Assembly (NCBI GenBank): GCA_022447925.1
Contig: JAKUTS010000008.1
Location: 1-64,000 of the forward strand
Length of the DNA: 64,000 nt
Direction: 5' to 3'
DNA from: SAR202 cluster bacterium
GTDB lineage: Bacteria > Chloroflexota > Dehalococcoidia > Lucifugimonadales > UBA2962
Position 1 is the stretch's first letter; each line of letters starts with the position of its first letter. Under the pieces are notes generated by a model, which saw nothing but the letters and a program-made list of their open reading frames with translations, was not told the origin of the DNA and made no database searches. The position numbers and the translations under genes were made by a program. Shown here piece by piece: positions 1-64,000 of the stretch.

Positions 1-1373
1 TGTCTCCGGCTAGCTGCAGCTGCAATTCCATCGATAGGAGCAACTGACGCACATGGAAAATCTGAGCCAGCAGCGATTGTTGCTCCGGCACTCACCATAT
101 CTGCCATTGGTTGTGCAGGTGCATTAATACCGTAATTTTTTACTCCTTCTTCGAAAACATCACCTATGTTGTAAAGGAAAGCTGACTGGTGGCTTATAAT
201 GATCGGCAAGTCAGCTGCTCTTTGAATCAACTCTTGGGTTGGGAACATAAAATGATCGAGCCTAAGTCTCAACTTGTCGGCATCAGGAACTTCATTTATT
301 GCACGTTCAAATGCATTTATTGCCTGTTCAATAGATCGATTTCCAATGCAATGAATTGCAACTTGCAATCCCTTGCTAGTAGCATCTAGCACCAATTTAT
401 CCACTTCATTTTGCTCATAATATATTTCACCTTCAGGTGAGACGCTGCCATCATGATGACATTTAAAAAAACCAAATTCGGGAAATACAGGGTCCATAAA
501 AATCTTCATTGACCCGCCTCTTAATCGATCAGAAACATTATCATTGTCATATTCACCTGCGGCCATCTTGTCAGGAATTCCAAAGAAAGTTTCTCCACCA
601 CGCAACTGACGTACACAAATCGGTAATTTTCCTTGACTATCTGCCAATCTGTACAACTCTGCACTTTCTGGCATTGTTTGAGCATCCCCAATACTTGTCA
701 CTCCATGCGATAGGTGCATTAGAGCATTCTGTCTAACTAAATCACCAACCACTTCTTCTCCATGAAAATCAATCATAGATCGCATTGTTATTTTATGGAT
801 TGAATCCATCGCTCTTTCATGTAGATATCCGGTTGGTTCACCTTTTCTGTTTTTAACTATGGTGCCTTTGTATGGGTCAGGCGAGCTTTTTGTAATGCCA
901 GCAATAGCCATTGCATCGCTATTAGCGTATAGGGCATGATATGAAGCATCCATAATACATACTGGGTTATCCGGAGCAGCCTCATCTAACTCCCAGCATG
1001 TAAGCGGTTCAGCTTCTTTTAAAACACGTGTGTCATATGACTGTCCCCAAATCCATTTTCCTTTTGGAGTGGCAGATGCAGTTGCACTGATCGCGTCTAA
1101 AACGGCTTTTTTATCTCTAAGAGGTGGTGTGCGGGAATCAACAGAGACAGGCTCGAAAACAGTCATCGAAAAGTGGTTATGTGGATCAATAAATCCTGGT
1201 GTGACGGTTCTGCCTCTAAGATGTACGACTTTCGTTTGATCATTAGCCATGTTAACAATTTGATTATTATTACCTATAGCTGTGATTTTGTTGTTCTCAA
1301 TGGCCATTGCTTGAGCTCGAGATCGCTTGCCGTCCATAGTGAGAATGTTACCGCCCAACATTATTAGTTCCAT
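1..1373 (-). CDS. YtcJ-like metal-dependent amidohydrolase, 3'-truncated by window edge
   Basis: Open reverse frame starting at ATG (complement 1371-1373): MELIMLGGNILTMDGKRSRAQAMAIENNKI...GRTVTPGFIDPHNHF...; N-terminal amidohydrolase signature (TPGFIDPHNH) and later HCIGN, LDHF, GSDFP motifs. Not in the ORF track because it runs off the edge. Confidence 0.85.
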   Translation of the reverse strand, partial: MELIMLGGNILTMDGKRSRAQAMAIENNKITAIGNNNQIVNMANDQTKVVHLRGRTVTPGFIDPHNHFSMTVFEPVSVDSRTPPLRDKKAVLDAISATASATPKGKWIWGQSYDTRVLKEAEPLTCWELDEAAPDNPVCIMDASYHALYANSDAMAIAGITKSSPDPYKGTIVKNRKGEPTGYLHERAMDSIHKITMRSMIDFHGEEVVGDLVRQNALMHLSHGVTSIGDAQTMPESAELYRLADSQGKLPICVRQLRGGETFFGIPDKMAAGEYDNDNVSDRLRGGSMKIFMDPVFPEFGFFKCHHDGSVSPEGEIYYEQNEVDKLVLDATSKGLQVAIHCIGNRSIEQAINAFERAINEVPDADKLRLRLDHFMFPTQELIQRAADLPIIISHQSAFLYNIGDVFEEGVKNYGINAPAQPMADMVSAGATIAAGSDFPCASVAPIDGIAAAASRR

Positions 1374-1485
1374 AATTATTACCTTTTTGCTGTTGTATAA
1401 GTCAGATTTAATTTAAGCTATATGTAGTTTTAATAAGATAAATCAAAACATCGGAGTTCAGAAAATTTTAATCCAGAGATTTTTA

Positions 1486-2160
1486 TTGTCAAGAAGAGTT
1501 TTTTATGTATCGCTTGGAATCATAATTGGTTTTGCCTTGGCTATAGCATGTATTTGGCTAATATGGGAATTTTCCTTAGATCAAAACTACATACGGACTA
1601 ATAGTGAGAATCCGACTAAGGAATTTGATTTTGAAAAATTCGATATAACCAATCGTCCAACTCTTGGTGCTGATGCTGCTGTAGTTACTGTTGTAGAGCT
1701 GACTGACTATGAATGCCCATTTTGTAAGCGTTATAACGAGACGATTCTGCCACGCATATTATCTGAATACGGAGATAGGATTCGATACGTGGCCGTTAAC
1801 TTTCCATTAATTCATATTCATCCATCAGCTTTTAGTGCATCTGTGGCGTCTGAGTGCGCTTATCAGCAAAAATCCTTTTGGAAATACAGAAGAGAACTAT
1901 TTGCTAGTGATAATGGATTAATGTTAGAGAACTTGCTGTCCATAGCAGAACAAATTGGTTTAGATATGGTCATGTTTGAAACTTGTCTTGAATCTATTGA
2001 AACTCAAAACATTGTCGATAGAGACATATTAATTGCCGAGAGCTTGGGTGTGACTGGAACTCCGACGTTTTTTATTAACGATAAAGTTTTGGTAGGATCA
2101 AGACCCTTTGGTTCATTTAAGGTTATGATAGATCTTGAATTAGAAAGTTATGGGAATTAA
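1486..2160 (+). CDS. DsbA/thioredoxin-fold family protein with N-terminal membrane anchor
   Basis: N-terminal hydrophobic segment; CPFC active site in ELTDYECPFCKRYNE; GTPTFFIND cis-Pro region. TTG start. Confidence 0.85.
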   Translation: MSRRVFYVSLGIIIGFALAIACIWLIWEFSLDQNYIRTNSENPTKEFDFEKFDITNRPTLGADAAVVTVVELTDYECPFCKRYNETILPRILSEYGDRIRYVAVNFPLIHIHPSAFSASVASECAYQQKSFWKYRRELFASDNGLMLENLLSIAEQIGLDMVMFETCLESIETQNIVDRDILIAESLGVTGTPTFFINDKVLVGSRPFGSFKVMIDLELESYGN

Positions 2161-2260
2161 AACTCGCAGTGATAAACTGAGGTCCGAGTCATATCACCAA
2201 GGATAATTAAATGTACACAGTTAATTTGTTTGGAAAAATAAACTGGCTGAGTGAAGGCCT

Positions 2261-3631
2261 ATGAAGAAAAAAGATATAGTTCGGATTGCTAAAAATTCAG
2301 GCGTTAATCTGATTTATTTCATATATTGCGATAATGCGAATCTTATAAGAGGAAAAGCTACTCACATAGATCACCTTAATCGTCGTATTGACTCTGGTAT
2401 AGGCCTAACAGTAGGGCAACAGGCAGCATACGATATGGATTTAGTTGCCGATATAGAAGGGATGGGTACCGCTGGTGAAGCTAGAATCCTACCTGACATT
2501 GATTCCATAGACAGCTTTGTGCCTCTACCGTGGTCGCCAAAAAGAGCTATGTTGATTGGTGACCTGGTAAGGTTAGATATGACCCCATGGGCATGCCCTA
2601 GGATATTCTTAAAAAATCAGATATCCAAAGCATCAGATCTTGGTTTAGAAATAATGACAGGCTTAGAACCTGAATGGTACGTTGGGAAGTATGATCCAGA
2701 ATCAGACTACTATAAACCTATAGAAAACAGTCAATCTTTTCATAGTACGGGCTTTACGCCTTATATTGATTTCATAGATGATTTAATAGACACGTTAGCA
2801 GTTTTAGATATGAAAGTTGAAACTTATTATCCTGAATCTGGGCCAGGGCATATCGAGGTTACTGTACGCCCGGAGAAGGCTCTCAAAGCGGCGGATAATC
2901 ACATTTTTTATAGAGAAGCAGTTCGAAATATAGGATTTAAACATGATTTAGCACCTACGTTTATGCCTAAACCATTTTTAGATCAGGCGGGTGCAGGTGG
3001 GCACATACATATTAGCGCTTGGGACAAACAACATAAAAACAATCTTTTTTACACTGAGGGAGATGATTATGCCTTGTCAACTCTGGGGCAGCATTTTTTG
3101 GCGGGTGTAATGGATCACCTCCCAGGCTTAATGGCTATCTTGGCGCCTAGTTATAATAGTTATCGTAGGTTTCATAAAGGGTCTTGGAGTGGTGGAGAGT
3201 ATCTTAGCTATGGAACTGATAACAGAGAGTCTGCAGTCAGGATACCCTCTCGGTATTTAGGTAATGAGATGGGTAGTGTGAATATCGAAGTTAAGCCTGC
3301 AGATAATAGTGCTAATCCATATTTAGCTATCGGCTCTATAATAGCAGCTGGAATTGATGGAATTTCCAGAGAGTTAATACCTAATACAGGTCAATTTTTA
3401 GATTGCGATCCTACTCTTTTATCTGAATCTGAGTTAAGGGCAAGAGGCATACTTCATCTGCCTTCATCTCTATCTGAAGCTAATGAAGCTCTTGAAAGAG
3501 ACGAAGTATTAAATGAAGCAATGGGAGATTTTATGGCGACAGCGTATCTTACACTACGCAAAGCTGAAGAGGCACATTTTGCTGCACGCTCATTAGACTT
3601 CGAGTTAAAACGTCACTACAACAAATATTAA
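2261..3631 (+). CDS. Glutamine synthetase-family ligase (probable gamma-glutamyl-amine ligase type)
   Basis: GS motifs: GLEPEWYVG, GPGHIEVT, AGAGGHIHIS, NSYRRFHKGSW, NIEVKPADNSANPYLA. No canonical DGSS motif in the N-terminal part. Confidence 0.88.
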   Translation: MKKKDIVRIAKNSGVNLIYFIYCDNANLIRGKATHIDHLNRRIDSGIGLTVGQQAAYDMDLVADIEGMGTAGEARILPDIDSIDSFVPLPWSPKRAMLIGDLVRLDMTPWACPRIFLKNQISKASDLGLEIMTGLEPEWYVGKYDPESDYYKPIENSQSFHSTGFTPYIDFIDDLIDTLAVLDMKVETYYPESGPGHIEVTVRPEKALKAADNHIFYREAVRNIGFKHDLAPTFMPKPFLDQAGAGGHIHISAWDKQHKNNLFYTEGDDYALSTLGQHFLAGVMDHLPGLMAILAPSYNSYRRFHKGSWSGGEYLSYGTDNRESAVRIPSRYLGNEMGSVNIEVKPADNSANPYLAIGSIIAAGIDGISRELIPNTGQFLDCDPTLLSESELRARGILHLPSSLSEANEALERDEVLNEAMGDFMATAYLTLRKAEEAHFAARSLDFELKRHYNKY

Positions 3632-3643
3632 GTCTTTGAATTG

Positions 3644-5254
3644 TTACTCTGCGACAGCGACTCCGTCTCTTCTAGGGTCTGCTCCTCCGTGAACTTCTCC
3701 ATTATCAGAAATAGTTATTGCATGTACCCCGCCAAACAGGAAGGTAACATCATCCTCTTTGGTAATAGAATAACCCAGTTTAGCTAAACCTGAGGACACA
3801 TCGTCGGAGATTCTTCCTTCCATTACCAAGTCGTCACCATGATAATGGAATCTGGGTGCGTTTATAGCTGATTGCACATCCATGTTATGGACTAGCACAT
3901 TTAATGCTACTTGCATTACAGCAGTTATTATCCTCGGACCGGCTGCAGATCCAATTACCAGAATTGGCTTATTATCTTTCATGAATATTGTTGGAGCCAT
4001 AGCACTTCTAGGACGTTTGCCGGGTTTAATTGAGTTGAGCTGATTAGGAATTGGATCAAAATCACCCATAGTGTTATTAAGGAATACACCGGTGTCTGGC
4101 ACAACGACACCACATCCAAAAAACGCCTCTAAGGATTCAGTACAAGAAACACTGTTTCCATGTTTGTCCACTACTGAAAAATGAGATGTTTGACTTCCGT
4201 CGCCACCACTGGATCTTAGGCTTAAACCAATTTGTTCCTGCATTGAGTTAATAAATTGATCTGAGGTGAATTTCATAGAATCAATCGGTTCATAATCGGG
4301 GTCTGCTATTAGATCACGTGCAACATATACATGTTTTAAAACTCGAGACATTTTATCTATGGTCTCTACAGTATTGTGACCCGATCCAGCGAGATCCATA
4401 TCTTGGAATAACGTAAGTAATTGATACAAGGCAATTCCACCTGAACTCGGCGGCGCACATGTGACGTAACTGTATTGATTGAAACTACCAGTTATTGGGG
4501 TGCGCAAAATAGGTTTATATAAACTAAAATCCTTAGCTCTCATTGGACCGCCATTCGCGATCATGTGTTTTTCGGCATTTTTGGCAACAAAGCCTTCGTA
4601 AAATTCTTGTATGCCATTTTGAGACACGCGTTCGATAGTTTCTGCCATCGCTATATTTTTTTTCGTTTCACCAGTCTTGTAAGTAGATCCATCACTCTTT
4701 AACCAAATACTTGCAGCCTCTTGATTGCGCTTAAATTTAGTTGACGCTAAATCGCTGTCTGTACTCATAACCCAGTCTAAGAATGGGGTAATCTGGAATC
4801 CGTTTTTACCTAGCTCTATTGCACTTTTGGCTACCTGTGACAATTTCATGGTTCCAAATTGTTCCAGGGCCATGGACATTCCAGCAAAAGTTCCAGGAAT
4901 TGCAGCTGCTTTTTCCCCAAGATGGTTTTGTTCGTCTAAAACATTATTTTGGCTGTCTAAGTCGAACAAGTCTCCATCAGCCAATTGAGGAGCATTTTCT
5001 CTGTAATCGATCATTACGTTTTTGTTTTGGTGGGCCATGTGTATCATCATGAATCCTCCACCACCAATGCCTGAAAATGGCGTAGCCGATACGCTTAAAG
5101 CTAGTGATGTAGCCACAGCAGCATCTACAGCATTGCCACCTTCACGTAATATTGAAGCTCCAGCTTCTGAGGCATGTTTACTGCCGGAAGAAACCATTCC
5201 TCCGTTACCTCGATCATCCCTGGTTGTTATTTTTGTGTGATCGTATGTTTGCAT
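3644..5254 (-). CDS. ggt: Gamma-glutamyltransferase (GGT, Ntn-hydrolase)
   Basis: GGNAVDAAVATSLALSV, CAPPSSGGIAL, QTSHFSVVDKHGNSVSCTES (putative autoprocessing Thr), GSAAGPRI. Confidence 0.92.
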   Translation of the reverse strand: MQTYDHTKITTRDDRGNGGMVSSGSKHASEAGASILREGGNAVDAAVATSLALSVSATPFSGIGGGGFMMIHMAHQNKNVMIDYRENAPQLADGDLFDLDSQNNVLDEQNHLGEKAAAIPGTFAGMSMALEQFGTMKLSQVAKSAIELGKNGFQITPFLDWVMSTDSDLASTKFKRNQEAASIWLKSDGSTYKTGETKKNIAMAETIERVSQNGIQEFYEGFVAKNAEKHMIANGGPMRAKDFSLYKPILRTPITGSFNQYSYVTCAPPSSGGIALYQLLTLFQDMDLAGSGHNTVETIDKMSRVLKHVYVARDLIADPDYEPIDSMKFTSDQFINSMQEQIGLSLRSSGGDGSQTSHFSVVDKHGNSVSCTESLEAFFGCGVVVPDTGVFLNNTMGDFDPIPNQLNSIKPGKRPRSAMAPTIFMKDNKPILVIGSAAGPRIITAVMQVALNVLVHNMDVQSAINAPRFHYHGDDLVMEGRISDDVSSGLAKLGYSITKEDDVTFLFGGVHAITISDNGEVHGGADPRRDGVAVAE

Positions 5255-6426
5255 TAGAATTTAAATAACCTTTTAGAATTGTTGTAGAAAATGTCTTCAC
5301 CGATCGCTTTTGCTTTCGTTTCTGAGTATATTCCTTCATCTACCAGGTTGCCGAGAGCGTGCCCAGCAGCACTTTTTGCTGTAACGCAATCATGCCATAA
5401 TGTTTCTGGTCCTCCTTCTCCTCCATCAGAGCTGTAAATAACTTTTGAGTTTGGAACAGATCTTAGAACGTCTGTAAACCTTTCAGGTGACACTGCTTTT
5501 TCTAAAAACGCAGGACCCGTACCAGCAGATAAATCAAAATATACATTTGGAAGTACGTTGGACATGTAAGTGGCTTCTTCTGTGAAAGGGAAACCACCAT
5601 GTATAAGCATTACATTACATTCCATCAATTCATCTTGGGTTAATAAGTCCCAAAGCATTAATGGTCGGCATTCCATCGCTACTATGTCGCTATCACCTAA
5701 TCCTGTATGGATCATAAAAGTGGCGTCTAGCTTAATACAATTTACTAATGACCTTCTAATAAGGAAGTCGCGTAGTTCTTTTGCTTTATACCCGTACCAA
5801 GTCGGTTCGTTTTTACGATTGTTGAAAGATGCTTCTGCATCAGATTCTGAGACCCTTTTGATATCTAGACCTGTGCGATATGCGATTATGGATTTAAATG
5901 CGATGCAACCGTGATTTTTAACTGCATCGGTCATTGCGTCATCATAGTCAGAAATCAAGTTTTCAAAAGACGTGGAATCATTCAATAAATCTTTTACCAA
6001 TGTAGTTAATCTAAAAGTTTTCTTTATAAACCCAGGGAAAGTTTTTCCAAAGTTGTCAGCGTCTTGCAAAGAAAACAAAGCTGTGTCAACTCCCATTCCC
6101 TTCAATGAAATATCGTCAATTAAATCTTTTACATATTTAGGGAAGTTATCATTACGTCTCTTTTCCCTTTCTGTTATTAACGCAGTTATATTTGGCTCAC
6201 AGCCTAGAAGTTTTGCAAGATCATTTATTCTTTTGTTAAGTGCCCCAGTGGTTAAAGCAAGCTCTGCAACCCGAGTTTCTCTTTCTTTTTCACTCATGTA
6301 ACTTGGAGATGGACCAATCATTGCATATTGGCTTGTCATCATATCTTCAGTCAGAGGCCCGTCGTCGTAAGCGAAGCAATGTGCATCAAATACAGGTGTG
6401 TTTTTAAGATCTATAAATGTTTTCAT
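5254..6426 (-). CDS. Amidohydrolase family 2 protein, FluG N-terminal domain-like
   Basis: TPVFDAHCF, FMIHTGLGDSD, NVMLIHGGFPFTEEATYMSNVLPNVYFDLS, KVIYSSDGGEGGPE. The ORF track starts at 6495; ATG at 6426 (MKTFIDLKNTPVFDAH) is more plausible. Confidence 0.8.
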   Translation of the reverse strand: MKTFIDLKNTPVFDAHCFAYDDGPLTEDMMTSQYAMIGPSPSYMSEKERETRVAELALTTGALNKRINDLAKLLGCEPNITALITEREKRRNDNFPKYVKDLIDDISLKGMGVDTALFSLQDADNFGKTFPGFIKKTFRLTTLVKDLLNDSTSFENLISDYDDAMTDAVKNHGCIAFKSIIAYRTGLDIKRVSESDAEASFNNRKNEPTWYGYKAKELRDFLIRRSLVNCIKLDATFMIHTGLGDSDIVAMECRPLMLWDLLTQDELMECNVMLIHGGFPFTEEATYMSNVLPNVYFDLSAGTGPAFLEKAVSPERFTDVLRSVPNSKVIYSSDGGEGGPETLWHDCVTAKSAAGHALGNLVDEGIYSETKAKAIGEDIFYNNSKRLFKF

Positions 6427-6593
6427 TAAATGACTCCAGAAAATTGTGATTGTTACGTTAATATCCAAAACAGTTAATTTCAATATGTAAAACAAACTTT
6501 AAGTTGACACAATCAATCAGCTAATTAAAATGACGATGAATAAAGTATTAAAAAAGACTTTATAGAACAAAAAAACTTAAATAGGGGCATGTC

Positions 6594-7079
6594 ATGAGAG
6601 TAACAATGAACCATACTGGATTTGTAGTAAAAGACTTAGAACGCTCACGTAAATTCTATATTGATGGTTTGGGATTAGAAGAGCTAAAGTTATTTGATGT
6701 TCAAAGTGATGAATTAGGCCAGATAGTTGGTTATAAAAATGCACGTATATATGCGTCCTATCTAGTGGCTGCCGATGGTCATGCTTTGGAGATAATAGAG
6801 TACAAGGAACCTGTGACACAAGTTTCGGATGACAGTGTTCAATATGAACGTGCAAGGACAGGTGGGGCTCACTTAGCATTTTTCGTCGAAGATTGCCATG
6901 AAATGTGGGAACGATTGTGTTCTATGGGTGGCAAGCCCTTAAACCCTCCTGTGGAGGTTTTGCCGGGCATGTGGGAGTGTTATATGCAGGATCCAGATGG
7001 TAACTGGATTGAAATTACATCTGATGAAAAACACAACAAACAGCAATTTATTGTTAGACAAAATGTAACAATGCCGTAG
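6594..7079 (+). CDS. VOC/glyoxalase-family protein
   Basis: NHTGFVVKDLERSRKFYIDGLG, ALEIIEY, AHLAFFVED, DPDGNWIEI: the expected His/Glu metal ligands are present. Confidence 0.85.
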   Translation: MRVTMNHTGFVVKDLERSRKFYIDGLGLEELKLFDVQSDELGQIVGYKNARIYASYLVAADGHALEIIEYKEPVTQVSDDSVQYERARTGGAHLAFFVEDCHEMWERLCSMGGKPLNPPVEVLPGMWECYMQDPDGNWIEITSDEKHNKQQFIVRQNVTMP

Positions 7080-7127
7080 AATTTACAAACATATTTTAAT
7101 TGTGAATTGGTTTTAGGAGGATTTATT

Positions 7128-7613
7128 ATGGCCCGATCTATGTATCATACCGGATTTGTTGTGGAGGATATGGACCGTGCAGTGAAGTTCTACACGGAAG
7201 GCGTAGGCTTGGAGATTGACGCTGACATGGACTTGTCAGGCTATGGCTTGGAGCAAGTTGTTGGTTACGATAATGCTCAAATTCGAGCAGTCATGCTTAA
7301 AACGCATGACGGGCAGATATTAGAACTTTTACAGTATATTGAGCCAAAAGGACAACCTAGAGAGCAGTCTCAACAATTTCACCGTAATTTGATCGGAGCC
7401 GCACATCTAGGATTTATGGTGGATGATGCTGAAGAGTCATTTAATAAATGTATTGAGTTGGGAGGCCAGCAGTTAAATCCTGTAGTTAAAGTCCTAGATG
7501 GTCTCAAAGCTTGTTACCTGCAGGACCCAGATGGTAATTGGATTGAGCTGGTTGAGGACAGTGTTCATAAGGCAAACCCGTTTACCATAATGCAAAACAG
7601 GACACGACCTTAG
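7128..7613 (+). CDS. VOC/glyoxalase-family protein, paralogous to the preceding gene
   Basis: YHTGFVVEDMDRAVKFYTEGVG, ILELLQY, AHLGFMVDD, DPDGNWIELVE. AGGAGG RBS precedes ATG at 7128; the ORF track start at 7107 is probably upstream of the real start. Confidence 0.85.
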   Translation: MARSMYHTGFVVEDMDRAVKFYTEGVGLEIDADMDLSGYGLEQVVGYDNAQIRAVMLKTHDGQILELLQYIEPKGQPREQSQQFHRNLIGAAHLGFMVDDAEESFNKCIELGGQQLNPVVKVLDGLKACYLQDPDGNWIELVEDSVHKANPFTIMQNRTRP

Positions 7614-7625
7614 GGCAGGGGACGT

Positions 7626-8684
7626 TTATTTAAAGGTTAATATTCTTTTCGGATTTTCTATTAATATATTGTCAATATTTTCGTTAGAAAATCCTCTTTT
7701 TCGCATTCTTGGTACTATGCTTTCAAGTATGTGTGCGTAACCTTTGCCACCATGTGAAGTAATGTGTGATTTAAAACATACGTCTTGAGCGATTACGATT
7801 TGGCTTTCAAATCCCCATTCAATTAGTTGTTCTATTCTCTGCATTCTTTGTACATCAGTCGGTATGAATATTGGCTGGTCTGCTACAGCGCCCCAAACTG
7901 TATCTTCGTTACCAAATGTGTCGTATTCAAGATAAGCACCTGTTTCAGCTACCTGTTTGATGATATCCATATTAGGGAATGTATCCAGATGCCCCATAAT
8001 TATTCGAGAGGGATCTGCTCCAGCCTCTATTAGATCGTTTAAATGATGCATGAGTGAGTCCGGGTGAAATCCTGGATGTATCAGGATAGCTGCTCCTGTT
8101 TCAACTGATGCATTAGCTGATGCTCTGAGAATTTTTCTTGAGGTTTCATTGGTAGGCCAGAAGTTGCCGACTTCACCAATGATGCCTGATTTAATACCAG
8201 TGTCTTTAACTCCAACTGTAATATCACCAATTATTTGATCTGTAATTTGTTGTTCAGACCTTTCGTCCATATCATCAGGATAAGAGACGGGGACATAGTG
8301 TGAAGCGCCCATTATGATGTTTAGGCCTGTTGCACGAGACATTCTGGAAAGTGCCAAAGGATCTCGGCCTATGCCAATTGAAGTGGTATCTACAAAAGAA
8401 TTACCTCCTGCAAGATAGTATTTGTATATCTCTTCTGTTTGATGCTTTTCATCTATTAGAAGTTGTATGTCTTTATTGTGAGACCAACGTTTCCCTATGT
8501 TACCGCGAATATCCATGGTAAACGGTTTATCAACATACCAGCGTTCAGTTGCCTCTTCAGGCATTACAAAATAGCAAGAAAGATCAATCAGGGCGTGTTC
8601 ATGAGTTAAAGTTATACCTAGTTCATCCGGTTCAATTAATCCAAGTACAGTTTGTATCTTGCCGGACATTTCTGTTGATGCCAT
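7626..8684 (-). CDS. Phosphotriesterase-family (PTE/PHP-like) metal hydrolase
   Basis: TLGLIEPDELGITLTHEHALIDLS; IIGEVGNFW (bridging Glu as in PHP-type); ILIHPGFH; IIMGHLD; IAQDVCFKSH. Confidence 0.85.
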   Translation of the reverse strand: MASTEMSGKIQTVLGLIEPDELGITLTHEHALIDLSCYFVMPEEATERWYVDKPFTMDIRGNIGKRWSHNKDIQLLIDEKHQTEEIYKYYLAGGNSFVDTTSIGIGRDPLALSRMSRATGLNIIMGASHYVPVSYPDDMDERSEQQITDQIIGDITVGVKDTGIKSGIIGEVGNFWPTNETSRKILRASANASVETGAAILIHPGFHPDSLMHHLNDLIEAGADPSRIIMGHLDTFPNMDIIKQVAETGAYLEYDTFGNEDTVWGAVADQPIFIPTDVQRMQRIEQLIEWGFESQIVIAQDVCFKSHITSHGGKGYAHILESIVPRMRKRGFSNENIDNILIENPKRILTFK

Positions 8685-8856
8685 CTTATATCCTCCAATA
8701 AATAGATGAATTTAAATCTAATTTTTATAGATGTGTTTTCAAGCCAAAAATCTATTTAGGGAAGGATTCTAACATGCTTAGTGGAGAACGTCTGTAACCT
8801 AAGCCAAGTTCAGTTGTGACTTGGCGCCTGTTGAACTCAGCCAAGGAGTGTAAGTA

Positions 8857-9144
8857 TTAACTTGCAGCCCGTACGATCTCCATATTTCTATACGCCCTGA
8901 GTCCAGCAGCCATAAAAGCCTCTGCTTCAGGAGGTAGTTCATCTAAGGATTCTATTACTGCATTCATATCCTCATGGTCATCGTCATCTGCGATTTTGCT
9001 ACCCCAAAGAACATCCTTATAGATATCTTTAGAAGTGGCGTTGAACATCAATTCAAGCACTTCTGCATCCAATGAAGAGTCAGATATTTTCAGCTTATCA
9101 ATCTCATTACGTAATAAATCTAGTAACTTAATCTTTTCATCCAT
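8857..9144 (-). CDS. Small acidic hypothetical protein
   Basis: 95-aa ORF divergent from a DNA-binding-like ORF; no recognised family. Confidence 0.5.
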   Translation of the reverse strand: MDEKIKLLDLLRNEIDKLKISDSSLDAEVLELMFNATSKDIYKDVLWGSKIADDDDHEDMNAVIESLDELPPEAEAFMAAGLRAYRNMEIVRAAS

Positions 9145-9224
9145 TTTTAACCCCTTGTCTCTTCAATAAGTTTTTACTTCTCAACGTCTTGGCTTAATTC
9201 AGCCGATACTGCAATGCATTAAAA

Positions 9225-9282
9225 CGTATTGAAGTATTGACGTCAAGTAGTATAAAAGCATTGCATGCTATATGTCAATACG
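9225..9282. promoter_or_regulatory. Candidate operator/promoter region between divergent small genes
   Basis: CGTATTGA (9225-9232) repeated as AGTATTGA (9233-9240) and inverted as TCAATACG (9275-9282); perfect palindrome TTGACGTCAA at 9237-9246. Confidence 0.45.
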
Positions 9283-9300
9283 TGTAAACTACTTAACGTT

Positions 9301-9486
9301 ATGACGCAGACACGCCGTGAAGTAAATGAAACAGAATTGGAGTCGATAAAGGTCTCTAAGGCACTAACAGTGCGCATTCCAACTGATTTATGGAAATCGG
9401 TTAAGATAAAGTGCGTTCAGGAAGACACCAACATCCAGGCCTTACTAGCACATTATCTTAACGTTTGGGTTGAGGATAAGAATTAG
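9301..9486 (+). CDS. Small ribbon-helix-helix-like DNA-binding protein
   Basis: KALTVRIPTDLWKSVKIKCVQEDTNIQALLAHYLNVWVE resembles the CopG/Arc-type beta-strand/helix/helix pattern. Start at 9301 is preferred over 9265. Confidence 0.6.
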   Translation: MTQTRREVNETELESIKVSKALTVRIPTDLWKSVKIKCVQEDTNIQALLAHYLNVWVEDKN

Positions 9487-9490
9487 CGGT

Positions 9491-10444
9491 TTAAGAAGTA
9501 ACTGATTTCAGCCAAGTGATTAACCGTTCAATTTCAGGTGTTACGCCTTCTATTTTATGTTCAACATAGTCAAATGTGTGATCAAATCCGCCCGGTATTG
9601 ATACGGTGGTATGAACATTGTGTGACGTTAATGTTTTTGTCATAGATAGTGTATTACTTAGAAGGGAATCTTGGTCTCCGCAGACTAGGTAGCAGGGCGG
9701 AAACTTATCTATATGTGGTGAGAATACTGGACTTACCAAAGGGTTTTGTATCTTGGAAAGATAATTTGGTCCCAAATAACCTCTGGTGAACCAAACTTCA
9801 ACATATCCGCTATTTGACAAAGGCTCCTTAATCATTAGAGGGAAGTCAAACACTCCGTAATACAGTAATGCTCCAGAAAAGTTGACTTTGACATCGGATA
9901 AATCACCGCCGTCCACAGCTTGATTGTCTCCATGCAGTATATGAATGGCTACTGCAGACAGGTTGGCACCAGCTGAGTCTCCACTAATAATCATTTTTGA
10001 AGCATCGCCCTTGAAATTTTTGGCATTTTTAGTGATCCATCTAGCTGCATAAACTACATCTTCCGGAGCGTTAGGAAACGGTCGTTCTGGAGCCAATGAA
10101 TACTCTAGATTAAAAACCACAAACCCGTTCTCCGCCAGCCTCATTGTTTTTCGTCTGACTCCTTCAGACGATCCCACACACCAACCGCCACCGTGCATGT
10201 ACAATATAACAGGGAAGGGACCTTCGCCTTTAGGGATGTAAACCTCTGAGACCAGTTTCCAACCGTCTTTGTTTCTAATCTCAACGGTTTCGGATTTTCC
10301 TATGTCTGGCATGTCAACGTTTAAAGATGAAAAATCCATTGCTTGCCTGACAAAAGGTATTTCTTCAACAGTCTGTGGAAGTGGAGGTTCAATATCTTGT
10401 CCGACCAACATAGACATCCAGTTATTATTATTCGGATTTGCCAT
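9491..10444 (-). CDS. Alpha/beta hydrolase, hormone-sensitive-lipase-like carboxylesterase
   Basis: YMHGGGWCVGSS oxyanion HGGG motif; ISGDSAGANLS nucleophile elbow; C-terminal FDHTFDY catalytic His. Confidence 0.9.
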   Translation of the reverse strand: MANPNNNNWMSMLVGQDIEPPLPQTVEEIPFVRQAMDFSSLNVDMPDIGKSETVEIRNKDGWKLVSEVYIPKGEGPFPVILYMHGGGWCVGSSEGVRRKTMRLAENGFVVFNLEYSLAPERPFPNAPEDVVYAARWITKNAKNFKGDASKMIISGDSAGANLSAVAIHILHGDNQAVDGGDLSDVKVNFSGALLYYGVFDFPLMIKEPLSNSGYVEVWFTRGYLGPNYLSKIQNPLVSPVFSPHIDKFPPCYLVCGDQDSLLSNTLSMTKTLTSHNVHTTVSIPGGFDHTFDYVEHKIEGVTPEIERLITWLKSVTS

Positions 10445-10579
10445 TACTATTACCCCTTAAAAAATAATAAATTAATTTTTATTTAAATTTATCCATGCAG
10501 TAATTTACTGCTTTAGTTACCATATTTACACAATGTGAAATAGTACACAAATTGTTACTCTATCTGATATAGTTTTTAT

Positions 10580-12253
10580 ATGTTCGATTTTGATGTAATA
10601 GTCATGGGAGCAGGACTTGCTGGTATGAGAGCTGCGCTGGCCGCGTCTCAAAACGGAAGTAAAGTTGCTGTTATCACCAAAGTATATCCAGTTAGGTCTC
10701 ATTCCAATGCTGCTCAGGGTGGTATAAATGCTGCGCTGACAGACCGCGGTGACAATTGGGAAGATCACGCCTTCGATACCATAAAGGGTTCCGACTATCT
10801 TGCTGATCAAGATGCTGTTGAAGTAATGGCCAAGGAAGCGGGTAGCGAAGTTATCAATATGGAGCATATGGGAGCTGCATTTAACAGAGATGACGAAGGA
10901 AGATTAGGTGTTAGAGCTTTTGGTGGCCAACGTGAGGCAAGAACTTTTTTTGTTGCCGACTTCACGGGGCAAGCTCTACTACATGTTTTGCATGAACAGG
11001 TTCTAAGCTCTGGTGTTCAAGTCTTCGAGGAGTGGTTTGTGACTACTCTTATCATGGAGGAGGAAAGGTGCGTTGGGCTAGTTGCCATGGATATGCGAAC
11101 AGGTGAATTACATGTGATGCGGAGTAAAGCAGTCATAATAGCTTCAGGGGGAGTTGGAAGGGTGTTTGAGCCCTCCACAAACGCTTTGATATGTACAGGC
11201 GATGGTATTGCACTGGCATATCGAGCCGGTGCAGGCATTATGGACATGGAGATGGTTCAATACCATCCAACCACTCTAAAAAATAACGGGGCGTTAATGT
11301 CTGAGGCAGCTCGCGGTGAAGGAGCTTATCTTCTCAACTCAGAAGGTGAGAGGTTCATGGAAAGATATGCTCCGAATATGATGGAGCTCGCATCTCGAGA
11401 CGTTGTATCCCGCTCAGAACAAACTGAAATAAATGAAGGCCGTGGAATAGACGGATGCGTTCTTCTCGATGCAAGACACTTGGGTGAAAAATTAATTAAC
11501 GAAAGACTTTTACAAATCAGACAATTAGGGATTGATTTTGCCGGAAAAGACATGGTCACTGATCCAGTGCCCATACGCCCTGGCATGCATTACATAATGG
11601 GTGGTATTAAAACAGATATTGACGGTCGTACATCAGTAGCGGGTTTGTATGCAGCCGGCGAGACAGCTTGTGTTAGTGTCCATGGCGGCAATCGCTTAGG
11701 AGCCAATTCACTATTAGATACCTTGGTTTTTGGCAGACGATCTGGAGAACACGCTTCAGAATGGGTAAAAACTCAGGCTTCTGCTTCGATTAATGATAAT
11801 CATGCGAATGTTTCTTTAGATGAAATCCAAAATCTACTAGATAGAGACACTGGAGAAATGTTTGGTCAAATTAGACTTGATTTAGGTCAGACAATGAACA
11901 ACCACTTAGCAGTGTATAGGGATCAAACAGGTATGGAGAAAGCTAAATCGGATTTAGCTGGCCTGAAACAGAGGTATTCCAGTGTAATTGTTCAAGATAA
12001 AAATAAGATCTTCAATACAAACCTCATTTTTACTTTGGAATTAGGATTCATGCTTGACTGTGCTGAGACCACTATTATAGGAGCATTGGAGCGTAAGGAG
12101 AGTAGGGGAGCTCATACTAGAACGGATATGCCTGACAGGGATGATAAAAATTGGCTTAAACATATAGTGGTAACTCAAGTTGGTGGCAAGTCTGAGGTTG
12201 AATACGTACCGGTCAATATTACAAAGTGGCAGCCACAGGAAAGAAAATATTAG
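10580..12253 (+). CDS. sdhA: Succinate dehydrogenase/fumarate reductase flavoprotein subunit
   Basis: [77 protein letters not shown]. Confidence 0.93.
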
Positions 12254-12267
12254 GTAATTTACAAAAT

Positions 12268-13221
12268 ATGGATGTTGATTTAAATATAGCTAGATTTGAT
12301 CCTGAATCGGACGAAAAGAAACCTTATCGTCAGGAGTTCAATATTGAAGTTGATGAAACATCTACTGTGTTAGATGGATTAATCAAAATTAGAGAAGAAG
12401 TTGATGGCACACTTGGCTTGAGATGTTCCTGCCGGAGTGCAATATGTGGTTCCTGCGCCATGAGAGTTAATGGACAAGCGGTTCTAGCATGTAATACTAA
12501 GATTTCTGACTTGGTTTCAGATGAGAATAAATCAGTTAATGTTGAGCCAATTGGAAACATGAAACTGATTAAGGATTTGATTGTTGAGTTCGATACACAC
12601 TGGCAGAAAATCAAAGCTATCGAACCATGGGTCAAAACAGATGCTCCACCTCCAGAAGCAGAATATATTGCATCTAATGAATCAATGATGGAGCTAATAG
12701 GGGTAATGGGCTGTATTCAGTGCGGTGCATGTGTTTCAGATTGCACAGTTCTTGCAGTTGATGAAAGTTTTCTTGGTCCCGCAGCGTTAGCTAAGGCTTA
12801 TAGATTTTTAGCTGACCCAAGAGATGATGCGAATAACCAAAGGCTTAAAGATTTAAACGAACCTAGTGGAATGTGGGATTGCACTAGGTGTATGCAATGT
12901 GTTGAAGTTTGCCCTAAAGGCGTAGACCCAATGGGCAGAATAATGAAGCTTAGAGATTTTGCAATGGAAGCAGGTTACAAAAACACAACCGGTGCCCGGC
13001 ATGCTGAAGTATTTTCAGATATTATCAAGAATAATGGAGTCTTGAATGAATTTTGGTTGCCAGTTAAGACTTTTGGTATGTTTAATATTCCGGAGATGCT
13101 CAAATTAGCTCCAATCGGTTTAAAAGCTATGATGAGAGGGAAAATGCCACCTATATTCTATGAGAAAATACCTGGCTCCAAAAATATCACTAAATTATTT
13201 GAAAAAACTAAGGTGCTTTAA
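12268..13221 (+). CDS. sdhB: Succinate dehydrogenase/fumarate reductase iron-sulfur subunit
   Basis: LRCSCRSAICGSCAMRVNGQAVLAC ([2Fe-2S]); CIQCGACVSDC and CTRCMQCVEVCPKGV clusters. ORF track start 12226 overlaps sdhA; ATG at 12268 (MDVDLNIARFDPE) is plausible. Confidence 0.92.
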   Translation: MDVDLNIARFDPESDEKKPYRQEFNIEVDETSTVLDGLIKIREEVDGTLGLRCSCRSAICGSCAMRVNGQAVLACNTKISDLVSDENKSVNVEPIGNMKLIKDLIVEFDTHWQKIKAIEPWVKTDAPPPEAEYIASNESMMELIGVMGCIQCGACVSDCTVLAVDESFLGPAALAKAYRFLADPRDDANNQRLKDLNEPSGMWDCTRCMQCVEVCPKGVDPMGRIMKLRDFAMEAGYKNTTGARHAEVFSDIIKNNGVLNEFWLPVKTFGMFNIPEMLKLAPIGLKAMMRGKMPPIFYEKIPGSKNITKLFEKTKVL

Positions 13222-14108
13222 TGAAGTATGCATTTTATCCGGGATGTGTTTCCAAAGGAGCTGCTCCTGAGTTGTATGGCGCGACTATAGAGGTGTGTAA
13301 CCGATTGGGGATCGAATTAGATACCAAAACAATGGAAGGGGCATCATGCACAGGTTCAGGTGTGCTTCAAGAAAAAAATGAAAAATTAGGTGACACATTA
13401 AACGCCCGTACTTTCGCAATGGGAGAAAATTCAGGGTTACCTATAATGACGATATGTAGTACATGTCAAGGAGTTATGTCTCAAGCAAAATCTCGAATGA
13501 CGGATCTTGAATACAGAGAGGCAGTAAACACAAGTTTATCAGATGAAAATCTCGAGTATAAAGGACAGGCTGAACCTCGCCATCTACTTTGGATCATAAT
13601 AGAAGACATTGGGATAGAAAAGTTCAAAGAAAAAATCGTTAAACCATTGACTGGTTTGAAAATAGCTCCATTTTATGGATGCTATATTGTGAGACCTTCA
13701 GATGCCTTGGGTTTTGATGAAAATCCAGACCGTAAACATTCATTAGAGATGATTATAGAAGCTGTAGGAGCTGAAGTAGCTGATTTTCCTGGTAAAAGTG
13801 CATGCTGTGGATTTCCAATTCTAACCATAAATGAAAAAAATTCGATGAAGATGGTGTCTAACCACACCCTAAGTGCAAAAAAAGAGGGTGCTGTTGCAAT
13901 GGTAACACCTTGCCCGCTTTGTCATCTAAATCTAGACGGTTACCAACCAACTGCATCGAAGCAGGTCGGACAGCCAATAGATCTTCCGATACTGCATCTG
14001 CCTCAATTAATTGGCCTTGCCCTTGGAATCGATCCTAAAATACTTAAACTAAATCAACATATTGTTAATACTAAAAGTGTTGTTTCGGCGCTAGCTTTAA
14101 CTCCCTAG
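13221..14108 (+). CDS. HdrB/CCG-domain subunit (SdhE-like) of type-E succinate:quinone oxidoreductase
   Basis: MKYAFYPGCVSKGAAPELYGATIEVCNRLGIELD; GASCTGSG; ICSTCQG; second motif KSACCGFP...TPCPLCH. Adjacent to sdhB with a 1-nt overlap. Confidence 0.85.
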   Translation: MKYAFYPGCVSKGAAPELYGATIEVCNRLGIELDTKTMEGASCTGSGVLQEKNEKLGDTLNARTFAMGENSGLPIMTICSTCQGVMSQAKSRMTDLEYREAVNTSLSDENLEYKGQAEPRHLLWIIIEDIGIEKFKEKIVKPLTGLKIAPFYGCYIVRPSDALGFDENPDRKHSLEMIIEAVGAEVADFPGKSACCGFPILTINEKNSMKMVSNHTLSAKKEGAVAMVTPCPLCHLNLDGYQPTASKQVGQPIDLPILHLPQLIGLALGIDPKILKLNQHIVNTKSVVSALALTP

Positions 14109-14215
14109 GATATTACTGAATAATAAACCGCTAACAGTTTATAAGTTCTATAATATAAATTAGGTGATAGTGATAACGACTACTTACCTCAAGCAATCTA
14201 ACCTAGGGTATATTA

Positions 14216-16372
14216 GTGCATAATCCAGTAAGTATAAAAAATATTACAGTTTGGAGTGCTCAACATAGAAATATCACCATAGCTTCGTGGATATGCTTAG
14301 TCATTGCTGCTGGTTTAATTACTTTAACTTATATTAATTCAGCTGTAACAACTGATTTAGGTTTTACAAATGAACCAGAATCCATCGTGGCAGCCGATTT
14401 AATACGAGACAGTGGTATAGAAATAGATCTTAACAGATCTGAGTATGAAGTCTTGATTATTCATTCGCATGTCTATCTAGTAGATGACGAAAATTTCATT
14501 GAGTTTTTTGAAACAGTTACTAAAAATTTAACTTCGCTAAAAGGGGATTATTACCAGAATCCTATTAGTTACTACAGTACAGGGTTTACACCTTTGGTCT
14601 CTGAAAACCAGAAAACCATGTTGGTTCTTTTTGATCCGCCAGAGGAAGAAGATTTGACTCCGATGATACAAATTATCGAGCAGCTAAGCGCAGACAACTC
14701 ATTTAATATCACTATGACAGGCGATAGTACTTTCGATCACGATTTCCAAACCATATCTAAAAATGACCTTGAATTAGAATTGAAAGTGGGTACTCCAGCA
14801 GCGTTGATCGTATTAATCCTGGTGTTTGGAGCTCTTGTGTCATCTTTGATTCCTATAGTTATTGCTTTGATTTCTATGGTTGTTGCATTAGGAATTACCA
14901 CATTAATAGGACAGGCATGGACATTTTCATTTTTTGTAACCAATATGATTGCAATGATGGGTTTGGCAGTGGGTGTGGACTATTCTCTTTTAGTAGTTTC
15001 TAGATATAGAGAGGAAAGAAATAATGGGCTAAGCCAAACTGAGGCCATTTCAAAAACAGGTAGCACCGCAAGCAAAGCGGTCGTGTTTTCAGGTATAACA
15101 GTCGTTCTAGCGTTAATTGGCATGTTAATTACACCATTCTCAGTTCTCAGGAGTCTTGGAGGAGGTGCAATAGTTGTGGTAGTTGTAAGCGTGGCAGCTT
15201 CTTTGACTTTATTACCAGCAATACTGAGTTTGTTAGGAGATAAAATCAATTCGTTAAAAGTGCCGTTTGTTAACCTAGAATCTTCAAATAAGACTGTAAA
15301 CCTTCCAACTGGGTTCTGGTATTCATTTAGTAAATTTGTTATGCGGCATTCTGTAATATCTATAATAATTGTCGTGTCTTTCTTGGTCATATTATCTTTA
15401 CCAGCTATTGACCTTAAATTGGGACAGAATGGCATAACAACTTTTCCAGAAGAAACAATGTCTAGGCGTGGATTTGAGCTTTTAGAGCAGGAGTTTTCCT
15501 ACGGATTTGTTGGTTCTCCCATAGCAATAGTTCTTAATGACCTTAAACAAAATCCGGAAATAGATAATAACAAAGACGCTTTGTTGGTTTATATTGATGA
15601 AGACGATAATTTTGGCGATATTGATCAATTTGAAAGTGATAATGGAGAAGTAATTGTTTTAAGGGCAGATATTAATGGTGATCCTAACTCTCAACAGATG
15701 TCTAATGCAGTCAAACGAATAAGGACTGATTATGTACCTAATTCATTTAAAGAAAATCAAAAGAACGTTAGGGTTACTGGTTTAGTTGCATTTATCGTTG
15801 ATTATATTGAGTTAGTAAACAATTACTTACCAATTGTAATTATCTTCGTTTTGACTATCAGCTTTCTTTTACTGGCATTTGTTTTTAAATCTATCATCGT
15901 GCCAATCAAAGCTGTTTTAATGAACTTACTTTCAGTAGGATCTGCATATGGATTAGTCGTAATGGTTTTTCAAAAAGGATATGGAGCCAGAGTTCTTGGT
16001 TTTGAGCAAGTAGATGTGGTAGATGGATGGGTGCCAGTATTTTTATTTGCTGTATTATTTGGACTGTCTATGGATTACCATGTATTTCTTTTGAGTCGAA
16101 TAAGAGAATTTTATGATCAGACTGGTGATAATGAAGAATCTATTGCTCGAGGTGTTAAGTCGACATCAGGTCTAATTACTGGAGCTGCGATGATAATGGT
16201 CGCTGTGTTTTCTGTAGCGGGTGCTGCAGACATGGTTATGTTCCAGCAGGTAGGTATGGGGTTAGCGATAGCTATATTTTTAGATGCTACTATAATTAGA
16301 TCTATTCTAGTGCCTGCAACAATGAAACTACTTGGTAAATGGAATTGGTGGTTTCCAATCAAGACAGTCTAG
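14216..16372 (+). CDS. MMPL/RND-family transporter
   Basis: 718 aa with two sets of TM helices; MGLAVGVDYSLLVVSRYREER and LFGLSMDYHVFLLSRIREFY are MMPL/RND hallmarks. Confidence 0.9.
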   Translation: MHNPVSIKNITVWSAQHRNITIASWICLVIAAGLITLTYINSAVTTDLGFTNEPESIVAADLIRDSGIEIDLNRSEYEVLIIHSHVYLVDDENFIEFFETVTKNLTSLKGDYYQNPISYYSTGFTPLVSENQKTMLVLFDPPEEEDLTPMIQIIEQLSADNSFNITMTGDSTFDHDFQTISKNDLELELKVGTPAALIVLILVFGALVSSLIPIVIALISMVVALGITTLIGQAWTFSFFVTNMIAMMGLAVGVDYSLLVVSRYREERNNGLSQTEAISKTGSTASKAVVFSGITVVLALIGMLITPFSVLRSLGGGAIVVVVVSVAASLTLLPAILSLLGDKINSLKVPFVNLESSNKTVNLPTGFWYSFSKFVMRHSVISIIIVVSFLVILSLPAIDLKLGQNGITTFPEETMSRRGFELLEQEFSYGFVGSPIAIVLNDLKQNPEIDNNKDALLVYIDEDDNFGDIDQFESDNGEVIVLRADINGDPNSQQMSNAVKRIRTDYVPNSFKENQKNVRVTGLVAFIVDYIELVNNYLPIVIIFVLTISFLLLAFVFKSIIVPIKAVLMNLLSVGSAYGLVVMVFQKGYGARVLGFEQVDVVDGWVPVFLFAVLFGLSMDYHVFLLSRIREFYDQTGDNEESIARGVKSTSGLITGAAMIMVAVFSVAGAADMVMFQQVGMGLAIAIFLDATIIRSILVPATMKLLGKWNWWFPIKTV

Positions 16373-16396
16373 TATTTACTCGTGGTTGATACAGTT

Positions 16397-17326
<930 letters not shown>

Positions 17327-17455
17327 CTAATTCTGTGCCTCTAGATAATTTTGCCAAATCAAATCAATCATTTATAAATAAAAATTGTAGATATAACAGC
17401 CGTTAATTGTATTGTAACTAGCTTGTGTTTTCAAAGATCAGATTCAATTACATAA

Positions 17456-19282
17456 TCAATGATTAGCTTCAATTATCGCTAATACAGTACCTTTATCGAC
17501 TTTAACTCCCACCTCCTGGGTAAGTTTTTTAACAATTCCTGAAGCAGGAGAGGGGAGAGTATTTTCCATTTTCATCGCCTCCAGTACGACGATATCTTGG
17601 CCGGTAGATACTTGATCACCTTCAGATACTAGATACTTAATTACAATTCCGTTGATTGGCGCTTTTATAACTAATCCATCGTCGTTTATATTTAATTCAG
17701 AGAGCTTGTCAGGGGGCTGCTTAGTAGTTTCTACACGTGCATTCTTTAAATTTAGCGGGTCGACTTCAACATAAAAAACTTCATCATTAAGATAAACATT
17801 GAATGCTCGCAGGTTTTCAGTTCTGGTAGCTGTGGTTGCATTTACAATTTGTTCCGTAGCCGACCTTTGATCCTCTGTAGTTGGACTTGGGGAATCTTCT
17901 GGTAAAGTCTCTAGGCCATACTTTCTTCTTAGAAATCCGAGGCCAGTGGTAGGGTAAAGTACATACGTCAGAATATCGTCGGCGTTGCTAGTAATGTCCG
18001 ATAGTTCTTCTTTTGCATTTCCCAACTCAGGTTTAAGTTGGTCTGCAGGCCGAGATTTAATTTCTGTAACTTTCTCATCTAGATCTTTAAGCACGAAACT
18101 TTTAATACTCTCATCTATTGCTGCGGGTGGACGGCCATTCTTAACAAGAACATAATCATGTATAGGATTAGTTACCATTTTGTTTCGGTCAAATAGAACG
18201 TTACTAACAGCCTGTGATCCAATCATTTGACTCATTGGAGTCACAAGGGGAGGATAGCCAAGCTCTTTACGCGTAACTGGTATTTCAGCCATTACTTCTT
18301 GTAATCTGTCTTCTGAACCTGTTTCTCGTAGCTGTGAAAGTAGGTTTGAAAACATGCCACCTGGAATCTGATGGCTTAGAACTGTTGCATCAATTACTGA
18401 TGACTTGGATGAATCAAGCATCGCTATATATTTCGATAATCTTTGCTCTAATTTTCCGCTGATTAAAAGTATATTCTCTAGATTAAACTGTGGGTCTCTT
18501 TTTTGTGACTGTAGTGTTGATAACAATGGCTCTATAGCAGGTTGAGATGTTCGTAAGGCTAGAGGAGACAGGCAGGTATCCACCGTATCTACACCTGCTT
18601 CTATGGCTTTTAACAATGTCATTGATGCCATTCCTGAAGTATAGTGAGTGTGTAGCTGAATAGGAAGGTCAAATTCAGATTTTAAAGCACTAATCAGGTC
18701 ATATGCGTCATATGGTGACAGGAGGCCAGCCATATCCTTGACGGCTATGCTATGGGCTCCTAATTCCTTGAAAGTTCTTGCTTTATTTATGTAATATTCA
18801 AGATTGTATATAGACCCGCCCAATTTACCACTTTCTGTTATTGAGTAGCATAATGTCATCTGCAAATGCTTCTTATTTTTTAAAACCGCTTTTGCCGCCG
18901 ACGTAAGGTTCCATTCATCGTTAAGTGCATCAAAGACTCTAAATATGTCGATACCGTTTTCAGAGGATCTTTCTACAAAGCTGTTGACGACATCATCTGG
19001 GTATGCTCTATACCCAACTAAAGATTGACCTCTCAACAACATTTGTAACTTGGTGTTTGGCATTAATGATTTGAAAGTTCTGAGGCGTTCCCAAGGATCT
19101 TCATTTAAAAATCTGGTACAAACGTCGAAAGTGGCTCCGCCCCAAACTTCCATTGAATGGAATCCAACGGCATCCATTTCCTCCGCTATTGGAAGCATGT
19201 CTTCGAGTCTAAGCCTAGTAGCTAATAAACTTTGATGAGCGTCTCTGAAAGTTGTATCGGTAATTTTTACTGGTTGTGACAT
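17456..19282 (-). CDS. Pyruvate/oxaloacetate carboxyltransferase (5S-like / PycB) fused to a C-terminal biotinyl domain
   Basis: VKITDTTFRDAHQSLLATRLR, EVWGGATFDVCTRFLNEDPWERLR, QLHTHYTSGMA; C-terminal VVLEAMKMENTLPSP biotin attachment motif. Confidence 0.92.
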   Translation of the reverse strand: MSQPVKITDTTFRDAHQSLLATRLRLEDMLPIAEEMDAVGFHSMEVWGGATFDVCTRFLNEDPWERLRTFKSLMPNTKLQMLLRGQSLVGYRAYPDDVVNSFVERSSENGIDIFRVFDALNDEWNLTSAAKAVLKNKKHLQMTLCYSITESGKLGGSIYNLEYYINKARTFKELGAHSIAVKDMAGLLSPYDAYDLISALKSEFDLPIQLHTHYTSGMASMTLLKAIEAGVDTVDTCLSPLALRTSQPAIEPLLSTLQSQKRDPQFNLENILLISGKLEQRLSKYIAMLDSSKSSVIDATVLSHQIPGGMFSNLLSQLRETGSEDRLQEVMAEIPVTRKELGYPPLVTPMSQMIGSQAVSNVLFDRNKMVTNPIHDYVLVKNGRPPAAIDESIKSFVLKDLDEKVTEIKSRPADQLKPELGNAKEELSDITSNADDILTYVLYPTTGLGFLRRKYGLETLPEDSPSPTTEDQRSATEQIVNATTATRTENLRAFNVYLNDEVFYVEVDPLNLKNARVETTKQPPDKLSELNINDDGLVIKAPINGIVIKYLVSEGDQVSTGQDIVVLEAMKMENTLPSPASGIVKKLTQEVGVKVDKGTVLAIIEANH

Positions 19283-19468
19283 TATCTAAATATGAGTTAT
19301 GAATAACTCTTTTCCATAAATTTAACTTAGAAGATCGTTTAATTGCTGGCTGTGATTTCCTTGGCTCAATAGTTTTTAATATTTTAGATTGTTCAGCATT
19401 CAGGTATTCGACAATTGCTGACATGACAATAGTTAACTTTTTATTATTGTCGACTACCACAGCTCAAT

Positions 19469-21031
19469 TCACAATGGTATGCTGCCATGTTTTTTTATTG
19501 GCAGAGAATCTCGTTTATTTGACAACATTTTCAGTGCCGATATTATTTTAATTCTTGTTTCAGATGGGTCAATGACAGCATCAATTAGTCCCTTACTAGC
19601 TGCAACATATGGATTCATCAATTTTTGACGGTATTGTTCTATGCGCTCTGATTTCAATTTTTCAGGATCTTGCGCCGATTTAATTTCTTTACCATGTATT
19701 ATGTTTACAGCACCTTCAGCGCCCATTACCGCTATTTCACCTGTAGGCCAAGCATAATTTATATCACCCCCAAGCATTTTCGAACTCATTACAATATATG
19801 CTCCACCATAAGCTTTTCTGAGCAATACACTTATTTTAGGTACAGTAGCCTCAGCATAAGCATAAATCAGTTTTGCTCCATGCCTGATTATTCCACCATA
19901 TTCTTGGGCCGTACCAGGCATGAATCCTGGTACATCGATAAGGGTTAATAAAGGTATATTAAATGAATCACAGAATCGTATAAACCTTGCAGCTTTAACA
20001 GATGCATCAATATCTAATGAACCTGCTAAGTGTTCTGGTTGCTGGCCTACAATGCCAACTGATTGGCCGGCAATCTTTGCAAAGCCAACCACAATATTTT
20101 TAGCCCAAGAGTGATGTATTTCCATAAAATCACCTTGATCAATTAATCTACCAATTACATCCATTACATCGTAAGGTTGATTAGGATCTTCAGGAACAAT
20201 CCTTTCTAATTCGGTGTCCGGTTCTTCTAGTTCATCAGAAGTTTCACGAATTACAGGTTCTTCCATGTTGTTTGAGGGTATAAAAGTTAAAAGTCGCCTA
20301 ACTTGTTTTAAGCACTCCTCTTCAGAGTCAAACCGGAAATGAGACACGCCGCTAATAGACGAATGACTTGCAGCGCCTCCCAAGTCTTCGTGTGTAACTT
20401 GCTCTCCTGTAACAGCTTTAATTACATCAGGTCCTGTGATGTACATCTGTCCTACACCACTAACCATAAAAATAAAGTCTGTCAAAGCTGGTGAGTAGGT
20501 AGCTCCTCCCGCTGCAGGACCGAGTATTACTGATATTTGAGGTATGACCCCGGATGCCATAGTATTTCTTAAAAATATGTCCCCATAACCAGCCAAACTG
20601 GACACGCCTTCTTGAATTCTAGCTCCGCCTGAATCAATTAGGCCGACAACGGGACAACCATTCTGTAGCGCCAAATCCATGATTTTACAAATTTTTTGTG
20701 CCACAGCCTCAGATAAAGACCCTCCGAAAACCGTGAAATCTTGAGAATAAACAAAAACGGTTTCTCCATTCACTGTGCCAAAACCAGTAATGACTGCATC
20801 ACCTAGAATTTGATTACCTGAATCTTCAATGTTTTGTATATCTTGGGTAACAAACGAATCCAATTCTTCAAATGAGCCTTCATCTAGGAATAAATGAATT
20901 CTCTCTCGAGCGGTTAATTTACCACGTTTGTGCTGCGAGTCAATTTTTGCTTGTCCGCCACCTTGATGACTCAAATCTCTCAGTTCATGGAGCCTATCTA
21001 TTTTTCGGTCCTTACGTCTTCTGTTTACCAT
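19469..21031 (-). CDS. Acyl-CoA carboxylase/transcarboxylase carboxyltransferase subunit (PccB/MmdA/12S-like)
   Basis: KLTARERIHLFLDEGSFEE, VYSQDFTVFGGSLSEA, DSGGARIQEGV, FMPGTAQEYGGIIRHGAKLIYAYAEATVPK, RKAYGGAYIVM. Confidence 0.93.
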   Translation of the reverse strand: MVNRRRKDRKIDRLHELRDLSHQGGGQAKIDSQHKRGKLTARERIHLFLDEGSFEELDSFVTQDIQNIEDSGNQILGDAVITGFGTVNGETVFVYSQDFTVFGGSLSEAVAQKICKIMDLALQNGCPVVGLIDSGGARIQEGVSSLAGYGDIFLRNTMASGVIPQISVILGPAAGGATYSPALTDFIFMVSGVGQMYITGPDVIKAVTGEQVTHEDLGGAASHSSISGVSHFRFDSEEECLKQVRRLLTFIPSNNMEEPVIRETSDELEEPDTELERIVPEDPNQPYDVMDVIGRLIDQGDFMEIHHSWAKNIVVGFAKIAGQSVGIVGQQPEHLAGSLDIDASVKAARFIRFCDSFNIPLLTLIDVPGFMPGTAQEYGGIIRHGAKLIYAYAEATVPKISVLLRKAYGGAYIVMSSKMLGGDINYAWPTGEIAVMGAEGAVNIIHGKEIKSAQDPEKLKSERIEQYRQKLMNPYVAASKGLIDAVIDPSETRIKIISALKMLSNKRDSLPIKKHGSIPL

Positions 21032-21191
21032 ATGTTCACCATAGTTGGACTAGTATATATATGCGTCGAATATAATCAAGCAGGTATATGGGCAATCTTA
21101 TCTACATGTGAATCAAAATGTAATGCGCCGATTGGCATATAATTATGACAATTTTAATATTAACTTTTATAGAATTATGAGCCTTAAATAA

Positions 21192-22031
21192 ATGACAGAG
21201 GAAATGGATACTATCATTGGTGGAAAATTGTTCAGATGGAAGTCTGAGACATTTGTTATGGGAGTAATTAATGTCACGCCAGACTCATTTTCTGGAGACG
21301 GAATTAACTTCAATATCGATTTGGCTGTAGAGAAAGCTTTAGAGTTTGAAAAACTTGGTTGCCACATATTGGATATTGGAGGTGAATCAACTCGGCCATC
21401 AATAACATATCGAAACACATCCAACACTTCAGCTGAATTAGAGGAGCAAAGAGTAATACCAGTAATAAAGGCTATTTCAGAAGTAGTTTCTATCCCAATT
21501 TCAGTAGACACATATAAGGCCTCTGTAGCTGAAAAAGCAATTCAGTCTGGGGCATCTTTAGTAAACGATGTATGGGGGTTTACAAAGGACCCGAAAATGG
21601 CTTCACTAGTAGCTGAGCTAAAAGTCCCCGCAGTTTTAATGCATAACCAGCATCATACTGTCTACGCAGACATGTTGATTGACATCGTAAACCGATTAGA
21701 TGAGTTGAAAAGTAATGCTATGAAGATGGGCGTATGTGAATCTAATATAATTTTGGATCCTGGTATTGGCTTCGGCAAGACTGCATTACAAAACATAGAA
21801 TTGTTTAGATCGCTTGAAATCTTACAGAAACTAAATTCTCCTATCTTGATAGGCTCTTCAAGAAAATCAATGATTGGCAAGGTCTTGGACTTGCCGCCAG
21901 ATCAGCGTATAGAGGGTACGGCAGCAACAGTTGTGATTTCGATATTAAAAGGAGCGGATATAGTAAGAGTGCATGATGTAAAAGAAATCATCAGGGTGGT
22001 TAAAATGACAGATGCAATCGCAAGGAAATGA
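21192..22031 (+). CDS. folP: Dihydropteroate synthase
   Basis: VMGVINVTPDSFSGDG, ILDIGGESTRP, ISVDTYKASVAEKA, LDPGIGFGKT, IGSSRKS. Confidence 0.94.
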   Translation: MTEEMDTIIGGKLFRWKSETFVMGVINVTPDSFSGDGINFNIDLAVEKALEFEKLGCHILDIGGESTRPSITYRNTSNTSAELEEQRVIPVIKAISEVVSIPISVDTYKASVAEKAIQSGASLVNDVWGFTKDPKMASLVAELKVPAVLMHNQHHTVYADMLIDIVNRLDELKSNAMKMGVCESNIILDPGIGFGKTALQNIELFRSLEILQKLNSPILIGSSRKSMIGKVLDLPPDQRIEGTAATVVISILKGADIVRVHDVKEIIRVVKMTDAIARK

Positions 22032-22554
22032 TGATGAGGATTTACGTTTATTGAACAATTCGGTTTATATTGGTTTAGGGTCAAACATGGGGAACCGGTT
22101 TGCTCATATTGAAAAGGCAATCTCAGATATAAAGCACGGATTACAAACTGAAATATTGGCTGTTTCTTCGATATATGAAACATCTCCTGTAGGAGTGGAA
22201 AATCAACCTGATTTTCTGAATTGTGTTTGTCTTTTAAAGACTACGTTGGAGCCGAGGCAAATACTGAATAAGTTATTGGAAATCGAAAAAAGTCACGGTA
22301 GAAGTTGTAGCAGTATGAATTTACCTCGCACTTTGGATTTGGATATATTGCTATATGGAGAGTTGGCTTTAAATGAACCTGGACTAATAGTGCCTCATCC
22401 TCGGGTTACTGAACGGGCGTTCGTGCTCATACCTTTAGCTGAAATTAGTCCGAATTTGACACATAATTTGTGGGAAAGGACAGTAACGGAAATTTTAGAA
22501 TCGTCAACATTCACAGATAAAGTTGAAAAAGTGGATAATGTCAGATGGAACTAA
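22012..22554 (+). CDS. folK: 2-amino-4-hydroxy-6-hydroxymethyldihydropteridine pyrophosphokinase
   Basis: YIGLGSNMGNR, YETSPVGVENQPDFLNCV, RTLDLDILLYG, VPHPRVTERAFVLIPLAEI; overlaps the folP end. Confidence 0.93.
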   Translation: MQSQGNDDEDLRLLNNSVYIGLGSNMGNRFAHIEKAISDIKHGLQTEILAVSSIYETSPVGVENQPDFLNCVCLLKTTLEPRQILNKLLEIEKSHGRSCSSMNLPRTLDLDILLYGELALNEPGLIVPHPRVTERAFVLIPLAEISPNLTHNLWERTVTEILESSTFTDKVEKVDNVRWN

Positions 22555-22733
22555 GTTACTTTAACGGGTGAAATCAGATTTGGTATGCTATCTGATATCG
22601 GATAATCAACTTCACATTGAACGCAATTCATAGCACCGGTCTCGACTTCATTATTAATTTCGTTTTCAATGGTCAAAGTCAATTGACCCTTGCAAGCTGG
22701 ACACACAAGAATATCCATCAAGTCTTTTCTCAT
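22551..22733 (-). CDS. Trm112/UPF0434-like zinc-binding small protein
   Basis: MRKDLMDILVCPACKGQL...CVQCEVDYPISDSIPNLI. Confidence 0.82.
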   Translation of the reverse strand: MRKDLMDILVCPACKGQLTLTIENEINNEVETGAMNCVQCEVDYPISDSIPNLISPVKVT

Positions 22734-22783
22734 TTAGGAACCTCTGTATCAACCAAAATTAATTAATGGTTAGTGTGGAATCG

Positions 22784-23287
22784 TTAATTGAGCAGTAATA
22801 TTTCTTCGTAAAGTGATCTCAGCAGCTCGGATAAAAAGAACACTACAATACCAACTACTGTGAGGCCATTATATCCTGATAACAGAAACTTTGTACGATT
22901 AAACCAACCGGATTGATCGTACTTTTTATCTAAATTGCCTATCAAGGCCATTTGTCGCCTTTCAGCATGCAAAAGTATAAACATCCATGCTGTCAGAGCA
23001 ACTTTTATACCTAGTGTTACTACATATGCAACTGTAATATCATTACTAGTAAGGCGGTTGAAAACAATTATTGCTCCAGTAGCTATTAGTACAATAATAC
23101 AAATGTCAACCAAAGGCCTGAAGACGCGCCCAAGTTGATGGAGTTCAGCTTGGTTTTTATTAAATCTAGTTTTAGGTGCATCCCTTTTAATAAAAATCAT
23201 TTGTACTATGTTTGTACCGATCCAAATAGCTGCTGCCATTATATGCAACCAATGGATGATTAATAAAAATATGTTCGAAATGCTCAA
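22784..23287 (-). CDS. CopD-like/DUF-type integral membrane protein
   Basis: Four or so predicted TM segments; IHWLHIMAAAIWIGTNIVQMIF resembles CopD-like proteins. Confidence 0.65.
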   Translation of the reverse strand: MSISNIFLLIIHWLHIMAAAIWIGTNIVQMIFIKRDAPKTRFNKNQAELHQLGRVFRPLVDICIIVLIATGAIIVFNRLTSNDITVAYVVTLGIKVALTAWMFILLHAERRQMALIGNLDKKYDQSGWFNRTKFLLSGYNGLTVVGIVVFFLSELLRSLYEEILLLN

Positions 23288-23336
23288 TTGGACACCTTTA
23301 TGCAGATTAGGTATACAGATTAGGGATCGTATCTAT

Positions 23337-23852
23337 TTATTCAAGTATTTCTAGAGCAAACTCTTGTAATTGTTCATTATCTAATAAACCAGACCATTTT
23401 CTAATTACCTGATGATCTTTGTTTATAAAAAACGTAGTAGGAAATCCGATTACCTTGTATTTTAGTTGGATATCAGAGCCGATATCAGCGCCTACTGGGT
23501 ATGTGATGCCAAATTCATTTACAAAGTCCTTTCCGTCTTCAATAGAATCTAAAACTAGGCTTTGTATTCCAACAATCACCAAACCTTGATTCATATATTT
23601 TTTATAAGTTGCCTCTAATATGTCTATTTCTTCTCTGCATGGAGGGCAAGAAGGGTACCAGAAATTTATTATTACTGGATGGCCATTAAGGTCATTATGA
23701 AATCTTAAATCAGAAGAGCCGATGTTATTGTTATATTGCAATAAACTTAACTCGAAATCGATAGCCGGCTCTGCTGGCGAATTACATCCGGTAAAAGTGA
23801 TCAATAAAATGGTAAATATAAGTAGACTTATGCCAGTTTTATTAACTACCAG
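23337..23852 (-). CDS. TlpA/ResA-like thiol-disulfide oxidoreductase lipoprotein
   Basis: Lipobox-like ITFTGCNS; INFWYPSCPPCREEIDIL active site. ATG at 23852 (MLVVNKTG) is more likely than the ORF track start at 23900. Confidence 0.87.
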   Translation of the reverse strand: MVVNKTGISLLIFTILLITFTGCNSPAEPAIDFELSLLQYNNNIGSSDLRFHNDLNGHPVIINFWYPSCPPCREEIDILEATYKKYMNQGLVIVGIQSLVLDSIEDGKDFVNEFGITYPVGADIGSDIQLKYKVIGFPTTFFINKDHQVIRKWSGLLDNEQLQEFALEILE

Positions 23853-25095
23853 CATTCTGAATATTTCCGGAATTTTCAATAATTTGTGAAGCTTTATCAA
23901 TTAATAAACTTGAGTGCTTTTTGGGTATCTTTTTGATTTTAAGATACATCTTTAATGTATCCATTGGACTTACGCTTGAGTTGTATTCAGCACCAAGTCT
24001 GACTCGCTCAGATCCTTTGATTGACACAGATATTCCCGCGAGGTAATGGGCCGGTTTCAGTGCGTCCCTAATTCGTGAGTCAATCAGTTTCCCTTCATAT
24101 GAATTAGGCATTGATATTGTCAATCTTACGACGGTTTCTTTAAGTTCATGTTTCGATATTTCATTTAAGACCTGTTCAGTAGGGTCTAAAGATTCAGGTT
24201 CAACGTCTACTTTAATTGTCAAAAGTTTTCTTGCTTTTACCTTAATAAAATCTGCTTTTTGCAACCGATTTGTTGAAGTGGCCGTTTCATCTATTTCGAT
24301 TGAATAGAATCCTTTATCATCATTTTCTTCACCAAAGTCTATTCTCTCCAAAGATCCACTGTAGTTGATAGTAGGCTTATTTTGATTAATAGTTTGACGC
24401 TTATGCACATGTCCTAGAGCCACGTAGTCGAAAATCGGTAATGATACGCTACTGGTTAACAATACGTAATCCTTACCAAGCATCATTGATTGCTCTGAAC
24501 TCGTGGTCGCTCCGCTGATAGTTACATGGCTAGCTAGTATTGCTGGTATGGCGATATCCAACTTTGATGCGAGCTCAGAAATTATGGTTGATAGTTTATC
24601 CTGGATTACAGCATTGATGCTTTCGAGCGAAAGCCCCTTCATTTCATCTCTTGTAAGAAGATTACTTCTCCTGGCCCAGGGAATTGTTATTACTTGAATA
24701 TAGCCCGACTTTGTGTTTACAAGATGCGTTTCTGCCTTATTACCTAATATCACATTTGATACATTAAGTGTTTTAAATATGTCTAACGAAGTTGCTCTTC
24801 CAAAAACACTCGGAATATCATGATTTCCTTCTACTAAAACAACTGGTATTTCCGCTGTGGACAACCTTTGTATTCTTTTAGCGAATTCACGCTGATGTGT
24901 TTGAGAAGGATTGCGACTCTTGTAGGCGTCGCCCGCAAATATAGCTAAATCCACATTACTATCAATACAATAGTCGATAACCTCGTCTAAGGTACCTAAA
25001 AAGTCCATCAATCTTGAGGATAAACCAGTATCAGGGTCTATGCGGGAGAAATTTTCTACCCCTATGTGAACATCGCTAAAGTGTACAAGCTTCAT
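23842..25095 (-). CDS. sbcD: SbcD/Mre11-like DNA repair metallophosphoesterase
   Basis: MKLVHFSDVHIG, LAIFAGDAYKSRNP, VVLVEGNHDIP, YVALGHVHKRQ. Confidence 0.88.
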   Translation of the reverse strand: MKLVHFSDVHIGVENFSRIDPDTGLSSRLMDFLGTLDEVIDYCIDSNVDLAIFAGDAYKSRNPSQTHQREFAKRIQRLSTAEIPVVLVEGNHDIPSVFGRATSLDIFKTLNVSNVILGNKAETHLVNTKSGYIQVITIPWARRSNLLTRDEMKGLSLESINAVIQDKLSTIISELASKLDIAIPAILASHVTISGATTSSEQSMMLGKDYVLLTSSVSLPIFDYVALGHVHKRQTINQNKPTINYSGSLERIDFGEENDDKGFYSIEIDETATSTNRLQKADFIKVKARKLLTIKVDVEPESLDPTEQVLNEISKHELKETVVRLTISMPNSYEGKLIDSRIRDALKPAHYLAGISVSIKGSERVRLGAEYNSSVSPMDTLKMYLKIKKIPKKHSSLLIDKASQIIENSGNIQNAGS

Positions 25096-26448
25096 TTAGC
25101 CATGCACTTTATTGGATAATAGCGACACGATTTCATCCTCTAATTTATTTATTAGAACTCTTTTCTGATCCATTGAATCACGCTGCCTTATAGTTACAGC
25201 ATTGTCTTCAAGTGATTCAAAATCGACAGTTACACATAGTGGAGTACCTATTTCATCCTGCCTACGATATCTTCTTCCAATACTTTGAGTTTCATCATAA
25301 TAAATTAATGGTTTAACGAGGCTAGAAGACTTAATGTTTTTATAAATTTCACGAGCCAATTCAGATAGGATTTCCTTTTTGCTTAGGGGTAATATCGCTA
25401 CTTGCACAGGTGCCACTGAGGGATTTAATCTAAGACTGATCCGAGTCTCTTCTTTGCCTTTAGCCCCAACCAATGTTTCATGCGTATATCCTTCAATAAG
25501 CAAAGCCATAACCGCTCTATCTAAACCAAATGAAGGCTCTACAACATACGGAATCACATGTTTTTTAGTGGTTTCATCAAAGTATGACAACTCTTTACCG
25601 CTTTCTTTACTATGAGCAGTTAAATCATAGTTAGTTCTATTAGCTATTCCAGCAATCTCTCCCCAGCCCCAAGGGAATAGGTATTCAATATCACTGGTGC
25701 CTTTTGAATAGTGAGCAAGTTCTTCAGGTTCATGTTTTCGTATCCGCAATCTTTTTTCTGAAAGTCCCAAATTTAAATACCATTCAAATGAGTTATTTAT
25801 CCAGTAATCATGCCACTGGTCATCGTCTTCAGGTGGTACGAAAAATTCCATTTCCATCATCTCAAACTCTCTAGTGCGGAATATAAAATTCCCGGTAGTT
25901 ATTTCATTACGAAAAGATTTGCCTATTTGAGCTATGCCAAACGGAGGATTCTTATTTATAGTATTCTTGACGTTAAGAAAATTAACAAATATTCCTTGAG
26001 CTGTTTCTGGTCTAAGGTACGTTGAGTTAGAGTTGTCTTCTACTGGACCCAAGAATGTTTTAAACATTAGGTTAAATAGCCTTGGCTCACTGAGTTCACG
26101 TCCGCAGTTAGTGCATTCGGAAGATTCTATTTGATCGCTTCGGTATCGGTGATTACACTGCTTACATTCTACTAATGGATCAGAAAAATTAGAGGTGTGG
26201 CCACTCGCATCCCAAACTTTAGGATGCATAATTATTGATGAATCTAAGCCGAAAACATTTTCTTGTTTGATAACAAAGTTATCCCACCATAGTTCTTTCA
26301 ACTTGCGTTTAAGCTCAATGCCCAAAGGGCCGTAATCCCAAGTGGAGGCGAGGCCACCATATATCTCACTACTCTGGAACACAAACCCTCTTCTTTTTGC
26401 TAATGAAGCGAGTTCTTCCAAGTCAATTTGATGCTTAGGTGAAGTCAA
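25096..26448 (-). CDS. glyS: Glycyl-tRNA synthetase (single-chain class II)
   Basis: LASLAKRRGFVFQSSEIYGG, TWDYGPLGIELKRKLKELWW, TYLRPETAQGIFVNF, FRTREFEMMEMEFF, VEPSFGLDRAVMALL. Confidence 0.94.
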   Translation of the reverse strand: MTSPKHQIDLEELASLAKRRGFVFQSSEIYGGLASTWDYGPLGIELKRKLKELWWDNFVIKQENVFGLDSSIIMHPKVWDASGHTSNFSDPLVECKQCNHRYRSDQIESSECTNCGRELSEPRLFNLMFKTFLGPVEDNSNSTYLRPETAQGIFVNFLNVKNTINKNPPFGIAQIGKSFRNEITTGNFIFRTREFEMMEMEFFVPPEDDDQWHDYWINNSFEWYLNLGLSEKRLRIRKHEPEELAHYSKGTSDIEYLFPWGWGEIAGIANRTNYDLTAHSKESGKELSYFDETTKKHVIPYVVEPSFGLDRAVMALLIEGYTHETLVGAKGKEETRISLRLNPSVAPVQVAILPLSKKEILSELAREIYKNIKSSSLVKPLIYYDETQSIGRRYRRQDEIGTPLCVTVDFESLEDNAVTIRQRDSMDQKRVLINKLEDEIVSLLSNKVHG

Positions 26449-26557
26449 TTAAAGTGAAACCTTTGTATGCCTAAATTCACTGATTGCAATAACGAATGTG
26501 ATATTAATCCTATACTAATTTGTAAAGGATTGCTTAATATACGTTGCTAGATTTTTA

Positions 26558-28603
26558 TTAAAGAAAAAGTGGTCCAAATACTAGTGCAACCATGGCAGTT
26601 AGTTTGATCAGTATATTTAAAGATGGTCCAGATGTGTCTTTGAATGGATCACCAATTGTGTCTCCAACTACCGCTGCGTCATGATCTGATGATCCTTTGC
26701 CAGCAAGATTGCCTGCTTCAATCCATTTTTTGGCGTTATCCCAGGCTCCACCGGAGTTTGCCATCATTATCGCAAATAAAAATCCTGTGGCTATTGACCC
26801 AACTAATAGACCGCCCAGTGCTTCAGCTCCTAAAACCGCACCGACTATAATCGGAGCTGCTATCGCTAAAACTCCTGGCAGAATCATCTCACGCATTGCG
26901 CCTCTGGTACTAATATCGACTGCTGCTGCGTAATCAGCATCAGCTTTACCTTCCAATAGACCCTTGATTTCTTTAAACTGCCTTCTAACTTCTTGTACCA
27001 TCGCATTTGCTGCACGGCCTACAGCTTGCATTGTGAGGGCAGCAAAAATGAATGGCATTGCAGATCCAACAATAACTCCCATCAAAACCTCTCTTTGCAG
27101 CAGGTCTAAAGCCGTTACTCCTGTCATCGCCGAATATGCTGCAAGCAGAGCTAGTGATGTTAAGACCGCGGAACCAATTGCAAATCCCTTTCCTGTGGCG
27201 GCAGTTGTGTTTCCTAGAGAGTCCAGAGCATCTGTACGCTCACGTACTTTTGGATCCATGCCGGACATTTCTGCTATTCCACCTGCATTGTCGGCTATAG
27301 GTCCATATGCATCAGTAGCAAGAGTTATACCAAGAGTTGAGAGCATTCCAATTGCAGACAATGCAACTCCATAAACACCAGCTAATGAATATGTGATCCA
27401 CATTGCAACGACAACAACAACAGCCGGGATTAAAGTACTAATCATTCCAAGGCCGAGTCCTGCAATTACAACAGTAGCTGGTCCAGTCTCAGCTTGTTTT
27501 GCGACGTCCTTTGTGGGTTGAAATTCATAAGATGTATAGTATTCCGAAGAAGTTCCGATTATTTGTCCAGCTATTAATCCGATTAAAACCACCCAAAAAT
27601 AATTAAAAGATAAATCGAATGTCCATACGCTAAGGCCTGTCGCTATTAAAACGAGACCTCCTGCACCAAAAATTCCGTATCGTAAAGACCAGAGCAGATT
27701 GCTCATGGTCGCACCCTCTTTGGTTCGAACTAAAAATGTCCCTAGAATTGATGAGAATATGCCCGATGCAAGGACCAGTATCGGTAGTAATATCAGTTTG
27801 TTGAAACCAAAGATTTCTCCGATAGGGTTGTTTGCATCAAGATACAATACTCCTACTGCTACTAGGGCGATTGTTGCTATTATGGAGCCAACGTAAGACT
27901 CGAACAAATCAGCACCCATGCCCGCCACATCACCAACATTGTCACCAACATTGTCTGCAATTGTTGCAGGGTTACGTGGGTCGTCCTCAGGTATTCCTTG
28001 CTCGACTTTACCGACTAGGTCTGCTCCAACATCGGCAGCTTTTGTATATATACCTCCACCTACCCGAGCGAACAATGCTATTGATGAGGCTCCAAAACCA
28101 AAACCAGCAATTATCTGGGCATCTTGGAATATCCAGTACAAAATAACTACGCCCAAAAGACCTATGCCGACAACTGAAATACCCATTACGGCTCCACTGC
28201 TGAAAGCAACTTTCAGAGCACCGTTAAGTCCATCGGCAGCTTTAACTGCGGTTCTGGAGTTGGCACGAATAGCTATTGACATACCGATAAATCCCGCCAT
28301 TGCTGAGCCTATTGCACCAATCAAGTAGCAGACAGCCGTTTTGGGCCATGTTCCATCGCCTTCTATTTGTCCTAAAACATCAAGGTCTATGAATATTGCA
28401 AGCACAATGAACATGGCAGCAACAAAAAGGGAGAGCATCCTATACTCTCTAGACAAAAATGCCATTGCGCCTTGCTGTATTGCTTTACCTATGAATTTGA
28501 CTTTATCGTTTCCTTCATCTTGCTTTAAAACATAAAAAGTTAATATGCCTGCAAAACTAAGAGCGACTATGCTGGCGATTATAGCTATAAGAAAAATTAA
28601 CAA
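26558..28603 (-). CDS. hppA: Membrane-bound ion-translocating pyrophosphatase
   Basis: [100 protein letters not shown]. Confidence 0.96.
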
Positions 28604-28767
28604 AACTGCCCTCCGGGTTATTATATTTATACTTAATTGGGTTAGCGTTTATGTAGATACAATTACTACACAGTGGCGAAAATTAACACATATTTAAGTA
28701 ACGATTCAATCAAATTTAAGGTCTATAGTAAGAAAGTTTCCCTTATTTCATATAGTTATTGTATGAC

Positions 28768-29769
28768 TCATCCTTTTGATTTAAGGATATCAACAAGTTT
28801 ACTAGTAGCAATTTCTGGGTTTTCTGCTAGCGTGACTGCGCTAGCAACGCATATTGAATCTGCACCAGCATTAGAAACACTGTCTGCGTTATCAATATTT
28901 ATGCCGCCAATGGCGACAAGTACTGGAATTCCTCTGCTTTTTACTTCTTTTATTGTATCTGTACCAACGGGCTGTTTCAGATCTTTTCCCATGGTAGAGG
29001 TAGAATAAATTGGGCCTATGGCTAAATAATCTGGTGCTTCTGATTGAGAGCTTATTGCCTCGTCGATAGTATTATTGGATTTGCCGATAATTTGAGCATC
29101 GCTGGTAATTAGTCTGCTACTTTCAACTGACAGGTCTTTTTGACCAATATGTAGTCCGTTTGCATGCGATAGATTAGCTATATCTGCGTAATCATTAACA
29201 ATAAAAAGTGCATTATGACTGTTGCATAAAGTCTTTAAATCTAATGAGTTTTTAAGAATTAAACTTTTATCGCTGATTTTATCTCTATATTGAATAGCTG
29301 AAGCACCGCCTTTTAAAACCGCTTCTGCAACTTCGATGACAGACCGTCCTCCAGTTACTTGAGGATCAATAATTACATATAAACCTTTTAGTTTTTCAAT
29401 CGATACCTGTCTTATTTTAATTGTGACTTTTTCTTTTGATCTTATTAAAATCTTTCGTGCTCTATCGATCCATGTTTCGGTTAAATTACATCCAGATTCT
29501 GACTTGAATGAATCCAATAGAGTCAGGCTTGCTGATATATTCCCAATAGTATTTAATGCCATAAATGACACATCTTCTATGGATTTAGAAATATCAGATC
29601 GTCGTTTTCGAAGCTCATCTGATTCAAGATCAGAGGCGCCTTCAATAGGCAGGGATTGTCTTAGCATTTTTATATCAGAATGCAGCCCGAGTGGAGCAGT
29701 TACCAGCGTCTCTAGTAATCGAAGATTTTCTAACAGAGCGGTCATTTCACTTTGAACTATGGGAAGCAT
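28768..29769 (-). CDS. thiE: Thiamine-phosphate synthase with N-terminal helical extension
   Basis: C-terminal half: LYVIIDPQ, GGASAIQYRDK, LFIVNDYADIA, GLHIGQKDL, YLAIGPIYSTSTM, PVLVAIGGI. N-terminal ~110 aa is an extra helical region. Confidence 0.88.
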   Translation of the reverse strand: MLPIVQSEMTALLENLRLLETLVTAPLGLHSDIKMLRQSLPIEGASDLESDELRKRRSDISKSIEDVSFMALNTIGNISASLTLLDSFKSESGCNLTETWIDRARKILIRSKEKVTIKIRQVSIEKLKGLYVIIDPQVTGGRSVIEVAEAVLKGGASAIQYRDKISDKSLILKNSLDLKTLCNSHNALFIVNDYADIANLSHANGLHIGQKDLSVESSRLITSDAQIIGKSNNTIDEAISSQSEAPDYLAIGPIYSTSTMGKDLKQPVGTDTIKEVKSRGIPVLVAIGGINIDNADSVSNAGADSICVASAVTLAENPEIATSKLVDILKSKG

Positions 29770-29869
29770 CTTTCACCTATATTGTCTACAAGTTGTCAAA
29801 TCATGCATGTAATAAATTAGCAAGATATGTGAGAAACGAGTTTATCATGAACTTAACTTTATTGAGTTA

Positions 29870-30634
29870 TTATTTATCCTTAAAAAACCCTGGTAAGTTT
29901 CCTTGAGCATCTAGTTTTAATGATGTATCGGAAATATTTCTTTTATGTGAGGACATCTCAATTCTATCCAAAAACACATTATGGTCCTTTGCAGTTTCAT
30001 AAACTGGCTTAAAGGAAAAACGGTGAATATCACACGGGCCAATTGCGTTTATTGCATCGATGTGGTGTTTAGTCCCATATCCCTTATTAGAATTAAACCC
30101 ATAGGCAGGGAAACTTTCATGTAGTTCATTCATTAAAGCATCTCGTTCAACTTTAGCTACTATCGAAGCTGCGCCTATAGATATGCATGAAGCATCTCCT
30201 CGGATAATAGCTTTTTGAGGCAACGTGGTTTCTGGAAGCTTGAACGCGTCTAAAAGCAAAAAATCTGATTTGGCATCAAGGTTGTGTAATGCTCTTTTTA
30301 TTGCTAAATTAATCGCATTTACAATCCCATATCTATCAATTTCTTCTGGAGAAGATTTTCCTGTTGCAATAATAGCAAACTGGCTTAATTCATCTAAAGC
30401 AAGAATCCTTTTTCGTGATGTCAACTGTTTTGAATCTCTAATGATCTTCAGCCATTTATCCTCCATCTCGATAGGTAGTATTGCCGCTCCAGCAATAACT
30501 GGTCCTGCTAATGGACCCCTGCCAACTTCATCAATGCCTGTTATTGCTTTGTAACCTAGGGACTGGAAACATTTTTCCTCGTCCATGGAGGGTTTAATTT
30601 TAAATGATCCGTGTGACGATTGTGATTTACCCAT
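29870..30634 (-). CDS. rnhB: Ribonuclease HII
   Basis: ITGIDEVGRGPLAGPVIAGAAIL, DAFKLP, IRGDASCISIGAASIVAKVERDALM, YGFNSNKGYGTKHHIDAI. The ORF track start at 30709 overlaps the upstream DinB-like gene; a start at 30634 or 30586 is more likely. Confidence 0.91.
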   Translation of the reverse strand: MGKSQSSHGSFKIKPSMDEEKCFQSLGYKAITGIDEVGRGPLAGPVIAGAAILPIEMEDKWLKIIRDSKQLTSRKRILALDELSQFAIIATGKSSPEEIDRYGIVNAINLAIKRALHNLDAKSDFLLLDAFKLPETTLPQKAIIRGDASCISIGAASIVAKVERDALMNELHESFPAYGFNSNKGYGTKHHIDAINAIGPCDIHRFSFKPVYETAKDHNVFLDRIEMSSHKRNISDTSLKLDAQGNLPGFFKDK

Positions 30635-31148
30635 CAAGCCCGCGAAACATTCCTCGGATGTATGATATTTGTCCGATATGCTGACTTTGTTCCACAACAA
30701 TATGAGCAAGCATTTTAGATATAGAGTAGTTTGGCCTATTTTTATCAGGACAGAGCTTCATATCGTTTTCATCTATATTTTCGATGTATGAGTCAGTGCA
30801 ATATCTTACGGTATCCAGGTAATCTGTGAGGTTTTTGAATTCAAACTTTGGCATCGAATTTACCTGGTCTATTGTCCAACCCCATCCACTTCTAGGTTCA
30901 TCCATATTGATGTTTAAGTTAAGCTTGCCGGCCCAGTCTTGATCATCCCATATTTGAATATCCTGTTTGGCAAATGAGTTTATCCAATTATCTTCCACTC
31001 TAGCAATGTGCCAAACTATAAAGTCAATATGGTGAGAATTTGGATGAGGAGTGAACCGACGTTCTTGATCGGTCAATCCTGAAAGGATTCGTTTTAGTTC
31101 CGAGGTGTATTCCTCACATGCAAATCTAATAATATTTTTGAAACTCAT
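30627..31148 (-). CDS. DinB-like/DUF664-type protein
   Basis: FIVWHIARVEDNWIN and HIVVEQSQHIGQISYIRGMFRGL, typical of the DinB four-helix fold with conserved His. Confidence 0.8.
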   Translation of the reverse strand: MSFKNIIRFACEEYTSELKRILSGLTDQERRFTPHPNSHHIDFIVWHIARVEDNWINSFAKQDIQIWDDQDWAGKLNLNINMDEPRSGWGWTIDQVNSMPKFEFKNLTDYLDTVRYCTDSYIENIDENDMKLCPDKNRPNYSISKMLAHIVVEQSQHIGQISYIRGMFRGLDG

Positions 31149-32275
31149 AAATTGATTTCTGCGGGTATGTTGGAATTTATGATTCCAGGGGAAATAGATG
31201 TTTCAATATACCCCCCGCCAATTACGGTCTCATCGTTATAGAACACGACCGCCTGTCCTGGTGTTACAGCCCTTTGTGCTTCTTTAAAATCAATTTCTAC
31301 CCAATCTTCATGTGGGGTCAGGGTCGCTGGAGCCTCACCAGCCTTGTATCTGATTTTTGCTGCGATTTGAATCGGCTTTTTGGGTGGCGTCCCAGATACA
31401 TAGTTGACCTTGGAGGCCCAAAGTTTTTTTGTATACAAGTCATCTTCGGTTCCCAAAGTCACTTGGCAAGAATTGGAGTCTATATTCGTAACATAATATG
31501 GGGTAGGGGAGTTTCCCTGTAACCCTAATTTTCGACGTTGTCCTATAGTGAAAAACTGTACTCCTGGGTGGTCTCCAATGACATTGCCATCCATGTCAAC
31601 GAATTTGCCGGGTTTGGGTTCTATACGAGTACTTAGAAATTCCCTATAGTTATTGTTAGGTATAAAACATATTTCTTGGCTGTCTGGTTTATCTGCGACG
31701 TTTAAACCAGCTTCAGTGGCAATTTCTCTTATCTCCGGTTTTGAATATTCTCCAACTGGCAGAAGAAGCTTATCGATCTCATTCTGGGAAAGAGTGAACA
31801 GGACATAAGATTGATCTTTATTGCTATCAACAGCCTTAGATAATCGAGCACTATTTTCGTCCCGTACTATTCGAGCATAATGTCCAGTCGCTATATAGTC
31901 TGCATCTAGAAACATGGCCCTTCGTAATAGAAAATCAAATTTGATACGATCGTTGCATGCCAAACAGGGATGCGGTGTTCTACCGTTATCATATTCGCGA
32001 CAGAAATAATCAACTACATGTTCTTGAAATTCTTTTTCAAAATTTTGTACATAGTGAGGAATATTGAGTTTTTGGCATACTCTTCGGGCATCGTCGATAT
32101 CCTCCACTGAGCAGCATGGCTTTTTAGACTTGGATACTGCGTCATTTTTTACACTCCACAATCGCATAGTTACTCCCACAACGTCATATCCGGCTTGTTT
32201 GAGTAAAACAGCTGCAACTGAAGAATCCACCCCTCCACTCATAGCAACGATCACTTTTTGTTTTTTCTTTGTCAA
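31145..32275 (-). CDS. mnmA: tRNA-specific 2-thiouridylase
   Basis: KVIVAMSGGVDSSVAAVLLKQAGYDVVGVTMRLW, CCSVEDIDDARRVC, GRTPHPCLACNDRIKF, ATGHYARI, KDQSYVLF, DSQEICFIP. Confidence 0.95.
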   Translation of the reverse strand: MTKKKQKVIVAMSGGVDSSVAAVLLKQAGYDVVGVTMRLWSVKNDAVSKSKKPCCSVEDIDDARRVCQKLNIPHYVQNFEKEFQEHVVDYFCREYDNGRTPHPCLACNDRIKFDFLLRRAMFLDADYIATGHYARIVRDENSARLSKAVDSNKDQSYVLFTLSQNEIDKLLLPVGEYSKPEIREIATEAGLNVADKPDSQEICFIPNNNYREFLSTRIEPKPGKFVDMDGNVIGDHPGVQFFTIGQRRKLGLQGNSPTPYYVTNIDSNSCQVTLGTEDDLYTKKLWASKVNYVSGTPPKKPIQIAAKIRYKAGEAPATLTPHEDWVEIDFKEAQRAVTPGQAVVFYNDETVIGGGYIETSISPGIINSNIPAEINL

Positions 32276-32332
32276 AAGTTTATCCTTAATTCATCTTACT
32301 ATTAGTTTATCTAATCTATAATCCCTATAAAT

Positions 32333-32713
32333 ATGTCTAAAGAAGTAAATAAAAAAGAAGATAAAGATAAAGATATTGAAGAATTAGCTCGATTCGCTGT
32401 AGATATAGCATCGGACAGTTTTGCATCAGATATCTTATTGCTGAATATATCAAACAAAAGTTCATTTGCTGACTTTATGATCATTTTAACTGTGGACTCC
32501 AGTAGACAAATGAGAGCCGTTGTTGATGATCTGGAAGTCGGATTGAAGTCTAAAGGCATTATTAAGTTTAGAAAAGAAGGGGAATCGGATAGTGGCTGGG
32601 TGGTTGTCGATTTTGGAGACATCATAGTACATGTTTTCGGAAAAGATGAAAGAAATTATTACGCTTTAGATGAGATTTGGTCAGATGGCCAAGGTATGCT
32701 TAGGATTCAATAA
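32333..32713 (+). CDS. rsfS: Ribosomal silencing factor RsfS
   Basis: FADFMIILTVDSSRQMRAVVDDLE...GWVVVDFGDIIVHVFGKDERNYYALDEIW. Confidence 0.93.
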   Translation: MSKEVNKKEDKDKDIEELARFAVDIASDSFASDILLLNISNKSSFADFMIILTVDSSRQMRAVVDDLEVGLKSKGIIKFRKEGESDSGWVVVDFGDIIVHVFGKDERNYYALDEIWSDGQGMLRIQ

Positions 32714-33152
32714 TCCAATCATCGATACTTCTTTTATATTCAAACAACTCATCTTTTTTAAAGAATATCCCCAACTCTTTTACAGCTGATTCTTCAGAGT
32801 CAGATCCGTGAATAAGGTTGTTACCTACGGAAAGCCCTAGATCACCCCTGATTGACCCTGGCGTGGCCTCAATAGGGTTTGTTGTCCCCATAAGATTTCT
32901 AAGAGCCTGTACACAGTTAGGTCCTTCTAGCGCCAAGGCTATAATGGGGCCAGAAGTAATGAATGCCATTAGGGCTGGGAAAAAAGGTTTCTCTACATGG
33001 TCAGAATAGTGTGATTTTGCCAACTCACTGTCCATTCTGATCATTTTCATGCCTACGATTTTCAATCCCTTCGCCTCTATCCTAGATATAATCTGTCCCG
33101 AGAGACCTCTTTGAACTCCGTCAGGTTTTACCAATGCAAGCGTCTTATTCAT
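32700..33152 (-). CDS. ndk: Nucleoside diphosphate kinase
   Basis: KTLALVKPDGVQRGL, MIRMD, HYSDHVEKPFFPAL, GTTNPIEATPGSIRGDLGLSVGNNLIHGSDSEESA. Confidence 0.96.
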   Translation of the reverse strand: MNKTLALVKPDGVQRGLSGQIISRIEAKGLKIVGMKMIRMDSELAKSHYSDHVEKPFFPALMAFITSGPIIALALEGPNCVQALRNLMGTTNPIEATPGSIRGDLGLSVGNNLIHGSDSEESAVKELGIFFKKDELFEYKRSIDDWIIES

Positions 33153-33168
33153 GTCTCTCCTTTAACTC

Positions 33169-33840
33169 TTATTTTTTATTTTGACTTATAGCAGAATCGT
33201 ATTGTGCACCACTAATGTATATAGGCTCCAATATGTCTATATCTTCTCCACCAAATTCCATCAATTTTTCATATCCCAAAGAAGCAAGCACTGATGCTTT
33301 TCTGGTAGGCATATTTTTTCTTTTTACAATAGCCAAATTGCCAAGTTTTGAAGTCAACTCCGATCCTAATTCAGACACTGCTTCACCACAAAATATAGTT
33401 TTTGATTTGGTTATTTTGGCTATTTCATCCAAATTCATAATTTTGATGGAGTCATCTCCATCATGACTGTTAATCGAGTATACACTTTTAGTTGAGGCTT
33501 TGATCATCGCGAACACAGGTATTTTCGACGGTAAATAAGGGTTAATTTCAATATCTAATGTTCTAATTGCAACTAAAGGTATTTGGAGACTCATAGAAAT
33601 TGTCTTTGCGAATGACATCCCGACTCTTAAAGAGCTAAAACCGCCAGGTCCTTTGGCTATAAACACTGAATTTAAGTCATAAGGCTTGATCTTAGCTTCA
33701 TTCATAATTGCCCATATCGCCGGACATAATTCCACCGAGTGATTTCTGCTGGCATCCCAGGCCAAGTCTTTAACAACCATACCTTTGCTAGATAAAGAGA
33801 TCGAACAGAATGATGTTGATGTATCAATAGATAGTTCCAA
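33169..33840 (-). CDS. tsaB: tRNA t6A biosynthesis protein TsaB
   Basis: MELSIDTSTSFCSISL, HSVELCPAI, VFIAKGPGGFSSLRVGMSFAKTIS. Confidence 0.88.
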   Translation of the reverse strand: MELSIDTSTSFCSISLSSKGMVVKDLAWDASRNHSVELCPAIWAIMNEAKIKPYDLNSVFIAKGPGGFSSLRVGMSFAKTISMSLQIPLVAIRTLDIEINPYLPSKIPVFAMIKASTKSVYSINSHDGDDSIKIMNLDEIAKITKSKTIFCGEAVSELGSELTSKLGNLAIVKRKNMPTRKASVLASLGYEKLMEFGGEDIDILEPIYISGAQYDSAISQNKK

Positions 33841-33855
33841 TTTTCAGCTTCCAGT

Positions 33856-34371
33856 TTATTCCTGCATTATTTTATGTGAATCTGAATCTATCAGGTCATC
33901 TATCAATTTTGCATGACGCGAACCTTTAGATGTTAATTTAATTCTACGTTTATCTGATGAGGGACCTGAGTTGCTCCAATCTATTTTGATTGCCAAGTGA
34001 TCGAGTTGAAAAAGATAGTCAAATCTATCTGCCCATTCCACAACGCAAATCCCATCTGAATTCAGATATTCTTCTATCCCAATACTTTCCAACTCAGCTG
34101 TTTCAGATATTCTATACAAGTCTGCATGGTAGAGAGGAATTCTACCTTTGTATTCCATCACTAACACAAAAGTTGGACTTCTAACATATTCTAATGATCC
34201 TATTCCATTTAACACTCCTTGGGTGAAACACGTTTTCCCTGCCCCAAGCTCCCCTGCCATCAAAATTAAGTCACCCGGCATTGATAAACGGCCGATTTTA
34301 TTTCCTAGAGATTGTGTTTCTTTTGGACTGTTTGAATATAAGTCAGCAGTATTTTTATAAGTATTTGTCAT
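33856..34371 (-). CDS. tsaE: tRNA t6A biosynthesis ATPase TsaE
   Basis: LILMAGELGAGKTCFTQGVLNGIG (Walker A), VRSPTFVLVMEY, HADLYRI, CVVEWADRF. Confidence 0.9.
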   Translation of the reverse strand: MTNTYKNTADLYSNSPKETQSLGNKIGRLSMPGDLILMAGELGAGKTCFTQGVLNGIGSLEYVRSPTFVLVMEYKGRIPLYHADLYRISETAELESIGIEEYLNSDGICVVEWADRFDYLFQLDHLAIKIDWSNSGPSSDKRRIKLTSKGSRHAKLIDDLIDSDSHKIMQE

Positions 34372-34574
34372 AAAAGTTTTGTTTAGATCGTCTTATTATA
34401 TTAATGATATTAAAGTCTCTAAATAAATATAATTTTAATCTTAATGTTGTTAATTTATTAACATAATTCTAATTTAGATGAGATATATCAACGTATTAAT
34501 GTGCTCTGGTCGGCAGGTTTAATCCTTAATATATCTTCTATAGAAAAATATCTTAGTAACCCAGGTAAACAAAA

Positions 34575-35261
34575 TTGAAATACGAAGAATACAATATTGG
34601 GGAAGGAACACTTAATTTTACTGTTGTTGAGCCCAATGGATTTAATCCCCACAATCATTACCCAATTGTAGTGCTGATGCACGGTTTTGGTGCTAGTAGC
34701 AAAGATTTAGCTCCGTTAGCCTCTGCCATAAACGCTAGAGGTTATATTTATGCATTTCCGCAAGCTCCAATTGAGATGCGTATGGGATTTGGAGGAATAG
34801 GGTATGCATGGGCGCCAATATCTGGAGACGGCATCGAGGAGTCAATAAATAATTCAAAAAGTTTGATTAATAGATTTTTGGATGAATTGCTTAAGCTATA
34901 TGGAGATGAAGAAACTAAAGTTGTATTAGGGGGTTTTTCCCAAGGTGCAATGATGGCACTTGAAGTAGGACTTGAAAGTCCTGGCAGAATCACTGGAATA
35001 GTATCTTGTAGTGGCTGGTTGAATTCATCTCAGTTAGATACCGAACCTGAGTCTAATAATCAGCAACAACTATTCATTGGACATGGATCCTTGGACGACA
35101 TAGTCCCAATCCAAAAATCAATTGAAGCTGTGGGTAAACTGAGTGCAAAAGGATATTTAACTGAATTTCATGAATATGATATTGCACATGAGATTTCGCA
35201 TATGGAGATTTCTGATATTTCAGAATGGATACAATCTGTAATACCTCCCCTGGACATTTAG
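34575..35261 (+). CDS. Phospholipase/carboxylesterase-type alpha/beta hydrolase
   Basis: VVLMHGFGASSKDL, VVLGGFSQGAMMALEVGL, FIGHGSLDDIVP, C-terminal AHEIS. Confidence 0.88.
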   Translation: MKYEEYNIGEGTLNFTVVEPNGFNPHNHYPIVVLMHGFGASSKDLAPLASAINARGYIYAFPQAPIEMRMGFGGIGYAWAPISGDGIEESINNSKSLINRFLDELLKLYGDEETKVVLGGFSQGAMMALEVGLESPGRITGIVSCSGWLNSSQLDTEPESNNQQQLFIGHGSLDDIVPIQKSIEAVGKLSAKGYLTEFHEYDIAHEISHMEISDISEWIQSVIPPLDI

Positions 35262-35359
35262 ACAAACCGATAAGGCATTGAAGATAAGGCAATCTCTGAA
35301 GATATCCTTTAGACACTCTTTACATCCCAAGCAGACTCAACTAGGATCATCTCAAAGCC

Positions 35360-36094
35360 ATGAAAAACATTGTTATTAAAAATTCAATGAAAAATCAAAA
35401 GTCTTTGGGTTGCTGGATGCCATTTACTTCAGTTCAGCTAATTGAGCTTTTAGCTATCGCTGGGTTTGATTTTGTCCAGTTAGATGGCGAGCATGGGCCA
35501 TTTGATTTAAATCAAATAGAAACCACCTGTATTGCTGCTGAGTTATCTGGGATGTCTGTATTTGCTCGACCCCCGTCCTGTGATACCGCAACTATTAATA
35601 TGTATCTTGAACGAGGAGTTCAAGGCATTGTTGCTCCTCATGTTGACACTGCAAATCAGGCAATAGATTTGGTCAAATCATGTAGGTTTGCACCAGAGGG
35701 TGAGCGAAGTTGGGGTGGTGGTCGATCTTTGTTGTATAACGACCCGATGTCTGTAGAGGACAAAGATGGTTTAAGAACCTCCATTATGACTGAAGCGAAC
35801 TCCCAAATGATCGTTACAGCTCAATTAGAAACACAAGCCGCGTTAAATAATCTTAATGATTTGTTAGAGGTTGAAGGTATTGATTACTTTACATTTGGAC
35901 CAAATGACCTGGCTCAGTCTATGGGAGTATCTGGTCAACCCAAGCATGATAGTGTGATTTCTGCAATTCAAGAGGCTACAGATAAAATTCACAAAAGGGG
36001 AAGAAAAGTCGTGGAGGATGATCAAATATTGACTACTCTACCGACTTTAATTCTTGACTCTGCACGCGAATTTGTGTCTTACAATTCTAGATAA
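35360..36094 (+). CDS. HpcH/HpaI-type class II aldolase
   Basis: AGFDFVQLDGEHGPFDL, VFARPPSCD, GVQGIVAPHVDTANQA, AQLETQAAL, FTFGPNDLAQSMG. Confidence 0.88.
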   Translation: MKNIVIKNSMKNQKSLGCWMPFTSVQLIELLAIAGFDFVQLDGEHGPFDLNQIETTCIAAELSGMSVFARPPSCDTATINMYLERGVQGIVAPHVDTANQAIDLVKSCRFAPEGERSWGGGRSLLYNDPMSVEDKDGLRTSIMTEANSQMIVTAQLETQAALNNLNDLLEVEGIDYFTFGPNDLAQSMGVSGQPKHDSVISAIQEATDKIHKRGRKVVEDDQILTTLPTLILDSAREFVSYNSR

Positions 36095-36108
36095 AGGGGA
36101 TAAAAATT

Positions 36109-37182
36109 ATGAGTAAAATGAATGCCGCTCTGTACCAAGGAAAGGGTAAATTAGCTGTTAAGCAATTAACCATTCCCGACATTGATGAGGAAGAAGTTTT
36201 AGTTAAAGTAAGAGCAGAAGGGGTATGTGGATCCGATTTACTTATGTGGACTGATCAAGATGATCCTGCTGGAGTTTGGTCTTGGTCTGAAGAACCTAAC
36301 AACCTACCCCCTGGACATGAAGTAACTGGGGAAATTGTAAAGGTTGGTTCAAAGATAGATTCAAAAAGAATAGGAGACCGAGTAGCGGTCGACATGCTTG
36401 GGTTTGGAGTCAACTGCAGTAATTGCTTTTTCTGCAGGCAAGGACAACCCATACAGTGCATGAATAAAAAACCTGATTCGGGCGGCGGATATGCCCAGTA
36501 TGTTAAGAGGAATTCAACAGGATGCTTTCAATTACATGACAACATGAATTGGGATGAAGGTGCTTTAGTAGAGCCTTTGGCAGTATCAGTCCACGGGTGT
36601 CGCAGAGGTAAGCTTGAAGGAGGTGAAACGGTGTTGGTGCTGGGAGCAGGCAATATTGGACAAACTGCTGTAGCAGCTGCTAGAGCTATGGGCGCTGGCA
36701 AAGTAATGGTTACAGCAAGATATTCACAGCAGTCTGAGTTAGCAAAAGCCCTTGGAGCCGATGTAGTACTACCTGATGGAGGAGATGATTTAATAGAGGC
36801 AGTTGCTGATGAGACAGACGGTAGAGGTGCTGACATGACTTTAGAGTCTGTTGGGGGTAGAAGTGGAACTACTTTATTTCAAAGTATTGAATTAACCCGT
36901 AAACAAGGAAGGATAGTAATCTTAGGTGGGTTTTGGGTTCCTATACAAACTGATTGGATGGAACCATTAATGAAAGAACAGTCGATAATATTTTCTAGCT
37001 GCTATTCGATATTGGAAGGCAGGCATGATTTTGAAGTTGCGATCGATATGATGGGTTCAGGCAGAGTAAACCTTAAACCTATGGTTACTCATCGGTTTCC
37101 ATTATCTGATGTGCAGGAAGCCGTTGATACTGCTTATGACAAGAATAGTGGTTCAATAAAGGTGCAGATTCATCAAGATTAA
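36109..37182 (+). CDS. Zinc-dependent medium-chain alcohol/polyol dehydrogenase
   Basis: GVCGSDLLMW, PPGHEVTGEIVKVG, NCSNCFFCRQGQPIQC (structural Zn), VLVLGAGNIGQTAVAAARAMG. Confidence 0.9.
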   Translation: MSKMNAALYQGKGKLAVKQLTIPDIDEEEVLVKVRAEGVCGSDLLMWTDQDDPAGVWSWSEEPNNLPPGHEVTGEIVKVGSKIDSKRIGDRVAVDMLGFGVNCSNCFFCRQGQPIQCMNKKPDSGGGYAQYVKRNSTGCFQLHDNMNWDEGALVEPLAVSVHGCRRGKLEGGETVLVLGAGNIGQTAVAAARAMGAGKVMVTARYSQQSELAKALGADVVLPDGGDDLIEAVADETDGRGADMTLESVGGRSGTTLFQSIELTRKQGRIVILGGFWVPIQTDWMEPLMKEQSIIFSSCYSILEGRHDFEVAIDMMGSGRVNLKPMVTHRFPLSDVQEAVDTAYDKNSGSIKVQIHQD

Positions 37183-37211
37183 TAATTTGAATAATTGAAT
37201 GGTGGTAAATC

Positions 37212-38258
37212 ATGACAAATAGAATGAAAGCAGCCTTATGGGATGGTAAAGGTTTATTAGAAGTCTGCGACATAGATAAACCATCAATCGGACCTCAAGA
37301 TGCTTTGGTTAAAGTTAAGTCAGCCGGTATTTGTGGCTCAGATCTGTTAATTTACTCTGATAAGAATCAGCCCGAAACATTGCCTCAAGGTCATGAAATT
37401 GCCGGAGAAGTTGTTGAAGTAGGACTTGATGTCGATAAAAAACTGATAGGTTCTAGAGTCGCTGTAGAAGGAATAGGCCATGGTAAAGCTTGTTCAAATT
37501 GTTACTACTGTAACGATGGTCAATATTTTCTTTGTGAAAACCTTGGCATTGAAAGAGGAGGCGGTTATGCCGAATATGTGGTGACCAAATCGCAGGGACT
37601 TTATCCAATAGCTGGTTCAATGAACTGGGATGAGGCAGGACTTGTCGAACCTTATGCCGTTGCATTACATGCAATCCGGCGAGGAGAATTAAGTGGAGGA
37701 GAAACTGTTGCTGTTTTGGGATCAGGAACTATAGGCCTTTGTACAATTGCAGCAGCTAGAGCTATGGGATCAGGCTTTATTGTTGCGACAGCAAGGTATC
37801 CTCAGCAGGTCAATATGGCTCGTATGCTTGGAGCAGATCTTGTAGTCGATTCTGAAGGAAATGAGTTGAATGAAGCCTTGTTAGATTATTCCAAAGGGGT
37901 TGGGTCTGACTTAACTATTGAAACAGTAGGAGGGCGTTCAGATGCGGTAATAACTCAAGCAGTGGATGTTACTCGTAAACAAGGTCGGATTGTGACTACA
38001 GGAAACTTTTACACTCCGATTCAATTTGACTGGATGAAAGCAATCTTAAAAGAACATTCGTTAATTTGGTCTGCAACTTATGCTACTAATAACGGAAGGA
38101 ATGAATTCCAGATTGCAATAGAACAAATGGGAAGCGGGTTAGTAAATCTCAAACCTCTAGTTACCCACAGATTTCCTTTATCTGAAATACAAAAAGGTTT
38201 AGATACCTCATTCGACAAGAACGGTGGTGCGATCAAAGTTCAGATTCAGGCAGATTAG
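37212..38258 (+). CDS. Zinc-dependent medium-chain alcohol/polyol dehydrogenase, paralog of the preceding gene
   Basis: GICGSDLLIYSD, LPQGHEIAGEVVEVG, ACSNCYYCNDGQYFLC, VAVLGSGTIGLCTIAAARAMG; extensive similarity to the 36109 gene. Confidence 0.9.
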   Translation: MTNRMKAALWDGKGLLEVCDIDKPSIGPQDALVKVKSAGICGSDLLIYSDKNQPETLPQGHEIAGEVVEVGLDVDKKLIGSRVAVEGIGHGKACSNCYYCNDGQYFLCENLGIERGGGYAEYVVTKSQGLYPIAGSMNWDEAGLVEPYAVALHAIRRGELSGGETVAVLGSGTIGLCTIAAARAMGSGFIVATARYPQQVNMARMLGADLVVDSEGNELNEALLDYSKGVGSDLTIETVGGRSDAVITQAVDVTRKQGRIVTTGNFYTPIQFDWMKAILKEHSLIWSATYATNNGRNEFQIAIEQMGSGLVNLKPLVTHRFPLSEIQKGLDTSFDKNGGAIKVQIQAD

Positions 38259-38308
38259 TATTTTTTATAAAGCTTATTTATAATTGTCGCTAATCTGATG
38301 TTATAAAG

Positions 38309-39970
38309 GTGTGTCTTTTGAAAAAGCTTATTTTATTTCTAGCTATATTAGTTGGAATATTGGTAGTGGCTTGTGGCGGATCTGATTCTGCAGAATCAGA
38401 ATCTGCATCTAACTCCGAATCTACTGTTTCTTCATCCGTATCGGATGGAGGTTTTGCAGAATTAGGTCGTGATTTAAGAGCTCAGAGAATGCGTTCAGCT
38501 AGCGTGATTTTGCAGGATGGTCGTGTTCTAGTAACAGGCGGTAATCAGCCTGCGTTTCAAGCTGGAGCTGTTAAAACTGCTGAGGTTTGGACAGCTGGAT
38601 CTGATCAATGGGAATTTACAGACGATATGATAGTTGAACGATTTTCTCATTCGATGGTTGTTTTAAAAGATGGACGGGTTTTATCTGCCGGCGGCAGAGA
38701 CCTGGGAAATACGGGCAGCGATAAAGCAGATATATGGGACCCTAAAACCGGTAATTGGACCGCAGCTGCCGATATGATTGAGGCTCACGAGTCTTTTCCT
38801 ATGGTGCTACTTAATGATGGTAGAGTGATAGTGGCTGGTGGCTCTGCTCGGGATTATAACCCAACTAATTTGGCTGAAATATATGATCCCAATACCGACA
38901 CTTGGACACAGATCGGAGGTATGTCGGTAGAGAGGATTTGGCATACAGGTACCTTGCTAAGTGACGGTCGTGTGTTATTTGCTGGCGGAGGTGATCCTGA
39001 CGGTCCGTACATTAAAAATGCTGAGATATATGACCCTGCTAAAGACACATGGTTTTCTGCAGGTGAAATGAATGTGGGCAGGACACAACATACAGCTACA
39101 TTACTGAAAGATGGACGTGTGCTAGTAGTTGGCGGGCGAGGTAAAAGACAGACTTCAGAAATATATGATCCTTCTACCAACACTTGGGATGAAATGTCAG
39201 ACTTAACTGAACCCCGAGCTGAACATATGGCTCTATTGTTAGCTGACGGGAGAGTATTAGTTATTGCAGGAACTGGTAGCAGGCCCTCGGTAGAAGTATG
39301 GAATCCTACCAATAATTCATGGCAAGTAATTGGTAAGTTACAAGTGGGTAGATATCGGCACTTAGCTGAATTAATAGGGGACAATCAAGTATTGGTTTTT
39401 GGTGGTAATGGAGAAGATGGGATACTTGCTTCAACTGAAATAATTAATATCGAAGTAGCATCGGAGGTTGAGCAAATTGTATTGACCGGTACAGCTGATC
39501 CTCAACTACCAACACCTGCTGCCATAGTAGATACACCGGTGCCTACCGCGACTGCTCTTATAGTTGGTCGAGATGTGTATGAAGAACCTTTAGAAGATCC
39601 AATAGAAGCCGAGCCCGACGGTTCGGCCAGTCTGGTTCCTAACGGGCAGCCTGTGAGGTTGCCAATTGGAGGTATAATTGCTAGTCCTAGTTTGCAAACC
39701 GGCCTAGTAGCTGTTTTTGTGGAGGTGATATCAGATACGCGTTGTCCAACTGGGGAAACATGTGATGAACCTGGAGAAGCAATAATACTTCTGGAATTAA
39801 GACAGCAAGATGCGCCTTTTGGTACTACTGAAATGACCCTTGGTGCCGATCAGGCGCTTCCATCGGTTAAAAAGTTAGGGAAGTTTTCTACAGTATTTGT
39901 AGATCTGGAATATGACTCAGATAATAACCCAATACTTACTCTAGCTATGGTTCAGTGGCGTAAAAAATAA
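38309..39970 (+). CDS. Kelch-repeat beta-propeller lipoprotein with a C-terminal domain
   Basis: Lipobox LVVACGG; repeats LQDGRVLVTGG, LKDGRVLSAGG, LNDGRVIVAGG, LSDGRVLFAGG, LKDGRVLVVGG, LADGRVLVIAG, IGDNQVLVFGG; Pro/Thr linker LPTPAAIVDTPVPTAT. Confidence 0.88.
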   Translation: MCLLKKLILFLAILVGILVVACGGSDSAESESASNSESTVSSSVSDGGFAELGRDLRAQRMRSASVILQDGRVLVTGGNQPAFQAGAVKTAEVWTAGSDQWEFTDDMIVERFSHSMVVLKDGRVLSAGGRDLGNTGSDKADIWDPKTGNWTAAADMIEAHESFPMVLLNDGRVIVAGGSARDYNPTNLAEIYDPNTDTWTQIGGMSVERIWHTGTLLSDGRVLFAGGGDPDGPYIKNAEIYDPAKDTWFSAGEMNVGRTQHTATLLKDGRVLVVGGRGKRQTSEIYDPSTNTWDEMSDLTEPRAEHMALLLADGRVLVIAGTGSRPSVEVWNPTNNSWQVIGKLQVGRYRHLAELIGDNQVLVFGGNGEDGILASTEIINIEVASEVEQIVLTGTADPQLPTPAAIVDTPVPTATALIVGRDVYEEPLEDPIEAEPDGSASLVPNGQPVRLPIGGIIASPSLQTGLVAVFVEVISDTRCPTGETCDEPGEAIILLELRQQDAPFGTTEMTLGADQALPSVKKLGKFSTVFVDLEYDSDNNPILTLAMVQWRKK

Positions 39971-40019
39971 AGTAACCAAATCTTGTCTAGACTTAGAATA
40001 GATTATCCGTGTTAAACAT

Positions 40020-40775
40020 CTAATATGGATAATCTATTGGTTTATCCTTATCCGTGCCACCGTTATCATTTGTAGACTCTTTTCCCTTGTCACTTTTATC
40101 TTTATCAGAAGTTTTCTCAGGTTCGTTTTCTGTTACATCAGAAGATTTACGCTGAGCCTCAACCATCAATTTTATTTGATTGTCGACCCATCTTTTAACC
40201 GCGTCAAAAGATGGTGGTGAGATATAAAAAACCTGCATATCTTCGGGGAATTGTATTTTGTGATTTTGATTTACTATTAATAACGCTGCATCATCTTTTG
40301 GTATGAGTTCGTCGATGGTTTTTGATGCATGAGCCCATCTTTTATTTGTAGTGTCTTCTAGATTATTAATAATTAATGAATATACTTTTTCACTTGTCAC
40401 ACCGGCAGAGGAGCACATACGCCAGTCATATTCCTCTTGAACTAAAGATCTATCTTCAAGAGATTCAAGTGTGGCAGTTGATTTACACAAAGTGTTTATA
40501 AAAGTATGTGCATAAGGGTTTATGGTGTTTATTGCGTCTAATCCGGTTTGCCCGGACTCGAATATGCCCTCATGAAATACATGAGTGACTTGAGTAAGCG
40601 TTTGTTCGAGATTTTCAATCTGACTCCTAACGTCAGACCAGTAAGATTGCAATTTCACTTCTAATTCGTTAGGTACGCCTTGAAAACCAAACATTGAAGC
40701 AACAAGATATATTTTCCTGCCAGCTTTAAAGGAAGCAGCCTTTGGTTTAGGTATTTGAGTTAGTTTTTCGGCCAT
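40020..40775 (-). CDS. Hypothetical protein with a charged, low-complexity C-terminal tail
   Basis: 251-aa ORF; C-terminal ENEPEKTSDKDKSDKGKESTNDNGGTDKDKP; no recognised family. Confidence 0.65.
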   Translation of the reverse strand: MAEKLTQIPKPKAASFKAGRKIYLVASMFGFQGVPNELEVKLQSYWSDVRSQIENLEQTLTQVTHVFHEGIFESGQTGLDAINTINPYAHTFINTLCKSTATLESLEDRSLVQEEYDWRMCSSAGVTSEKVYSLIINNLEDTTNKRWAHASKTIDELIPKDDAALLIVNQNHKIQFPEDMQVFYISPPSFDAVKRWVDNQIKLMVEAQRKSSDVTENEPEKTSDKDKSDKGKESTNDNGGTDKDKPIDYPY

Positions 40776-40827
40776 CGGTTTGTGTTACTAAGTTTCAATT
40801 TTGGATTTTTATCATATAGCTTTAAGT

Positions 40828-41004
40828 CTAACCGGTATCGTCTCTGTTTTTAGAATTATTTTGACCCACCGTAAGGCATAGCCCGCCTGCAATTGTAACT
40901 CCAATTATAGTACCAATATACACTTTTCCAGTTAGGGATCCTATTACGACTCCAATTAAAATACCACCGATCATGCATGCTATAGTTCTTAAATTAAATT
41001 TCAT
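40828..41004 (-). CDS. Small (58 aa) putative glycine-rich membrane protein
   Basis: Translated by hand: MKFNLRTIACMIGGILIGVVIGSLTGKVYIGTIIGVTIAGGLCLTVGQNNSKNRDDTG; two hydrophobic Gly-rich segments. Below the length cutoff of the ORF track. Confidence 0.5.
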   Translation of the reverse strand: MKFNLRTIACMIGGILIGVVIGSLTGKVYIGTIIGVTIAGGLCLTVGQNNSKNRDDTG

Positions 41005-41187
41005 ACTTAATTAATCTCAATTAACAGTTCATCACTAAAAATCTTATATGCGAAAGGCTCGGTGTCATGAACCATGTGATTTGGTTTGAGATGTCTCCTT
41101 TTTAAAATTTAATTTATATAGTGTTATGTTGGATTAAACTACTAAATACATTTTGACTTACGAAGTTTTATTAGATCTGACAAACTT

Positions 41188-42816
41188 TTACAACCCGATA
41201 ATATTGCCGTGCTTGTCCACATCCAGTGAGCGTGGATTTGAGGGTAATCCCGGCATTGTCACAATATTACCAGCGATCGGATAAGTGAATCCTGCACCCA
41301 TAGATGCTCGAATGTCATTAATTTCGAACGTGTAGTTTTCTGGCCTTCCTTTTAGTTTGGAATCATGTGATATGGATAAAGGTGTTTTTGCCATACATAC
41401 AGGTGTATTGGACCAACCAAGCTCCGTATAGCGGCGCGCTATACGTTTGCTTTTTAAAGACCAGTTAACATCGCTAGCATTGTAAACTGACTTTGCGACT
41501 GCTAAAACTTTATCTTCAATTGAATCTGAAAGGTCGTAAGCATATTTAATGTTTACTGGAGAATCCGGAGTGATATCGATTACTGCCTCTGCTAGCTCCT
41601 TGCATCCCGTACCTCCGTCAACGAATGAAGTATTCGATACTGCTGCGGAAGCACCAGCTTCAATCGCTCCTTTTTGAACCATTTTCACTTCTGAAGGAGT
41701 GTCATTAGAAAATTCGTTTATAGCAACAATCACTGGCAGGCCGAACGATTTTATCATTTGGATCAAATGACGCAGATTGGATAATCCGTTAGACAAAGCC
41801 GGGTTATTTTCCTGATCTAAATCTTTGACTTTGACTCCACCATGATATTTTAGACCTTTAATTGTTGCCACTAAAACTGCTGCATGTGGGTTTAAGTCTG
41901 ATAAGCGAGACTTAATATGGATAAATTTCTCGAATCCTAAATCCGCCCCAAACCCAGCCTCTGTTAGAACATATTCAGCATAATTCAAGGCGATTCTATC
42001 TCCGATAACTGAGCTACAGCCATGAGCTATGTTTCCAAATGGACCAGAATGCACAATTACTGGTTGACCTTCGCTGGTTTGTACTAGATTAGGCATTATA
42101 GCCGTTCTTAAAAGCGCCATCATTGAACCAACCGCCCCTTCGATAGATGATGCGGCTACCGGCTCATCAGATTGAGTAAACCCGACGACGACTGAACCTA
42201 GTTTCTGTCGTAAATCTTCTAAATCTGAACTCAATGCCAAAATGGCCATAATTTCGGAAGCTGTCACTATATCGAAACCTGTTTCTCTAACTGGCAAATT
42301 ATTTGGACCGCCGATTCCGGTAACAATTTGCCTGAGAGCACGATGCTCCATATCTGTGACACGACGCAAGGAGATTCCACTTGCAGTAAACCCTGGTATT
42401 TGTTTCCTATGAGCGGCATTTTCTGTTAGGGCCACAAGAAGGTTATGTGCTGATCCAACTGCATGAGCATCGCCTGTGAAATGGATATTTATTTCATCCT
42501 CAGGGATGACTTTAGCGGCACCGCCACCAGTTCCTCCGCCTTTGATACCGAATATTGGCCCTAATGAAGGCTCCCTCAGGGTTGCTACCACATTTTTGCC
42601 TAACAGTCCCATGCCTTGTGCCAACCCTACAGCAGTTGTTGTTTTGCCCTCTCCTGCAGGCGTAGGAGTGATACCGGTTACAACAATTAATTTTCCATTG
42701 ACAGTTGGTTTATTAGAGATTGTGTTCAAGGGAATTTTGGCCTTGAAATCTCCGTACATGATTAACTCTTTGGGATCTATCCCTAACTGTGCTGATATCT
42801 CACTTATTGGTTTCAT
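41188..42816 (-). CDS. fhs: Formate--tetrahydrofolate ligase
   Basis: VVTGITPTPAGEGKTTTAVGLAQGM, REPSLGPIFGIKGGGTGGGAAKVIP, DINIHFTGDAHAVGSAHNLL-like NIHFTGDAHAVGSAHNLLVAL. Confidence 0.95.
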   Translation of the reverse strand: MKPISEISAQLGIDPKELIMYGDFKAKIPLNTISNKPTVNGKLIVVTGITPTPAGEGKTTTAVGLAQGMGLLGKNVVATLREPSLGPIFGIKGGGTGGGAAKVIPEDEINIHFTGDAHAVGSAHNLLVALTENAAHRKQIPGFTASGISLRRVTDMEHRALRQIVTGIGGPNNLPVRETGFDIVTASEIMAILALSSDLEDLRQKLGSVVVGFTQSDEPVAASSIEGAVGSMMALLRTAIMPNLVQTSEGQPVIVHSGPFGNIAHGCSSVIGDRIALNYAEYVLTEAGFGADLGFEKFIHIKSRLSDLNPHAAVLVATIKGLKYHGGVKVKDLDQENNPALSNGLSNLRHLIQMIKSFGLPVIVAINEFSNDTPSEVKMVQKGAIEAGASAAVSNTSFVDGGTGCKELAEAVIDITPDSPVNIKYAYDLSDSIEDKVLAVAKSVYNASDVNWSLKSKRIARRYTELGWSNTPVCMAKTPLSISHDSKLKGRPENYTFEINDIRASMGAGFTYPIAGNIVTMPGLPSNPRSLDVDKHGNIIGL

Positions 42817-42952
42817 ATCAACTCCGATTACTGATTAATATTGAATTGAATACAAACTGCATTATAAACAATTATAGGCTTTGATAGTTTTTATTTTACA
42901 GCTATCTCCGTGTATGTGTTAAAACCTTTCTAAATTCATGTTTGAACCGAGG

Positions 42953-44209
42953 TCATTGTAGAGATTTAAGAGGATTTTTATTTATTATAAACAGTGTGGA
43001 TATGGCTATAAGTATTAAGGCCATAAAGCCTATTACCCACTGGCCACCTAGGTGTTCTGTAGCGAAACCAACCGGCAAGACCATTAAATTCACTATACCA
43101 AAAGTCATCATGTATACACTCATTATTCGACCACGATATTCAGGTTCGCTTAGTTTCATAATTAATCCCTGGATAGGTATTCTTCTGCCTGCATCTGTGA
43201 TTCCTAAAATTGCAATTAGTAATAATCCTATTGCATAATCTGGTATTAAGACGATTGCTAGCAGCGCTACCCCAGAGAGCCCGCTAATAATTAATAACAA
43301 TATTCCTCGATTACCATCTTTTTTAATAGCAAGTATCAACGAACCCAAGAACGCTCCAACTCCCATTAAAGTCATCATCAAGCCTAGCGCCGCTGGTCCT
43401 TTTTGATACACATCGACGACAAATACTGGTAGTACAAATCTGAAAGGCATAATCAGAGAGGCGGTTATTAATGACATGAGTATTACTATCTTTAGTGAGG
43501 GGAAGCTATTTATGTGTTTTAGGCCCACAATTATTTCTTGAACCACTGCAGGATGTGATTGTTTTGGAGGGGTTAATGATGGTAGTTTGCGACTTAAAGC
43601 AACAGATATTAAGCCTAGACAGGCAACTACAGCAAAAACCACCCAAGGTCCTGCTAAAGCATAGAGAGCTCCTCCAATTCCAGGAGCAGCGGCTGTCGTG
43701 ATGCTAAGAAGCGCTCCGTTTAGCGCCACGGCATTTTCTAGGTCAGCTTTTGGTACAAGATCAGGTATTGCAGCCTGTCGTGCTGTCAAAGAAAATGCCA
43801 TTACTAATCCAAACACTACTCCCATAACCAAAAGGTGTTGCCAAACTATAAAGTCAGTGTAAATAGAGACCGCAATTAGGAGAGCAATTGTTGCAGCCAT
43901 AATCTGTCCTATTTGAATGATTCCTCTTCTTCCAAATCTATCTGCAGCCACACCAGCAAATAAGGGCAATAGCAGCATCGGTACAGCTTGAGCTCCATAG
44001 ATTAAGCCTAAAACTGATGCTGAATCGCTTAAATCGTAAGCCAAATATCCCTGAGCAACAAAAGCCATCTGGAGTCCACTCATCATTGCTAACATACTGA
44101 ACCACATGTGCCTGAATTCGCTATGCTTAAAAGACCTAAGCATACCTAAATTACTCAACTTTATGCGGCGCTTTGGGTTGTTGTTGATTTGAGAAATGAT
44201 TTTGGACAC
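42953..44209 (-). CDS. Major facilitator superfamily transporter (MFS_3/enterobactin exporter-like)
   Basis: 12-TM-like hydrophobic profile; FAGVAADRFGRRGIIQIGQ between TM2 and TM3. Confidence 0.88.
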   Translation of the reverse strand: MSKIISQINNNPKRRIKLSNLGMLRSFKHSEFRHMWFSMLAMMSGLQMAFVAQGYLAYDLSDSASVLGLIYGAQAVPMLLLPLFAGVAADRFGRRGIIQIGQIMAATIALLIAVSIYTDFIVWQHLLVMGVVFGLVMAFSLTARQAAIPDLVPKADLENAVALNGALLSITTAAAPGIGGALYALAGPWVVFAVVACLGLISVALSRKLPSLTPPKQSHPAVVQEIIVGLKHINSFPSLKIVILMSLITASLIMPFRFVLPVFVVDVYQKGPAALGLMMTLMGVGAFLGSLILAIKKDGNRGILLLIISGLSGVALLAIVLIPDYAIGLLLIAILGITDAGRRIPIQGLIMKLSEPEYRGRIMSVYMMTFGIVNLMVLPVGFATEHLGGQWVIGFMALILIAISTLFIINKNPLKSLQ

Positions 44210-44443
44210 CCTACTCCATCCGATTTATAGAGTGGTTGCCATTGGTTGAGACAGGTAATTTATCTAATAGATTAAAACCATATGAGTATTTTTTTGTGTT
44301 TGGTTTCGACTTTAGAATGCATTCACTTGCCATATGCTTACTTTATGGCGAAATTATCGGTTACACAAGTGTGTCAAAGGTTAATATATATGTACGAGCA
44401 ACTATCGCACTTTCTAGTTTTTGATTTTTGGAATGTGGTTTAG

Positions 44444-44527
44444 GGGTCCTGGCCATGAGGTACACTCATTCACCTGTAAGTAAACAGGCGAAAGGTCCTC
44501 AAGGGTGTTCGGCCAGAACCCGTTTTT
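44444..44527 (+). ncRNA. Candidate structured RNA / leader with possible pseudoknot and terminator-like U-tract
   Basis: Outer helix GGGTCCTGGCC (44444-44454) / GGCCAGAACCC (44511-44521), 10 bp with one C-A mismatch; inner TGAGG (44456-44460)/CCTCA (44497-44501); ACACTC (44462-44467)/GGGTGT (44503-44508); hairpin CCTGT(44473-44477)/ACAGG(44484-44488); followed by TTTTT (44523-44527). Strand is inferred from the U-tract. Confidence 0.5.
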
Positions 44528-44586
44528 GTCCGAATTATTATGCTAATTCTAATCTGATTTCGTCTATTTGATGTTACCATAAATGT

Positions 44587-45666
44587 ATGAGTAATACGTT
44601 AGGTAAAATTTTTAGAATCACGACGTGGGGTGAGTCTCACGGAGAAGGTATTGGGGTTGTAATTGATGGATGTCCTGCCGGAATACCTTTATCTATTTCA
44701 GATATACAAACTGAATTGGATAGGCGTCGTCCAGGTCAAAGTCAAATAACAACACAAAGACGCGAGGCAGATAAACCATTAATTTTATCTGGTGTTTTTA
44801 ATGAGGTCACTTTAGGTACGCCAATAATGATAATGGTAAAAAACCAGGATGCTCGTGGTAAAGATTACCAAGAAACAGAGCAGACCTTTAGGCCTTCACA
44901 CGCAGATTACACATATGAAGCAAAATATGGGATAAGGGATTGGAAAGGTGGTGGACGCGCAAGCGCGAGAGAAACTGTGGGCAGGGTAGCAGCAGGGGCG
45001 ATAGCGCAGAAAATTCTATCGACTCACAATATAGAAATTGTGGGATATGTAAAGAAAGTTTGGAATATAGTTGCGGATGTTGATCCTGGTCATGTTACCA
45101 GGGAGGATGTTGAGATAAATGAGGTGAGGTGTCCAGACACAGCTATAGCAAAAACAATGATTGAAAGGATTAAGAAGGCACGCAAGGAAGGAGATTCATT
45201 GGGAGGGGTCGTTGAACTCGTTGCTCGGGGAGTCCCGCCTGGCCTTGGTGAGCCTGTATTCGATAAATTAGATGCAATGTTGGCAAGTGCTTTATTATCT
45301 TTGCCTGCTTGCAAGGGCTTTGAGATAGGATCTGGCTTCGCGGGTACATCCATGACAGGCTCTGAACATAATGATGCTTTTTATAATGACGGTGGCAGAA
45401 TTAGAACGCGCACGAATCACTCTGGAGGAGTTCAGGGTGGAATATCCAATGGTGAAAACATCGTGTTACGAGCGGCTTTCAAGCCCACTGCTACTATTGC
45501 AAAAGAACAGAGTACCGTAAATAAATTGGGTAAAGAGACTACTATCAAAGGTAGAGGTCGTCATGATCCGTGCGTTCTGCCGAGAGCAGTGCCAATGGTA
45601 GAATCAATGGTCGCTTTGACCCTCTGTGATCTTTTACTAAGACAATCGGTTAATCCGACTCCGTAA
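44587..45666 (+). CDS. aroC: Chorismate synthase
   Basis: [108 protein letters not shown]. Confidence 0.96.
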
Positions 45667-45698
45667 TTCTAGATAGCTCTATCAACTCTATCTAAAGG

Positions 45699-46484
45699 TC
45701 AAGTCACAGCTGAGGATCCACCATCAATATTTATTGCTGTGCCGGTAATATAAGAAGCTCTGTCTGAAGCTAAAAACACTATTAAGTCCGCGACTTCCTC
45801 TGCCTCACCAAATCTGCCTATAGGTACGTTGCTGCCATTTTTAGCGTACCATTCATCCAAAGTGTTATGCTTTTTATTTTCAGATAACCAAGTGCGTTCA
45901 TGCTGAGCACTTTTAATTAAACCGACACAAATCGTATTAATTAAAATACCGTCTTTGGCATAATCAAGTGACATCTCTTTGGTTAATGCTATTCCGGCTG
46001 CACGTGAAACTGAAGTAGGAACAGAAGCTGGGCCGGGGGCTTTACCCCCAGGAGTCGTTATATTGATTATCCGTCCCCAACTTTGCGCTTTCATATACGG
46101 CGCAACTAATCTGGAAAATCTAATTGCTCCCATTAACTTTAAATCCAGGTCTTCCCGCCATAAATCATCTGTGATCTCCTGAAAGTGCCCGGCAGATGAT
46201 CTTCCTGCATTATTAACCAGGATGTCTACGGATCCAAATAATCTTATAGCTTCCGACACGGCGTTTTCGATGTCTTCAAGTTTTGTGACATCGCAGGTTA
46301 TTGGTAAGACTTTTGATGTCTTACCGTTAGAAATTTGTTCTGCGGTATTGTGCAAATGATCAGTTCGCCGTGCACAAATTATCACATTTGCTCCAGCACC
46401 AGCCAATCTGTCTGCTGCGGCCCTACCTATCCCGTCGCTTCCTCCGGTCACCAGCGCGTTTTTCCCATTGAGATCTAAGTTCAA
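45699..46484 (-). CDS. Short-chain dehydrogenase/reductase
   Basis: ALVTGGSDGIGRAAADRLAGAGANVIICAR, ILVNNAGRSS, GTAINIDGGSS. The ORF track start at 46589 lies inside glcF; TTG at about 46484 preceded by GGGAGGAAG is a plausible start. Confidence 0.88.
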   Translation of the reverse strand: MNLDLNGKNALVTGGSDGIGRAAADRLAGAGANVIICARRTDHLHNTAEQISNGKTSKVLPITCDVTKLEDIENAVSEAIRLFGSVDILVNNAGRSSAGHFQEITDDLWREDLDLKLMGAIRFSRLVAPYMKAQSWGRIINITTPGGKAPGPASVPTSVSRAAGIALTKEMSLDYAKDGILINTICVGLIKSAQHERTWLSENKKHNTLDEWYAKNGSNVPIGRFGEAEEVADLIVFLASDRASYITGTAINIDGGSSAVT

Positions 46485-47886
46485 GTCGCTCTTCCTCCCA
46501 TGCTGATTCATTAATTGATATGCTTTCTGTTTCAGTTTCGTTTTCAATTCGTTCTGCCCGATAACTTTGATCCAAAAGGTCGGTAACATACTTCACTTGC
46601 ACTGGCATATTCGTTTTTTGAGCACCCTGATTCATCTGCATCCAACATCCGGGATTTCCAGTTGTAACGATTTGTGCGCCTGTTTCTTCTACAGTTTTCA
46701 TTTTGTCGTCCATCAAATTCAAAGACATTTGATGTTGAGTGATTACATAGGTACCACCAGCGCCGCAGCACCGGTCAGAATTTCTCATTTCAATTAAATT
46801 CAAGCCAGGTATGAGCTTTAAAAGTTCCCTTGGTTGACTTCTAATTTTCTGGGTATGCGCTAAATGGCAGGGGTCTTGGTAAGTTACGCTTGACTCTAAT
46901 CGACCTTTTGGCGGGTCGATCGGAAGTTCATACAAGAATTCATTTATATCCTTAACCTTAGATTCCAACTGCTTTGCTTTATCAATATATACTTCATCGT
47001 CTTTTAGTAATTCCCCATATTCTTTCATTCGTGTGCTACATCCTGCAGAAGAGGAAAGTACTGCATCAATGTCTTTTGACAGAAAGGCATCAATATTTCT
47101 TCTCGCCATATCCCTGGCTTTTACTAAGTCACCAACATGACTATGAATCGCGCCGCAGCAACCTTGTTCTTTCGGAACTATAACTTTAACTCCATTTCTA
47201 GTAAGAACTCGTATCGCTGATCTCATTTCTGGCCCGTTAATTAAAGGCATTATGCAACCTGATAGTAGTCCGACAGTTTTTTTAGGCTCACCAAAAGGAT
47301 GATAGGTTTGTCCATCTGCCGAGAAAAACTTATCGGATAGTCTAGGCATGGAATCGTGTAAACTTCCAAGGTTGCCCGGTATAAGGTGTAATACCTTTAA
47401 AACTGATACCAGTTTATGCATACCGGTTTTTTGATATATTCTCATTGTTCCAACTAACCCTGAAAGTATTATTTGGTCGGCAAGAATTCTGCGCAGTAAT
47501 AGCCAATTAACCCCCTTGGTCAGAATAGATGTTTTTCGCGATTCACTTACCTGTGACATCGTTTTTTCAATTAAGTTGCCATATGGCACACCTGAAGGAC
47601 AGACGTCCTCGCAGGCTCTACACTGTATGCACATATCCCAGTGATCAATGACATCATTGTTCATTGTAAGCCTGCCTTCTATTACTCCTTTCATCAGGGC
47701 TATCCGACCTCGTGGAGATTCGGTTTCTAGACCCGTTTGAACGTATGTAGGGCAAGCCTGCAGGCAGAACCCGCAATGTACGCACTTGTATAGGTCTTCT
47801 TCTAATGGTGGATTTGAGAAAGGAAACCCTTTTAAAATGCCGTCAACCTTAACTTTGTTTTTTGAGTTGGTATTTATGTCATTCAT
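46423..47886 (-). CDS. glcF: Glycolate oxidase iron-sulfur subunit
   Basis: CVHCGFCLQACPTYVQTGLETESPRGRI, CIQCRACEDVCPSGVPYG, two CCG motifs (EQGCCGAIHSH, RCCGAGGTY). Confidence 0.92.
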   Translation of the reverse strand: MNDINTNSKNKVKVDGILKGFPFSNPPLEEDLYKCVHCGFCLQACPTYVQTGLETESPRGRIALMKGVIEGRLTMNNDVIDHWDMCIQCRACEDVCPSGVPYGNLIEKTMSQVSESRKTSILTKGVNWLLLRRILADQIILSGLVGTMRIYQKTGMHKLVSVLKVLHLIPGNLGSLHDSMPRLSDKFFSADGQTYHPFGEPKKTVGLLSGCIMPLINGPEMRSAIRVLTRNGVKVIVPKEQGCCGAIHSHVGDLVKARDMARRNIDAFLSKDIDAVLSSSAGCSTRMKEYGELLKDDEVYIDKAKQLESKVKDINEFLYELPIDPPKGRLESSVTYQDPCHLAHTQKIRSQPRELLKLIPGLNLIEMRNSDRCCGAGGTYVITQHQMSLNLMDDKMKTVEETGAQIVTTGNPGCWMQMNQGAQKTNMPVQVKYVTDLLDQSYRAERIENETETESISINESAWEEERLELRSQWEKRAGDRRKRRDR

Positions 47887-47896
47887 GATATGCGCT

Positions 47897-49240
47897 TTAG
47901 AATAATCGTCCGGGGTTTAGAATGTTTAATGGATCATAATTTGATTTAAGACTTTTAAATGTTTTCTCGTTTTGTTCAAATCCATCCCAAACACCGAAAT
48001 CTTCTTTAATAAATTCGGGACCTTGTTCAACAACGGCAGTGCCTCTACGTTGCCTAACTAATCTTCTCACATCAGAAACGATCTCCCCGAATTTCTTTTG
48101 ATCAGCATTCTTACTCACATCATATACGTGAAACAGTATGGTTCCATGTCCAATATTAGTGGACAATCCTGGCATCAGACCTTTGGTTATCGTAGTGCTC
48201 TCCAAAGACCCAAGGATGTCTCCAACAGTATTTGGAGGCAAGGATATCCTCATAGACAAATAAGGTTTCGTATCTGAGTTCCATCCAAAGTCAGAAATTT
48301 TTTGCCAAACATCTTCTTGTTCCTGCTCTCTAATTTGACTGACAGTTTTAGGATTATGTTGTTTTAACAATGAATCGACCTCATCTATGCAGCGTTTTAA
48401 GCTGAGGTTTTTGCCAAATAAACGTACTGCAATTAGATGTCCTGGTTTAATTGATTTAATATTTAAATGGTGTAAAGCACCTGGATTTATATAAGATAAG
48501 CACAGTTTGTTAATCTTCGATCGAAAAATCGACATTGATGCATTATATGCATCTGCCTGACTAGCAAAGGTCGTTATTACACTGACTTCATTCTCAGGCT
48601 TTGGAAGCACTTTGAAAGACACTTCTGATATTACTGCTAACGTGCCTAAGCCTCCGATATGCAACCTGGACATTTCGTAACCACTGACATTTTTCATAAC
48701 TTGTCCGCCGCTTTTACTGATTACTCCGTCTGGATGAACTGTTTTCATACCGGTTACCAGATCTCGTAGGGTTCCATTTAACCATGTCAGTGATCCCGAT
48801 GTGCCAATTGCCAGAATCCCTCCTATAGTGGATCTTTGAGCTAATGGGGCTGATATAGGTAGAAACTGATTATTTTTCTGTAATTGTTTTTGTAGTTTTT
48901 CTAAAGTTATTCCAGCTTGAACTGTGATGCTAAGATCGGATGGTTTATAGTCAATGACTTTGTCTAACTTATTTAAAGTGAGTCCTAAATCATACTGTGT
49001 TGGCTTATTACCAATAGCAAGGCGTGTAGCCCCACCGATGGGGCATACAGTTAAGTCATATTCTGATGCTTTTCTTAAAGATTCAGATATGTGTTCATTT
49101 GATATAGGGCTTAATACGATAGTCGGACTGACATTATCAATTGAATGATAATCTGAAGGCGATGTTAGTTCATCTTTAAGAGATTGACTTAAAGATTTAA
49201 CAAAATCAGCTGTATTTTTTTGTTTAATTGTTTGATTCAA
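47897..49240 (-). CDS. glcE: Glycolate oxidase FAD-binding subunit
   Basis: TVCPIGGATRLAIGN, LSITVQAGITLEKLQKQL, RSTIGGILAIGTSGS, GGQVMKNVSGYEMSRLHIGGLGTLAVI. Confidence 0.9.
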   Translation of the reverse strand: MNQTIKQKNTADFVKSLSQSLKDELTSPSDYHSIDNVSPTIVLSPISNEHISESLRKASEYDLTVCPIGGATRLAIGNKPTQYDLGLTLNKLDKVIDYKPSDLSITVQAGITLEKLQKQLQKNNQFLPISAPLAQRSTIGGILAIGTSGSLTWLNGTLRDLVTGMKTVHPDGVISKSGGQVMKNVSGYEMSRLHIGGLGTLAVISEVSFKVLPKPENEVSVITTFASQADAYNASMSIFRSKINKLCLSYINPGALHHLNIKSIKPGHLIAVRLFGKNLSLKRCIDEVDSLLKQHNPKTVSQIREQEQEDVWQKISDFGWNSDTKPYLSMRISLPPNTVGDILGSLESTTITKGLMPGLSTNIGHGTILFHVYDVSKNADQKKFGEIVSDVRRLVRQRRGTAVVEQGPEFIKEDFGVWDGFEQNEKTFKSLKSNYDPLNILNPGRLF

Positions 49241-49246
49241 CTTTAG

Positions 49247-50698
49247 TTAAATGTATGCACCTTTGCCGGTATTGGATACGGAAGAAGACTGAGAAAAAGT
49301 GGTGGTGGTGGCAGACTCAGCTTTATCGGGAAATATTTTACCTGGGTTGAGCAGTGATTTTTTATCGAATACAGTTTTTAATTTAGACATTGAGTCTAAG
49401 TCATCATTATTAAACATATACGGCATCAATTCACGTTTTTCTATACCAATGCCATGTTCGCCTGACAGTGCTCCGCCTGCATCTACACACAGTTTAAGAA
49501 TTATGCCACCAATTTCGAATGCAATTTTAGTCTCTTTATCATTTCTTTCGTCAAACAATATTGCTGGATGCAAATTACCATCGCCAGCATGTAAGACATT
49601 TGCTATAGGTACGTTATATTCAGCTGAAATCTCTTTGATTTTACTCATTACTTCAACAAGTTTGCTTGGTGGAATAGTACCGTCTATTAAGTAATAGTTC
49701 GGTGCCAGTCTCCCTAGCGCGCTTAATGCGCCTTTACGCCCAGCCCAAAGCTTAGTTCTATCCAGTTCAGTTTTAGCAGTTCTTATTTCAAGAGGATTGT
49801 ATTTACTCATTACTTTTTCGATATCAGCAACATCTTCTTCTACTAATTCGGCTAGGCCTTCAACTTCCACGAGAAGCACTGCTCCTGCGTTTTCCGGATA
49901 CCCAGCATTTACAGCAGGTTCGGCCGCTTTTATAGCTAAATCATCCATCATTTCCATTGCAGCTGGAACGATTCCAGAACTTATAACTGCAGATACCGCG
50001 GCGCTTGCTTGGTCTAAATCTTGGTATATTGCTAACAATGTTTTTACTGATTCGGGCTTTCTGCTTAGTCTTAATATAGCTTTAGTTACTATCGATAACG
50101 TCCCTTCCGAGCCAATCATTATGCCTCTAAGGTCATATCCTGGATGTTCTCGTGTTCTACCTCCATACCAAGATATCTCTCCGTCAGCGTCCACTACCTC
50201 TATTCCGAGTACATGGTTCGTAGTAACGCCGTACGCTAGGCAGTGGGGACCACCTGAATTTTCTGCAATATTGCCTCCAATTGTGCAGGCCTGTTGACTC
50301 GATGGGTCTGGAGCATAGTACAAATCAAACTTTGATACAGCTTGAGTTAGTTCAAGGTTTACAACACCTGGCTCAACAACGGCGATTTGGTTTTCGGGAT
50401 CGATTTCTAAAATTTGATTCATACGTGTAAGTGATAGAAGTATTCCACCTTGTTCCGCGATTGCTCCTCCGCTCAGGCCTGTGCCAGCACCACGAGCCAC
50501 GATGGCTATTTCTGCCGTTGATGCAATTTTCATCAACTCAGAAATTTCGTTTGTGGATTTGGGTAATACCACGACTGTAGGTTGAGACCTATCAACAGAT
50601 CCATCATATTCGAAAGTTATTAGGTCAGAGTCTTTATTAAGAACGTATTGCTTACCAACTACTGCCTGTAAACGTTTTATTAATTTAGCGTCGATCAT
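49247..50698 (-). CDS. glcD: Glycolate oxidase subunit, FAD-linked
   Basis: AIVARGAGTGLSGGAIAEQGGILLSLTRMNQI, CTIGGNIAENSGGPHCLAYGVTTNHVLG, GYDLRGIMIGSEGTLSIV, VLHAGDGNLHP, ALSGEHGIGIEKRE. Confidence 0.94.
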   Translation of the reverse strand: MIDAKLIKRLQAVVGKQYVLNKDSDLITFEYDGSVDRSQPTVVVLPKSTNEISELMKIASTAEIAIVARGAGTGLSGGAIAEQGGILLSLTRMNQILEIDPENQIAVVEPGVVNLELTQAVSKFDLYYAPDPSSQQACTIGGNIAENSGGPHCLAYGVTTNHVLGIEVVDADGEISWYGGRTREHPGYDLRGIMIGSEGTLSIVTKAILRLSRKPESVKTLLAIYQDLDQASAAVSAVISSGIVPAAMEMMDDLAIKAAEPAVNAGYPENAGAVLLVEVEGLAELVEEDVADIEKVMSKYNPLEIRTAKTELDRTKLWAGRKGALSALGRLAPNYYLIDGTIPPSKLVEVMSKIKEISAEYNVPIANVLHAGDGNLHPAILFDERNDKETKIAFEIGGIILKLCVDAGGALSGEHGIGIEKRELMPYMFNNDDLDSMSKLKTVFDKKSLLNPGKIFPDKAESATTTTFSQSSSVSNTGKGAYI

Positions 50699-50802
50699 TT
50701 TGTTATGTTATTTGAATTAATCCTTGATGATCAATGGTGTGTCTGAAATTTATTAGTCTAAATACTAGTTTAGTAGGAATTTAATTATCGTATAATCCGC
50801 CT

Positions 50803-52926
50803 ATGGATAAAATGTCCTCATATTTAAATATATCTAGCGCAGAAAAGCCTCTTCTGTTTCTTATCAGAGCAAGTATCTTATTAGTGCTTTTAATACCTCT
50901 GATTGTTACTTCGGATCCGCTTCCTCAAAACATGCAGACTTTTTACCCATATATCGTAGGTAAAGCTCTGTTTGCTCGATTAATGATAATCATTTCACTA
51001 TCATTATGGCTCATATTGATCATTAATCGTACAGAATATAGGCCTAAGAAATCCTGGATTTTATCTGCCTTCACTATTTTTCTGTTTGGCAGCCTTATCG
51101 CTTCGCTCTTTGGTGTAGGTCCTACAAGAAGCTTTTGGTCAAATTACGAACGTATGCAGGGAATAGTAGATTTAATTCATTGGTTCGCATTTGTAGTTGT
51201 AGCAGTTTCAGTATTTAGAGACATAAAGTCGATTAGAACTCTTTTGAAATTCAACGTTGGGGTAAGTGTGATAGTGGCTTTATTGGGAATAGCTCAAAAA
51301 TATGGAATAGGCATACCAGGATTTCCATATTTAGGAATGGATGGTTTGCTTCGAGTTGATTCGACATTAGGCAACCCAACATTTATGGGCGCTTACATGA
51401 TGACATCAATTTTGATAGCAGCAGGTCTTTTAGCAAACTCATTGCGTAATTTAACTTTGATATCTGACTGGACTAAACAGCATTTAGCAAATGCTAAAAC
51501 TAGAAACATTATACTCGCGCCGATACCTTGGGTATTTGCCATCGGAATAAACTTTTGGGTCATGATGATGACTGGAGCTAGAGGCGCATTGTTTGGATTA
51601 GCTGCTGGATTAATTTTATGCCTATTAATATATCTTTTTAAAGATAAAAATCGACATATACGCCTATTGGCAGCCGTAAGTTTAGCGTGTATTTTAGCTA
51701 TCTCTTTAATGTTTGTGTTCGCAAAAAGCTCATCTTTGGTTGAGAGAATGTCTCAGTCAAACAGAATGGTAGCTATGTTATCAATTCTTGGGTCAGACGA
51801 AGACAGTTATTCAATACGGCGTGAATTAATTGATATAGGTTTTCAATCTTTTACTCAACGCCCCTTAACAGGTTGGGGCCCCGACAATTTCTATGTGGCT
51901 TATGATGCAAATGTTACGGCGGAGGCTTTCTCTAATATGGCCGCAACAGTAGATCAACCCCATAACAAAGTTGTTGAAGAGTTAGCTACCAAGGGGGTTA
52001 TCGGTTTTATACCTTATTTCACTATATGGATTTTAATTGGCGTTGTTTTCATTAGATATTTATGGAACAGGTCAAACATTCATTGGGATTTAGTATTATT
52101 TTTAGCTGCAGCTTCAGTTGGGTATTTTGTACAAAATCTGTTCTTATTTGACACAGCATCCACTTCTTTACAGTTTTATCTATTGTTGAGCGTAGCGGTT
52201 TTGTTAGACCAGTCATCTCGGCAACAAGAAATTTCTCCAGTAAACGTAAACAAAAGACATCAGCAACATCAAGTAGGCGTGTTGGGTTTTGATCGAATCA
52301 AAAGTATACAGCCGATGGTACTTGGTTTAAAGGGAATATGGAAAATGCCAGAGTTACATGTTCCTGTAGTTATCGCTCTTTTTGTTCTGGCATACATTTT
52401 TATTATCCATTTCCCTTTTTCTGGTAGCCACCACACAAAGGTGGCTCTTGAACAACCTTTATCTGCAATAGAAAGGATGTATCAGTACGATCTTGCGATT
52501 AGCAAATCACCTGTAATGTCGGGTTACCCAAGGATATTTTTGTTCATGTACCTCTCTGACGGCTGGAATATATTTACTGAAGATGAGCGTACAGCAGCAA
52601 TTTATCTTGGTAAGAAACACTTTGCTGATGGAATTAAGTTAGAACCACGTAATTGGCGGATATATCTAGGCGCATGCCGACTATATCAGTCAGCTTCTTT
52701 TGAACATCCGGATCTATTAGATCGATGCAATCAGTATTTAGATGAGGTAGATAAAATTGCTCCCGAGCGAATTGAAACTTATGAAGCTCGAGCCAGGCAG
52801 TACTTGATCCAGGGGGACATTGCTGCAGCGCAATCGACCTTAAATGAATATTTGGAAATGAACCCTCGTTCAAGGCATCTATTAGAACCACTGTTAGACA
52901 TCGCATTTCAGGAAGCAGAGAAATAA
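50803..52926 (+). CDS. O-antigen ligase/polymerase-like membrane protein with C-terminal TPR-like region
   Basis: Multiple TM segments; MTGARGALFGLAAG and RPLTGWGPDNFYVAY...PHNKVVEELATKGVIGF O-antigen ligase-like signature. Confidence 0.85.
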   Translation: MDKMSSYLNISSAEKPLLFLIRASILLVLLIPLIVTSDPLPQNMQTFYPYIVGKALFARLMIIISLSLWLILIINRTEYRPKKSWILSAFTIFLFGSLIASLFGVGPTRSFWSNYERMQGIVDLIHWFAFVVVAVSVFRDIKSIRTLLKFNVGVSVIVALLGIAQKYGIGIPGFPYLGMDGLLRVDSTLGNPTFMGAYMMTSILIAAGLLANSLRNLTLISDWTKQHLANAKTRNIILAPIPWVFAIGINFWVMMMTGARGALFGLAAGLILCLLIYLFKDKNRHIRLLAAVSLACILAISLMFVFAKSSSLVERMSQSNRMVAMLSILGSDEDSYSIRRELIDIGFQSFTQRPLTGWGPDNFYVAYDANVTAEAFSNMAATVDQPHNKVVEELATKGVIGFIPYFTIWILIGVVFIRYLWNRSNIHWDLVLFLAAASVGYFVQNLFLFDTASTSLQFYLLLSVAVLLDQSSRQQEISPVNVNKRHQQHQVGVLGFDRIKSIQPMVLGLKGIWKMPELHVPVVIALFVLAYIFIIHFPFSGSHHTKVALEQPLSAIERMYQYDLAISKSPVMSGYPRIFLFMYLSDGWNIFTEDERTAAIYLGKKHFADGIKLEPRNWRIYLGACRLYQSASFEHPDLLDRCNQYLDEVDKIAPERIETYEARARQYLIQGDIAAAQSTLNEYLEMNPRSRHLLEPLLDIAFQEAEK

Positions 52927-53020
52927 CAAATTGAAAAATGATCTGCGTAAATATAATTCTCATGTCCCCGGATTATCAATATTATTGGTTTAGAAACTAC
53001 ATGCACAAGGAATCCTAATT

Positions 53021-54349
53021 TTGAAAAATAAATTGATCAAGCTTATTCAGTCACGTGAAGTGCAGGTTGCCGTGATCGGCCTAGGATATGTTGGATTGCC
53101 TTTAGCAGTGGGTTTTGCTGAAAAAGGCATTAGGGTTATTGGACTGGATACCGATTCTAATAAAATAGCTTCTATAGCTACTGCTAAAGAAACTATTGTT
53201 GGAATTCAACCTGAGCGCATTGTCAATGTCAGCTCTGGTACCGCTCCGAGCTTAACATTTACTACAGATTACGATGCTTTAACAAAAGTCGATGTTGCAA
53301 TCATATGCGTACCGACACCTTTAAAAGATGAGATTGAGCCTGATTTATCTTTTGTTGAGTTGGCCGCAAAGGAAATCTCAAAACGTTTACACGACGGAAT
53401 GTTAATTGTTTTAGAAAGCACAACTTATCCGGGCACAACTGAAGAGTTGCTATTAGATTTATTCGAATCAAGTGAATCATCAAACGATTCTCTAAAGCTT
53501 GGCAGGAATTATTTCCTATCATTCTCTCCCGAGAGAATCGATCCTGGCAGAACCGACTATACGATCAAGAATACTCCTAAAATAGTGGGAGGAGTAACGA
53601 CGGACTGTACTGAAGTCAGTACTGAACTTTATGAAGTTTTGGTTGATTCGGTAGTTCAAGTTTCATCTCCAAAAGCGGCGGAGATGGTTAAATTATTAGA
53701 AAACACATACAGATCAGTCAACATTGGTCTTGCTAACGAGTTTGCTTTGATTTGCGATGCTTTAGAGATTGACGTATGGGAGGTTATTGAAGCGGCTTCA
53801 AGCAAACCTTTTGGATATACTCCTTTTTATCCAGGTCCTGGCCTTGGAGGCCACTGCATTCCGGTAGACCCACAATATCTTGCATGGAAGATGAAACAAC
53901 TTGAACTTGACACAAAATTTATCAATCTTGCCACAGAAATTAACCAAAGTATGTGTGAACACGTTATAAGTAAGGTAGTTGAAGCTTTAAACCGTAAAGG
54001 TAAGAACTTAACAGGAGCTAAAATCTTGGTATTGGGAGTAGCCTACAAAAACGATGTTGCTGATATTAGAGAATCACCTGGGATACGATTGATTGATCAT
54101 TTAATGAAATCCCGTGCATTAGTTAGCTATCATGACACATTTGTACCGCAAATAAAGGTGGATGAGAGATCTCTGGATAGTCTTGAACTGACAGGGCAAT
54201 TATTGTCTTCTGTAGACTGTGTGGTTATTACCACCGCTCACTCATACTACCCAATAGATTTGATCGTTGACGAAAGTTCGATAATAGTAGACACAAGGAA
54301 CGCAACATCAAAATATTCGGGTAGCCCTGGCAATGTGATTAAGTTATGA
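53021..54349 (+). CDS. UDP-N-acetyl-D-mannosaminuronate/glucosaminuronate dehydrogenase (nucleotide-sugar dehydrogenase)
   Basis: VAVIGLGYVGLPLAVGFAEKG, ICVPTPLKD, LESTTYPGTTEE, PGPGLGGHCIPVDPQYLAWK, VLGVAYKNDVADIRESPG. Confidence 0.92.
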   Translation: MKNKLIKLIQSREVQVAVIGLGYVGLPLAVGFAEKGIRVIGLDTDSNKIASIATAKETIVGIQPERIVNVSSGTAPSLTFTTDYDALTKVDVAIICVPTPLKDEIEPDLSFVELAAKEISKRLHDGMLIVLESTTYPGTTEELLLDLFESSESSNDSLKLGRNYFLSFSPERIDPGRTDYTIKNTPKIVGGVTTDCTEVSTELYEVLVDSVVQVSSPKAAEMVKLLENTYRSVNIGLANEFALICDALEIDVWEVIEAASSKPFGYTPFYPGPGLGGHCIPVDPQYLAWKMKQLELDTKFINLATEINQSMCEHVISKVVEALNRKGKNLTGAKILVLGVAYKNDVADIRESPGIRLIDHLMKSRALVSYHDTFVPQIKVDERSLDSLELTGQLLSSVDCVVITTAHSYYPIDLIVDESSIIVDTRNATSKYSGSPGNVIKL

Positions 54350-54371
54350 GCTGTGGCAACGTGGCAAACCA

Positions 54372-55349
54372 ATGAGAGCGTTAATAACCGGTGGAGCTGG
54401 TTTTATAGGTTCACATTTATCAGAAGGATTATTGAACCGTGATTACCAAGTATCAGTAATCGATAATATGTCTACTGGTAATTTAGATAACGTTAAAAGT
54501 TTAATCCCAAATCCCAGATTCGAATTAATTAACGCTTCAATACATGACGAATCAGTGTTGAATAAAGCAGTTCGAGATGCGGATGTAATTTTTCATTTAG
54601 CAGCGGCGGTGGGAGTTAATCTTATTGTTGATGATCCAGTTAAAGTTATAGAAACGAATATTCTTGGCACACATTCAATTCTTAAAGCTGCGAATTTGTA
54701 CCGCAAAAAGATTTTGATCGCTTCTACATCGGAGATATATGGGAAGGGGGTTAAATCCCCATTTTCAGAGTATGATGACAGGCTGTTAGGTCCTACCACT
54801 ACTTCTCGCTGGAGTTATGCAGCCTCTAAAGCAGTGGACGAATTTCTAGCTTTTGCTTATAACAGACAGCTGGACTTACCAGTGATAATATTTCGACTTT
54901 TCAATACGGTAGGTCCTAGGCAAATAGGTAAATACGGAATGGTTTTGCCAAGGTTCGTCGAGAGCATAATTGCTGGAACACCTCCACAAGTTTATGGAGA
55001 TGGCAAACAAACTCGATGTTTTTGTGATGTAAGAGATGCTGTGAACGCAATCATCTTGTTGTCCCACACTGAATCTGCAATTGGTGATGTATATAACATT
55101 GGATCTGAAACAGAAATATCTATTCATGAACTCGCTAAATTAGTTAACAAAGTACTCGGTGGGCCAATATATGAGCCAGAATTAATACCGTATGAACAGG
55201 CTTACAATCCGGGGTTTGAGGATATGCTTAAACGGCAACCAGACACGTCCAAAATTAGAAATCTTACCGGGTGGGAACCTGAAATAGCCCTTAAGGATAC
55301 TATCTCTGATATTGCAAGTCACCTTGGGCATAATTTCGAAAAGGACTGA
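54372..55349 (+). CDS. NAD-dependent nucleotide-sugar epimerase/dehydratase
   Basis: MRALITGGAGFIGSHLSEGLL, VIFHLAAAVGV, STSEIYG, SRWSYAASKAVDEF, FNTVGPRQ, DVYNIGS. Confidence 0.92.
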   Translation: MRALITGGAGFIGSHLSEGLLNRDYQVSVIDNMSTGNLDNVKSLIPNPRFELINASIHDESVLNKAVRDADVIFHLAAAVGVNLIVDDPVKVIETNILGTHSILKAANLYRKKILIASTSEIYGKGVKSPFSEYDDRLLGPTTTSRWSYAASKAVDEFLAFAYNRQLDLPVIIFRLFNTVGPRQIGKYGMVLPRFVESIIAGTPPQVYGDGKQTRCFCDVRDAVNAIILLSHTESAIGDVYNIGSETEISIHELAKLVNKVLGGPIYEPELIPYEQAYNPGFEDMLKRQPDTSKIRNLTGWEPEIALKDTISDIASHLGHNFEKD

Positions 55350-55352
55350 ATT

Positions 55353-56441
55353 TTGAAGGTTATACATGTTGTAGGTGCGAGACCAAATTTTGTCAAAATA
55401 GCACCAGTAATTACTGCATTAAACAAATTTAAAAATGACCTGAATCAGATATTGGTTCATACCGGACAGCATTATGATCAAAATATGTCCGGAATATTTT
55501 TTAAAGATCTAAGTATTAATCAGGCAAACGACTATTTGGGTATCGGCGCTGGAACCCATGCTGAACAAACGAGTGCAGTAATGGTAGGTTGTGAGCAGAT
55601 GTTTAAAAAGTATAATCCGGATTTGGTTGTGGTTGTCGGTGATGTAAATTCAACTTTAGCTGCTGCTGTAACCGCTGCGAAGATGGGAATTAAATTAGCT
55701 CATGTTGAGTCTGGGCTGCGATCATATGATAGATCTATGCCTGAGGAGCATAATCGTGTTGTAACAGATCACCTTTCAGATATTCTCTTTACTCCATCCG
55801 AAGATGCTTCTATTAACTTGGATCGGGAAGGGATTGCAAAACACAGGGTGCATTTTGTTGGGAACGTAATGATAGATTCGTTAATGAATGAGTTGCCTAA
55901 CAGGCCTGAACTGAATGAGATAGAAATACCCGGCTTAAAAAGTTTGAAAAACGAAAGTTATGCTTTGTTAACCCTTCATCGACCATCAAATGTAGATAAT
56001 CCTGGTGTGATATACGAAATACTTAGAGCCTTAAAGCCTCTATCTGATGAAATGCCTGTAATTTTCCCAATTCACCCCAGGACAAGGAACCGATTAGGGA
56101 ATATAGATACCAAATACCTGACAATATGTGAGCCATTAGGATACCGAGAATTTCTAAGCTTAGAATCGCAAGCCAGACTAGTTCTTACTGACTCCGGTGG
56201 TATACAAGAAGAGACAACCTTTCTAGGAGTACCTTGTATTACTATCAGAGAAAATACTGAACGTCCAATTACGCTAACTCATGGAACAAATATCTTAGCT
56301 AATCCCAAAAACTTACCCGGTATTATTCGAGACATACTTTCTAATAGTCATTATGACAAACCTACCAAAATAAAATATTGGGACGGTAAAGCGGCTAAAC
56401 GCATAGCGGATATTATCGTCTCTAGAGAATGGATGAACTAG
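55353..56441 (+). CDS. wecB: UDP-N-acetylglucosamine 2-epimerase
   Basis: GARPNFVKIAPVI, VHTGQHYDQNMS, HVESGLRSYDRSMPEEHNR, LTDSGGIQEETTFLGVPCITIRENTERPIT. Confidence 0.92.
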   Translation: MKVIHVVGARPNFVKIAPVITALNKFKNDLNQILVHTGQHYDQNMSGIFFKDLSINQANDYLGIGAGTHAEQTSAVMVGCEQMFKKYNPDLVVVVGDVNSTLAAAVTAAKMGIKLAHVESGLRSYDRSMPEEHNRVVTDHLSDILFTPSEDASINLDREGIAKHRVHFVGNVMIDSLMNELPNRPELNEIEIPGLKSLKNESYALLTLHRPSNVDNPGVIYEILRALKPLSDEMPVIFPIHPRTRNRLGNIDTKYLTICEPLGYREFLSLESQARLVLTDSGGIQEETTFLGVPCITIRENTERPITLTHGTNILANPKNLPGIIRDILSNSHYDKPTKIKYWDGKAAKRIADIIVSREWMN

Positions 56442-56450
56442 AGTTTAACT

Positions 56451-58367
56451 ATGTGCGGCATAATTGGAGTATTTAACAATAAGTTACAAAAAGTAGTTTC
56501 CAATGCAGAAATTTTAAACGCTGCAGACACGATGACTCATAGAGGGCCTGATGATCGAACATCATATATTAGCAATGATAAGAGATTTGGAGTTGGATAT
56601 CGTAGGCTCAGTATTGTCGATGTCAATGGTGGTAGACAGCCTTTATTTTCGAGTGATGGTTCCGTGTGTGTAAATGTTAACGGTGAAATTTACAATCATT
56701 TAGAGCTTAGAAAAGAATTAGAGAAACGTGGCCACGTTTATCAAACAAATTCGGACTCTGAAGCTGTTTTGCATGGGTATGAAGAATGGGGTGTGGATGT
56801 GGTGAGCAAGTTAAAAGGGATGTATTCCTTTTCTGTGTACGACAGCAATGGAGGTGTTGATGGGCATGGTGGGTTGCTCTTAGCTAGAGATAAAATTGGC
56901 ATAAAGCCACTTTACTACTCGATTACACCTGATGGAGTTACTTACGCTTCTGAGATTAAGGCTATTCTTAAATTTTCTGACATTTCAAGAGAGCCTGACA
57001 TGATTGCTGTGAGTCAATATCTAACAATGTCAGCAACACCTGCCCCACGGACTATGTTTGCTGGGATACAGAAGTTACCTCCTGGGCATTTATTGATAGC
57101 AGATTTAAATGGAGCCGTTGAAATACGAGAATATTGGAGTACTCTGGATAATCGCGTTGACCTGACAGATGCTAGTGAAGGGGAGATCATTGAACAAATT
57201 TCTGAAAGTTTAACTACATCCATTCGACGTCGTTTAATGACCGACGTGCCATTCGGTGTGTTTTTGAGTGGAGGAGTTGATTCAAGCCTAAATTTGGCAT
57301 TAATGAGTCAAATGGTTGATAGGCCAATTGATACTTTTTCAGTAGCTATAAAAAATGATGATGCTTCTAATGAAAATGAACATGCAAGATATGTTGCAAA
57401 CCAATTCGGAGCGAATCATAATCAGGTTTTAATAACAGATGAGCAGTTTACTGGCTTTTTGACGGATATGGCTTACTATCAAGACGAACCTCTAGCTGAT
57501 CCTGTATGTGTGCCGCTCTACTATTTGAGTTGTTTGGCAAAGTCAAATGGTTCTACGGTTGTACACGTTGGTGAAGGAGCAGATGAGCTTTTTGCCGGAT
57601 ACGGCAATTATGCTTTAATGAATGATTTTCACAAATCTATTTATGCACCATTTCGAGGTTTACCATATTCAGTTAAGAATTTAGTTTTACGATTAGCAGG
57701 GCAAGTTGTATCTTCAAGCAAATTTGAATATATCAATAGAGCCACTTTAAATCAGGAATTATTTTGGGGCGGGGCTGTAGTGTTCTCTGAAAACTCAAAA
57801 CGGAGTTTGATGAATGAATATATTGATCAGCAGGTTTACTCTAATGTTATAGAGGGCTTTTACAAAGAATTCGATTCAAAGTTTTCCAACAGTTCTTTCC
57901 TTGATCGTGCCATAAATGTTGATTTGAAACATCGGTTACCTGAATTATTACTTATGCGTGTAGATAAGATGACGATGGCTGCTTCCATAGAGGCTAGGGT
58001 TCCATTTTTGGATGAAGGAGTGGTTGAGTTGGCGAACTCAATACCTTCATCGCTAAAGTATAAAAATGGAATCACTAAATACATATTGAGGAAAATGGCA
58101 ACGAAATATCTTCCAGAATCGGTGGTGTACAGAACGAAAAATGGTTTTTGCGGAGGCACCACAAATTTGATCGGAAATTCTTTAACACGTTATGCTGAAA
58201 AAACGTTAAAAGAATCCAGATGGCTTGTAGAGATTATGGATCAGAATGAAATACAAAGGATTTTTGAAACGCATAAAAAGGGCAAAATATCTAAAGGATC
58301 CGAAATTTGGGCTCTTTTAAATTTGGCTTTATGGCATAAGGTCTGGGTTGAAGGGGAATCCGTTTGA
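56451..58367 (+). CDS. asnB: Asparagine synthase (glutamine-hydrolysing)
   Basis: MCGIIGVFNN (Cys2), MTHRGPDD, GYRRLSIVD, NGEIYNH, FGVFLSGGVDSSLNLALM, EARVPFLDEGVVELA. Confidence 0.93.
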   Translation: MCGIIGVFNNKLQKVVSNAEILNAADTMTHRGPDDRTSYISNDKRFGVGYRRLSIVDVNGGRQPLFSSDGSVCVNVNGEIYNHLELRKELEKRGHVYQTNSDSEAVLHGYEEWGVDVVSKLKGMYSFSVYDSNGGVDGHGGLLLARDKIGIKPLYYSITPDGVTYASEIKAILKFSDISREPDMIAVSQYLTMSATPAPRTMFAGIQKLPPGHLLIADLNGAVEIREYWSTLDNRVDLTDASEGEIIEQISESLTTSIRRRLMTDVPFGVFLSGGVDSSLNLALMSQMVDRPIDTFSVAIKNDDASNENEHARYVANQFGANHNQVLITDEQFTGFLTDMAYYQDEPLADPVCVPLYYLSCLAKSNGSTVVHVGEGADELFAGYGNYALMNDFHKSIYAPFRGLPYSVKNLVLRLAGQVVSSSKFEYINRATLNQELFWGGAVVFSENSKRSLMNEYIDQQVYSNVIEGFYKEFDSKFSNSSFLDRAINVDLKHRLPELLLMRVDKMTMAASIEARVPFLDEGVVELANSIPSSLKYKNGITKYILRKMATKYLPESVVYRTKNGFCGGTTNLIGNSLTRYAEKTLKESRWLVEIMDQNEIQRIFETHKKGKISKGSEIWALLNLALWHKVWVEGESV

Positions 58368-60343
58368 AATTACTTGATTGGATGAAACTCGCACAAATTT
58401 ATCTGGTAGTTTTTGGCCTGCAAGGCTTATTACTATTGATAGACAGAGCCGTGAGACGAATATTGGCCCCCCAATATTATAGGCATACTTGGCCGGCCAC
58501 AATTAAAACAGTGTCTGAAGGTCTAAATATTCAGTCATATATTAATTCTGACTCGTCTGATTATGAAAAGTTATTTACTACCGAAAAGCAAAAGATTGTT
58601 AATGCTGCTGACAGGATAATGAAAAGAGAATTTCAGATTGCCAGCCTAGGATGGTTGGATTTCGGCAGCAAGGTAAATTGGCATAGAGACCCAACCACAA
58701 GACACCAATGGAGCACACAATTTTATTCGGAAATAGACATTGTGTCTTCATTCAATTCAGGAACTGATATAAAAATGACATGGGAATTAAGTAGATTCCA
58801 TCAAGCCGTGATACTTGCTAGGGCCTACTGGCTAACAGGTGACACGGTTTATCGCAAAGATTTAATAGATCATTGGTCCGACTGGACAGATAATAATCCA
58901 TGTCCATACGGCATTAATTGGACATCATCTATGGAGGTGTCAATTAGAGTAGTAAATCTGATTTTAGCCTTATGGATCGTTGCGGATAAAGACAATAACA
59001 TAAATTCAATTCCCAGTGCCGTTTTTAACAACATACTTGAACATGGAAAATACATAATTAGGAATTTAGAAATAAGTTCTAAAAACGGAAAAATAGTAGC
59101 AGGCAATCATCTAATATCAAATTATTCAGCATTGACTTGTATCGGTCTGTTTTTATCTGATGTTCCATTAGCTCGGGATTGGATTACCATTGGTATGAGG
59201 GGTTTGAATTTAGAAATTAAGAGACAAGTATTGCCGGATGGATTACATTATGAAAGCTCTCTTCATTATCATAAATTTGTTTTAGAAACTCTTTTAATAA
59301 CTGGCATATTAGCTAAAAACTCTGGTCTTACTCTGTCATCAGATTACAAGGAATCAGTATCAAAAATGTGTGACGCAGTAGTTTTGCTTACTCGCCCAGA
59401 TGGACAGCTGCCAACGATTGGAGATTCTGATGGTGGAAGACTGGCGGTACTTTCTGGCTATTACTTAAATAGGTCAGATAATATTCATGACATTTTGGCT
59501 TTAGGTGCTGTTCTTCTTGAAAGAGAAGACATAAGATGCCTGTCAAAGAATAATCTTGGAGAGCTGTTTTGGTTAATAGGACCTGCAAATTTCTCAAAGT
59601 TTGTTCAAGCATCTGAAACATTTTCTGTTCCTGTATACCATCAGTATAAAAGCGGCGGACTATGTGTTTTACAAAATAGAGAACATAAAGACTTTATTTT
59701 GTTTCGGACTGACTGGCCTGAAGGTGAATGTCCAACGGGACACCGACATAATGACTTACTTTCAATTGAAATTTGGTTGAATGGGGATCCAATAACAGTT
59801 GATCCAGGAACACAGACATACACCGCTGATTTTAATGTTCGAAATGAATTGCGTTCGACCAAATCTCACGCCACTGTATCACTAAATAATGATGAACAGA
59901 ACCTCATCCCATTTAACAGCCCATTTGAACTGATTTCTAAGACTAATTCCGGTAAAGTAAGATCGAACTTTACAGAAGAACTTATTACAGTTGCATCTAC
60001 GGCATTTTGGAATGCCATAATGTCTCATGATAGGTCGGTATCGTATTCTCCTAATTCTGGAGAATTAGTAATAGAAGACACAATAGTTGAAGCTGATACT
60101 GCTTGTTGGAACTGGCCTTTGTTTCCAGGCTCATACGAGTTAGAAGCGACATTTACTACTGACTTAGAACTTTCTACAAAACGTGAAAACTTAAAATTTG
60201 CTAATGTATATGGCTCGCCTAGCACATCTAGAGTAATTCGGCTTTCAAGCGATACTAAAAAACGAGCGTCGGTTAAATTTGTATTTAACCGGCGAAAAGG
60301 TAATGCTAAAGCCTTAAATAAAGACTCGACGATGGTGTCTTAA
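58364..60343 (+). CDS. Heparinase II/III-like / alginate lyase-family protein
   Basis: WELSRFHQAVILARAYWLTGD, GNHLISNYSALTCIGLF, ESSLHYHKFVLETLLI, GHRHNDLLSIEIWLNGDPITVDPGTQTYT. Confidence 0.9.
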   Translation: MKLLDWMKLAQIYLVVFGLQGLLLLIDRAVRRILAPQYYRHTWPATIKTVSEGLNIQSYINSDSSDYEKLFTTEKQKIVNAADRIMKREFQIASLGWLDFGSKVNWHRDPTTRHQWSTQFYSEIDIVSSFNSGTDIKMTWELSRFHQAVILARAYWLTGDTVYRKDLIDHWSDWTDNNPCPYGINWTSSMEVSIRVVNLILALWIVADKDNNINSIPSAVFNNILEHGKYIIRNLEISSKNGKIVAGNHLISNYSALTCIGLFLSDVPLARDWITIGMRGLNLEIKRQVLPDGLHYESSLHYHKFVLETLLITGILAKNSGLTLSSDYKESVSKMCDAVVLLTRPDGQLPTIGDSDGGRLAVLSGYYLNRSDNIHDILALGAVLLEREDIRCLSKNNLGELFWLIGPANFSKFVQASETFSVPVYHQYKSGGLCVLQNREHKDFILFRTDWPEGECPTGHRHNDLLSIEIWLNGDPITVDPGTQTYTADFNVRNELRSTKSHATVSLNNDEQNLIPFNSPFELISKTNSGKVRSNFTEELITVASTAFWNAIMSHDRSVSYSPNSGELVIEDTIVEADTACWNWPLFPGSYELEATFTTDLELSTKRENLKFANVYGSPSTSRVIRLSSDTKKRASVKFVFNRRKGNAKALNKDSTMVS

Positions 60344-61584
60344 TGGTATTAAAAGTCTTGTTTATACATTCTGGTGCTGGCATTGGCGGAGCTCCGATAA
60401 GTATGGTTACTTTAGCAGCCAGCCTTGACCCTAATTTATATGATCCACATGTGGTCTTTACTGATAATGGACCGATGATCGATATCTCCAGAAAGATGGG
60501 ACTCAGATCTTCAGTAACGAAAATGAGAGCTGTTTTGGCATATGGAGCTCATGTGCCTTTATCTATAAGACCTATAATTAATTTTTGTATTCAGTTTATA
60601 CCTACCATTATTAAGGCAAGACAATTAATTAAAGCTGAGCAGCCTGACTTTATTCATTTGAACACGAGCGCGCTGATTTCAATAGGAATTATAGCCCGAC
60701 TCCATAATGTGCCTATTATTTGGCATGTTAGAGAGGTAGTGAACCCAGGTACTTTGTTTGGACGTCTGCTTTCCGGGTTGATTTGTTTTCTTGCTCATAG
60801 GGTGATAGCTGTTTCAGAATATGTTGCACAATGTTTGCCTGATGCAGAAAAAATAAGCGTAATTCATAACCCAGTAAACACATCAATTTTTGACCCTGGA
60901 TATAAAAAACAACATAGGGAAAAAGTAACCTCATTAATTGGATTGCATAAACCCAGTTTAATCATTGGCATATTAGGCTCTGTTCAGAAAGAGAAGGGAC
61001 ACTTCGTGCTTGCTGAAGCTGCTAGATTGATAAATAAAAAGTTTCCGGAAGTAATATTTCTGATAGTAGGAGGAGGAGCTCCAGAAGGTTACCGTGACAC
61101 ATTGAGAGGCAGATTAAAAACTTTTTTACATATACCGTTAGACAATCAAGCAAAACTCAACAGTTTTCTGTCTGAAATGAATTTAACAGAAATATTCAAA
61201 AATGTTGGATATCAGGCAGATGTAGCTCCTTATGTGGGCTCTATGGATATACTGGTGGCGCCTAACACAAAACCCGAAGGTTGCCCTAGGTCTTTGCTGG
61301 AGGCAATGTCCATGTCTGTTCCAGTTGTCGTCTCTGACATTGGACCTAGTAGAGAAATAATGGGGGATAAATGTGCTTATTTTTGCGAGCCGGGTGACGT
61401 ACTATCTCTTTCAAGCCAATTAATTGACTTGATTGAATCCAAAGTTTTACGAGAGCAATTAGGTGATGCCGGAAGATCTAGGGTATTAAGTAAATATCGA
61501 GTCGAAAATCACATAGAAAAAATCCAAAATCTATATGAATTAGTTAGCGATGAATTAAATAGAAAAAGTGTTATGGGCCAATGA
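60343..61584 (+). CDS. Glycosyltransferase family 4-like
   Basis: HSGAGIGGAPISMVTLAASL, HRVIAVSEYVAQCL, IGILGSVQKEKGHFVLAEAARLI, LVAPNTKPEGCPRSLLEAMSMSVPVVVSDIGPSREIM. Confidence 0.92.
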   Translation: MVLKVLFIHSGAGIGGAPISMVTLAASLDPNLYDPHVVFTDNGPMIDISRKMGLRSSVTKMRAVLAYGAHVPLSIRPIINFCIQFIPTIIKARQLIKAEQPDFIHLNTSALISIGIIARLHNVPIIWHVREVVNPGTLFGRLLSGLICFLAHRVIAVSEYVAQCLPDAEKISVIHNPVNTSIFDPGYKKQHREKVTSLIGLHKPSLIIGILGSVQKEKGHFVLAEAARLINKKFPEVIFLIVGGGAPEGYRDTLRGRLKTFLHIPLDNQAKLNSFLSEMNLTEIFKNVGYQADVAPYVGSMDILVAPNTKPEGCPRSLLEAMSMSVPVVVSDIGPSREIMGDKCAYFCEPGDVLSLSSQLIDLIESKVLREQLGDAGRSRVLSKYRVENHIEKIQNLYELVSDELNRKSVMGQ

Positions 61585-62483
61585 GAAATAAGAAAAAAAT
61601 TAACCCAATTGCAGAAATATCGGTAATAATCCCTTGTTTCAATGAGCAGGGAGGAATTCTTTCAGTAATTGAAGACCTTCAGTCAAATTTAAAGGCTTCA
61701 GGTTTAAAACATGAAATAATTGTGGTAGATGATGCTTCTACTGATTCAACTGGTGATATTGCAGTCAAAGCAGGAGCCGTAGTAGTTGAGCATAGTGTTA
61801 ATCGCGGTTATGGAGCAGCAATTAAATCAGGTGTTAGGGTGGCACAATATGATCATATATGTATTACCGATGGAGATGGAACATATCCTTCTAAGGTGAT
61901 ACCGGATCTTGTTTCTGCGGTTTCAGATGGAGCCGATATGGCCGTAGGATCTAGAACAGGAGCTATAGTTAAAATACCTTTAATTCGGCGCCCTGCCAAG
62001 TTTGTTATAACTAAAATCGCAGAATCGATTGCTGGTATTTCTATACCTGATTTAAATTCAGGACTTCGAGTGTTTAAAAAGTCTCATGTGAAGAGATATT
62101 CAGGCATATTGCCAAATGGTTTTTCGTTTACCACCACAATAACTCTTGCTTTGTTAACTAATGGGTTTCGGGTGGATTACATGGCAATAGACTATGAGTC
62201 GAGAATAGGGGATTCTAAGATTAGGCCGATTAGCGATACTATAAATTTTGTGACTCTGATTTTACGGATGGCTTTGTATTTTGCACCCTTGAAATTTTTC
62301 ATGCCAGCGAGCTTCATTTGTATTTTGGTTGCAATAGCGTGGGCTTTAGTCAGCAGGTTTGCTTTAGGCCAATTAGCTGATGTTACAAGTACAATCTTGG
62401 TTGTCCTAGGAATACAAATTGCAGTAGTAGGTCTATTGGCAGAGATGATTAATAAGCGATTACCTGCGGGTAGGCAAGATTAA
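61581..62483 (+). CDS. Glycosyltransferase family 2 (dolichyl-phosphate mannosyltransferase-like)
   Basis: ISVIIPCFNEQGGILSVIEDLQ, VVDDASTDSTGDIA, NRGYGAAIKSGVRVA, ITDGDGTYP, DLNSGLRVFKKS, C-terminal TM segments. Confidence 0.92.
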   Translation: MRNKKKINPIAEISVIIPCFNEQGGILSVIEDLQSNLKASGLKHEIIVVDDASTDSTGDIAVKAGAVVVEHSVNRGYGAAIKSGVRVAQYDHICITDGDGTYPSKVIPDLVSAVSDGADMAVGSRTGAIVKIPLIRRPAKFVITKIAESIAGISIPDLNSGLRVFKKSHVKRYSGILPNGFSFTTTITLALLTNGFRVDYMAIDYESRIGDSKIRPISDTINFVTLILRMALYFAPLKFFMPASFICILVAIAWALVSRFALGQLADVTSTILVVLGIQIAVVGLLAEMINKRLPAGRQD

Positions 62484-62492
62484 TTATTAACA

Positions 62493-64000
62493 ATGAATAA
62501 GAATATGATTTCTTCTGAAATATATGCTAATGCCGCACTCGATCAGATACCACGTTTACTGGGTAGCTTGGACCGGAACAGGTTTTCTTCGACCTATGGC
62601 TGTTTTCATAGAGACTATTGGCTAGAAAAAACATCTGATTTTCCGGACGCTGTCCGCCAATTTGCTGTGCATGCTTTAGCTTTGGTGTACAAATATGATT
62701 TTCCAAATAGTAAGTACCAGGGTAATACTAATTTACTTAACTGGACGATAGCAGCATTAGATTATTGGGCTGGAATTCAACATAAAGATGGAAGTTTCGA
62801 TGAGTTTTATCCGTATGAACGTGGCTGGGTTGGGCCGACAGGTTTCACTACTTATGCCTGCGCAGAAGCTTTCAATTTAATTAGAGAAGAAATGCCTTCC
62901 GATGTTGAGAAACGGGTAAGGAGAGCCCTTATAAAGGCAGCATTTTTTATTGGTAAAGGGGAATCAGAAGAAGATCATTTAGGTAATCATCATGCAATGG
63001 CGTGTTTGGCGGTTCATACCGTTATGAGAGTTTTGGGTCGGGACGACTTAGAAGCTATATATAGCAAATTGTGGGATAAATTCTTAACTTATTACCATGC
63101 TGAAGAAGGATGGTGCAGAGAATATGATGGTCCTGATCCTGGATACCTTTCTGCAGTTGTATCCTTTCTTGCGAAAATTTATGTCCATGACCCTAGACCT
63201 GAGATTTTTGAAGTTATATCCGGAGCAGTCGAAACTTGCTCTTATTTTGTATATCCAAATGGATCCTATGGAGGCATTATAGGAAGCAGAAACACAATCC
63301 ACTTGTACACTCACGGATTCGAAATCGTATCGTCTGAAATCAAACTCGCACAGTCGATAGCTGTGAAAGCTATATCCGGTATTGCTCAAGGGAACCTGGT
63401 ACCGCCTTCTTCAATGTCTGACAGGTATTTGGTTTATAGAGTTCCAGAATATCTGCAGTCATATCTGGATTATAGTCCTAAATCCGGGAAGTTATTGGCA
63501 TTGCCATACGAGAGAGAGCATGCCAAGTTTTTTAAGAAGGCAGGAATAGCTTCATGCAGGACCGGAGATCAATACACAATTGCCAATATGGCAAAAGGCG
63601 GTACTTTTAAAATTTTTAATGTCGCATTAAATGAATGTTTACTGAATGACTCGGGGGCAATAGGGATTTTATCTAATGGGAAGAAATTCACTACACAGTG
63701 GATAGATCAAAGCTTTAAATTGTCTGTTGACGCTAACGAATGGAGTGTAAAGGGCACAGCAAAATATCTTCCCAACCCAAAAACATTTACTCCATTTAAG
63801 GGACTAATTTTTAGGTTGATAATGGTTGCAGCTGGATGGAGTCCAATGTTGTCCCATTTTGTTAAAGGTAGGATTAGGAAGATGATTATATTAAATGAGT
63901 CTGATGTTCCTTTAAATTTCTCCAGATCAATTTTATTTGAAAAATCTCAAATAACTATTCGGGACACATTTACATTAAATCGAAAATCTATATCAGTAAC
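62493..64000 (+). CDS. Heparinase/lyase-like (alpha/alpha)-toroid protein, 3'-truncated by window edge
   Basis: Hand-translated open frame from ATG 62493: MNKNMISSEIYANAALDQIPRLLGSLDRNRFSSTYGCFHRDYWLEKTSDFPDAVRQFAVHALALVYK...GNHHAMACLAVHTVMR...; no in-frame stop to the window end; absent from ORF track because it runs off the edge. Confidence 0.75.
   Translation, partial: MNKNMISSEIYANAALDQIPRLLGSLDRNRFSSTYGCFHRDYWLEKTSDFPDAVRQFAVHALALVYKYDFPNSKYQGNTNLLNWTIAALDYWAGIQHKDGSFDEFYPYERGWVGPTGFTTYACAEAFNLIREEMPSDVEKRVRRALIKAAFFIGKGESEEDHLGNHHAMACLAVHTVMRVLGRDDLEAIYSKLWDKFLTYYHAEEGWCREYDGPDPGYLSAVVSFLAKIYVHDPRPEIFEVISGAVETCSYFVYPNGSYGGIIGSRNTIHLYTHGFEIVSSEIKLAQSIAVKAISGIAQGNLVPPSSMSDRYLVYRVPEYLQSYLDYSPKSGKLLALPYEREHAKFFKKAGIASCRTGDQYTIANMAKGGTFKIFNVALNECLLNDSGAIGILSNGKKFTTQWIDQSFKLSVDANEWSVKGTAKYLPNPKTFTPFKGLIFRLIMVAAGWSPMLSHFVKGRIRKMIILNESDVPLNFSRSILFEKSQITIRDTFTLNRKSISV

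Follow-up and report, generated by a model that had tools for sequence, protein, structure and literature searches.

Identity of the aroC-adjacent element

The window analyzed here, a stretch of 64,000 nucleotides from a genome that belongs to the SAR202-type Chloroflexota order, raises the question of what resides in a compact, self-complementary block in the gap between a minus-strand MFS gene on one side and the plus-strand aroC on the other. SAR202 bacteria are abundant in the dark ocean and remain largely uncultured. In a preliminary description, the block had been read on the plus strand as an H-type pseudoknot with a terminator-like tail, matched to none of several known RNA consensuses, which might be a stand-alone small RNA, an aroC leader or attenuator, or a leader of the MFS gene. 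The features underlying that description were recovered from the sequence at their places in the MFS/aroC gap, namely the outer arms GGGTCCTGGCC (44444-44454) and GGCCAGAACCC (44511-44521), which contain one C-A mismatch and are followed by GTTTTT, as well as the inner complementarities TGAGG/CCTCA, ACACTC/GGGTGT, and CCTGT-AAGTAA-ACAGG. Since the minimum free energy was -34.3 kcal/mol for the plus strand (z -3.6) and -43.9 kcal/mol for the minus strand (z -8.3), the folding of the element exceeds chance in both orientations.

A protein-coding origin was considered and rejected. The window genus has an open frame on the minus strand, but frames are broken across the family, the length of the element is not constant modulo 3, and no open reading frame is kept across the family. 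Scanning with the Rfam 15 covariance models yielded no match in the window at the gathering score, a single chance match outside the element at E ≤ 10, and, for 19 homologous loci, none with E ≤ 1. This agrees with the earlier statement that the element could not be matched to the RNA consensuses named there. The bacterial small SRP RNA was likewise dismissed as a candidate, as the RF00169 match of this genome lies elsewhere (C1:137063-137163, 70.4 bits). Within the library of papers searched, nothing was found on small RNAs of SAR202. Among structured RNAs of the Chloroflexota, the Chloroflexi-1 RNA (RF01698, PMC2864571) was also found computationally, as were other Rfam candidates; the present element matches neither RF01698 nor any other Rfam 15 model.

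Distribution within the order

The block is approximately 90% identical in three of four congeners, while conservation drops strongly in the DNA farther upstream; the fourth congener (G002, 79% complete) yielded neither the element nor any aroC match. A first covariance model was built from four sequences and picked up further members. Searching 250 genomes of the order with a 34-sequence model (R2) located the element in 55 of them, always as a single copy, and a 51-sequence minus-strand model (R3) added every one of the five family f18 genomes with a window-type aroC. In total, the RNA is thus found once each in 60 of the 250 genomes, representing 19 family-level groups. Covariance-model searches of the class and the phylum gave no convincing member outside the order. 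The R3 matches obtained there were weak (E 0.001 to 0.015), in most cases had no CCU/GAG core or no stem with good pairing, and were regarded as doubtful and left uncounted. Two early weak matches outside the genus (G053 and G009) were discarded as chance similarities in coding-like DNA, and the weak R1 matches L074, L075, and L080-L082 were excluded because the motif was absent.

A second patch conserved within the genus was observed upstream of the element at 44320-44380 (TTGNCAT..TG..TACTTTAA, CACAAG), perhaps representing the MFS promoter region.

Secondary structure and covariation

On the minus strand, the element folds into one long bulged hairpin, composed of the 11-bp helix P1, a one-sided GAACACC loop, the bulged helix P2, and the variable hairpin P3 (Table 1). 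In the alignment of 51 sequences, 93.5% of 1263 cells are paired, and 20 of the 25 base pairs show changes on both sides. The number of double-changed cells reached 200, compared to 61.5 in shuffles, and both the shuffled and the slid controls remained far lower. The same fold was recovered by an unguided RNAalifold prediction of the minus strand. Against a null generated by simulation on the tree of the aroC proteins, an approximation of our own rather than R-scape, four column pairs were obtained with E<0.05, all inside the fold, as were the top seven. Covarying column pairs include the closing pairs of P3, namely 33-64 (U-A in 27 and C-G in 22 sequences) and 35-62 (six standard pair types), and 28-72 of the nested helix P2 (G-C 26, A-U 16). 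By these comparisons, the element qualifies as a conserved structured RNA with covariation beyond phylogeny. The motifs AACA, CCU, and GAG-G are invariant in the alignment; in family f18, which lies outside of it, the remainder of the loop is altered, giving GAACAUUC.

Table 1. Features of the element and its surroundings in the window.
Feature	Position	Strand	Evidence
Conserved structured RNA core	44441..44522	-	R2 match 44441-44522, R3 match 44437-44522; 60 genomes; G-U versus A-C counts
P1 5' arm (GGGTTCTGGCC)	44511..44521	-	Forms 11 bp with 44444-44454, with 94.4% of cells paired (51 sequences) and both sides changed in 9 pairs
P1 3' arm (GGCCAGGACCC)	44444..44454	-	11 bp with 44511-44521
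Internal-loop segment GAACACC, P1/P2 junction	44504..44510	-	AACA invariant, remainder at least 90% conserved (51 sequences)
P2 5' arm, with CCU invariant in A6	44493..44502	-	Pairs with 44455-44466; columns 28-72, 25-78, and 23-80 covary
P2 3' arm, bulged, with GAG-G invariant in A6	44455..44466	-	Alignment
P3 hairpin, length variable	44469..44492	-	Closing pairs covary
Near-palindromic extended -10-like motif ATGTTACCAT	44571..44580	.	TGGTAACAT on - (for the RNA), TGTTACCAT on + (for aroC)
Predicted 5' region of the RNA, unstructured, beginning near 44564	44523..44564	-	Inferred from the -10-like motif
Predicted 3' end of the RNA after P1	44429..44443	-	U tract clear in many relatives, weak here (CTAAACC)
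aroC, chorismate synthase, constant neighbor	44587..45666	+	Pfam PF01264, E 6e-144
MFS transporter, variable neighbor	42953..44209	-	Pfam PF07690; other genes instead in relatives

The pseudoknot proposed previously did not hold. Its ACACTC/GGGTGT pairing is kept solely by one-sided A/G changes opposite U on the plus strand, which become A-C breaks on the minus strand; no double change was observed, about half of the pseudoknot pairs break on the minus strand, and the left arm ACACTC pairs within the nested, covarying helix P2.

Strand assignment

Three lines of evidence, namely G-U wobbles, folding energy, and 3' U tracts, favor the minus strand for the RNA and speak against the plus-strand orientation assumed at the outset. 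Read on the plus strand, many cells of P1 and P2 are A-C where the minus strand has G-U (71 versus 10). Read on the minus strand, 120 G-U cells stand against 19 A-C cells, and 14 of 15 informative families have more G-U than A-C. In 40 of 52 genomes, the minus strand is also the more stable one. Across the family, the minus-strand tail after P1 contains 4.06 T in eight positions compared to a background of 2.1, and the plus-side tail is enriched to a lesser extent (3.35 T in eight). In the window genus itself, the U tract of the minus strand is weak, and TTTTT is found on the plus side instead. The terminator-like TTTTT described earlier is real on the plus strand of this genus, but it is not a property of the family, where T is raised at that place, though less than at the other end.

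Promoter-like signals

Most of 52 genomes carry an extended -10-like motif between the element and aroC, usually 17-74 nt from the element. The motif stands out in both directions, with scores of 10.9 on the minus and 10.4 on the plus strand versus 8.9 in shuffled sequences, and a control from the left flank (8.6) is at background; in G232-G234, the motif is weak on the minus strand. According to work on bidirectional bacterial promoters (PMC10268837; Warman et al. 2021, cited therein), near-symmetric -10 sequences can start transcription on both strands in bacteria. The present locus shares with those promoters a near-symmetric -10-like sequence, predicted here from the sequence. The near-palindromic motif suits a bidirectional promoter; being symmetric, it is no proof of minus-strand transcription.

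In the window, the plus-strand copy TGTTACCAT ends just before the ATG of aroC (44572-44587), and similar spacing occurs in G044 and G005. This position immediately upstream of the start codon suggests that the aroC mRNA may be leaderless in the window.

Genomic context

Wherever it is visible, aroC is the right-hand neighbor, and it adjoins the RNA in 59 of 59 genomes with the window-type gene. The corresponding AroC proteins (61-100% identical to that of the window) occur in 59 of the 250 genomes, all of which bear the RNA. The linkage was never seen broken; G245 carries the RNA and has no aroC match. In 19 RNA-less genomes that were checked, AroC was only 37-43% identical to the window type. 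The order harbors two AroC types, one at least 61% identical (59 genomes) and one at 37-43% (the 19 checked RNA-less genomes).

The left neighbor varies. It is mostly an MFS gene, and elsewhere it is fhs, PhyH, a xanthine/uracil-type permease, an aminotransferase IV, an amidohydrolase, or a plus-strand gene, among them a polyketide-cyclase-like one. The plus-strand left neighbor in G044 ends 16 nt from the element, and those of G059 and G091 share its orientation. Genes also intervene on the right side. In G246 (L152:4257-5057), a minus-strand HpcH/HpaI aldolase gene identified by Pfam lies between the RNA and aroC, and in G241, a frame evidently related to it separates the two (family f34, genus g97). 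In G169, a plus-strand aldo/keto reductase gene is placed there. The form of the element is kept even where aroC is more than 1 kb away.

Judged by glycyl-tRNA synthetase, which is unlinked to this locus, the genomes scoring closest to the window are likewise mostly those with the RNA. Inheritance of the RNA looks mainly vertical, with f18, f11, and part of f37 as exceptions by this rough measure. An additional glycyl-tRNA synthetase with 61% identity to that of the window was noted at G000:C31:1217-2515; the assembly has a contamination estimate of 5.4%, and the contig is possibly foreign.

Weighing the explanations

Given the variable left neighbors and the intervening genes of G246, G241, and G169, the family as a whole fits neither an aroC leader on the plus strand nor a leader devoted to the left gene. 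We consider a stand-alone structured small RNA, transcribed leftward from the minus strand by a promoter that would be common to the RNA and aroC or overlap the aroC promoter, to be the probable identity of the element (roughly 0.7). This option, already listed in the preliminary description, gains from the independence from any single downstream gene, given that the left neighbor changes and that a minus-strand gene separates the RNA from aroC in G241 and G246. The constant linkage to aroC counts against it, as a purely trans-acting RNA would not require such linkage. An unlikely alternative is that the element acts in cis as a leader of the leftward gene, a riboswitch or attenuator in which P1 would be a ligand-stabilized terminator. 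Minus-strand orientation and U tract fit this idea, most genomes have a leftward gene, usually MFS, that begins 20-330 nt downstream, and the compact fold with its invariant loop resembles an aptamer. However, MFS, fhs, PhyH, permease, aminotransferase IV, and amidohydrolase genes have no common function, the left neighbors of G044, G059, and G091 point the other way, and a consistent class of same-orientation downstream genes was not found among the left neighbors, which disfavors the MFS leader suggested before.

A leader or attenuator of aroC on the plus strand would explain why aroC is the constant neighbor and why TTTTT follows the hairpin in the window genus. We nevertheless deem it very improbable in view of the A-C cells replacing G-U on that strand, the minus-strand gene intervening in G241 and G246, and the promoter-like motifs between element and aroC, which in the window end just before the ATG. 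Equally little weight is given to a DNA-level element of the aroC promoter region, such as a protein-binding inverted repeat or a bidirectional terminator. The constant aroC linkage, the nearby promoter, and the T enrichment on both sides would be in accordance with it, but strand-asymmetric wobbles are a hallmark of RNA, as are asymmetric bulges and loops that are conserved and accompanied by compensatory changes, and the element is unchanged in form where aroC is more than 1 kb off.

Proposed mode of action and comparison with known RNAs

Conservation, fold, strand preference, single-copy occurrence, and linkage to one aroC type are established by comparison, whereas we infer that the stand-alone RNA is transcribed, has the ends given here, and acts in trans. 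The predicted transcript would run from around 44564 to around 44435, starting with an unstructured 5' stretch followed by the single long bulged hairpin. P1, which is G+C-rich and in many relatives is followed by a U tract, would serve as the transcription terminator, too. Most likely, the exposed GAACACC(U) loop and the adjoining CCU/GAG-G core would serve for recognition, by binding a protein partner or by base pairing with targets that are AGGUGUU-like and resemble Shine-Dalgarno sequences; the altered loop GAACAUUC in f18 counts against one fixed antisense target. Divergent transcription would couple the level of the RNA to that of aroC.

GcvB, SgrS, and OxyS are stand-alone bacterial sRNAs that are divergent from an adjacent gene. 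The element resembles them in being intergenic and structured, with a hairpin at the predicted 3' end, a putative promoter of its own, and a divergent neighbor. It differs from them in that no relation in sequence or structure was found, its neighbor encodes a biosynthetic enzyme, and convincing members were found only in the SAR202-type order. With the compact pseudoknot riboswitches preQ1-II, SAM-II, and fluoride, the element shares a similar size and the a-b-a'-b' complementarity on its plus strand; however, its pseudoknot is not upheld on the favored strand, Rfam gives no match, and the regulated gene is inconsistent.

Implications

As to its kind, the element represents a novel structured small RNA family, not a novel type of system. 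This family is absent from Rfam, occurs with one type of aroC, and was not found where another is present. A more far-reaching reading, which we regard as speculative and rather unlikely, is that of a new RNA class whose invariant GAACACC/CCU/GAG-G core would be bound by a protein of its own or by a shikimate-pathway-related metabolite, and whose expression is tied to one chorismate synthase lineage via the shared bidirectional promoter. If true, an uncultured clade of ocean bacteria would control its aromatic biosynthesis through an RNA. The family itself provides a defined target for metatranscriptomics and poses the question of what keeps this RNA beside aroC.
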